32,092 nucleotides of DNA from Gammaproteobacteria bacterium (lineage in GTDB: Bacteria > Pseudomonadota > Gammaproteobacteria > Pseudomonadales > Azotimanducaceae), in the NCBI GenBank assembly GCA_009843635.1, contig VYDB01000106.1:1-32092 (forward strand), given 5' to 3'. Within the stretch, counting starts at the first letter, position 1; every line of letters begins with the position of its first letter. Below are positions 1 to 32,092 of this stretch, one piece after another. Both the position numbers and the translations under genes were made by a program. Below the pieces are notes generated by a model that was not told the origin of the DNA, ran no database searches, and saw nothing but the letters and a program-made list of their open reading frames with translations.

Positions 1-279
1 TTTTCCGCTGGAAATCCGCCCCCTCTTCAGGCTCATTCCTGATTGGACAAGACTACCCTGTGCCGCTAGTCGACAACAATGCCTGCTGTCTGCACCGGAA
101 CCGGCTAGATGTCCCGCTCGGAACCCATACGCGCTGCGGCAACGCCTCCCTTGGCGGGCGTCTCCGCCATGCCCGACGCGCCCTCCATTCTCCCGTCGCC
201 ATCGCCGTCGCATGGACGTTAACCGCAACCGCCGCCTCCCTATTTGTACGCTTGGTAAAACCGGAGTTATACTTGGGTC
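1..279. other. Left-edge stretch without a recognisable gene
   Basis: No gene that I recognise lies between the left edge and the first antitoxin. A + frame at 60-317 has no family resemblance, and its composition (Arg and Ala rich, scattered Cys) is typical of random high-GC sequence. On the - strand a frame opens at an ATG at 34-36 and runs off the left edge after 12 codons with a basic start (MSLKRGRISSGK). That could be the beginning of a DNA-binding or transposase-like protein, but 12 residues are not enough to assign it. The last 40 bases hold the promoter of the toxin-antitoxin pair. No tRNA-like fold or repeat was found. Confidence 0.4.
244..273 (+). promoter_or_regulatory. Promoter of the MazEF-like pair, possibly leaderless
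   Basis: A -35-like TTGTAC (244-249) and a -10 TATACT (268-273) are separated by 18 bases. The expected transcription start, about seven bases after the -10, falls on or next to the ATG at 280. There is no Shine-Dalgarno sequence between the -10 and the ATG, so the antitoxin mRNA may be leaderless. The hexamers are seen directly; the start point is inferred. Confidence 0.5.
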
Positions 280-519
280 ATGAAGACAGCCATCTCAATT
301 CGCGACGAGGTGTTTGATGCTGCGGAACGTGCAGCGAAGGAGTTGGGAATCTCCAGGAGCGAACTCTATACAACTGCGGTTAGGGAGTTTGTGGCGCGTT
401 TCCGAAAGCAGCGGGTCACGGAAAGGCTCGATGCCGTTTACGCAGAAGATGTTCCTTCCGGGCTCGACCAAGGTCTCGTTGCGATGCAGTCGCTGTCCCT
501 TCCCGAAGAACGCTGGTAG
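280..519 (+). CDS. Ribbon-helix-helix antitoxin (MazE-like)
   Basis: A 79-residue protein that likely neutralises the toxin encoded 8 bases downstream and represses its own promoter. Residues 1-45 read as a ribbon-helix-helix DNA-binding fold of the CopG/MazE-like type: a short beta strand (KTAISIRDEVF), then two amphipathic helices with a GISRSELYTTAVREF segment. The acidic, flexible C-terminus (about 50-79, ending LSLPEERW) is the usual toxin-binding tail. The ATG at 280 is the only start that keeps the beta strand at the N-terminus, and it lies directly after a -10 box. The partner gene immediately behind it supports the call strongly. The exact subfamily is uncertain. Confidence 0.85.
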   Translation: MKTAISIRDEVFDAAERAAKELGISRSELYTTAVREFVARFRKQRVTERLDAVYAEDVPSGLDQGLVAMQSLSLPEERW

Positions 520-527
520 CGAGTCCA

Positions 528-869
528 GTGAGGCGCGGCGAAATCTGGTGGGCCAACCTCCCAGTTCCCACCGGTTCCGAACCGGGGTACAGGCGTCCTG
601 TGCTGGTGGTGCAATCGGATGACTTCAACAAGAGCCAAATCGCCACCGTTCTCGTGGTGGCCATCACCTCGAACCAGCGGTTGGCGGCAGCGCCTGGCAA
701 TGTGCCCCTGCCACGACGCGGCACTGGCTTGACCCGGCGGTCGGTGGTCAATGTCTCGCAGGTCGTTACGCTGGACCGGCGATTTCTTACCGAACGAAGC
801 GGTCGGGCATCGAGCGCGACCATGCACCAAGTGGACGACGGGCTGCGATTGGTGCTGCAACTGAATTGA
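528..869 (+). CDS. MazF/PemK-family endoribonuclease toxin
   Basis: A 113-residue toxin of the MazF/PemK fold, which cleaves mRNA at short sequence motifs and halts translation when its antitoxin is degraded. Family features are the N-terminal MRRGEIWWANLP strand, the RRPVLVVQSDDFN segment carrying the conserved Arg-Pro-Val-Leu-Val core, and a conserved SVVNVSQVVTLD strand in the second half. Its length is that of a complete MazF. It starts with GTG at 528, eight bases after the antitoxin stop, with only a weak ribosome site, so translation is probably coupled to the antitoxin. Nothing is truncated and all expected conserved segments are present. The cleavage specificity cannot be read from the sequence. 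Confidence 0.92.
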   Translation: MRRGEIWWANLPVPTGSEPGYRRPVLVVQSDDFNKSQIATVLVVAITSNQRLAAAPGNVPLPRRGTGLTRRSVVNVSQVVTLDRRFLTERSGRASSATMHQVDDGLRLVLQLN

Positions 870-905
870 ACAGTGCGATCTTCCCTTCGTCCCATGTCTT
901 TGCCG

Positions 906-1358
906 TCAGGTCACCGCATGGTCGGCCGTTGGCAACGATTCAAACCCGGCTTGCCGAAAATGCCGATCGGTCGTCAGCGCCTTCTTGAGCCCTAGTTCGT
1001 CCATCACCACGAAACTCGTGCAGTCCGTGAATGAGAAGGTCTTGTCAGCCCAGCCGAAGAACCATGCCCGTGCCTTTTCGGCGCGGGTGGGGTCGATCCA
1101 CTCCCACCGGATCCGTGTGCTGGCATCGACCTGCGCCCACCACTGGGCAGCGGCTCGCAGACCCAGGCGCATTCTGATCAGCGTTAGGGTCTCGTCGGCC
1201 ACATAGTCGGTTGTGATCAGAACGCCTCCGTCGTGCAAGTGAGCGTCTCTGACTTGCCTGGCGTTGGCATGGGCGTGATCTCCGGCGTCGGCCAACGCCA
1301 TCCAGCCTGCAGTATCTACGAACAGACGGTCGGTTCCGGTTGGGCGGAATTCCTGCAC
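906..1358 (-). CDS. PIN-domain ribonuclease toxin (VapC-like)
   Basis: A 150-residue PIN-domain protein, probably a VapC-type toxin that cleaves a structured RNA using Mg2+ or Mn2+. The acidic metal-binding set is visible: D15 in LFVDTAGW, E56 in VADETLTLIR, D112 in FSFTDCTSFVVM and D131 in LTTDRHF. The spacing matches intact PIN proteins, so it should be active. The start is GTG at 1358, 29 bases downstream of the antitoxin stop on the same strand, so the two are co-transcribed. It is convergent with the MazF-like gene, whose stop lies 36 bases away. The specific RNA target is unknown. Confidence 0.9.
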   Translation of the reverse strand: MQEFRPTGTDRLFVDTAGWMALADAGDHAHANARQVRDAHLHDGGVLITTDYVADETLTLIRMRLGLRAAAQWWAQVDASTRIRWEWIDPTRAEKARAWFFGWADKTFSFTDCTSFVVMDELGLKKALTTDRHFRQAGFESLPTADHAVT

Positions 1359-1387
1359 CTAGGGCAACCCTATTGAGGCTTAGACTT

Positions 1388-1648
1388 TCAGCCCTCGGCC
1401 TTTGGGCTGCCATAAAGAAGCTGGTCATGATCGGCTGCCGACCGACTGTCGGTGGACCTGCCGACAGCATCGGCCTGATAGAGCGGGTCGTCCTCCACGG
1501 GGCCAAGCGCTAGGGAGCCGTCAATAGGAACGATGCGGAATGCGGGGCGGCTGCGATAGAGCACCATGAAGCCTTCACCTTTTCCGACGCGCTCGACAAT
1601 GTGGCCCAATTCCTGCCGAAGGGTTTTGACATTGATGGTGGTCAGCAT
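1388..1648 (-). CDS. Phd/YefM-family antitoxin
   Basis: An 86-residue antitoxin upstream of the PIN toxin. The N-terminal half (INVKTLRQELGHIVERVGKG, then FMVLYRSRPAFRIVPID) is the Phd/YefM DNA-binding fold: a short strand, an LRQEL-type helix and a hairpin ending in a 'vnyrgrpaarlvP'-like segment. The C-terminal half is polar and probably disordered until it wraps the toxin. The ATG at 1648 is preceded by GAGG repeats that serve as a ribosome site. A TTGACA box and an imperfect palindrome lie upstream, consistent with autorepression. Pairing of Phd-type antitoxins with PIN toxins is common. Confidence 0.88.
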   Translation of the reverse strand: MLTTINVKTLRQELGHIVERVGKGEGFMVLYRSRPAFRIVPIDGSLALGPVEDDPLYQADAVGRSTDSRSAADHDQLLYGSPKAEG

Positions 1649-1676
1649 TGGCCTCGCCTCGGTTGCTAGCGCGCAA

Positions 1677-1694
1677 GATCAACTTAAGATGATC
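1677..1694. promoter_or_regulatory. Imperfect palindrome, probable antitoxin operator
   Basis: GATCAACTTAAGATGATC reads as an inverted repeat (GATCA/TGATC arms around a central CTTAAG) with a single mismatched symmetric pair. It covers the -10 region of the Phd/VapC-like promoter, the position expected for autorepression by the antitoxin. Binding is inferred from position and symmetry. Confidence 0.5.
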
Positions 1695-1709
1695 TATTGA
1701 ATATGTCAA
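1681..1709 (-). promoter_or_regulatory. Promoter of the Phd/VapC-like operon
   Basis: On the - strand, a perfect -35 TTGACA (1709-1704) is followed after exactly 17 bases by TAAGTT (1686-1681), a weak -10. Transcription would start near 1674, about 26 bases before the antitoxin ATG. The -35 and spacing are good; the -10 matches only three of six consensus bases, so the call is moderate. Confidence 0.5.
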
Positions 1710-1782
1710 TGTCGGCGCTACGGTCCGGCCTCCTTCCGCAAACCACGCAATTGAAGCGCCCTTCGCGCCCAGAACGGTGCGT

Positions 1783-1813
1783 TATACTCCCCCCGCTCAA
1801 GCAGAGGCTTGAG
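1783..1813 (+). promoter_or_regulatory. Likely promoter and leader inverted repeat of the nor operon
   Basis: A -10-like TATACT at 1783-1788 lies about 50 bases before the first gene of the nor cluster. No convincing -35 is placed 16-18 bases upstream, which suggests an activator-dependent promoter. Just downstream, CTCAAG (1796-1801) and CTTGAG (1808-1813) form a perfect 6-bp inverted repeat around CAGAGG, either an operator or a leader hairpin. I could not match it to a known FNR/NNR, NorR or NsrR site. Confidence 0.35.
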
Positions 1814-1838
1814 TTCGGATTTTCCGTGAGGGGGCTTG

Positions 1839-2165
1839 ATGCTGGATCCAGTCGCCATCCATGAGATCGCCGGGGCGGCGTTCCTTGGCGGCGCGATCAT
1901 TCTCTTTGGCGCCGGTTACGCCCTGTTCCTTGCCCTTTCCCGCCTGCACGGCTCCGCCCTGTTTTCGCGCATCTCGCTTGCCTGCTACGCTGCGCTTGCG
2001 GCAAGCGCCGGGGGATTGACCGTGCTGCTCAATCTTTGGGGCTGGTGGCTGGCGCTGGTGGGCGCCCTGCTCGCCGGATACTTCGTTGCGCCGCGGTTCA
2101 TCTGGCGGTTGTCCGAAGCGGTCCACGGCGGTGCTTCGTCCGACTTGGAGGGTCATGGTGGCTGA
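1839..2165 (+). CDS. Small three-helix membrane protein of the nor operon
   Basis: A 108-residue hydrophobic protein with about three membrane segments: residues roughly 10-33 (GAAFLGGAIILFGAGYALFLAL), 42-65 and 66-86 (LLNLWGWWLALVGALLAGYFVA). I do not recognise a family. It precedes norC and its stop overlaps the norC start by 11 bases, so the two are translationally coupled. That placement suggests an assembly or structural accessory of the nitric oxide reductase. The ATG at 1839 has a good GAGGGGG ribosome site 4-5 bases upstream; a TTG one codon earlier is too close to that site. It is much smaller than NorE (a COX3-like protein) and is not a NorD or NorQ. Confidence 0.65.
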   Translation: MLDPVAIHEIAGAAFLGGAIILFGAGYALFLALSRLHGSALFSRISLACYAALAASAGGLTVLLNLWGWWLALVGALLAGYFVAPRFIWRLSEAVHGGASSDLEGHGG

Positions 2166-2796
2166 GGGCGCGGACGAGCCCCGCAGGGAGTGGTGGGCCA
2201 GCGAGGACTTTTGGCGCAAGTGCGCGATCTTCGTCACCGGCTTCATGGCCCTCGTGCTGGTGATGCTGACCTTCCACACGCTCACCGTCATCGAGGCGGG
2301 GTCGGAAGCGGGGCGGGTGCCGGCTTACTCCGTCATCAACCACCGCATCGGTTACGAATTCGACGAGCAGCGCAACTTCGCCGTGCCCGTGATCGGGCCG
2401 CCAGCGCCCCTGTTCGGCGAGATGCTGAGCGAGGAGGAGGCGCGCCGCTTGGTTGATCACGGCAAGCTGACGGTGCAGGCGCGCAACTGCATGAACTGCC
2501 ACACGCTGCTCGGCAACGGCGCCTACTACGCCCCGGATCTCACCAAGGCTTGGCTGGATCCGGGCTGGGGCAATGAATCGGCGCGGGAGATCCTGATGAC
2601 GCGCTTCCTCGACGATCCCATCGCCAACGCCCGCACCTTCGGAACCGGACGCCGGATGCCCGATCCGAACCTCACCGAGGCGGAGCTGCGGGGCGTAATC
2701 GCCTATCTGAAGTGGATGTCCGCCATCGACACCAACGGCTTCCCCCACGGCTTCACGCCGCTGCCCCAAGGGCCGCTGACCGGAGGCGGGCGATGA
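2155..2796 (+). CDS. norC: Nitric oxide reductase cytochrome c subunit NorC, extended form
   Basis: A 213-residue membrane-anchored cytochrome c that passes electrons to NorB for reduction of 2 NO to N2O on the periplasmic side. One N-terminal transmembrane helix (about 24-44) is followed by a single heme c site, C112-M-N-C115-H116, in NCMNCHTLLGNGAYYAPDL, which is closely NorC-like. The likely axial Met168 lies in GRRMPDPNLTEAEL, and the C-terminal LKWMSAIDTNGFP signature is also NorC-like. The segment between helix and heme is about 40-50 residues longer than in the Pseudomonas and Paracoccus proteins. The ATG at 2155 follows GGAGGG with short spacing; GTG at 2158 is an alternative. It overlaps norB by four bases (ATGA). 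Confidence 0.88.
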   Translation: MVAEGADEPRREWWASEDFWRKCAIFVTGFMALVLVMLTFHTLTVIEAGSEAGRVPAYSVINHRIGYEFDEQRNFAVPVIGPPAPLFGEMLSEEEARRLVDHGKLTVQARNCMNCHTLLGNGAYYAPDLTKAWLDPGWGNESAREILMTRFLDDPIANARTFGTGRRMPDPNLTEAELRGVIAYLKWMSAIDTNGFPHGFTPLPQGPLTGGGR

Positions 2797-4283
2797 CCTT
2801 CGGCCGGCTTGAATTCGCTTCGCTGCGCATCGGCCAGAAATTGGCGGTGCACTACTTCGCCGTGGCCATGGTGCTGTTCCTGGCGCAGATGCTGTTCGGG
2901 CTGCTGGCGGCTTGGCAGTTCCTTGACCCGGCGTTCCTGTTCGGCGTCCTTGATTTCAACGTGAACCGCATGGTGCACATCAACGCCATGGTGGTGTGGA
3001 TGCTGTACGGCTTCATCGGCTCCATTTACTGGCTGGTGGAGGACGAGGCCGGCGTGCCGCTGGTGGGCCCGCGCATTGCCAAGGCCGCCTTCTGGGTGTT
3101 TACAGTGGCGGTGACCATTGTCGTCGTCGTGTACCTGTTCGTGCAAAGCGGCCCCGGGGACGCTTGGACGCTCTGGCTCATCAACGAGGGCCGGGAGTAC
3201 ATCGAGGCGCCCCGGTGGGCGGACATCGGCATCGTCGTTTGCATGCTTGCCATCTTCTACAACGTGGCCGGCACCTTCCTGGCGGGGCGCTGGAGCGGCA
3301 TATCCGGTGTGTTGGTGCTCGACCTGGTGGCGTTGGCGGGCCTCTACCTGGCCGGCATGTTCTACACCACCAACCTGCCCATGGACCAGTACTGGTGGTG
3401 GTGGGTGATCCACCTGTGGGTGGAGGCCACTTGGGAGGTGCTGGTCGGCTGCATCATGGCCTGGGGGCTGATCAAGACCCTCGGCGCCCGGCGCCGCATC
3501 GTAACCACTTGGCTCTACATCGAGGTGGCGCTGATGTTCGGCTCGGGCATCCTGGGGCTCGGCCATCACTATTTCTGGATCGGCACGCCGGAATACTGGC
3601 TTGGCGTTGGCGGCTTCTTCTCGGCGCTCGAGCCCATACCCCTGGTGGCGATGGTGGTGCATGCCGTTTACGACGCCGGCCGGCACGCCTTCCGGGCCAA
3701 CAACCACCCGGCGCTCGCTTGGCTGATCGCGCACGCCTTCGGCAACTTCCTGGGCGCTGGCGTTTGGGGATTCATGCAGACGCTGCCGCAGATCAACCTC
3801 TACACCCACGGCACGCAGTGGTCGTCCTCCCACGGGCACCTGGCCTTCTTTGGCGCCTACGTCACCATCATCGTGGCGATGATCTACGTCGCCGTGCAGC
3901 GGCTGCGGGGCAATGTCTGGATGTCCGCCGGACTGCAGGGCGGCTGGCGCTGGAAGTGGGCGCTTGGGCTCACCCATCTCGGCATGATGGGCATGACCGT
4001 CGCCCTCCTGATCGCCGGCTACGAGCAGTCATTCGTGGAGCGTGCCATCGGCGGCTCCACTTGGCAGGCCTATTTCGAGGGCCAGACCCAACCTTGGTTC
4101 GTGGAGGCGATGTGGTGGCGCATGGCGTTCGGGGTGCTGATGACCTTCGGAGTGGTCCTGCTGCTGTGGGACTTGGTGCGGATCGGCGTCGGGGAGAAAC
4201 GGCCGATGAAGGTCGTGGGTGGCTTGGACGATGTGGAAGAGACTGGCAGCGGGCCGGTGCCTGAGGGCTCTGCAGCGGGTTGA
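2793..4283 (+). CDS. norB: Nitric oxide reductase catalytic subunit NorB
   Basis: A 496-residue, roughly 12-helix heme-copper oxidase family protein that reduces NO at a heme b3/non-heme iron site. All key residues of the characterised cNOR are visible: H62 and H349 (heme b), H347 (heme b3), H207, H258 and H259 with E211 (FeB) in VIHLWVEATWE and GLGHHYFW, and E280 in FFSALEPIP. It lacks the long N-terminal extension of quinol-dependent qNOR, so it should use the adjacent NorC. The ATG at 2793 lies in the ATGA overlap with the norC stop behind GGAGGCGGG; upstream codons in frame read as non-membrane sequence. The C-terminal 30 residues are hydrophilic and not conserved in the family. Confidence 0.95.
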   Translation: MTFGRLEFASLRIGQKLAVHYFAVAMVLFLAQMLFGLLAAWQFLDPAFLFGVLDFNVNRMVHINAMVVWMLYGFIGSIYWLVEDEAGVPLVGPRIAKAAFWVFTVAVTIVVVVYLFVQSGPGDAWTLWLINEGREYIEAPRWADIGIVVCMLAIFYNVAGTFLAGRWSGISGVLVLDLVALAGLYLAGMFYTTNLPMDQYWWWWVIHLWVEATWEVLVGCIMAWGLIKTLGARRRIVTTWLYIEVALMFGSGILGLGHHYFWIGTPEYWLGVGGFFSALEPIPLVAMVVHAVYDAGRHAFRANNHPALAWLIAHAFGNFLGAGVWGFMQTLPQINLYTHGTQWSSSHGHLAFFGAYVTIIVAMIYVAVQRLRGNVWMSAGLQGGWRWKWALGLTHLGMMGMTVALLIAGYEQSFVERAIGGSTWQAYFEGQTQPWFVEAMWWRMAFGVLMTFGVVLLLWDLVRIGVGEKRPMKVVGGLDDVEETGSGPVPEGSAAG

Positions 4284-4299
4284 TGGCGAGGATTTTTCG

Positions 4300-4647
4300 A
4301 TGAACGGCAAGCGCATGTGGCACAGGGTGCCGACCTTGATTCTGGCGGCGGGCATCACGGCGATGAGCCTTGCTGGCCCCGCCGTTGCCCAGTCCGCCGG
4401 GGATGCGGCGGCGGGCAAGACGAAGGCGGGATTGTGCTCGGCCTGCCATGGACTGGCGGGCATATCCGCCAATCCGTTGTGGCCCAATCTGGCCGGACAG
4501 CACCAAGCCTACCTTGCGGTTCAGATTCGCGCTTACCGGGACGGCGAACGGGAGGAGATCACGATGCAGCCCTTCGTGCAGGATCTCACCGACCAGGACA
4601 TCGAGGACTTGGCCGCTTGGTACGCGAGCCTCTCCCCCTGTCCTTAA
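4300..4647 (+). CDS. Secreted class I cytochrome c (c553-like)
   Basis: A 115-residue precursor of a small periplasmic monoheme cytochrome. A signal peptide (about 1-30, ending GPAVA/QSAG) precedes the heme site C46-S-A-C49-H50. The body resembles the c553/c4 half-domain (GLAGISANPLWPNLAGQHQAYL, then a Met in TMQPF as likely sixth ligand, and DIEDLAAWYASL near the end). It lies 16 bases after norB in the same operon with a GGCGAGGA ribosome site, so it is a plausible soluble electron donor to the NorCB complex. That role is inferred from position. An ATG further upstream in frame would place charged residues before the signal peptide. Confidence 0.88.
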   Translation: MNGKRMWHRVPTLILAAGITAMSLAGPAVAQSAGDAAAGKTKAGLCSACHGLAGISANPLWPNLAGQHQAYLAVQIRAYRDGEREEITMQPFVQDLTDQDIEDLAAWYASLSPCP

Positions 4648-4689
4648 CGCCGTCGCTTGGCGCCTAGCCCGCGAAGGGAAATCGGTTGA

Positions 4690-6702
4690 ATGGCGGAACC
4701 GCTCGAGCCCCAAGCGGCGTTCAACCACGCCATTCACCTGATCAACTCGGGTCGGGTCAGCGCCGCCGCGGCCTTCTGCCGCGATGCGGTGGAGCGGGAT
4801 CCGCAGGACGTCAACATGACGGCGCTGCTGGGCGCCATCCTCCTGAAGCTGCGCGAGTTCGAAGCGGCTGAGAAGCATCTGCGGAGCGCCATCGAGCTGG
4901 CGCCCACCTTCGCCAAACCCCACGAGGATCTCGGCCGCCTGCTGGTGGAACTGGGTCGGCCGGAGGAGGCCGTCGAGGTGCTGAGGGTGGCCACCCGGCT
5001 GGATCCCAAGTCGGAAACGGCCTTCTTCACGCTGGGCCGGGCGCTGTCCATGGCCGGGGACGGCGACCAGGCGGACGCCGCCTTCGAGGCCTCCTTCGAA
5101 CTCAACCCGCAGCGCCGAAAGCTTGCCTTGGCGGCCGAGCACCACAAGGCGGGGCGGCACGAGGAGGCGAGCCGCCAGTACCGGGCGCTGCTGGCGGAAT
5201 CACCCAACGACGTGGATGCCATGCGCCTGCTGGCGGGCATTCTGGCCAGCCAATCCGATGTGGAGGAGGCGGAAGCGCTGCTCAGGAAGGCCGTTTCGCT
5301 GGCCCCGGACTATGCCCTTGCCTTTCTCGACTTGGGCCGGCTCTTTCAGGAGCAGCACCGCTACGCTGAGGCCATCGAGTGCTTTCAGCGCACCATTCGG
5401 CTGCAGCCGAGCGCCGCCAAGCCGCGCCACCTGCTGGCCTCGACCTTGGCGCCGGTGGGCCGCACCGAGGATGCCTTGGACGCCTACCGCCAAGTGCTGG
5501 AACTGCAGCCGCGCCATGCCGGCGCTTGGCTGGGGCTCGGCCATACGCTCAAGACCGTTGGACGGCAGCGAGAGGCCATCGACGCGTACCGGGAATGCAT
5601 CCGGGTGCGGCCGGACAACGGCGAGACCTATTGGAGCCTGGCCAACCTGAAGACCTATCGGCTCACCGCCGACGACATGGGGGCCATGGAGTCGGCCCTG
5701 GCGCGAGCCGATGAACTGACCGATCAATCCGCGGTCAACTTCCTGTTTGCCTTGGCCAAGGCGCACGAGGATGCAGGCGACTTCGACACGGCCTGGGATT
5801 ACTACCAACGTGGCAACGCCAAGCAGCGAATGCTTGAGCACTATGATCCGGTGCAGACCGAGACGGCCAACGACGAGATCATCGAGACGTTCGATGCCTC
5901 GTTCCTGCAAAGCGCTGCGGGCCAAGGCCATCCGGATGCGGCGCCGATATTCGTCCTTGGGCTGCCCCGCTCCGGCTCCACCCTGATCGAACAGATACTG
6001 GCCAGCCACAGCCAGGTTGAAGGCACCTCGGAACTGCCCTACCTGGGCCGAGTGGCCACCTCCCTGAACCGGAACCGCGCCGATGGCGTCAACTACCCGC
6101 AGGCGGTGCGCGAGCTACGGGCCGCCCACTTCAAGGCCTTGGGCCACGACTACCTGCAGCGCGCCCAGGTGCATCGGCGCTCCGAGAAGTCCCGCTTCGT
6201 GGACAAGATGCCCAACAACTTCCCCTCGATCGGCTTTCTGCACCTGGTTCTGCCCAATGCCAAGATCATCGACGCCCGCCGCTACCCCTTGGACGCCACC
6301 CTAAGCTGCTACCGTCAACTGTTCGCCAAGGGCCAGACCTTTGTGTATGACCTCACGGAGATCGGCGAGTACTTCCTGGAGTACCAGCGGCTGATGGACC
6401 ACTGGCACGAGGTGCTGCCGGGCCGCGTCCTGACCGTGCAGTACGAAGACTTGGTAACGGATTTCGACCGCCAGTTGCGGCGCCTGCTCGACTACTGCGA
6501 GCTGCCTTGGGAGGACGCCTGCGCCAACTTCCACGAGACTGACCGCCCGGTTCGCACGGCCAGCTCCGAACAGGTGCGCCAACCCATCTACGTCAAGTCG
6601 ATCCACTTCTGGCGCAACTACGAAGCCCATCTTGGCGAGTTGATCGAAGTGCTGGAGCCAGTGCTGCCCCGCTACGCCCAATACGAGGCGATCAACCGCT
6701 GA
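4690..6702 (+). CDS. TPR-repeat sulfotransferase
   Basis: A 670-residue protein with two parts. Residues about 8-350 are tandem tetratricopeptide repeats with the usual G/A/Y and P spacing (for example AEKHLRSAIELAPTF and AIECFQRTIRLQPSA). Residues about 415-645 are a Sulfotransfer_3-type domain that uses PAPS. The 5'-phosphosulfate loop is FVLGLPRSGSTLIEQIL with G424 to L432. The 3'-phosphate segment is KIIDARRYPLDATLSCYR, with R530 and S539 as likely contacts. The TPR part probably selects a protein or peptide acceptor, which is unknown. No signal peptide is seen, so it is cytoplasmic. ATG 4690 follows an AAGGGAAA site. The stop overlaps the convergent yqeY by 11 bases. Confidence 0.88.
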   Translation: MAEPLEPQAAFNHAIHLINSGRVSAAAAFCRDAVERDPQDVNMTALLGAILLKLREFEAAEKHLRSAIELAPTFAKPHEDLGRLLVELGRPEEAVEVLRVATRLDPKSETAFFTLGRALSMAGDGDQADAAFEASFELNPQRRKLALAAEHHKAGRHEEASRQYRALLAESPNDVDAMRLLAGILASQSDVEEAEALLRKAVSLAPDYALAFLDLGRLFQEQHRYAEAIECFQRTIRLQPSAAKPRHLLASTLAPVGRTEDALDAYRQVLELQPRHAGAWLGLGHTLKTVGRQREAIDAYRECIRVRPDNGETYWSLANLKTYRLTADDMGAMESALARADELTDQSAVNFLFALAKAHEDAGDFDTAWDYYQRGNAKQRMLEHYDPVQTETANDEIIETFDASFLQSAAGQGHPDAAPIFVLGLPRSGSTLIEQILASHSQVEGTSELPYLGRVATSLNRNRADGVNYPQAVRELRAAHFKALGHDYLQRAQVHRRSEKSRFVDKMPNNFPSIGFLHLVLPNAKIIDARRYPLDATLSCYRQLFAKGQTFVYDLTEIGEYFLEYQRLMDHWHEVLPGRVLTVQYEDLVTDFDRQLRRLLDYCELPWEDACANFHETDRPVRTASSEQVRQPIYVKSIHFWRNYEAHLGELIEVLEPVLPRYAQYEAINR

Positions 6703-7141
6703 GTCTTGCCTTCACCTTGGCGCTAACTGTGCCCATGTCTGCCCGGCCGGCGACTTTGCCTTTTAGCTGCCCCATCACCTTGCCCATGTCCCGCATGCCG
6801 GCCGCGTCGGTGGTGGCGATGGCGGCGTCGATCAGCGCGTCTACCTCCGCCTCGCTAAGGGGCGTGGGCATGAACGAGCGCACCACGTCGATTTCGAAGG
6901 CCTCCTGCTCGGCTAAGTCGGTGCGGCCCGCGGCTTCGTACTGGGAGCGGCTGTCGTTGCGCTGCTTGACCATGCGCGTCAGCACCGCGATCACGTCGGC
7001 ATCAGCCAGCGCCTTGCGCTCATCCACCTCCACCCGCTTGAGTTCCGCGTTGACCAGGCGCAGCGCCGCCACGAGGCGCTTGTCCCGGGCCTTCATGGCC
7101 GTACGGGTGGCCGTCTGGATGCGGTCCTGTAGGTCGCTCAT
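6692..7141 (-). CDS. yqeY: GatB/YqeY domain protein
   Basis: A 149-residue YqeY-family protein, homologous to the C-terminal tRNA-binding region of GatB. Its role is not settled and it is often linked to tRNA or amidotransferase functions. Recognisable segments are the N-terminal MSDLQDRIQTATRTAMKARDK, the LRLVNAELKRVEVDER helix, the VVRSFMPTPLSEAEVDALI segment and the conserved MGKVMGQLKGKVAGRADMGTVSAKVKARL tail. The length is complete. It is downstream of rpsU on the same strand, the order seen in many bacteria where rpsU and yqeY precede dnaG. Here dnaG does not follow, because the convergent sulfotransferase gene begins at once. The ribosome site GAGG lies six bases before ATG 7141. Confidence 0.93.
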   Translation of the reverse strand: MSDLQDRIQTATRTAMKARDKRLVAALRLVNAELKRVEVDERKALADADVIAVLTRMVKQRNDSRSQYEAAGRTDLAEQEAFEIDVVRSFMPTPLSEAEVDALIDAAIATTDAAGMRDMGKVMGQLKGKVAGRADMGTVSAKVKARLSG

Positions 7142-7165
7142 GGGGTGCCTCGGGTCCGGTGCCCG

Positions 7166-7184
7166 CGCGAACCTTTGGTTCGCG
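7166..7184. repeat. Perfect 8-bp stem-loop between rpsU and yqeY
   Basis: CGCGAACC (7166-7173) and GGTTCGCG (7177-7184) form a perfect 8-bp stem with a TTT loop. It sits in the 87-base gap between rpsU and yqeY, two bases from a second, stronger hairpin. It has no T-run, so an attenuator, processing site or repetitive extragenic palindrome is more likely than a classical terminator. Confidence 0.6.
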
Positions 7185-7186
7185 TT

Positions 7187-7210
7187 GGAGTTTCGCTGGC
7201 GCGAAACTCC
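7187..7210. repeat. Extragenic palindrome, copy 1
   Basis: GGAGTTTCGC (7187-7196) and GCGAAACTCC (7201-7210) form a perfect 10-bp stem around a TGGC loop. A second copy at 7541-7564 has the same loop and stem except for one base pair, where C-G here is G-C there. Preservation of pairing points to selection on the structure. It lies just downstream of rpsU on the - strand. Confidence 0.75.
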
Positions 7211-7228
7211 CGTTCAACTAGGGTAAGA

Positions 7229-7444
7229 CTAGTGGGTCTTCTCGAACCGCCGCGCCTCGCGCTGCAGCTTCTTCAAGTGGCGCTTCACGGCGGCGGCCGC
7301 CTTGCGCTTGCGCATGGAGGTGGGCTTTTCATAGAACTCCCGGCGGCGCACCTCGGAGAGGATGCCGGCCTTTTCGCAAGAGCGCTTGAAGCGCCGCAGG
7401 GCGACATCGAAGGGTTCGTTCTCCCGAATTTTGACATGGGGCAT
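7229..7444 (-). CDS. rpsU: 30S ribosomal protein S21
   Basis: A 71-residue protein identical in plan to bacterial S21, which helps position the mRNA on the small subunit. The sequence starts [20 protein letters not shown], has a conserved central [19 protein letters not shown] segment, and ends in the strongly basic [20 protein letters not shown] helix. ATG 7444 is chosen because this is the exact family start; an open frame continues upstream but its residues do not match S21. A recognisable ribosome site is weak. It is co-oriented with yqeY and divergent from tsaD, a layout that resembles the conserved tsaD/rpsU locus of Gammaproteobacteria. Confidence 0.96.
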
Positions 7445-7478
7445 GTCGAGTTGGCCTGTTCGGCGAAAAAGGGCCGCG

Positions 7479-7506
7479 ATTGTAATGGAAAAGGTGGAAG
7501 GCGCAA
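7479..7506 (-). promoter_or_regulatory. Candidate rpsU promoter
   Basis: On the - strand, TTGCGC (7506-7501) and TACAAT (7484-7479) are separated by 16 bases. The -10 matches five of six consensus bases and the -35 three. It lies 35 bases upstream of the rpsU ATG. Confidence 0.42.
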
Positions 7507-7540
7507 AATGCACCTCTTGCCCTATGGGCGAGAGGCGTTT

Positions 7541-7564
7541 GGAGTTTGGCTGGCGCCAAACTCC
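7541..7564. repeat. Extragenic palindrome, copy 2
   Basis: GGAGTTTGGC (7541-7550) and GCCAAACTCC (7555-7564) form a perfect 10-bp stem with loop TGGC. It is preceded by GCGTTT, compared with GCGTT before copy 1. It lies in the leader of tsaD, 28 bases upstream of the ATG, so it could also influence tsaD translation. Confidence 0.75.
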
Positions 7565-7592
7565 GCGCCATCTGAACTTGGACAACTTGCTT

Positions 7593-8618
7593 ATGCTTGT
7601 GCTTGGCATCGAAACGTCCTGTGACGAGACCGGCGTGGCGCTGTGCGATTCCCGCTTGGGCCTGCTCGCCAACCTGCTGCACAGCCAGGCGGACCTGCAC
7701 GCCGCCTACGGCGGGGTGGTGCCGGAACTGGCCTCAAGGGACCACGTTCGCAAGATCACGCCCTTGGTTAGGGAGGCGCTAGGCCAGGCTGGGGTTAGAT
7801 TGCCGGACATCGATGGCGTCGCTTACGCCGCTGGCCCCGGCCTCATGGGCGCGCTCCTGGTGGGCGCTGCCTTTGGCCGCTCGTTGGCTTGGAGCTTGAA
7901 CAAGCCTGCAATCGGCGTGCACCACATGGAGGCGCATCTGCTCGCGCCGCTGATGGAGGCCGACCAACCGCCGTTGCCATTCGTCGCCTTGCTGGTGTCC
8001 GGAGGCCACACCCAACTGGTGAAGGTGGCAGGCATCGGGGCCTATGAGATGCTTGGCGAATCCTTGGACGACGCCGTGGGCGAGGCCTTCGACAAGGTGG
8101 GCAAAATGCTCGGCCTCGGCTACCCCGGCGGTCCGGCGGTCGCCGCCTGCGCCGAGGGCGGGGATGCCGCACGCTTTCGTTTCCCCCGCCCGATGACCGA
8201 CCGGCCCGGATTGGATTTCAGCTTCAGCGGCCTAAAGACCTTCGCCCTGAATACCGTCAACGCGCACGAGCCCTTGACCGACCAGGACCGGGCCGACATC
8301 GCCCGGGCCTTCGAGGAGGCGGCGGTGGACACCCTGCTGATCAAGTGCCGGCGGGCGTTGGCGGCTTGCGAATGCGAACACCTGGTCATGGCCGGTGGCG
8401 TCAGCGCCAATCGGCGCCTGCGCCAGCGGCTCGAGGCGCAACTCGATGCCAAGGTGCACTATGCCGAGCCCGCGCTTTGCACCGACAATGGCGCTATGAT
8501 TGCCTACGCGGGGTGCCAACGGCTGAGCGCCGGCGAACGAACGCCGCTCAGCATCGTCACCCGGCCCCGTTGGCCAATAACGGAGTTGTTGCCGCCTGCG
8601 GCAGGGAGCGGTGCTTAG
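7593..8618 (+). CDS. tsaD: tRNA N6-adenosine threonylcarbamoyltransferase TsaD
   Basis: A 341-residue ASKHA-fold enzyme that, with TsaB and TsaE, transfers the threonylcarbamoyl group to A37 of ANN-decoding tRNAs. It has the N-terminal [17 protein letters not shown], the metal site H111-M-E-A-H115, the nucleotide loop [11 protein letters not shown], the segment DFSFSGLKT and the late motif [12 protein letters not shown] with the metal-binding Asp. The length matches E. coli TsaD. ATG 7593 gives the standard N-terminus; a longer frame reaching back to 7362 would overlap rpsU on the other strand and is rejected. No clear Shine-Dalgarno is seen, and a strong hairpin precedes the start. The C-terminal [10 protein letters not shown] tail is not conserved. 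Confidence 0.96.
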
Positions 8619-8685
8619 GTGTTGCAAGGAGCGTTTATTATGTTGAGCAGGCCCTAAACTTGGGGCCGAGAGGGAGGTGCCATCC

Positions 8686-11673
8686 ATGATTAACCGCATG
8701 ATTCGTGTGTCGGTTCTGTTGGGGTTTTGGGTTCTGGGTGCGCAGTCCGCGCTGGCCCAGCAGGCTGGGTCAAGCCAAGCGCCGGAATCCGAAGCGATCG
8801 AGGAGCAGACTTTGCCAGTGGAGGCCACGGAGGAGTCGGCTAACGACGCCGGGCCAGTGGAGGAGATCGTGGTCACCGGGTCGCGCATCCGGCGCAACAC
8901 CTTCACCAGCACGTCGCCGGTAACGGTCATCACCAGTGAGCGGTCGGCCTTGGCAGGGCTGCTTGACACGACGGACATTCTGCAGTCGTCCACTATCGCC
9001 TCCGGGCAGCAAATTGACGATTCCTTTTCCGGATTCGTGACCGATGGCGGCCCTGGCGCCAATACACTGTCGCTACGCGGCTTGGGTGCCCAGCGCACCC
9101 TGATCCTGGTGAACGGCAAACGCTGGGGCTCCTCCGGCGTACGGGGCTCGACCAATTCGGTGGACCTCACTGCCATCCCCTCGTCGATCGTTTCCCGCAT
9201 TGAAATCCTCAAGGACGGCGCCTCTTCGGTGTATGGCGCAGACGCGGTGGCCGGGGTGGTCAACGTGATCACCAAGACTCGCCAAGACGGCCTGCAGGTC
9301 AATGTGGCCGGAGGCTTTCCCGGCGAGGGCGGCGGCGAGCAGTACGGCATCGACGCCGTCTGGGGCAAAATCGGCAGCGATTGGTCGTTCCACGTTGCCG
9401 CCGACTACAGCAAGCAGCGGGAGTTGCGGCAATCGCAGCGGGATTGGGCAGCCTGCAATCGGCGCCCGCGGCTGACCGACCAAGACGGCGGCGGCGATAT
9501 CGACAACCGCGACCCGGCCACTGGCGAGGAGCTTTGCTTTGGCGCGGTTTACGGCTTTGCGGTTTCGCCGTTCGGCTGGGTGCACTACAACCCCGACCTT
9601 GGCCCGGGTGCCGACCCCGCCTCACCGTTCTTCGACCCCTTGTTGAACGGCGCGCTGGGCATTCCTTGGTTCACGCGGGAACCTGCTGGCCCGTTGGATA
9701 ACCAAGGCGACTTCTACCGGGACACGCGCAGTCCGCAAATCGCGCAGATGATCTCGGAATCGGATCGGTTCTCGGTCACCGCCTATGCCGACAAGGATTT
9801 GACGCTTTTTGGGAACAACGCCAACGCTTTCCTGGAGTTCTACTACAACCAGCGCGACACCCGCGCCAACGGCGGCCACCGGCAGTTGTTCGAGGCGGTT
9901 CCCGCCAGCAATCCGACCAATCCCTTTGGAGATCACGGCCCGCTGCCTGCCGCTTTCGGACGAGGCTTCGCCGCTCTGCCGGTGCTGATGAGCTACGGCC
10001 TCCAGGATCCAGACACCCATGTGGACGTTTGGAGATACAACCTGTTCGGGGGGATCGAGGGGGAGCTTTCCAGCACTTGGTCCTACAACGGCCACTTGGG
10101 CTACAGCTACTCAAAGGGAAGCTACGAGTCGGACAACTGGTTGGATGACCGCGTCGTCGCGTCGCTGGACGCCACGCTGGACGATAACGGCAACTTGGTG
10201 TGCCGGCAATTGGACCGTTACCCCGGCTGCATCGCCCCAAACATGTTCACGGGCGGGGCCCTGCTCGAAGGCACCCTGCCAGCGGACTACGTCGACTACA
10301 TCTCCAAGGTCACTAGGGGCGAGACCATCTACAAGGGCTGGCAAGCCTCCGGCTACGTCACGGGGACGCTGTTTTCGCTGTGGGACGACGAAGCGGTAAG
10401 CCTGGTGGTTGGCGGTGAGGTGCGCCGCGAGGAGATCGACGATGAGCCCGACCCGGAGTCGCAGAACGACAACGTCTGGGGTTCAACCTCGGCCCTGATC
10501 ACCGCCGGCAAGGATACGGTGCGGGAATTGTTTGTCGAGCTGGAGTTGCCGCTGCTTCCGCCCAACACGCCCTTGGCCGAAGAGGTGCTGCTCAATCTGT
10601 CCAGCCGCTACACCGACTACAACTCCTACGGGGACGACTGGACGGAGCGGGCGCAGCTCAGTTGGCAGTTCAACCCCTGGCTGCGGCTCAGGGGCACCTA
10701 CGGCACCTCGTTCCGCGCACCGGACCTGTTCGAGCAGTTTCTGGGCGACGAGACCGGATTTTTAGGCTTGCTGGTCGATCCCTGCGTCCAATACGGTGAG
10801 AACAACGATCCCGGCGACCCCATCTACGACAACTGCGCAAGCCTCGGTCTGCCGCCAGACCACGGCAGCGACGGTGGTCCTGGCGTGCGCGCCATCACTG
10901 GCGGCAACCCGGATCTGCAGGCGGAGACTTCAAAGTCCTGGACCGCTGGCTTGGTCCTCTCGCCCGAGCAACTGGGCGCTTCCTTGGCGTTGAACTTCTT
11001 CGAAATCGAACTCAAGAACACGGTCGCCAGCCCGAGTGTGGGCTATGTGCTGTTCCAATGCCTTAACTCCGCCGGCCTCAGCCACCCGTTCTGCGATCGC
11101 ATCGCGCCGCGCGACGTGGATGGTTTTCTGACCGATGTGGACGCCTCCCTGCTGAACGTCGGCATCCAGCGCACCAAGGGCCTTGATGTGGACCTCCTGT
11201 ACGAGCGGGCCTTCTCACGCTTCGACCTGGCGGTGGACCTCTCCGTCACACACCTCAGGGAGCAGTACGAACAATTGCTTGGCGAGGAATACGAGTTGGC
11301 TGGCCGCTGGGGCTTTCCCAAGTGGACGGCGGAACTCGACATCTACGTGGACTGGCGTGAGTGGCGTTTCCTATACAGCGTGGGCTACGTCGGCCACAGC
11401 CGGGAGGAGCGCCAATTCGACCCCGGCACGACCAACGTGGACCGCATTCGCAGAACGCCGTCCAAGGACTACCATACCCTGTCGGCTCGCTACACCAGCC
11501 CCAACGATTGGCAGGTCATCGCCAGCGTGCGCAACCTGTTTGATTCCGACCCGCCCATCGTTTCCGACGGCCAAGGATCGAATTCCGCTGGCCGAATCTT
11601 CAACACGATACCGGGGGCCGGCTACGACCTGCTCGGCCGCACCTTCGTGCTGCAGATATCAAAGGGTTTCTGA
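8686..11673 (+). CDS. TonB-dependent outer membrane receptor
   Basis: A 995-residue outer membrane transporter that imports a bulky substrate using energy from TonB. The signal peptide is residues 1-24 (cleavage after SALA). An acidic linker leads to the TonB-box-like EEIVVTGSR and then the plug domain, with NTLSLRGLGAQRTLILVNGKR and VSRIEILKDGASSVYGADAVAGVVNVITK as landmarks. The rest is a beta barrel ending with an aromatic residue (TFVLQISKGF). ATG 8686 is favoured over GTG 8677 because GGGAGG (8672-8677) is eight bases upstream. A secreted peptidase follows after three bases, so peptides or a peptide-bound cofactor are plausible substrates. Substrate identity is inference. Confidence 0.93.
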   Translation: MINRMIRVSVLLGFWVLGAQSALAQQAGSSQAPESEAIEEQTLPVEATEESANDAGPVEEIVVTGSRIRRNTFTSTSPVTVITSERSALAGLLDTTDILQSSTIASGQQIDDSFSGFVTDGGPGANTLSLRGLGAQRTLILVNGKRWGSSGVRGSTNSVDLTAIPSSIVSRIEILKDGASSVYGADAVAGVVNVITKTRQDGLQVNVAGGFPGEGGGEQYGIDAVWGKIGSDWSFHVAADYSKQRELRQSQRDWAACNRRPRLTDQDGGGDIDNRDPATGEELCFGAVYGFAVSPFGWVHYNPDLGPGADPASPFFDPLLNGALGIPWFTREPAGPLDNQGDFYRDTRSPQIAQMISESDRFSVTAYADKDLTLFGNNANAFLEFYYNQRDTRANGGHRQLFEAVPASNPTNPFGDHGPLPAAFGRGFAALPVLMSYGLQDPDTHVDVWRYNLFGGIEGELSSTWSYNGHLGYSYSKGSYESDNWLDDRVVASLDATLDDNGNLVCRQLDRYPGCIAPNMFTGGALLEGTLPADYVDYISKVTRGETIYKGWQASGYVTGTLFSLWDDEAVSLVVGGEVRREEIDDEPDPESQNDNVWGSTSALITAGKDTVRELFVELELPLLPPNTPLAEEVLLNLSSRYTDYNSYGDDWTERAQLSWQFNPWLRLRGTYGTSFRAPDLFEQFLGDETGFLGLLVDPCVQYGENNDPGDPIYDNCASLGLPPDHGSDGGPGVRAITGGNPDLQAETSKSWTAGLVLSPEQLGASLALNFFEIELKNTVASPSVGYVLFQCLNSAGLSHPFCDRIAPRDVDGFLTDVDASLLNVGIQRTKGLDVDLLYERAFSRFDLAVDLSVTHLREQYEQLLGEEYELAGRWGFPKWTAELDIYVDWREWRFLYSVGYVGHSREERQFDPGTTNVDRIRRTPSKDYHTLSARYTSPNDWQVIASVRNLFDSDPPIVSDGQGSNSAGRIFNTIPGAGYDLLGRTFVLQISKGF

Positions 11674-11676
11674 TCC

Positions 11677-13635
11677 ATGCGCAGAGGAACCCGCTCACAG
11701 GGCGCCATGGGGCTTGCCTTGGCGCTGGCGCTGATTTCCGGGACGGCTCTGGCCACCACCCAGGAGGACGTTTGGATCCCGCTTCAAGCCTGGGTTCACG
11801 ATCCGGTCATTGCCAGCGTCGACGTCAGTCCGGACGGCAAGCGTTTGGCGGCGTTGACGCTGCGGAATGTCAACGAAGCGGCGCAGGTGACGGTTTGGAA
11901 CACGACCGAACTCCACGCCGAGCCATCGGGCCGCTTCGCGCCCAAAGATGCCAAGGCGCTTTTCGTGACTTGGCTCAGCAACAAGACTTTGGCGGTCGTG
12001 GGCCGTCAGAAGTTCGATTTCCGAACCGGCGGCAAGCCAACCCGCTGGTTTCGGGACCTGCTCTACATCTACGCCCTCGGGCCGGACAACGAGGTGGTGC
12101 GTGAGCTTCGGCTGCTCGACAAGGAGGAGGTCATCGCCTTCGACGTCGAAAACCGTCTGCGGCTTAAGCCGGACAAGGCGCTGCTCAGCGTCATTTCAAC
12201 GGAGTTCATCACGGACCTGTATGAGCTTGATCTGAACAGCTTCCGAACCCAACGCGTTTATCGAGGATCGCCTAAAGCCGCTGCGATCACCAATTTCCGT
12301 GGCGAAGTGATGGCCAAAACGGAGTTTGAAGGCGGCGGCGAGCGCGGGCCCCACATCCGGTACTCCTACCGGCACCCGGAAACTGGCAAGTGGGAGCACC
12401 ATCACAGCCTTTACGCCAAGGAACGGGAAGGCTTGACGCCGGTGGCCCAGGACCGGGACGGCCGAACCCTGTACATGCTGGACAACACCGGCCGGGACAA
12501 AAGCGTGTTGCGCAAGTACGACCTTGCCACCCGTGAGCTCAGCGAGCCGATTTTTGGGGAACCGGGGTTCGAAGTTAGTGACGTCATGCAAAGTCAACTG
12601 CCGGACTCCTATGGCGAAGTCACTGGCTTCGTTTACGCTGATGACCGGGTGCGGCGCAAATGGGTGCATCCGCAATGGAAAAGCCTGTATGAGATGGTGG
12701 AAAGCGCCTTGCCGGCCGGTCAGACGCATCTGATTGTCTCAAGGTCCGATGATGGGAATCAGCAGGTGATCCGCTCCACCGGCGACCGGGAGGCGGGCAG
12801 CTACTACCTGCTGAGCAACGGCAAGGAGCTGATGCCCTTGGGCCGTGCCTACCCGCATCTCGACCCGGCCAAGCTGAGCGACATGCGCTACGTGGAATAT
12901 GCCGCTCGGGACGGGCTGACCGTTCCGGGCTACCTGACCCTGCCGCGCTATGGCGAGGCGCCCTATCCAGCCGTGGTGCTGCCCCACGGCGGCCCTTGGG
13001 CGCGGGACTACTGGGGTTGGGATGCGTGGGTGCAGTTTCTGGCCAACCGCGGCTATGCCGTCCTGCAGCCCAACTACCGCGGCTCCTCGGGTTTCGGGCA
13101 AAAGCTGTGGCGGGCTGGCGACCGCGAATGGGGCCAAAAAATGCAGGACGACAAGGACGACGGCGCCGCTTGGCTGGTGGACCAAGGCATTGCCCATGCC
13201 GACCGCATTGCGATCTTCGGCTATTCCTACGGCGGCTACGCAGCCATGGCCGCAGCCGTGCGTCCGAATTCGCCCTTTCAGTGCGCCATTGCCGGAGCTG
13301 GCCTGTCTGAACTGAGAACCTTCGACAAGATCACCTTTGAAAATCCCTTCACCCGCGAATACCAAAATCCCACCGTCGCCGGGCTGTCACCCTTGGATCA
13401 CGTGAAGTCCGCCAACATTCCCATCTACTTGTTTCACGGCGACCGCGATCAGCGGGTGCCGGTGGACCAGTCGCGCAAGTTCCATAGAGCCCTGCGGCGA
13501 GCCGGTGCGGCTGTGGAGTACAACGAGATCATTGATCTCTGGCACAGCCTCCCTTGGTGGCCCACGCACCACATGAGCCTGTTCGAGAACCTGGAGGACT
13601 ACCTGGCCAACCGTTGCGGGCCGGGGGGCCTGTAG
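11677..13635 (+). CDS. Secreted S9-family serine peptidase
   Basis: A 652-residue prolyl-oligopeptidase-family peptidase, probably periplasmic. The signal peptide covers about 1-27 (LALALALISGTALA/TTQED). Residues about 40-390 form a divergent beta-propeller (SPDGKRLAALTL and later blades). The C-terminal alpha/beta hydrolase starts near 410 with LTVPGYLTLPRYGEAPYPAVVLPHGGPW. The catalytic triad reads S517 in GYSYGG, D591 in HGDRDQRVP and H623 in DLWHSL. The His context is unusual: most relatives have Glu-Gly before it. The gene begins three bases after the TonB receptor stop, so the two should be translated together and may take up and cut the same peptides. It is convergent with cca. Confidence 0.92.
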   Translation: MRRGTRSQGAMGLALALALISGTALATTQEDVWIPLQAWVHDPVIASVDVSPDGKRLAALTLRNVNEAAQVTVWNTTELHAEPSGRFAPKDAKALFVTWLSNKTLAVVGRQKFDFRTGGKPTRWFRDLLYIYALGPDNEVVRELRLLDKEEVIAFDVENRLRLKPDKALLSVISTEFITDLYELDLNSFRTQRVYRGSPKAAAITNFRGEVMAKTEFEGGGERGPHIRYSYRHPETGKWEHHHSLYAKEREGLTPVAQDRDGRTLYMLDNTGRDKSVLRKYDLATRELSEPIFGEPGFEVSDVMQSQLPDSYGEVTGFVYADDRVRRKWVHPQWKSLYEMVESALPAGQTHLIVSRSDDGNQQVIRSTGDREAGSYYLLSNGKELMPLGRAYPHLDPAKLSDMRYVEYAARDGLTVPGYLTLPRYGEAPYPAVVLPHGGPWARDYWGWDAWVQFLANRGYAVLQPNYRGSSGFGQKLWRAGDREWGQKMQDDKDDGAAWLVDQGIAHADRIAIFGYSYGGYAAMAAAVRPNSPFQCAIAGAGLSELRTFDKITFENPFTREYQNPTVAGLSPLDHVKSANIPIYLFHGDRDQRVPVDQSRKFHRALRRAGAAVEYNEIIDLWHSLPWWPTHHMSLFENLEDYLANRCGPGGL

Positions 13636-13653
13636 GGCCGGACGTTCCCGCGA

Positions 13654-14703
13654 CTAACGTTGCGCTTGGGCGAGCCGTCGCAGCCGCGACTCGCGCAGGC
13701 GCTTGCCCATTTCTGGGCCGCTTAGCTTGGGCCAGCGCTGGCGCTCCGCTGCGAGTTCGTTCTCCATGCGGACCAGCGCGGCATCGAGCGGGTCGAGGTT
13801 GACGCCTGCCTTGAATCCGGCAACGGTCAGCGCTGCGCGGCGCCGGACGGGGTCGCGCAAGCCGTTGATGGCGGTCAGTGCGGTGAGCAGCGCCTCGGCA
13901 TCGGCGCCCCGCCAGGCGCTTAAGGTGCGTCCATGGCCGGCGATGTCATCAGCGAGCCGGGCGAAGGCGTTGGGCGGCTTCAGCCGTTTGCTGAGCGCGG
14001 CCGCGGCGGCAGGCGTCAAGGACCAGCCGATGGCGCCGTAGCGGGCCTCGGCGTCTTCAAGCCCGTCGTCGAGGCGGATGTCCTTAAGTTCCGGGAACCA
14101 GGGCGACAGGCAGCCGCAGTCCAGGAGCACCTCGATGAATCGTTGCGGGGCCGGCGCGGCCAAGGCCTTGCGGAACTCGCCCCAGACGCGCTCGGCGGGC
14201 AGCTCACTTAAGGATTCGGCCATGCCGGCCATGAAGGCCCGGGTGTCTCGATGGACGCTGAACCCCTGGAGCTGTGCTGCGAAGCGCGCCACGCGGAACA
14301 CCCGCAGCGGGTCTTCGGCGAAGGCCTCGGTCACGTGGCGGAGAATGCGGCGCTCCAAGTCCTGGCGGCCATTGAAGGGGTCGATCACGCGCCCGCGCCC
14401 GTCCTTGGCCAGTGCGTTGATGGTGAGGTCGCGCCGCGCGAGATCCTCCTCCAGGGTCACTTCAGGGTTGGCGTCGGTGTCAAACCCGGCGTGGCCGGCG
14501 GCGGTCTTGCGCTCGGTGCGGGCCAAGGCGTATTCCTCGTGGGTGTCCGGGTGCAGGAACACCGGGAAGTCCTTGCCCACTTGGCGGTAGCCTTGGGCGA
14601 GCAGGGCCTCGGCGCTGCCGCCCACCACCAGCCAGTCGCGCTCGCCCAGGTCCCGCCCGAGCAGTTCGTCGCGCACCGCGCCGCCGACCAAGTAGATTTC
14701 CAC
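13654..14703 (-). CDS. cca: CCA tRNA nucleotidyltransferase, short form without HD domain
   Basis: A 349-residue class II enzyme that adds or repairs the 3' CCA of tRNAs. The N-terminal catalytic head is closely E. coli-like: GGAVRD at 7-12, ERDW at 21-24, the [22 protein letters not shown] segment, the [10 protein letters not shown] motif and [15 protein letters not shown]. The first metal-binding residue of the usual Asp-x-Asp pair is Glu21 here, with Asp23 kept. The C-terminal phosphohydrolase HD domain of E. coli Cca is missing: no His-Asp motif occurs after residue 210. It starts with GTG at 14703, four bases after apaH, behind an AAGG site. Loss of HD should leave CCA synthesis but remove phosphatase/phosphodiesterase activity. 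Confidence 0.93.
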
Positions 14704-14707
14704 CGCG

Positions 14708-15529
14708 TCAAACCTTAGCGTTCAGGGCTTGGATGACAATGCGTTCGCCGCTTTCCAAGCACAGGGCGGTTAGGCTGCGGCCCCAGACGCAGCCGGTGTC
14801 CAAGGCAATCAGGTTGTCCTTGCCGGTGTGTCCGTTCAGTGCCGCCCAGTGGCCGAACAGCAGACGTTGCCCATCGAGCGCGTCCGCGGCCAGTTCGTAC
14901 CAGGGCCGGCAATCCGGCGGCGCTTCGTCCAATGCGCCCTTGTGTTTGAAGTCCAACCTCCCCTTGGCGTCCACCAAGCGGATGCGGGTGAAGCCGTTGG
15001 TTAGGATGCGCCAGCGGTCCATGCCGACATGTTTTTTCTTCAGCCTGCGCGGCCGGTCGCCGTAGAGGTCGCGGAAGTAGCCCTTGAATTCCGGTCCCTC
15101 CAGCACGCCCATCAGCTCATCCGAAGCGGCTTGGGCGTCAGCGAATGTCCAGCCCGGCAGAATGCCAGCGTGAACCATCGCGTAGCCCAAGCTCGGGTCC
15201 TGGTGAAAGAAAGGTTGCCGCCGCAGCCAATTAGCGATGGCGGGGGCCTCCTGCGCTGCGAGCAGGTCGGTGAAGGTGTCGGTGGCGCGAACGGGATGGC
15301 CGCCGTACCAGATGGCAAGGAAGTGCAGATCGTGGTTGCCGAGCACGGTCGTCACGCGGTCGCCGAGCGCCATGACGCGCTCCATCACCGCCAGCGAGTC
15401 CGGTCCGCGGTTGACGAGGTCGCCCAGCAGCCAGAGCGCGTCGTGCCGCTCGTCGAAGGCGACTTCGTCCAGCAGCGCGGCGAATTCGGCGTGGCAGCCT
15501 TGGATGTCGCCAACGGCGTAGGTGGCCAT
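14708..15529 (-). CDS. apaH: Symmetrical bis(5'-nucleosyl)-tetraphosphatase ApaH
   Basis: A 273-residue metallophosphatase that splits Ap4A into two ADP and also removes Np4 caps from RNA in E. coli. The phosphoesterase motifs are in order: [23 protein letters not shown] and [13 protein letters not shown], followed by [10 protein letters not shown] and a late FGHWAALNG, each supplying metal or phosphate ligands. The length is close to E. coli ApaH. The ATG at 15529 has GGAGG eight bases upstream, overlapping the end of rsmA. In enterobacteria apaG lies between rsmA and apaH; here it is absent and the genes abut. Confidence 0.96.
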
Positions 15530-15532
15530 CGC

Positions 15533-16330
15533 TCAATCCTCCGCGACGGCGTTGGCGATGGTCACGAACTCGGCCACCGAAAGATCCGCGGGCCGCAGGT
15601 GCTCATCGATGCCGAGCGCCGCCCAATCCAGCCCCAGCGGCTTGAGGGCGTTGCCGAGTCGCTTGCGGCGCGATGCGAAAGCGAGACGGACAACCGCCTC
15701 GAGCTGTTCCGGTGCGGCTGATTGGGCGGACGCCGGATGGGGCGTCAGCCGCACCACCGTGGAGAACACCTTGGGCGGCGGCGCGAAGCTCTGGGGAGGC
15801 ACGTCGAACAGCGTCTCGACGGCAAAGCGGTGCTGAATGCCCACCGACAGCCGGCCCCGCGCCTTGGTGCTGGGCTCGGCGGCGAGCCGTTCGGCCACTT
15901 CCCTTTGCAGCATGAAATGCATGTCCTGAATGTGCGCGGCGCAGACGATCAACTTGAACAGCAGCGGGGAGGCGATGTTATAGGGCAGGTTGCCGACCAA
16001 GCGCCAAGGGCGGCCTTGGCAATGCGCGTTGAAATCGAAGGCCAAGGCGTCGGCGTTGAAGAGTTCAATCCCGGGAAAGCGGCTGCGCAGGCCAGGAATC
16101 AGGTCACGGTCGATCTCGACGGCCGTGTAGCGGTCCACCGAGCCGTGCAGGCAGCGGGTGAGGGCGCCACGGCCGGGGCCGATTTCGAGCAGCGCATCCT
16201 TAGGCCCCAGCCCAATGCAGTCCGCCAAGCGGGTCAGCACGCCCTCGTCGATCAGGAAGTGCTGGCCGAAACGCTTGCGCGGCTGCCGGGCGCCTTGGCC
16301 TCGGGAGGGTTGGGAACCTGACCGGGTCAG
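15533..16330 (-). CDS. rsmA: 16S rRNA dimethyladenosine transferase RsmA, apparent CTG start
   Basis: A 265-residue SAM-dependent enzyme that dimethylates A1518 and A1519 of 16S rRNA late in 30S assembly. Landmarks are RKRFGQHFLIDEG near the start, the SAM loop LLEIGPGRGALT, the catalytic NLPYNIASPL motif and the C-terminal small domain ending ADLSVAEFVTIANAVAED. The frame has no ATG, GTG or TTG near the expected N-terminus; the next upstream start is ATG 16477, which would add 49 unrelated residues inside fabY. CTG at 16330-16328 overlaps the fabY stop as CTGA, has GGGGA six bases upstream and gives a normal length. The start is inferred; the enzyme call is firm. Confidence 0.9.
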   Translation of the reverse strand: MTRSGSQPSRGQGARQPRKRFGQHFLIDEGVLTRLADCIGLGPKDALLEIGPGRGALTRCLHGSVDRYTAVEIDRDLIPGLRSRFPGIELFNADALAFDFNAHCQGRPWRLVGNLPYNIASPLLFKLIVCAAHIQDMHFMLQREVAERLAAEPSTKARGRLSVGIQHRFAVETLFDVPPQSFAPPPKVFSTVVRLTPHPASAQSAAPEQLEAVVRLAFASRRKRLGNALKPLGLDWAALGIDEHLRPADLSVAEFVTIANAVAED

Positions 16331-18174
16331 ACCATGTCCCCGTAGGGATTGGCCAAGTCCAAGCTGACCGGCAGGTCGAATCCGGGCAGCCGGATGCCTT
16401 CGGCGCTGATCGACAGGTCCTCGCCCTCCAATACGCCTTCCCCGAACTGGTAGATGGGCGCCAGCGTCTCTCGGCACATGGCCGCGTCATATTCAAGGCG
16501 GGCACCGCGCACCGCTTCATTGCGTTTCTGGTAATCCGCGAACGCCGCCTTGCCCCAGCGCTTGGCCAGCATGCCGGCAGTGAATTGCGGCGCGAGGAAC
16601 AGCCCCGACGCGTTGTTGCCGCCAAAGCCCTTGGAGTTGATGATCGCGCCGGGCATGGCTTGCGGATCGAAGGGCACGTGCTGCATGGGCAGGCGCAGAT
16701 GGCTGGCATGCACGTCGTCGGCGATGTGGTCGATGGTGGTGATGCCGGGGATGAAGCCGTGTTGCCAAGCGCCGAGAACCGAGGCGAGCTGGTCGCCCCC
16801 CGCTGGTGCCATGGAATGGCCGACGTAGGCCTTCACGGCGCTCACCGGCCAATCCTCGATGCCGAAGAGCTTGGCCAACTCGTTGAGAATGTGAGACTCG
16901 GTCACCCGGTTCTGGGGGGTGCCGGTGCCGTGGGCCTGCACATAGGTGCCCTGGCGCAGCCCCTGCTCGCCGAGCAGGCTGCGCGCCACCGCCAAGGCCT
17001 TGCCCATGGTCAGGTAGTTGCCGATGCCGGGGCCGGGGATGGATTTCTTGTAGCCGTCGGCGTTGACGAACACATCGGCCACTGCGCCTAGAACCTCGGC
17101 GCCGAGTTCCACGGCCAGCGCGTCGTCCATCAACAGCGCGTAGATCGCCGATTCGCCAACGGTGAAGCCGGAATTGCTGGAGAAGGGACGGCAGGCCCGG
17201 CGATGGTCAGGCGCTTCCGAGCCATCCAAGGCCATGAGGGAGTCATCTTCGGCGAGCGCGCCCATCGTGCCGTAGGCTTCGAGCACCTCCGGCAGCACCG
17301 GCGCTTCGGCGTTGCCGACCATCACCACCCGCTTGGCGCCGGAGCGGATGTCGTCCAGGCCTTGCTTGACGTTGTAGAGGAAGGTGGCGCAGGCGCCAAT
17401 GATGCCGGCCGTGCCGCCCGCCGAGCCGAGCACGTAGGCGTTGATGAAGTCGCCGGTCATCTCCGGCAGGCCGAGGGCGCCGTTCTTGGATGTGGGGCGC
17501 TTGCCCAGCATCCGATTCTGCATCATGCCGCCGTAGCCGTCGGTGTCCAGTTGGCAGATGGCACTGCCGGAGTACACGGCGAATTGATCGGGTGCCACCT
17601 GTTGCTTGAGCAGGTCGAGCGGCAGCCCGGAGGAGCGCAACGCATCGGATGCGCCGAAAATAGCCAATTGCAGGCCCCGCGGATGGCTGCGAGAGGCGTA
17701 GATTGCCCCGGGGTCGAAGCCAGTTGGCACCTGCGCGGCGCTCGACACCTTGGAGACGCGCCGATCGGGCACCAATGCCTTAAACTGCTCATCCACCGTG
17801 ATCTTGAATTCGCCCTTCCCCTCCGGCACGGCCTGCCAACCCTCGGGCAAGCGATCCGGCATCTGCCGTGCCCGCACCCGAAACTCCATGGGTGCGCCCG
17901 GCGCCTTGAGATTGACCTCCCGATTCCAGCGGATGTCCTCTGGATCGAACAGCTCGACTCTGCGGATCAGCGTATGGGCGTCGATATGGCGGCGCACAGC
18001 CTCGGTGGCCGGATCGCCATCCAGGTTCATCAGCGTTGCCAGGCTCTGGTAGGCCAGCAAGCGCTCCGCCTCGGGCAACGCGTCGATCACCAATCGCCGA
18101 TAGGCATGGTCAAAGGAAACCCGCCCGGCGGAGTTAACGCCGCCAAAGCCGACAATAACGGGAAGTGGCTTCAT
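16327..18174 (-). CDS. fabY: FabY-type beta-ketoacyl-ACP synthase
   Basis: A 615-residue condensing enzyme like Pseudomonas FabY, which starts type II fatty acid synthesis by joining acetyl-CoA to malonyl-ACP and so replaces FabH. The thiolase-fold Cys-His-His triad is C262 in GIIGACATFLYN, H415 in VQAHGTGTPQNRVTE and H453 in VKAYVGHSMAPAGGDQ. The N-terminal 150 residues (MKPLPVIVGFGGVNSAGR and a long insertion) and the total length fit FabY rather than FabB or FabF (about 400). ATG 18174 is the first start; AAGGAAA is about 12 bases upstream. The stop overlaps the presumed rsmA CTG start. Its - strand operon with rsmA, apaH and cca mixes lipid and RNA functions. Confidence 0.88.
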   Translation of the reverse strand: MKPLPVIVGFGGVNSAGRVSFDHAYRRLVIDALPEAERLLAYQSLATLMNLDGDPATEAVRRHIDAHTLIRRVELFDPEDIRWNREVNLKAPGAPMEFRVRARQMPDRLPEGWQAVPEGKGEFKITVDEQFKALVPDRRVSKVSSAAQVPTGFDPGAIYASRSHPRGLQLAIFGASDALRSSGLPLDLLKQQVAPDQFAVYSGSAICQLDTDGYGGMMQNRMLGKRPTSKNGALGLPEMTGDFINAYVLGSAGGTAGIIGACATFLYNVKQGLDDIRSGAKRVVMVGNAEAPVLPEVLEAYGTMGALAEDDSLMALDGSEAPDHRRACRPFSSNSGFTVGESAIYALLMDDALAVELGAEVLGAVADVFVNADGYKKSIPGPGIGNYLTMGKALAVARSLLGEQGLRQGTYVQAHGTGTPQNRVTESHILNELAKLFGIEDWPVSAVKAYVGHSMAPAGGDQLASVLGAWQHGFIPGITTIDHIADDVHASHLRLPMQHVPFDPQAMPGAIINSKGFGGNNASGLFLAPQFTAGMLAKRWGKAAFADYQKRNEAVRGARLEYDAAMCRETLAPIYQFGEGVLEGEDLSISAEGIRLPGFDLPVSLDLANPYGDMV

Positions 18175-18231
18175 TTCGCTGGGCCGTTTCCTTCTGCTCT
18201 ATGAACCGGTGCGTAAGATGAAGTGCGGCGG

Positions 18232-18237
18232 ATTGTA
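18232..18237 (-). promoter_or_regulatory. Candidate -10 box for fabY
   Basis: TACAAT on the - strand (five of six consensus bases) lies 58 bases upstream of the fabY ATG in the 103-base gap between moaB and fabY. No good -35 is seen at 16-18 bases, so fabY may also rely on read-through from moaB. Confidence 0.28.
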
Positions 18238-18277
18238 GGGTAGTTGGGTTCGAAGTGCGATGCTGGATTGGGCGGGA

Positions 18278-18781
18278 TCACGACTCCCGAAAACGGGCGT
18301 AGAGTTCCGCGAAGTTGCAGGGGCGGTTGTTGATGTCGAGTTGCTTGCTGATGATCTTCTCCCAGCCGGTGCGCACGGCGTTGCCGGAGCCGGGCAGGGC
18401 GAAGATGAGGGTGGCGTTGGCGAGGCCGCCGATGGCCCGGGACTGAATGGTGGAGGAGCCGATCTCATCATAGGAGAGTTGGCGGAACAGTTCGCCGAAG
18501 CCGTCGATGGTCTTGTCGAACAGGGCGGATAGCGCTTCCGGGGTGCTGTCGCGGCCAGTGAAGCCGGTGCCGCCGGTGGTGAGTATGACTTGGATTTCAG
18601 AGTCTGCGATCCAGCGGGAGACGGTGGCGCGGATGGCGTAGATGTCGTCCGGGTTGATCGTCCGCTCCACCAGCCGGTGGCCGGCTCCGGTCAGCAATTC
18701 CACCAACAGGTCGCCGGAGGTGTCGTCCGCTGCGGTGCGGGTGTCGGATATGGTGAGCACCGCGCAGGCCAAAGCGGTCAT
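18278..18781 (-). CDS. moaB: Molybdenum cofactor biosynthesis protein MoaB/MogA family
   Basis: A 167-residue protein of the MoaB/MogA fold, which binds molybdopterin and adenylylates it before metal insertion. The segments ACAVLTISDTR at the start, VILTTGGTGFTGRDSTPEAL in the middle and FALPGSGNAVRTGWEKII near the end are family signatures, with the TGGTG loop and the Arg-Asp pair intact. The length favours MoaB over longer MogA proteins. ATG 18781 is preceded by GAGGG at seven bases. No other molybdopterin genes are in the window, and it is divergent from the large carboxylase gene. The local neighbours do not name a client molybdoenzyme. Confidence 0.9.
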   Translation of the reverse strand: MTALACAVLTISDTRTAADDTSGDLLVELLTGAGHRLVERTINPDDIYAIRATVSRWIADSEIQVILTTGGTGFTGRDSTPEALSALFDKTIDGFGELFRQLSYDEIGSSTIQSRAIGGLANATLIFALPGSGNAVRTGWEKIISKQLDINNRPCNFAELYARFRES

Positions 18782-18869
18782 CTGGATTCCCTCGAAATGC
18801 GAGTTGCTAGCCGGTGCATGGAGGCTTCGCAGCGGCTGAGTTGGCCGTCGGCAGGCGGTTTGCCGGTCG

Positions 18870-18898
18870 TTGCCATGACTTTGTCAACTAGCTAGAGT
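18870..18898 (+). promoter_or_regulatory. Candidate promoter of the single-chain carboxylase gene
   Basis: TTGCCA (18870-18875, five of six) and TAGAGT (18893-18898, four of six) are spaced by 17 bases in the divergent gap between moaB and the carboxylase gene. Transcription would start near 18905, about 40 bases before the GTG start. Confidence 0.42.
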
Positions 18899-18945
18899 AC
18901 GCGCCAATTCTACTACTTGCGCCCCGTCCCTGCGTACCAGCCTAA

Positions 18946-21900
18946 GTGCCATCCCGAGTGCAAAAGCGAGCCGCCGAAGGCGACCGGCTCTACTTGATCG
19001 CCGAGCGCCTCGCACAGGAGTTCTCGCTGTTTCCAAGCGTGGCCAGCGAAGAAGCCCTGCCTGGGTTGCTGCGCCGCGCCACCATTGCCCGCCGCACCCA
19101 GCGGCTGCAGAGCTTGGACATCGATTCCTACATCGAGGCGGTGGTAGCCCCGGCCGAAGACAAGAGCCGCACCCCGGCCCCGGAGGTGATCCGCCAGCTC
19201 GGCAGGGTGCAAAGCGAGGTGTCGAAAGGGCCTTTCTACGCGGCCACGCTGGAGATGGACTTTGACGGCGATGCGCGGCTGATCGGCTTCATCGCCCAGG
19301 ACCGATCGGTGGAGAACGGTGTTTGGGGGCCCGAGCATCATCTTGACGCGGCGCGTTTCCTGGAGGGTTCGGCCAAGCAGCGCCTCCCCGTCGTGACCTT
19401 CATGGACACGCCCGGTGCCGACGCCCGTGAGGACGCCAACCGCAGCAACCAGGCGCACAGCATCTCCCGGCTCATCACCGAGGCGAGCAACGTCGATGTG
19501 CCCAATGTCGGCGTCATCTACGGCCTCGGCTATTCCGGCGGGGCCATTCCCTTGGCCGCCAGCAACATGATCCTGTCGGTCGCCGACGGGGTGTTCAGCA
19601 CCATCCAGCCGCCGTCGCTGGCCAACATCGCCCGGCGCCTGAACCTGTCTTGGCAGGAGTGCGCCAAGTACGTAGGGCTGTCGCCGTTCGAGCTGTTCAT
19701 GCAGGGGAACATCGACGGCGTGATCGACTACACGCCTTCGGAGCCGGACAAGCTGCCCAACCTGCGTTCGGCCATCGTGGCTGGCCTGCAGTCGGTGGAG
19801 GAGCGCGCCAAGCAGTTCGTTGCCCAGAATCCATACATCATCAACCACTATCAGCAAAGCCTGCAGCGTTACCTCAACCCCTCGCCGCAACTGCAGAAGA
19901 TGCAGGACAGCGCCTCGCTCACCCTGACCAAGAACCCCACCGAGTACCTGAACGTCTTCGGCGTCGCCTTCCGCTACCTGCGCTACCTGAAGGTGCGCCA
20001 GCGCATCAAGGCCACCAGCACCCATCAATACGGACGGCTGGCGGACCGCGACCTGCCCAAGGGCGAACTCGCCCAGCGTGCCGACCGGGAACGGCGGCGC
20101 ACCTTCCTGAAGTGGATGCAGGATCCGGACAAGGTGGTCTATGACGACGGCCTGTCCAAGGCGTGGCGCAACTACAACGAGAAGAAGCAGGCGCTGCAGG
20201 ATGAAAGGGGCCGCTTGGCGACCATGATCCTTGGCGAGCCGAGGCGCAACTACCAACGCGCCCGCGCCAACTTGATCTCCACCTTGGGCGCTTACCTTTA
20301 CAATCGCTGGAAGGGAGAGGTTTCGGGCAACCTGCAGGGGCTTCGGGAGCTGCTGGCCGACCCGGAGGACACCCGCTACATTCTGCGCGTCGCCGAGGTG
20401 CGCAATCCGGTCGGACTGATCCGGGCGATTCGACGGGACCGCGAGTTCTTCAGCACCGCCTATGAGCACTTCAGCCACGAGGGCAAGAAGCTGCTGCGCG
20501 TCGGGGGCACGGCCAACAAGTCCGAAACCTACCTATCCACCCAACTGACCGCCGAGCTGAACTTGGCGCTGACCGGGGTTTCGCTAGGCAATGGCGGGAA
20601 CCCTTCAGCGGGCGGCGGGCGAACGTCCATCCGCGCCAACCGTGAGGTCCTTGACGGGCGCTACGCCGAGTTCATCGACCGGGCTGGCGTCGCCGGCTCG
20701 CCGGTGCAGCTCAGCGAGCTGACCGTGCTCGACGTGCTGATCGCCGATGATCTGCGCCAAGACTTCCTTAAGGAGTGCGAGAACCTGCTGCTATTCGACG
20801 TGGTGTACGACCACATCGTGGCCAATCTCGACAGCATCGCCGAAGAGGCGCAGTCGGCGCAGGCGCTGTCCCGAAGCACCGTGGGACAGTTGCTGGAATC
20901 GTCGTTGGCGGCCGGCGCCTTGACCCTTGATGCATCCGACGATGGATCGAAAGGCATTTCCAATCGGTTGCGGGCGCAAGTGCTTGATTGGTACTTGAGG
21001 GTGCAGGATTTGCCCAAAACCAAGAGCCCCGCCTTCTTCCGCGCCGTTGAGGAGTGGAAGCGCACCCGCTTTCCCGACTTGGCCGATGCGCTGTTCGTGG
21101 TGGTGACCTACCTGTTCGAGCACCTGCTGGAGTCCTACGTGCACTCCGAGCGCACCGGCAAGGCCTACAACGGCCGCATCGCGCCCAAGAACATCGGCCG
21201 GCGCAAGGACTTCTGGTACCGCCTGAACGTGGCCTACCAAGACCTGCTGATGCAGAACGTGCTGCGCCGCGCCAAGGGTGCCCATCGCTTTAGCCATCAA
21301 GACATCATCGACGCCTTCTTCACGGGCTGGCGCGAACGTTTCGGGGATCTCATCAGCTCGGATCCCTGCACCTTCCCGGGGTTCCGCCACTCCATCGAGG
21401 CGGCGTTGAACCAAGACCTCCCGCCCTGCGGCGTGGTGACCGGCACGGCCCGCTTCAAGGCGGGGGCGGAGGAAATTCCCTGCGGCCTGGTGCTGTCCAA
21501 TGTCGCCTTCCAGGCGGGGGCGTTCGACATGGCCAGCGCGGAGAAATTCTGCAAGCTGCTGGTGGTCTGCGCGACCCGGCACCTGCCGGTGATCTGCTTC
21601 ATCTCGTCGGGCGGCATGCAGACCAAGGAAGGGGCGGGGGCGCTGTTCTCCATGGCCGCCGTCAACGACCGCATCACCCGCTTCGTGCGCGACCACGACC
21701 TGCCGATCATCGTGTTCGGCTACGGTGATTGCACCGGCGGCGCCCAAGCCAGCTTCGTCACCCACCCCTTGGTGCAGACCTACTACTTCTCCGGGGCCAG
21801 CATCCCCTTCGCGGGGCAGATCGTGGTGCCGAGCAACCTGCCGCTGAATTCAATTCTCGCCAACTATTTGTCAACCAATCCGGAGTCCATGCAAGGCTTG

Positions 21901-23823
21901 GTGGAACACCCCTTCCACCTCGAACTCGACAACGACCTGCGCCGGGTTGACCCGGACATTCCGCTGCCCAAGGAATCGATTGATGCGGTGATTCGGCGAG
22001 TGCTGTCGGGCGTGCTCGACCAGGAAGCCCCGGAAGTTGCCGCCCCGCCCCGTTACACCGACGCCGACCTGATCCGGCCCATCAAGCGGCTGCTGATCCA
22101 CGCCCGCGGCTGCACGGCGGCCAAGCTGGTGCGGGTGGCCCAACGCCATCGCTTGCAAGTGGTCCTGGTGCAATCAGACCCGGACATGGAGTCGGCGGTG
22201 GCCGATCAGCTCGGCAAGCGGGACACGCTGGTCTGCATCGGCGGCAACACCCCGGACGAGAGCTACCTGAACGCCCGAAGCGTGCTCAGCATCGCCGAGC
22301 AGGAGCGGGCGGACGCGCTGCATCCAGGCATCGGCTTCCTGTCCGAAAGCGCCCAATTCGCGGAACTGACCCGCAGCCGGGGCTTAAACTTCATCGGGCC
22401 GCCCGTCGCCAGCATGGAAACCATGGGCAACAAGTCCAACGCCATCAACACCGCGCTGCGCTTGGGCGTGCCGGTGGTTCCGGGCAGCCACGGCATTTTG
22501 ACCAACGCGGAACGGGCCGCCGAGGTGGCCGAGGAAATTGGCTACCCGGTGCTCATCAAGGCGGTTCACGGGGGCGGCGGCAAGGGCATTCAGGTGGTGG
22601 AAAGCGGCGCTGAGTTCTTTGAACTCTTCCATCGGGTCACCGCCGAGGCGCAAAGCGCCTTCGGCAACGGCGACGTCTACCTGGAGAAGTACGTCACGTC
22701 GCTGCGGCACATCGAGGTGCAGTTGCTGCGCGACACCTTGGGCAACACCCTGGTGCTGGGCCTGCGCGATTGCAGCGTGCAACGGGACAAGCAGAAGGTG
22801 TTCGAGGAGTCCGGGTCCACGATGCTGCCGGAGGATCTGCGCCGGGACGTGCTGACCTACTCGGCGGCCATTGCGGACGAAGTGGGCTACGTCGGGGCCG
22901 GCACGGTGGAATTCATCTTCGACCTCGCCGCCGGCGCGGTGTACTTCATGGAGATGAACACCCGCCTGCAGGTGGAGCACCCGGTCACCGAATGGGTGTC
23001 GGGCATCGACATCGTTGGCGAGCAGTTCCGCATCGCCGCCGGCGAGTCCATTGCCGAGCTTGAGCCGAAGTTCGAGGGCTACGCCATCGAGGCGCGCATC
23101 AATGCCGAGCGGGTGCAGTTGGACGGCGAGGGGGCGCTGTCCTTCCGTCCCCATCCAGGCACCATCGAGGATGCGCTGTTTCCCGCCGAAGAGGATGTTG
23201 ACGTCATCACCATCGCGGCGCCCGGCAAGTTCATCTCGCCCTACTACGACAGCATGGTCGCCCAGGTCATCGTGCATGCGAAGGACCGTCAGGCCGCCAT
23301 CGCGCGGCTGGCCGACATCTTAAGCCGGGTGCGCATCACGGGTATCTGCACCAACATTCCGCTGTTGAGGCGTGTGCTCGCCGATGAGGTGTTCCGCCAA
23401 GGTGACTACGACACCGGCTTTTTGCCGGAATTCCTGCGCCGCACCGATGTTGAAGGATTGATCGAGGAGATCGAAGCGGGGGCTGGCGAGTCCGCCTCGG
23501 CCTTCAACTTGGAGAGCATCGGCATTGACGGCAGCGACGAGCTGAAGGTGCTCTCCCCGGCGGCGGCGATCTTCTACACCAGCCCGTCGCCGTCGGAACC
23601 GGAGTTCGTCTCCGTCGGCGACCGGATTGCGGTCGATGCCACGCTCTGCCAACTTGAGGCGATGAAGATCTTCACCCCCTTGGCCCTCAAGGACTTCAAC
23701 GGCGAAGCCAGCCTCTATGATCCGGCCCTGCAGTTTGAAGTCACGCGCATCAACATGGGCAACGGGCAGCAGGTGAATGCGGGCGACCTGCTGTTCGTGG
23801 TGCGCCCCCTCGAGGCCGCCTAG
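18946..23823 (+). CDS. Single-chain acetyl/acyl-CoA carboxylase (CT-alpha, CT-beta, BC, BCCP fused)
   Basis: A 1625-residue polypeptide carrying all parts of a biotin-dependent acyl-CoA carboxylase. Residues about 95-290 resemble AccA (VTFMDTPGADA, oxyanion loop GLGYSGGAIP at 193-201). Residues about 810-1000 resemble AccD (ICFISSGGMQTKEG, GDCTGGAQASFV at 928-938) without the AccD zinc ribbon. Residues about 1045-1500 are biotin carboxylase, with GGGGKG at 1209-1214 and the catalytic EMNTRLQVEHPVTE from E1336. Residues about 1530-1625 are an AccB-like carrier with biotinyl Lys1574 in LEAMKI. Residues 290-810 match no domain I know. The likely product is malonyl-CoA. GTG 18946 directly follows a stop codon; GTG 18958 is possible. 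The ribosome site is weak. Confidence 0.9.
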   Translation: MPSRVQKRAAEGDRLYLIAERLAQEFSLFPSVASEEALPGLLRRATIARRTQRLQSLDIDSYIEAVVAPAEDKSRTPAPEVIRQLGRVQSEVSKGPFYAATLEMDFDGDARLIGFIAQDRSVENGVWGPEHHLDAARFLEGSAKQRLPVVTFMDTPGADAREDANRSNQAHSISRLITEASNVDVPNVGVIYGLGYSGGAIPLAASNMILSVADGVFSTIQPPSLANIARRLNLSWQECAKYVGLSPFELFMQGNIDGVIDYTPSEPDKLPNLRSAIVAGLQSVEERAKQFVAQNPYIINHYQQSLQRYLNPSPQLQKMQDSASLTLTKNPTEYLNVFGVAFRYLRYLKVRQRIKATSTHQYGRLADRDLPKGELAQRADRERRRTFLKWMQDPDKVVYDDGLSKAWRNYNEKKQALQDERGRLATMILGEPRRNYQRARANLISTLGAYLYNRWKGEVSGNLQGLRELLADPEDTRYILRVAEVRNPVGLIRAIRRDREFFSTAYEHFSHEGKKLLRVGGTANKSETYLSTQLTAELNLALTGVSLGNGGNPSAGGGRTSIRANREVLDGRYAEFIDRAGVAGSPVQLSELTVLDVLIADDLRQDFLKECENLLLFDVVYDHIVANLDSIAEEAQSAQALSRSTVGQLLESSLAAGALTLDASDDGSKGISNRLRAQVLDWYLRVQDLPKTKSPAFFRAVEEWKRTRFPDLADALFVVVTYLFEHLLESYVHSERTGKAYNGRIAPKNIGRRKDFWYRLNVAYQDLLMQNVLRRAKGAHRFSHQDIIDAFFTGWRERFGDLISSDPCTFPGFRHSIEAALNQDLPPCGVVTGTARFKAGAEEIPCGLVLSNVAFQAGAFDMASAEKFCKLLVVCATRHLPVICFISSGGMQTKEGAGALFSMAAVNDRITRFVRDHDLPIIVFGYGDCTGGAQASFVTHPLVQTYYFSGASIPFAGQIVVPSNLPLNSILANYLSTNPESMQGLVEHPFHLELDNDLRRVDPDIPLPKESIDAVIRRVLSGVLDQEAPEVAAPPRYTDADLIRPIKRLLIHARGCTAAKLVRVAQRHRLQVVLVQSDPDMESAVADQLGKRDTLVCIGGNTPDESYLNARSVLSIAEQERADALHPGIGFLSESAQFAELTRSRGLNFIGPPVASMETMGNKSNAINTALRLGVPVVPGSHGILTNAERAAEVAEEIGYPVLIKAVHGGGGKGIQVVESGAEFFELFHRVTAEAQSAFGNGDVYLEKYVTSLRHIEVQLLRDTLGNTLVLGLRDCSVQRDKQKVFEESGSTMLPEDLRRDVLTYSAAIADEVGYVGAGTVEFIFDLAAGAVYFMEMNTRLQVEHPVTEWVSGIDIVGEQFRIAAGESIAELEPKFEGYAIEARINAERVQLDGEGALSFRPHPGTIEDALFPAEEDVDVITIAAPGKFISPYYDSMVAQVIVHAKDRQAAIARLADILSRVRITGICTNIPLLRRVLADEVFRQGDYDTGFLPEFLRRTDVEGLIEEIEAGAGESASAFNLESIGIDGSDELKVLSPAAAIFYTSPSPSEPEFVSVGDRIAVDATLCQLEAMKIFTPLALKDFNGEASLYDPALQFEVTRINMGNGQQVNAGDLLFVVRPLEAA

Positions 23824-23843
23824 TCGCACTGAACCCTGTCCGC

Positions 23844-24782
23844 ATGCTCTTCTACACCCACGACGACTGCCTGCGCCACGAGATGCAGCGGGGCCACCCG
23901 GAGCGCCCGGATCGGCTGCGGGCCGTCAACCAAAGCCTGTCCGCCAGCGGCCTCACCGACAGTTTCGACTGCCGCACCGCCCAGCCCATCGATGCCGATG
24001 GCTTGGCTGCGATCCATGGCCCGTCTTACTTGGACAAGCTGAATGTGGCGAGCCCCGCTTCGGGCCTGGTGCGGCTCGATCCAGACACGGCGATGAGCCC
24101 GGGCACCCTGCGGGCCGCGGCCCTAGCCGCCGGGGCGGTGACCGGGGCAGTGCGCGAGGTGCTGAGCGGCGTGGACAAGCGGGCCTTCTGCGCCGTCCGC
24201 CCGCCCGGCCACCATGCCGAGATGGGTGCGGCGATGGGCTTTTGCTACTACAACAGCATCGCGCTGGGCGCGGCTTTGGCGCTTGAGCAGGTCGATCGCG
24301 TGGCGGTCCTCGACTTTGACGTGCATCACGGCAACGGCACCGTCGATGCCTTCAAGGACCGCCCCGAGGCGCTGGTTTGCTCCAGCTTCCAGCACCCCTT
24401 CTACCCCTACCGCTATGTTGACGTCGATGCGCGGAACATCGTCAACACGCCCCTGCCAGCCGCAACCGACGGCGCCGCGTTTCGCCGCGCCATCGAACGG
24501 GATTGGGCCACCGCCATCAACGCCCACCGCCCGGATCTCATCCTGGTGTCAGCAGGCTTCGACGCCCACCGCGACGACCCCTTGGGCGGCTTGCTGCTCG
24601 ATGACGAGGATTTCCGCTGGGTCACCGAGTTCATCGTTGATCTTGCCGAAATCCACGCAGGTGGCCGCGTGGTTTCCGCCTTGGAGGGCGGCTACGACTT
24701 GGCTGCGCTCGGTCGCTGCGCGGCGCTGCACGCCGAGGCGCTGTCCGCGTTCGAGCCACTACTCCCCCTCAAGGGGGAGTAG
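23844..24782 (+). CDS. Histone deacetylase-family amidohydrolase
   Basis: A 312-residue zinc amidohydrolase of the HDAC / acetylpolyamine amidohydrolase superfamily (class II-like). It would remove acetyl or related acyl groups from amines such as polyamines or acetyl-lysine. Motifs are HPERPDRLRAV near the start, RPPGHHAE with H123-H124, the zinc ligands D159 and H161 in DFDVHHGNGT, D240 in GFDAHRDDPLGG, and the C-terminal EGGYDL. The length is normal. ATG 23844 lies 20 bases after the carboxylase stop, so the two are probably one transcript. The last residues (LPLKGE) and the stop are encoded by a strong palindrome, which suggests that a repeat supplied this C-terminus. The substrate is unknown. 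Confidence 0.92.
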   Translation: MLFYTHDDCLRHEMQRGHPERPDRLRAVNQSLSASGLTDSFDCRTAQPIDADGLAAIHGPSYLDKLNVASPASGLVRLDPDTAMSPGTLRAAALAAGAVTGAVREVLSGVDKRAFCAVRPPGHHAEMGAAMGFCYYNSIALGAALALEQVDRVAVLDFDVHHGNGTVDAFKDRPEALVCSSFQHPFYPYRYVDVDARNIVNTPLPAATDGAAFRRAIERDWATAINAHRPDLILVSAGFDAHRDDPLGGLLLDDEDFRWVTEFIVDLAEIHAGGRVVSALEGGYDLAALGRCAALHAEALSAFEPLLPLKGE

Positions 24783-24785
24783 TGG
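24756..24785. repeat. 14-bp perfect palindrome over the HDAC-family stop codon
   Basis: CCACTACTCCCCCT (24756-24769) and AGGGGGAGTAGTGG (24772-24785) are perfect reverse complements separated by CA. The hairpin covers the last codons and the stop of the amidohydrolase gene. No T-run follows, so it is not a textbook intrinsic terminator. It may be a mobile extragenic palindrome, a bidirectional transcription barrier or an mRNA 3' end stabiliser. Confidence 0.8.
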
Positions 24786-24815
24786 ACGATTCTGCCTCGT
24801 CGGTCTGAGGCGATG

Positions 24816-26855
24816 ATGTGCATCTCGTTTCAATCGCTGAAGTCTTGGCGCGCGACCGTGCTTCTAGGTGTTGTGTGCGTCGCGTCTTCGGCATGTGGGT
24901 CGGAGAAGATGGACTCGGCGGCGCATTCAACGGGAATGGATGAGCACGGCGGGACGCCGCGTCTGCCGCCGCCCGCAGCGACAATCAATGGCGATGCTGA
25001 AATGGTTGCTGGCCGAAAGGCCTACTTCGGCGACCTCCACGTCCACACCACCTATTCACTCGATGCCTTTCAGTTCGGCACGCTGGCGACGCCTGACGAT
25101 GCCTACCGCTTCGCTCGAGGCGCAGCTATCCAGCATCCGGCTGGCTTCGAAATGCAGCTCGGCCGGCCCCTGGACTTTTACGCGGTAACGGACCACGGCT
25201 TCTATCTTGGCGTGGTCCGAGCGGGGGCCGACACTTCAACCGAGATCTCCGCCTACGCGGCCATGAAGTCGATCCACAATCTGAATGCCGCCGAAAACCT
25301 GACCCTCGAGAGCATCCCTGGGCGGAACTTTCGCGCTTGGATCGGGGGCTTGAGAAATGCAATGGCGGGCTCCGAGCCGCTAAGGGCGGAGGTGGCGCGC
25401 ATCATGCGCTCGACCTGGGCAGACTCGGTGCGGGCTGCGGACCGCCATTACGAGCCTGGAAAGTTCACCACCTTCGCCGCCTATGAGTTCTCAACGACCA
25501 AGGAGGACGGTGGCAGCATGCACCGGAATGTCGTCTTCCGCGGCACCGAGAACATGCCGGCGATGCCGTTCAATCGACTCAATTCACTTGATCCAGAGGA
25601 TCTATGGAACTGGATGGACGAACTGAGGAAAAAGGGCGTTGAGAGCCTGGCCATCCCGCACAACTCCAACAAGTCCAATGGACAGATGTTCGAACTGGCC
25701 ACCTGGGCAGGTGACCCGATGACGCTGGCGCACAACGAAAAGCGCATGCGCAACGAACCGCTGGTTGAAATCACCCAAGTCAAAGGCACCTCTGAAACGC
25801 ACCCGGCGCTCTCCATGAATGACGAATGGGCTGGCTTCGAAATCGACCCCTACGTGGCTGGCGGCGGACCTTTGACCATCGCCAAGACCGCAGGTGGCTA
25901 TGTGCGAGATGCGATGAAGAAGGGATTGCTGCTGGAGGCGGAAGGGTTGGGCAACCCGTTCGAGTACGGCTTTATCGGATCTTCCGACACGCATACCGGC
26001 GCGGGTTCTTACGATGAAACGAATTTCTTCGCGAAGGTGGGTCTCCTCGACTCAACCGCCGCCCTTCGTGGTTCGGTGCCGATCAGCGACGACGACCTGA
26101 CAACCCTGGGCCTAAGCGATGCAGAAGACTCGGCGTTCTATGTCGCGTCGGATGGCAGGCGCTATCTGTCGCGCAATGCATCGGTCTATGGCGCGTCAGG
26201 CTTGGCGGCTGTGTGGGCTGAGGAGAACACCAGGGAATCCATCTATGACGCCTTCCGCCGCAAGGAAGCTTTTGCAACTTCTGGGCCGCGGATGCAAGTG
26301 CGCTTCTTTGCGGGACATGGCCTCGACAGCACGATGCTGGAAACAGCAGATGGGATTTCCCGCGCGTACATCCAAGGTGTGTCGATGGGTGGAGACCTAG
26401 TGGCGAAGCCCGGCGATGCACCGGCCTTTGTTGTGTGGGCTGCCCGAGATGCGCAATCGGCGCCATTGCAACGTGTGCAGATCATCAAGGGCTGGCTTGA
26501 GGACGGCGAAACCCACGAGCGCGTGTTTGATGTTGCCTGCTCGGACGGATTGGCGGTTGACCCGGCAACGCACCGCTGCCCGGATAATGGCGCCAAAGTG
26601 AACCTATCTGATTGTGCCATTTCCGCCGACCGGGGCGCGGTAGAGCTGAAGGCGCTTTGGCATGACCCGGAATTTGACGGACAACAAAGAGCGTTCTACT
26701 ACGCTCGCGTCCTGGAAAACCCAACCTGTCGATGGTCCACCTGGGATGCCCTTCGCGCCGGCGTGGCACCTCGCGAGGATCTTGGGTTGGTTATTCAGGA
26801 ACGGGCTTGGTCTTCCCCGATTTGGATGATTCCGCATGGTGCCAAGGCTTTGTGA
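24816..26855 (+). CDS. DUF3604 lipoprotein, PHP-like metal-dependent hydrolase fold
   Basis: A 679-residue exported protein of the DUF3604 family, which resembles PHP metal-dependent phosphoesterases; its substrate is unknown. The N-terminus (SWRATVLLGVVCVASSAC) has a hydrophobic stretch ending at a Cys near residue 26, so it is probably a lipoprotein. Metal-binding motifs are FGDLHVHTTYSLDAF, YAVTDHGFYLG, AIPHNSNKSNG and GSSDTHTGAGSYDE. ATG 24816 is preferred because TGAGG is five bases upstream; an ATG one codon earlier is too close. Codon choice looks less strongly biased than in the carboxylase gene (for example ACC before TGG rather than ACT), which could mean separate acquisition. It follows the palindrome and has no clear functional partner here. 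Confidence 0.85.
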   Translation: MCISFQSLKSWRATVLLGVVCVASSACGSEKMDSAAHSTGMDEHGGTPRLPPPAATINGDAEMVAGRKAYFGDLHVHTTYSLDAFQFGTLATPDDAYRFARGAAIQHPAGFEMQLGRPLDFYAVTDHGFYLGVVRAGADTSTEISAYAAMKSIHNLNAAENLTLESIPGRNFRAWIGGLRNAMAGSEPLRAEVARIMRSTWADSVRAADRHYEPGKFTTFAAYEFSTTKEDGGSMHRNVVFRGTENMPAMPFNRLNSLDPEDLWNWMDELRKKGVESLAIPHNSNKSNGQMFELATWAGDPMTLAHNEKRMRNEPLVEITQVKGTSETHPALSMNDEWAGFEIDPYVAGGGPLTIAKTAGGYVRDAMKKGLLLEAEGLGNPFEYGFIGSSDTHTGAGSYDETNFFAKVGLLDSTAALRGSVPISDDDLTTLGLSDAEDSAFYVASDGRRYLSRNASVYGASGLAAVWAEENTRESIYDAFRRKEAFATSGPRMQVRFFAGHGLDSTMLETADGISRAYIQGVSMGGDLVAKPGDAPAFVVWAARDAQSAPLQRVQIIKGWLEDGETHERVFDVACSDGLAVDPATHRCPDNGAKVNLSDCAISADRGAVELKALWHDPEFDGQQRAFYYARVLENPTCRWSTWDALRAGVAPREDLGLVIQERAWSSPIWMIPHGAKAL

Positions 26856-26912
26856 TTTTCAAGCAGCTTTTCGAGCAGCCCGTGCGTGAACCCTTTGTTC
26901 AGTCATAAAGGC

Positions 26913-27674
26913 CTAAGTCGCCACCAGTTCGTACGCGCCGCGGGCCACGCACACCGCCGCAATGACCAGGATCACCCGGCCGCTGACTGTGCGGAAGCGC
27001 TCGTCGTTCCAGCGATGGAGCAGCGCCACCCCGGACCGAGCGCCGGCCACCGCCAGCATGGCCGCTAGGACGAAGAACCAGCCGGGCAGTTCCTCGGCCA
27101 CCCCGATGATGAGGCCGTAGTAGAAGAGCTTGACCAAGTGGCCGAGGGTTTGGGTGATGGCCTTGGAAGCGACCACCTGCTGGCGGCTGAGGGGCGTGTT
27201 CAAGTAGAACGCATCCAGCAAGGGGCCGGAGGCTCCGGCGAGTAGCTGCGCGGCGGTGACGGTGAACCCGCAAGCCAGGGTGGTGGCGGGCCGCGTGACA
27301 TCGAGCCCCGAAAGCCGGGCGTTCCAGCGTGCGGCGAAGGGAAAGGCGCCCACCAGGATAAGCACGACGCCGGCGTTTGGCACCAGGCTCAACGCCGCAA
27401 ACCCGGCCAGGGCGGCGGCTGCCCCGAGCGTGTAGGCAGGCAGGATGCGCCATTGGATGTGATGGTGCAGAAACCAGGCACGCGAGCCGTTGGAAACCGC
27501 CTGCACCACCCCGTGCACGATCATGGCCCCCGCCACGCTCAGGGTGGAGACCAGGATCGCCATCAGGATCATGCCCCCGGCCATGCCCAGCACACCGGAG
27601 AGCACTGCCGTGGCGAACACCGTGGCGAGGATAAAGGTCAGCAGCATCAGGAGTGCGTCTCGAACAACGGGCAA
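26913..27674 (-). CDS. TauE/SafE-family membrane permease
   Basis: A 253-residue integral membrane protein of the sulfite exporter TauE/SafE family, which moves sulfite, sulfoacetate or other organic anions. About seven or eight hydrophobic segments run through the length. The first repeat has LSGVLGMAGGMILMAILVS, the glycine-rich turn typical of the family, and a related segment near GASGPLLDAFYL starts the second repeat. The start is uncertain: TTG 27674 gives MPVVRDALLMLL, and ATG 27647 nine codons later also leaves the first helix intact; neither has a strong ribosome site. It is divergent from the selenoprotein gene with a 49-base gap and convergent with the DUF3604 gene. The substrate cannot be told. 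Confidence 0.86.
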   Translation of the reverse strand: MPVVRDALLMLLTFILATVFATAVLSGVLGMAGGMILMAILVSTLSVAGAMIVHGVVQAVSNGSRAWFLHHHIQWRILPAYTLGAAAALAGFAALSLVPNAGVVLILVGAFPFAARWNARLSGLDVTRPATTLACGFTVTAAQLLAGASGPLLDAFYLNTPLSRQQVVASKAITQTLGHLVKLFYYGLIIGVAEELPGWFFVLAAMLAVAGARSGVALLHRWNDERFRTVSGRVILVIAAVCVARGAYELVAT

Positions 27675-27723
27675 TCGTGTACCATCGGCGCTCAGCCCTC
27701 AATACACAAGGCTCGAATCGTCC

Positions 27724-28629
27724 ATGTCAACTGCCACAGCCCATCCGCCGGTCGCCTACATGGCGCGCACCAAGCGCTATTACGAGGCCCAAGGCTATGC
27801 CAAGCCCTATGTGTGGGCGCACTTTGATGAAGTTCCCTTCACCAAGCCAGCCAAGCCGCTGGCGGAATCGACCCTTGCCATCATCACCACCTCGGCCCTC
27901 CACGACCGCCGAGCCACGGACCCCCGGGCCGTTGCCTCCGCTGCCACGGCGGCAGCGCCGCCGCTGTTCGCCAATGACTTGGCCTGGGACAAGAAAGCCA
28001 CCCATCTTGATGACCGCGAGACCTTCCTGCCCCTTGCGCCGTTGCGGGCGATGGTGGATGAGGGCCGATTGGGCGCGCTCGCCAAACGGTTCCACTGCGT
28101 GCCCACGGAATACAGCCAGCGCCGCACCCGCACTGAGGATGCGCCGGAGATTCTTCGCCGCTGCCGGGAGGATGGCGCCGACATCGCCTTGCTGGTACCG
28201 CTATGACCGGTCTGCCACCAGACCGTGAGTCTGGTCGCGCGCGGCCTGGAGGCGGACGGCATCGCCACCGTGGTGCTCGGCTCCGCCCTCGACATCGTGG
28301 AGCACTGCGGGGTGCCGCGCTTCGCCTTTGCGGACTTTCCGCTCGGCAACCCCTGCGGCCGGCCTTGGGATGGCGTCATGCAGAGACAGGTGGTGGCGTC
28401 CGCGATGGCATTGTTTGAGACGGCCGCCGGCCCGCGCACCACGGCGCGCCTGCCCTACCGTTGGGGCGGGGACGAAAGCTGGCGGGACAACTACATGGCC
28501 ATCCGCGAAGCCGACCTAGACGTCTTGCGCCGGCAAGGCGACGAACGCCGAGCGCTGCGGCGCAAGCGAGCGGCGGGAACGCAAACTCCGGCTCACTCCA
28601 CGCCCATGAGCTTTCTGACAAGCCGGTAG
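27724..28629 (+). CDS. Selenocysteine-containing GrdB/PrdB-family reductase-like protein
   Basis: One frame of 301 residues with a single in-frame TGA at 28204-28206, read as selenocysteine at residue 161. Before the stop: YMARTKRYYEAQGYAKPYVWAHFDEVPF, LAIITTSALHD, CREDGADIALLVPL. After it, in the same frame: PVCHQTVSLVARGLEADGIATVV, IVEHCGVPRFAFADFPLGNPCGRPWD. This is the glycine/sarcosine/betaine or proline reductase selenoprotein B family, in which Cys homologues carry Cys-Pro-Val-Cys; here the first Cys is replaced by the TGA, giving U-P-V-C. A SECIS-like hairpin follows. The protein is probably a cytoplasmic thiol/selenol redox enzyme of unknown substrate. ATG 27724 lacks a strong ribosome site; ATG 27760 is possible. 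A pseudogene is the main alternative. The 3' end overlaps the acyl-CoA synthetase gene by 37 bases. Confidence 0.85.
28217..28235 (+). promoter_or_regulatory. Bacterial SECIS element
   Basis: ACCAGAC (28217-28223) and GTCTGGT (28229-28235) form a perfect 7-bp stem with loop CGTGA. The loop begins 17 bases after the TGA and has G in its second position. Bacterial SECIS consensus asks for an apical loop of 3-14 bases, 16-37 bases after the UGA, with G among the first two loop bases, and all three hold. It would bind SelB and direct Sec insertion. Confidence 0.75.
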
Positions 28630-30173
28630 TTGACCTTTCCGTTTGCGTGGCGAAAACCACCATCTACGAATTCGATCCGTTTCGGGTGCTTGTACCTAGC
28701 CAGCTTGCCACTCAAGTGTGATTGGACGTCTTGCATGGCTAGGCTCCGGTGCTTTTCCGAGTTCACCACGGCCGCGACGGCCTGCCCCCAACGTTCATCG
28801 GGGATGCCGATCACCGCGACATCATGAATCAGTGGGTGCAGTTTCAGCGCTTCCTCGACTTCCTCCGGGTAGATTTTCTCACCACCGGAGTTGATGCAGT
28901 TGTTGCCCCGGCCCAACAGGGTAATGCTGCCGTCACTCTCGACTCGACACCAGTCGCCGGCTATGGAGTACCTGACGCCATTGATGGTAGGGAAGGTCTT
29001 TGCTGTGCCTTCATCATCCTTGTAGTAACCAAGCGGTATTGGGCCCGCCGTGGCAATCAGCCCAGCCTCACCGGAGCCCGCTTCCACTTCTCGGAAGTCT
29101 TCCGTGAACACCTTGGCGTGAGGGCCGAGCTGAAAGCGCGCGGTTTCAACCTCATCGCCGTTCTTGGATGATCTTGATCCGAGCCTGGAGCCTTCGCTGG
29201 ACCCCAGCGAATCGTTCATCGATGCGTTGGGAAAGTGCGCCATGAGTTGTTGCTTGCGTTCAGCGCTCCACATGGCCCCAGCCGAGGTGATCACCCTGAC
29301 GGAAGAGAGATCGTAATCCGCGCTTCGATCGGTCAAGTGCTCCAGAATAGGCACGGAAAATGCGTCGCCGACGATCGCAACCGTCTGCACTCTGTGGTCT
29401 TCGATGGCCCGCAGGCAAACCTCGGCGTCGAATGACTTGGTGGGCAGCAGGACCGTGGTGCCGCCGCTCAGGAGACTGGCGACCGCGGTGGTGAATCCGG
29501 TTGAGTGCATGAGCGGGCATGCGGGCAGCAGAACAGAGACTGGGCTTGCCGCGACGGCTTCAGCATGCCTTGCCGCATCGTCCCCTCTTGCCATGCCGAT
29601 CACGGCAATCCTGTGCTTGTGCGGCCACATGACCGCCTTGGGATAGCCGGTCGTACCGCCGGTGTACATGAAGTAGAGATCATCCCCAGACCGCTCTATC
29701 CCGAGCGGCGCCGCATCTCCTTCAGAACACGCCTTCTCAAAGCTCTCGGCAGGCTCGCCTTTTGCTTCGTCACCGACTGCAAGATACAGCCGAACCTTGG
29801 GCAAACGGGGCGCCAGGGTTTCAACATGCCCGCCGAACTCAGCGTCATAAACGACAGCTTCCGCATCCGAATTGTCGAGCACATGGAAAAGTTCGTTGTC
29901 GACGTAGAGGTAGTTGACATTGGCATGGGTCAGACGTGCCTTCGAGCAGGCGACGAACAGCTCAAGATAAGCAGGGCTGTTCCGTAGATAGAATGCCACT
30001 TTGCTACCGGGCCGAAGCCCTGCCTCCATCAGCTTCCTGGCCAGGCGATTGGATCGCTCGTCGAGCTCCCGCCATGTCAGCTCGGCATCGCCGTAGATGA
30101 TCGCCGTTCGCTGAGGGATGGCTTGTGCGAGCGCCTCGAACAGATCGCCAAAGTTCAAATCGGGAATGTTCAA
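28593..30173 (-). CDS. AMP-binding acyl-CoA synthetase
   Basis: A 526-residue ANL-superfamily ligase that activates a carboxylic acid with ATP and joins it to CoA. The phosphate-binding loop is YFMYTGGTTGYPKAVMWPH, the aromatic/acidic A5-like motif is MNDSLGSSEG, the A7-A8 region is IAGDWCRVESDGSITLLGRGNNCINSGGEKIYPEEVE, and the catalytic A10 lysine is in FRHANGKVNYRLV. The overall look is close to FadD3/FadD17-type synthetases for unusual acids, but the acid is not predictable. It starts with TTG at 30173 behind GAGAGG (30180-30185) at six bases. It lies 39 bases after the PQQ dehydrogenase gene on the same strand, so an alcohol oxidised there could feed an acid to this enzyme. Confidence 0.9.
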   Translation of the reverse strand: MNIPDLNFGDLFEALAQAIPQRTAIIYGDAELTWRELDERSNRLARKLMEAGLRPGSKVAFYLRNSPAYLELFVACSKARLTHANVNYLYVDNELFHVLDNSDAEAVVYDAEFGGHVETLAPRLPKVRLYLAVGDEAKGEPAESFEKACSEGDAAPLGIERSGDDLYFMYTGGTTGYPKAVMWPHKHRIAVIGMARGDDAARHAEAVAASPVSVLLPACPLMHSTGFTTAVASLLSGGTTVLLPTKSFDAEVCLRAIEDHRVQTVAIVGDAFSVPILEHLTDRSADYDLSSVRVITSAGAMWSAERKQQLMAHFPNASMNDSLGSSEGSRLGSRSSKNGDEVETARFQLGPHAKVFTEDFREVEAGSGEAGLIATAGPIPLGYYKDDEGTAKTFPTINGVRYSIAGDWCRVESDGSITLLGRGNNCINSGGEKIYPEEVEEALKLHPLIHDVAVIGIPDERWGQAVAAVVNSEKHRSLAMQDVQSHLSGKLARYKHPKRIEFVDGGFRHANGKVNYRLVRKLMGVE

Positions 30174-30187
30174 AGCAAACCTCTCAC

Positions 30188-30214
30188 TTAACTGGCGATC
30201 ACCTATTTCCTCCT
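30188..30214 (-). other. Strong ribosome site with a four-codon mini-ORF
   Basis: On the - strand a perfect AGGAGG (30214-30209), overlapping the stop of the PQQ dehydrogenase gene, is followed after six bases by GTG at 30202 and a four-codon frame (GTG ATC GCC AGT) ending TAA at 30190-30188. The real synthetase start is the TTG 15 bases further on. The mini-ORF may load ribosomes for coupled translation, or it may be the remnant of an older start. Confidence 0.4.
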
Positions 30215-32092
30215 ATTGCGGTGCAAAGACCAGAAGGAGGTTGCCGGGTTCGTGGAAGTAGAGTCCGTAACCGGAATTGACGATGAGATGACCTGCGGCC
30301 ACGGTGGGACCTGCTCCACTCATACCGCCACCTCGGCCGATCAATCCGTTTGTACCCTCATGTTCTTGGGTGGTGTCATAGGACCAAAGGACTTCACCCG
30401 ATTCAGCATCGTACGCCTGCAGGTACCCATCTAAGTGACCGGCATAGATCACGCCATCCGAGACGGATAAGGGTGCGGAAACACCTGGATCACAAAAAGG
30501 GCGGTCGTCGCCGCACCGATCCTGCTGTACGTGTTGCCAAATAACGGCTTGTTCATCGAGGTCGATGGCGGAGACGCCAGGCCGTGCGAGTTCAGGATCG
30601 AGAAAATCCCCGTTGCGGGTGTCGTTCATGTCGTTGATCGGCACATAGACGGCATCCCCCGACGCGGCCATGCCGAAGTGTACGCCGCCCTGGATGCTGC
30701 CGCGCCCCAATCTTTCGGTCCACAGCAGGGCTCCTTTGTTGTTGGGGTCTAGGATGAAGACGGTGCCGTCCTTGTGTCCAGCGGCGAGCACTTCTTTGCC
30801 GCTTTTAACTTGTGCCAGCAGTATGCTTGAGCCGTGATCGAAATCCGGGCCGTCTTCCTCAGGGCAGTTTGGGTTGTCTGCCATCATGCAGGCGACGTTC
30901 CACGCATCTCCAGCGGTGCTTTGTCGCTGCCAAGCGCGCTCCCCCGTGTCGAGATCGATGGCCAGAATGGCATCGCTGTTTTCATCCGCAGGGGAGGAGT
31001 AGTTCTCACCGGTACCAACGTACAAGAGGTTACGGCGAACATCGATGGTGGGGCTGCTCCAGACGGGAGCGCCGGAGGGGGCGAACTTGGCGGTACCCAT
31101 AGGCGTGCGACCGATTTCCTTGGGTGCGGAAGGAATTGTGTAGTGCCGCCAAACTTCTTCCCCTGAATTGGCTTGCAGTGCGAGGACGCTGCCGCGGAAC
31201 GTACAGCACGCATAACTGGGATCCGCTGCAGGCACCACTTCCAGTGAAGAGACGGGAACGTACAGCCGTCCTTCATGATAAGCGGGGGTGCCGGTAAGGG
31301 TGGCACTGGGGTGGTCGTCTGCCTTTTCCTGCCAGACCAGTTCACCGGTCTTGGCGTTTAACGCATAAACCTTCGCGAGAATGTCACCAAAGAACGCCAT
31401 GCCGCCTGGTGTCAGCACAATGCCGGTGCGGACTTCGGCCGCTGCTTGGAAGGTCCATTTAACGCAGCCGGTGTCTAGATCGAACGCGTAAACCGTCCCG
31501 TCCTGGGAACCCGTGAATAAGGTATCCCAGCCGACCGAAGGTTGGGAACGTGTCCGTAAGGCCCCGGGATAGGTGAAACTCCATTTGAGGGTAAGGCCTG
31601 CAACTTGGTCCTTGGGGATGCCGCCTTGGCTGACGGGTGTGGACCGATTGGTGTCATGCCCCCAACCGATCAACTCGGGGGGTGTGTCGCCAAGGTCTCG
31701 TGATTCACACCAAGGGATCGCGGTCGCCAAATCCTGATCGGCAGGGGTTCGGGTCACGTACTCAGTGATGTGTCGTTTTTGTTCATCGGAGAGGTGCGCC
31801 GCTTGCGGCGCCATGATGCCTTCGTTCATGGACGACATGAAGGTTTTCGGCGTCATCAACTCAAGCCAGGTGAAGTGCGGTGCCTTTGGCACTGAGCCGT
31901 TGTGACAATGGGCGCAGTGTTGTGCGTAGAGCGGTGCGCCTGGCATTTCCTCGCGCGGGCCGAAGTCGCTGCTTGTAGCCTGAAAGTCATCTGTGGACTG
32001 TAAGGTGGCGGGCTCATCGTTGGTGCAAGCCAGCAGCCCTAGCCCGACTTCCGCAACTCGACCGGACTCAAGCGATTTTCGCCGTGATTTGA
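30213..32092 (-). CDS. Cytochrome c/PQQ-dependent dehydrogenase lipoprotein, 5' end outside the window
   Basis: A quinoprotein dehydrogenase resembling polyvinyl-alcohol dehydrogenase, oxidising an alcohol in the periplasm and passing electrons to its own heme. A heme c site (CAHCH in LYAQHCAHCHNG) and a short cytochrome domain precede a PQQ beta-propeller with repeats such as GTVYAFDLDTGCVKWTF and GYLQAYDAESGEVLWSY. Adjacent cysteines in SYACCTFRGS resemble the vicinal disulfide of PQQ alcohol dehydrogenases. An ATG at 31946 would give 577 residues, but the frame stays open to the window edge with no ATG, GTG or TTG. It encodes a basic stretch, a short hydrophobic run and GLLAC, a lipobox-like cleavage site. 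The true start is therefore beyond 32092. Confidence 0.85.
   Translation of the reverse strand, partial: KSRRKSLESGRVAEVGLGLLACTNDEPATLQSTDDFQATSSDFGPREEMPGAPLYAQHCAHCHNGSVPKAPHFTWLELMTPKTFMSSMNEGIMAPQAAHLSDEQKRHITEYVTRTPADQDLATAIPWCESRDLGDTPPELIGWGHDTNRSTPVSQGGIPKDQVAGLTLKWSFTYPGALRTRSQPSVGWDTLFTGSQDGTVYAFDLDTGCVKWTFQAAAEVRTGIVLTPGGMAFFGDILAKVYALNAKTGELVWQEKADDHPSATLTGTPAYHEGRLYVPVSSLEVVPAADPSYACCTFRGSVLALQANSGEEVWRHYTIPSAPKEIGRTPMGTAKFAPSGAPVWSSPTIDVRRNLLYVGTGENYSSPADENSDAILAIDLDTGERAWQRQSTAGDAWNVACMMADNPNCPEEDGPDFDHGSSILLAQVKSGKEVLAAGHKDGTVFILDPNNKGALLWTERLGRGSIQGGVHFGMAASGDAVYVPINDMNDTRNGDFLDPELARPGVSAIDLDEQAVIWQHVQQDRCGDDRPFCDPGVSAPLSVSDGVIYAGHLDGYLQAYDAESGEVLWSYDTTQEHEGTNGLIGRGGGMSGAGPTVAAGHLIVNSGYGLYFHEPGNLLLVFAPQ

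Follow-up and report, generated by a model that had tools for sequence, protein, structure and literature searches.

A PrdB-like selenoprotein gene in a gammaproteobacterial genome in which no PrdA was found

The window, a 32,092-nucleotide stretch of a gammaproteobacterial contig, contains a gene interrupted by a TGA codon, raising the question of whether this codon ends translation or encodes selenocysteine (Sec) and, if it encodes Sec, what kind of enzyme the complete frame specifies. The sequence-only reading had proposed a single GrdB/PrdB-family selenoprotein whose family sequence runs unbroken across the TGA, and the coordinates, frame and motif bear this out. One plus-strand frame of 301 residues extends from 27724 to 28629, continues without a shift through 28204-28206, where the TGA is its sole interruption, and ends at a TAG closing at 28629. 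The TGA is residue 161, in the context ALLVPL-U-P-V-C-H-Q-T-V-S-L-V-A-R. The features of the locus are as follows.

27724..28629, plus strand: predicted selenoprotein gene encoding 301 residues when the TGA is taken as Sec161; distantly homologous to PrdB and to the C-terminal part of GrdB
28204..28206, plus strand: TGA codon, predicted Sec161 and first residue of U-P-V-C; TGA or TGC in relatives, aligned with the TGA of clostridial PrdB
28213..28215, plus strand: TGC codon for Cys164, which would be the resolving Cys in the UxxC pair; invariant in a 47-row alignment (A2)
28217..28235, plus strand: SECIS-like hairpin, stem 28217-28223 / 28229-28235 and loop 28224-28228 (CGTGA), recognized by pair retention, covariation and fold

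The TGA codon among relatives

Relatives were gathered by scanning a collection of genome contigs with six peptide patterns that all lie outside the TGA site. The scan picked up 238 stretches coding for a relative, and we retained the best 80 loci. Matched residues span the TGA site in all 80, and the aligned codon is TGA in 77 (among them L036, which holds ambiguous bases and whose codon was read separately) and TGC in 3. In a draw of genomes from the phylum, the family is present in 18 of 397 at E ≤ 1e-20, the window's own genome counted, and the 17 others contribute 19 further loci, 3 with TGA and 16 with a Cys codon. Clostridial PrdB likewise has an in-frame TGA in the same alignment column (3/3 records). 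Residue 161 thus aligns with Sec or Cys codons throughout, in agreement with the earlier proposal that the TGA replaces the first Cys of a redox motif, and the gene shows the in-frame UGA at a Sec/Cys site that is expected of a bacterial selenoprotein.

We compared the part of the gene beyond the TGA with that of six relatives, at a fixed offset and without gaps. Against L015, L016 and L017, dN was 0.017-0.039 and dS 0.125-0.539 (dN/dS about 0.07-0.15); against L018, L019 and L044, dN was 0.19-0.26 and dS 0.84-1.41 (dN/dS 0.15-0.26). With dN well below dS, the downstream part is under purifying selection; coding constraint continues past the TGA, with no degeneration of codon use.

TGA normally stops translation, and a plain listing of open reading frames yields two fragments here, as would be expected if a decaying gene had acquired a nonsense mutation or been misassembled. 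This reading is refuted by the conservation of the codon across species, TGA standing at the same position in 77 of the best 80 of the 238 stretches and in many assemblies. Purifying selection on the downstream part argues against decay, as do a hairpin kept with compensatory changes and a complete Sec machinery in the genome (both described below). We consider mutation or misassembly vanishingly improbable, and the earlier argument that a chance nonsense mutation would hardly fall on this codon is upheld by the shared TGA and the maintained hairpin.

Sec UGA codons are as a rule read through incompletely, and the UGA could instead serve mainly as a regulated stop, with a 160-residue fragment as the working product and Sec inserted only occasionally. 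Residues past the UGA are nevertheless among the most conserved of the protein, with C164, H165, Q166, R199, D204, W247 and W253 invariant in the 47 rows of A2, and the Cys forms have an open frame across the site. H194 and C195 are likewise conserved. The invariant residues and the open frame of the Cys forms argue against a regulated stop, which we regard as very improbable. From these comparisons, the gene is almost certainly a selenoprotein gene and not a pseudogene. Sequence could hardly make the Sec assignment firmer, so an annotation that splits the gene in two would be wrong.

A downstream hairpin and the selenocysteine machinery

A SECIS-like hairpin had been proposed downstream of the TGA. 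The fold shows, starting 10 bases after this codon, a 7-bp stem closed by a loop of five bases (28217-28235). Its free energy, compared with that of synonymous recodings, gave a weak signal (mean z -0.54, with p <0.05 in just 6 of 78 TGA rows, the site in L096 not being located), possibly because alternative folds are open to GC-rich recodings. We next tested the 7 specific pairs themselves; both tests were done without L036 and include the window's own copy (L094) and the near-copy L014. All 7 pairs are present in 69 of the 78 TGA rows, six in 8 rows and five in 1; under codon-preserving recoding, an average of 4.8 pairs would be expected, with all 7 present in 5.0% of cases. The loop is CGTGA in 65 of these 78 rows. 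Three further TGA rows, from the phylum draw, keep 7 pairs (two rows) or 6 (one row). None of 19 Cys rows, a count that leaves out two plasmid Cys rows, keeps all 7: three have 4, 6 and 6 pairs, and the other sixteen have 3-6.

The stem also covaries. Changes on both sides of a pair occur at three of the 7 pairs, in 8, 13 and 2 of the 78 TGA rows. In alignment A1, comprising 34 TGA-locus rows hand-picked for variety (the L095 row starts three bases late, past its TGA, leaving the stem columns unaffected), 15 cells carry both-side changes, a value that 0 of 500 shuffles equalled, and slid versions of the stem pair in at most 35.3% of cells versus 95.8% for the actual one. For two of the five covariation measures, pairs changed (3) and pair types (5), 54 of 500 shuffles attained the observed value. 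When the codons are read by eye, compensation in some cases changes the protein sequence, as where His CAC to CAT is matched by Val GTC to Ile ATC. Rfam gave no match in the window at gathering thresholds. By pair retention and covariation, then, the alignments indicate a real, covarying hairpin of the SECIS type expected of a bacterial selenoprotein, for which the free-energy z-score alone is a weak sign.

It had further been predicted that the organism possesses the Sec machinery, and a search of its genome (4.49 Mb, 96.5% complete) recovered selA, selB, selC and selD, the full set expected alongside a bacterial selenoprotein. The tRNA-Sec (selC) scores 75.2 bits against a gathering score of 47 and has the anticodon tca by ARAGORN; selB (419.7 bits), selA (504.6 bits) and selD (255 bits) each exceed their cut-offs. 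The tRNA-Sec, selB and selA lie together on contig C116, with selB beside selA, and selD lies on C129.

We also searched for selB in 48 related-genome records, one of them a plasmid without a match. Of 45 Sec-form genomes, 40 had a match at E ≤ 1e-60 (one of the 40 below the family's cut-off), as did both Cys-form genomes; the five Sec-form genomes without a match are possibly incomplete bins. In the phylum draw, selB was found in 3 of 3 Sec-form versus 1 of 15 Cys-form genomes, with a Fisher p of 0.005 that is inflated by relatedness, because 10 of the 15 Cys-form genomes belong to one genus. In one genome (G443), the Sec-form gene, at position 4481 of L124, lies beside a 739-residue ORF (1660-3876) that by eye resembles a dehydrogenase-SelD fusion; selB is about 11 kb away on that contig. 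On this case, a link between the PrdB-like family and sel genes is possible.

Relationship to PrdB and GrdB

The family assignment of the sequence-only reading stands as regards homology; membership by the curated PrdB and GrdB cut-offs does not. The best NCBIfam model is PrdB (TIGR04483), at 78.4 bits (E 5.4e-22) against a cut-off of 300, while a plasmid-borne PrdB close to prdA, used as a control, scores 424.7 bits. Pfam GRDB (PF07355) reaches 17.5 bits against a gathering cut-off of 22, and the GrdB-type NCBIfam models also fall below their cut-offs. Homology to clostridial PrdB covers residues 39-247, with Sec in the same column followed by x-x-C-H, so that the U-x-x-C-H motif is present at the aligned PrdB position. 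The match leaves out the residues before 39 and those after 247, the motif reads U-P-V-C-H-Q where clostridial PrdB has U-G-T-C-H-R, and no PrdA partner was found with the window protein. The likeness to GrdB, GrdF and GrdH (PF07355) is weaker, involving the C-terminal half and the UxxC region; the N-terminal half is unmatched, and PF09338 (GrdE) was not found in the window's own genome. Judged by these profile scores, the window protein is a distant PrdB homologue below the curated cut-off. A search by sequence for a solved structure found none for the window protein (best E 0.062) or the family profile, and none for true PrdB (best E 0.01).

Phylogenetic analysis of 86 rows, rooted at the midpoint, united the 81 family rows in a supported group that a long branch sets apart from PrdB. 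In this tree L014 stands for the window, L036 and L094 are left out, the 19 phylum-draw loci are absent, and the tool warns of possible misplacement of the long rows L095 and L096. Its five Cys rows require at least 2 changes, four being grouped beside the Sec row L087 and the fifth, L057, lying beside the Sec row L063, which fits repeated replacement of Sec by Cys. Plasmid relatives from Roseomonas and Haematobacter, named 'glycine/sarcosine/betaine reductase selenoprotein B family protein', fall inside the family with 46-49% identity over 84-85% of the query and have Cys where the window protein has Sec. L014 is 99% identical to the window locus but comes from an assembly with the title Chloroflexota (RHO3_bin_22), whereas the titles of the next nearest relatives read Gammaproteobacteria/Pseudomonadales; the L014 contig is probably misplaced in that assembly.

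The window's own genome contains two further divergent PrdB-like genes, at 38% (L095) and 29% (L096) identity, which score 167.7 and 125.4 bits with the PrdB model. Each has one in-frame TGA at the same site, in UPVC or UPNC, and the hairpin is strong in L095 and weaker in L096.

L095, 1990-1992: TGA codon of a PrdB-like gene in the window's own genome
L096, about 1405-2217, minus strand: PrdB-like ORF in the window's own genome

The genome, where the search for PrdA gave no match, thus holds three PrdB-like selenoprotein genes.

D-proline reductase is described as needing a pyruvoyl subunit, PrdA, which binds proline before the Sec of PrdB attacks (PMC3091704). The Pfam model PF09338 matches PrdA, as seen with a control record carrying prdA. 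Going by its name, we take this model to cover GrdE as well. In the window's own genome, neither PF09338 (PrdA/GrdE) nor GrdA (PF04723) was matched, in searches that had no working positive control. In a search in which the control record with prdA was matched, PF09338 was not found in 45 of 47 related genomes carrying the PrdB-like family, drawn from the best 80 loci. The two genomes with a match, those of L076 and L086, are titled Rokubacteria/Rokuibacteriota. Loci L104 and L105 are from two Rokubacteria genomes with both a PrdB-like family gene and a PF09338 (PrdA/GrdE-type) gene.

These results bear on whether the protein is a true D-proline reductase PrdB, or the B component of a glycine or betaine reductase, acting in Stickland-type amino acid reduction. 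PrdB is its best NCBIfam model, its UxxCH motif aligns with that of clostridial PrdB, and surveys have labelled the marine UxxC group as proline reductase (PMC1088965, PMC2398784). Against this stand a score far below both the cut-off and the plasmid PrdB near prdA, the failure to find PF09338 in its own genome and in 45 of 47 related ones, and the long branches separating the family from PrdB. Below-cut-off homology together with the PrdA/GrdE search results makes a Stickland role unlikely, and we consider a true PrdB or reductase B component here quite improbable. It is likewise unlikely that the family as a whole functions like the proline or glycine reductases described from clostridia.

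Gene neighbourhood, proposed mechanism and the marine group

An AMP-binding ligase ORF (28593-30173, minus strand) is convergent with the selenoprotein gene and overlaps its 3' end by 37 bases; the other immediate neighbour is a TauE/SafE-like gene on the minus strand, named via the 99%-identical L014. The locus had been described as lying next to nor and TonB genes. A TonB receptor is indeed in the window (8677-11673) but about 16 kb away, and none of 20 window ORFs scanned with Pfam, at least one of them in a wrong frame, was named as nor. Elsewhere on the plus strand, the window encodes a TPR-repeat protein with a sulfotransferase domain at its C-terminus (4690-6702) and a full-length DUF3604 protein (24813-26855, 743 bits). 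AMP-binding ligases recur near the gene in relatives and were not counted as a signal; the window's own genome has 33 at E ≤ 1e-20.

Among relatives, CoA-transferase family III is the top family of co-directional neighbours, with 15 of 72 versus 3 of 71 on the opposite strand, counts made without a genome-wide background on gene calls from a simple script, not a gene finder. The 15 represent about four lineages by clustering, with 8 in one genus; 10 representatives are 25-39% identical between lineages and 54-56% within one clade. Enoyl-CoA hydratase occurs in 4/72 co-directional versus 1/71 opposite-strand neighbours. Together, these two families hint weakly at catabolism of CoA-linked compounds or organic acids, and that the substrate is CoA-linked is a conjecture we consider rather unlikely. 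HpcH/HpaI aldolase is found in 6/72 neighbours, all from one marine gammaproteobacterial clade (L047, L052, L054, L058, L060 and L071), where the putative aldolase ORF lies downstream of the PrdB-like gene in the same orientation.

The comparative evidence, taken with the full sel set, points to SelB-dependent Sec insertion: SelB with Sec-tRNA would read the UGA at 28204-28206 as Sec through the hairpin 10 bases downstream. By homology with PrdB and GrdB, Sec161 and Cys164 would form a U-x-x-C redox pair: the selenolate would attack the substrate, Cys164 would convert the intermediate into a selenenyl-sulfide, and a cellular thiol system would re-reduce the latter. Most likely the protein reduces a small organic substrate, perhaps CoA-linked or an organic acid, acting alone or with another partner. 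As the pyruvoyl subunit PrdA/GrdE was not found, we favour such a stand-alone or other-partner reductase over a D-proline or glycine reductase. A PrdA-independent redox enzyme is likely, most likely a stand-alone selenol/thiol reductase. The reading as a whole, a Sec-decoded 301-residue U-x-x-C selenoprotein acting as a PrdA-free reductase of a small substrate, is one in which we have high confidence.

UxxC selenoproteins named PrdB have been catalogued in the ocean since 2005, with 42 genes reported in a Sargasso Sea survey (PMC1088965) and 235 in the GOS survey (PMC2398784). Proline reductase accounted for 6.4% of selenoprotein genes in a later marine study (PMC9402790), and D-proline reductase (TIGR04483, UxxC) figures in the list of known selenoproteins given by a 2026 review (PMC13188914). 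The marine 'PrdB' group of Zhang et al. shares the UxxC motif and PrdB homology with the window protein, a comparison of motif and description as reported, not of sequences, and is probably the same family. A term search gave 0 occurrences of PrdA in PMC2398784, and no description of a PrdA-free PrdB family was found in the parts of the literature searched. The kind of selenoprotein encoded here is therefore already known, but in this genome its usual partner was not found.

Proline reductase is one of the commoner marine selenoprotein families, and yet its essential subunit was not found in 45 of 47 family-carrying genomes. If the published marine group is this PrdB-like family, a sizeable part of marine selenium use would be doubtfully labelled. 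We put forward as a tentative possibility that the abundant 'proline reductase' selenoproteins of ocean and soil are a separate, PrdA-free selenoenzyme class, mislabelled for two decades, which would reductively process CoA-linked or organic-acid substrates in ordinary proteobacteria that do not carry out Stickland fermentation. The genome described here, with its three PrdB-like genes, is a good place for testing the functional label.
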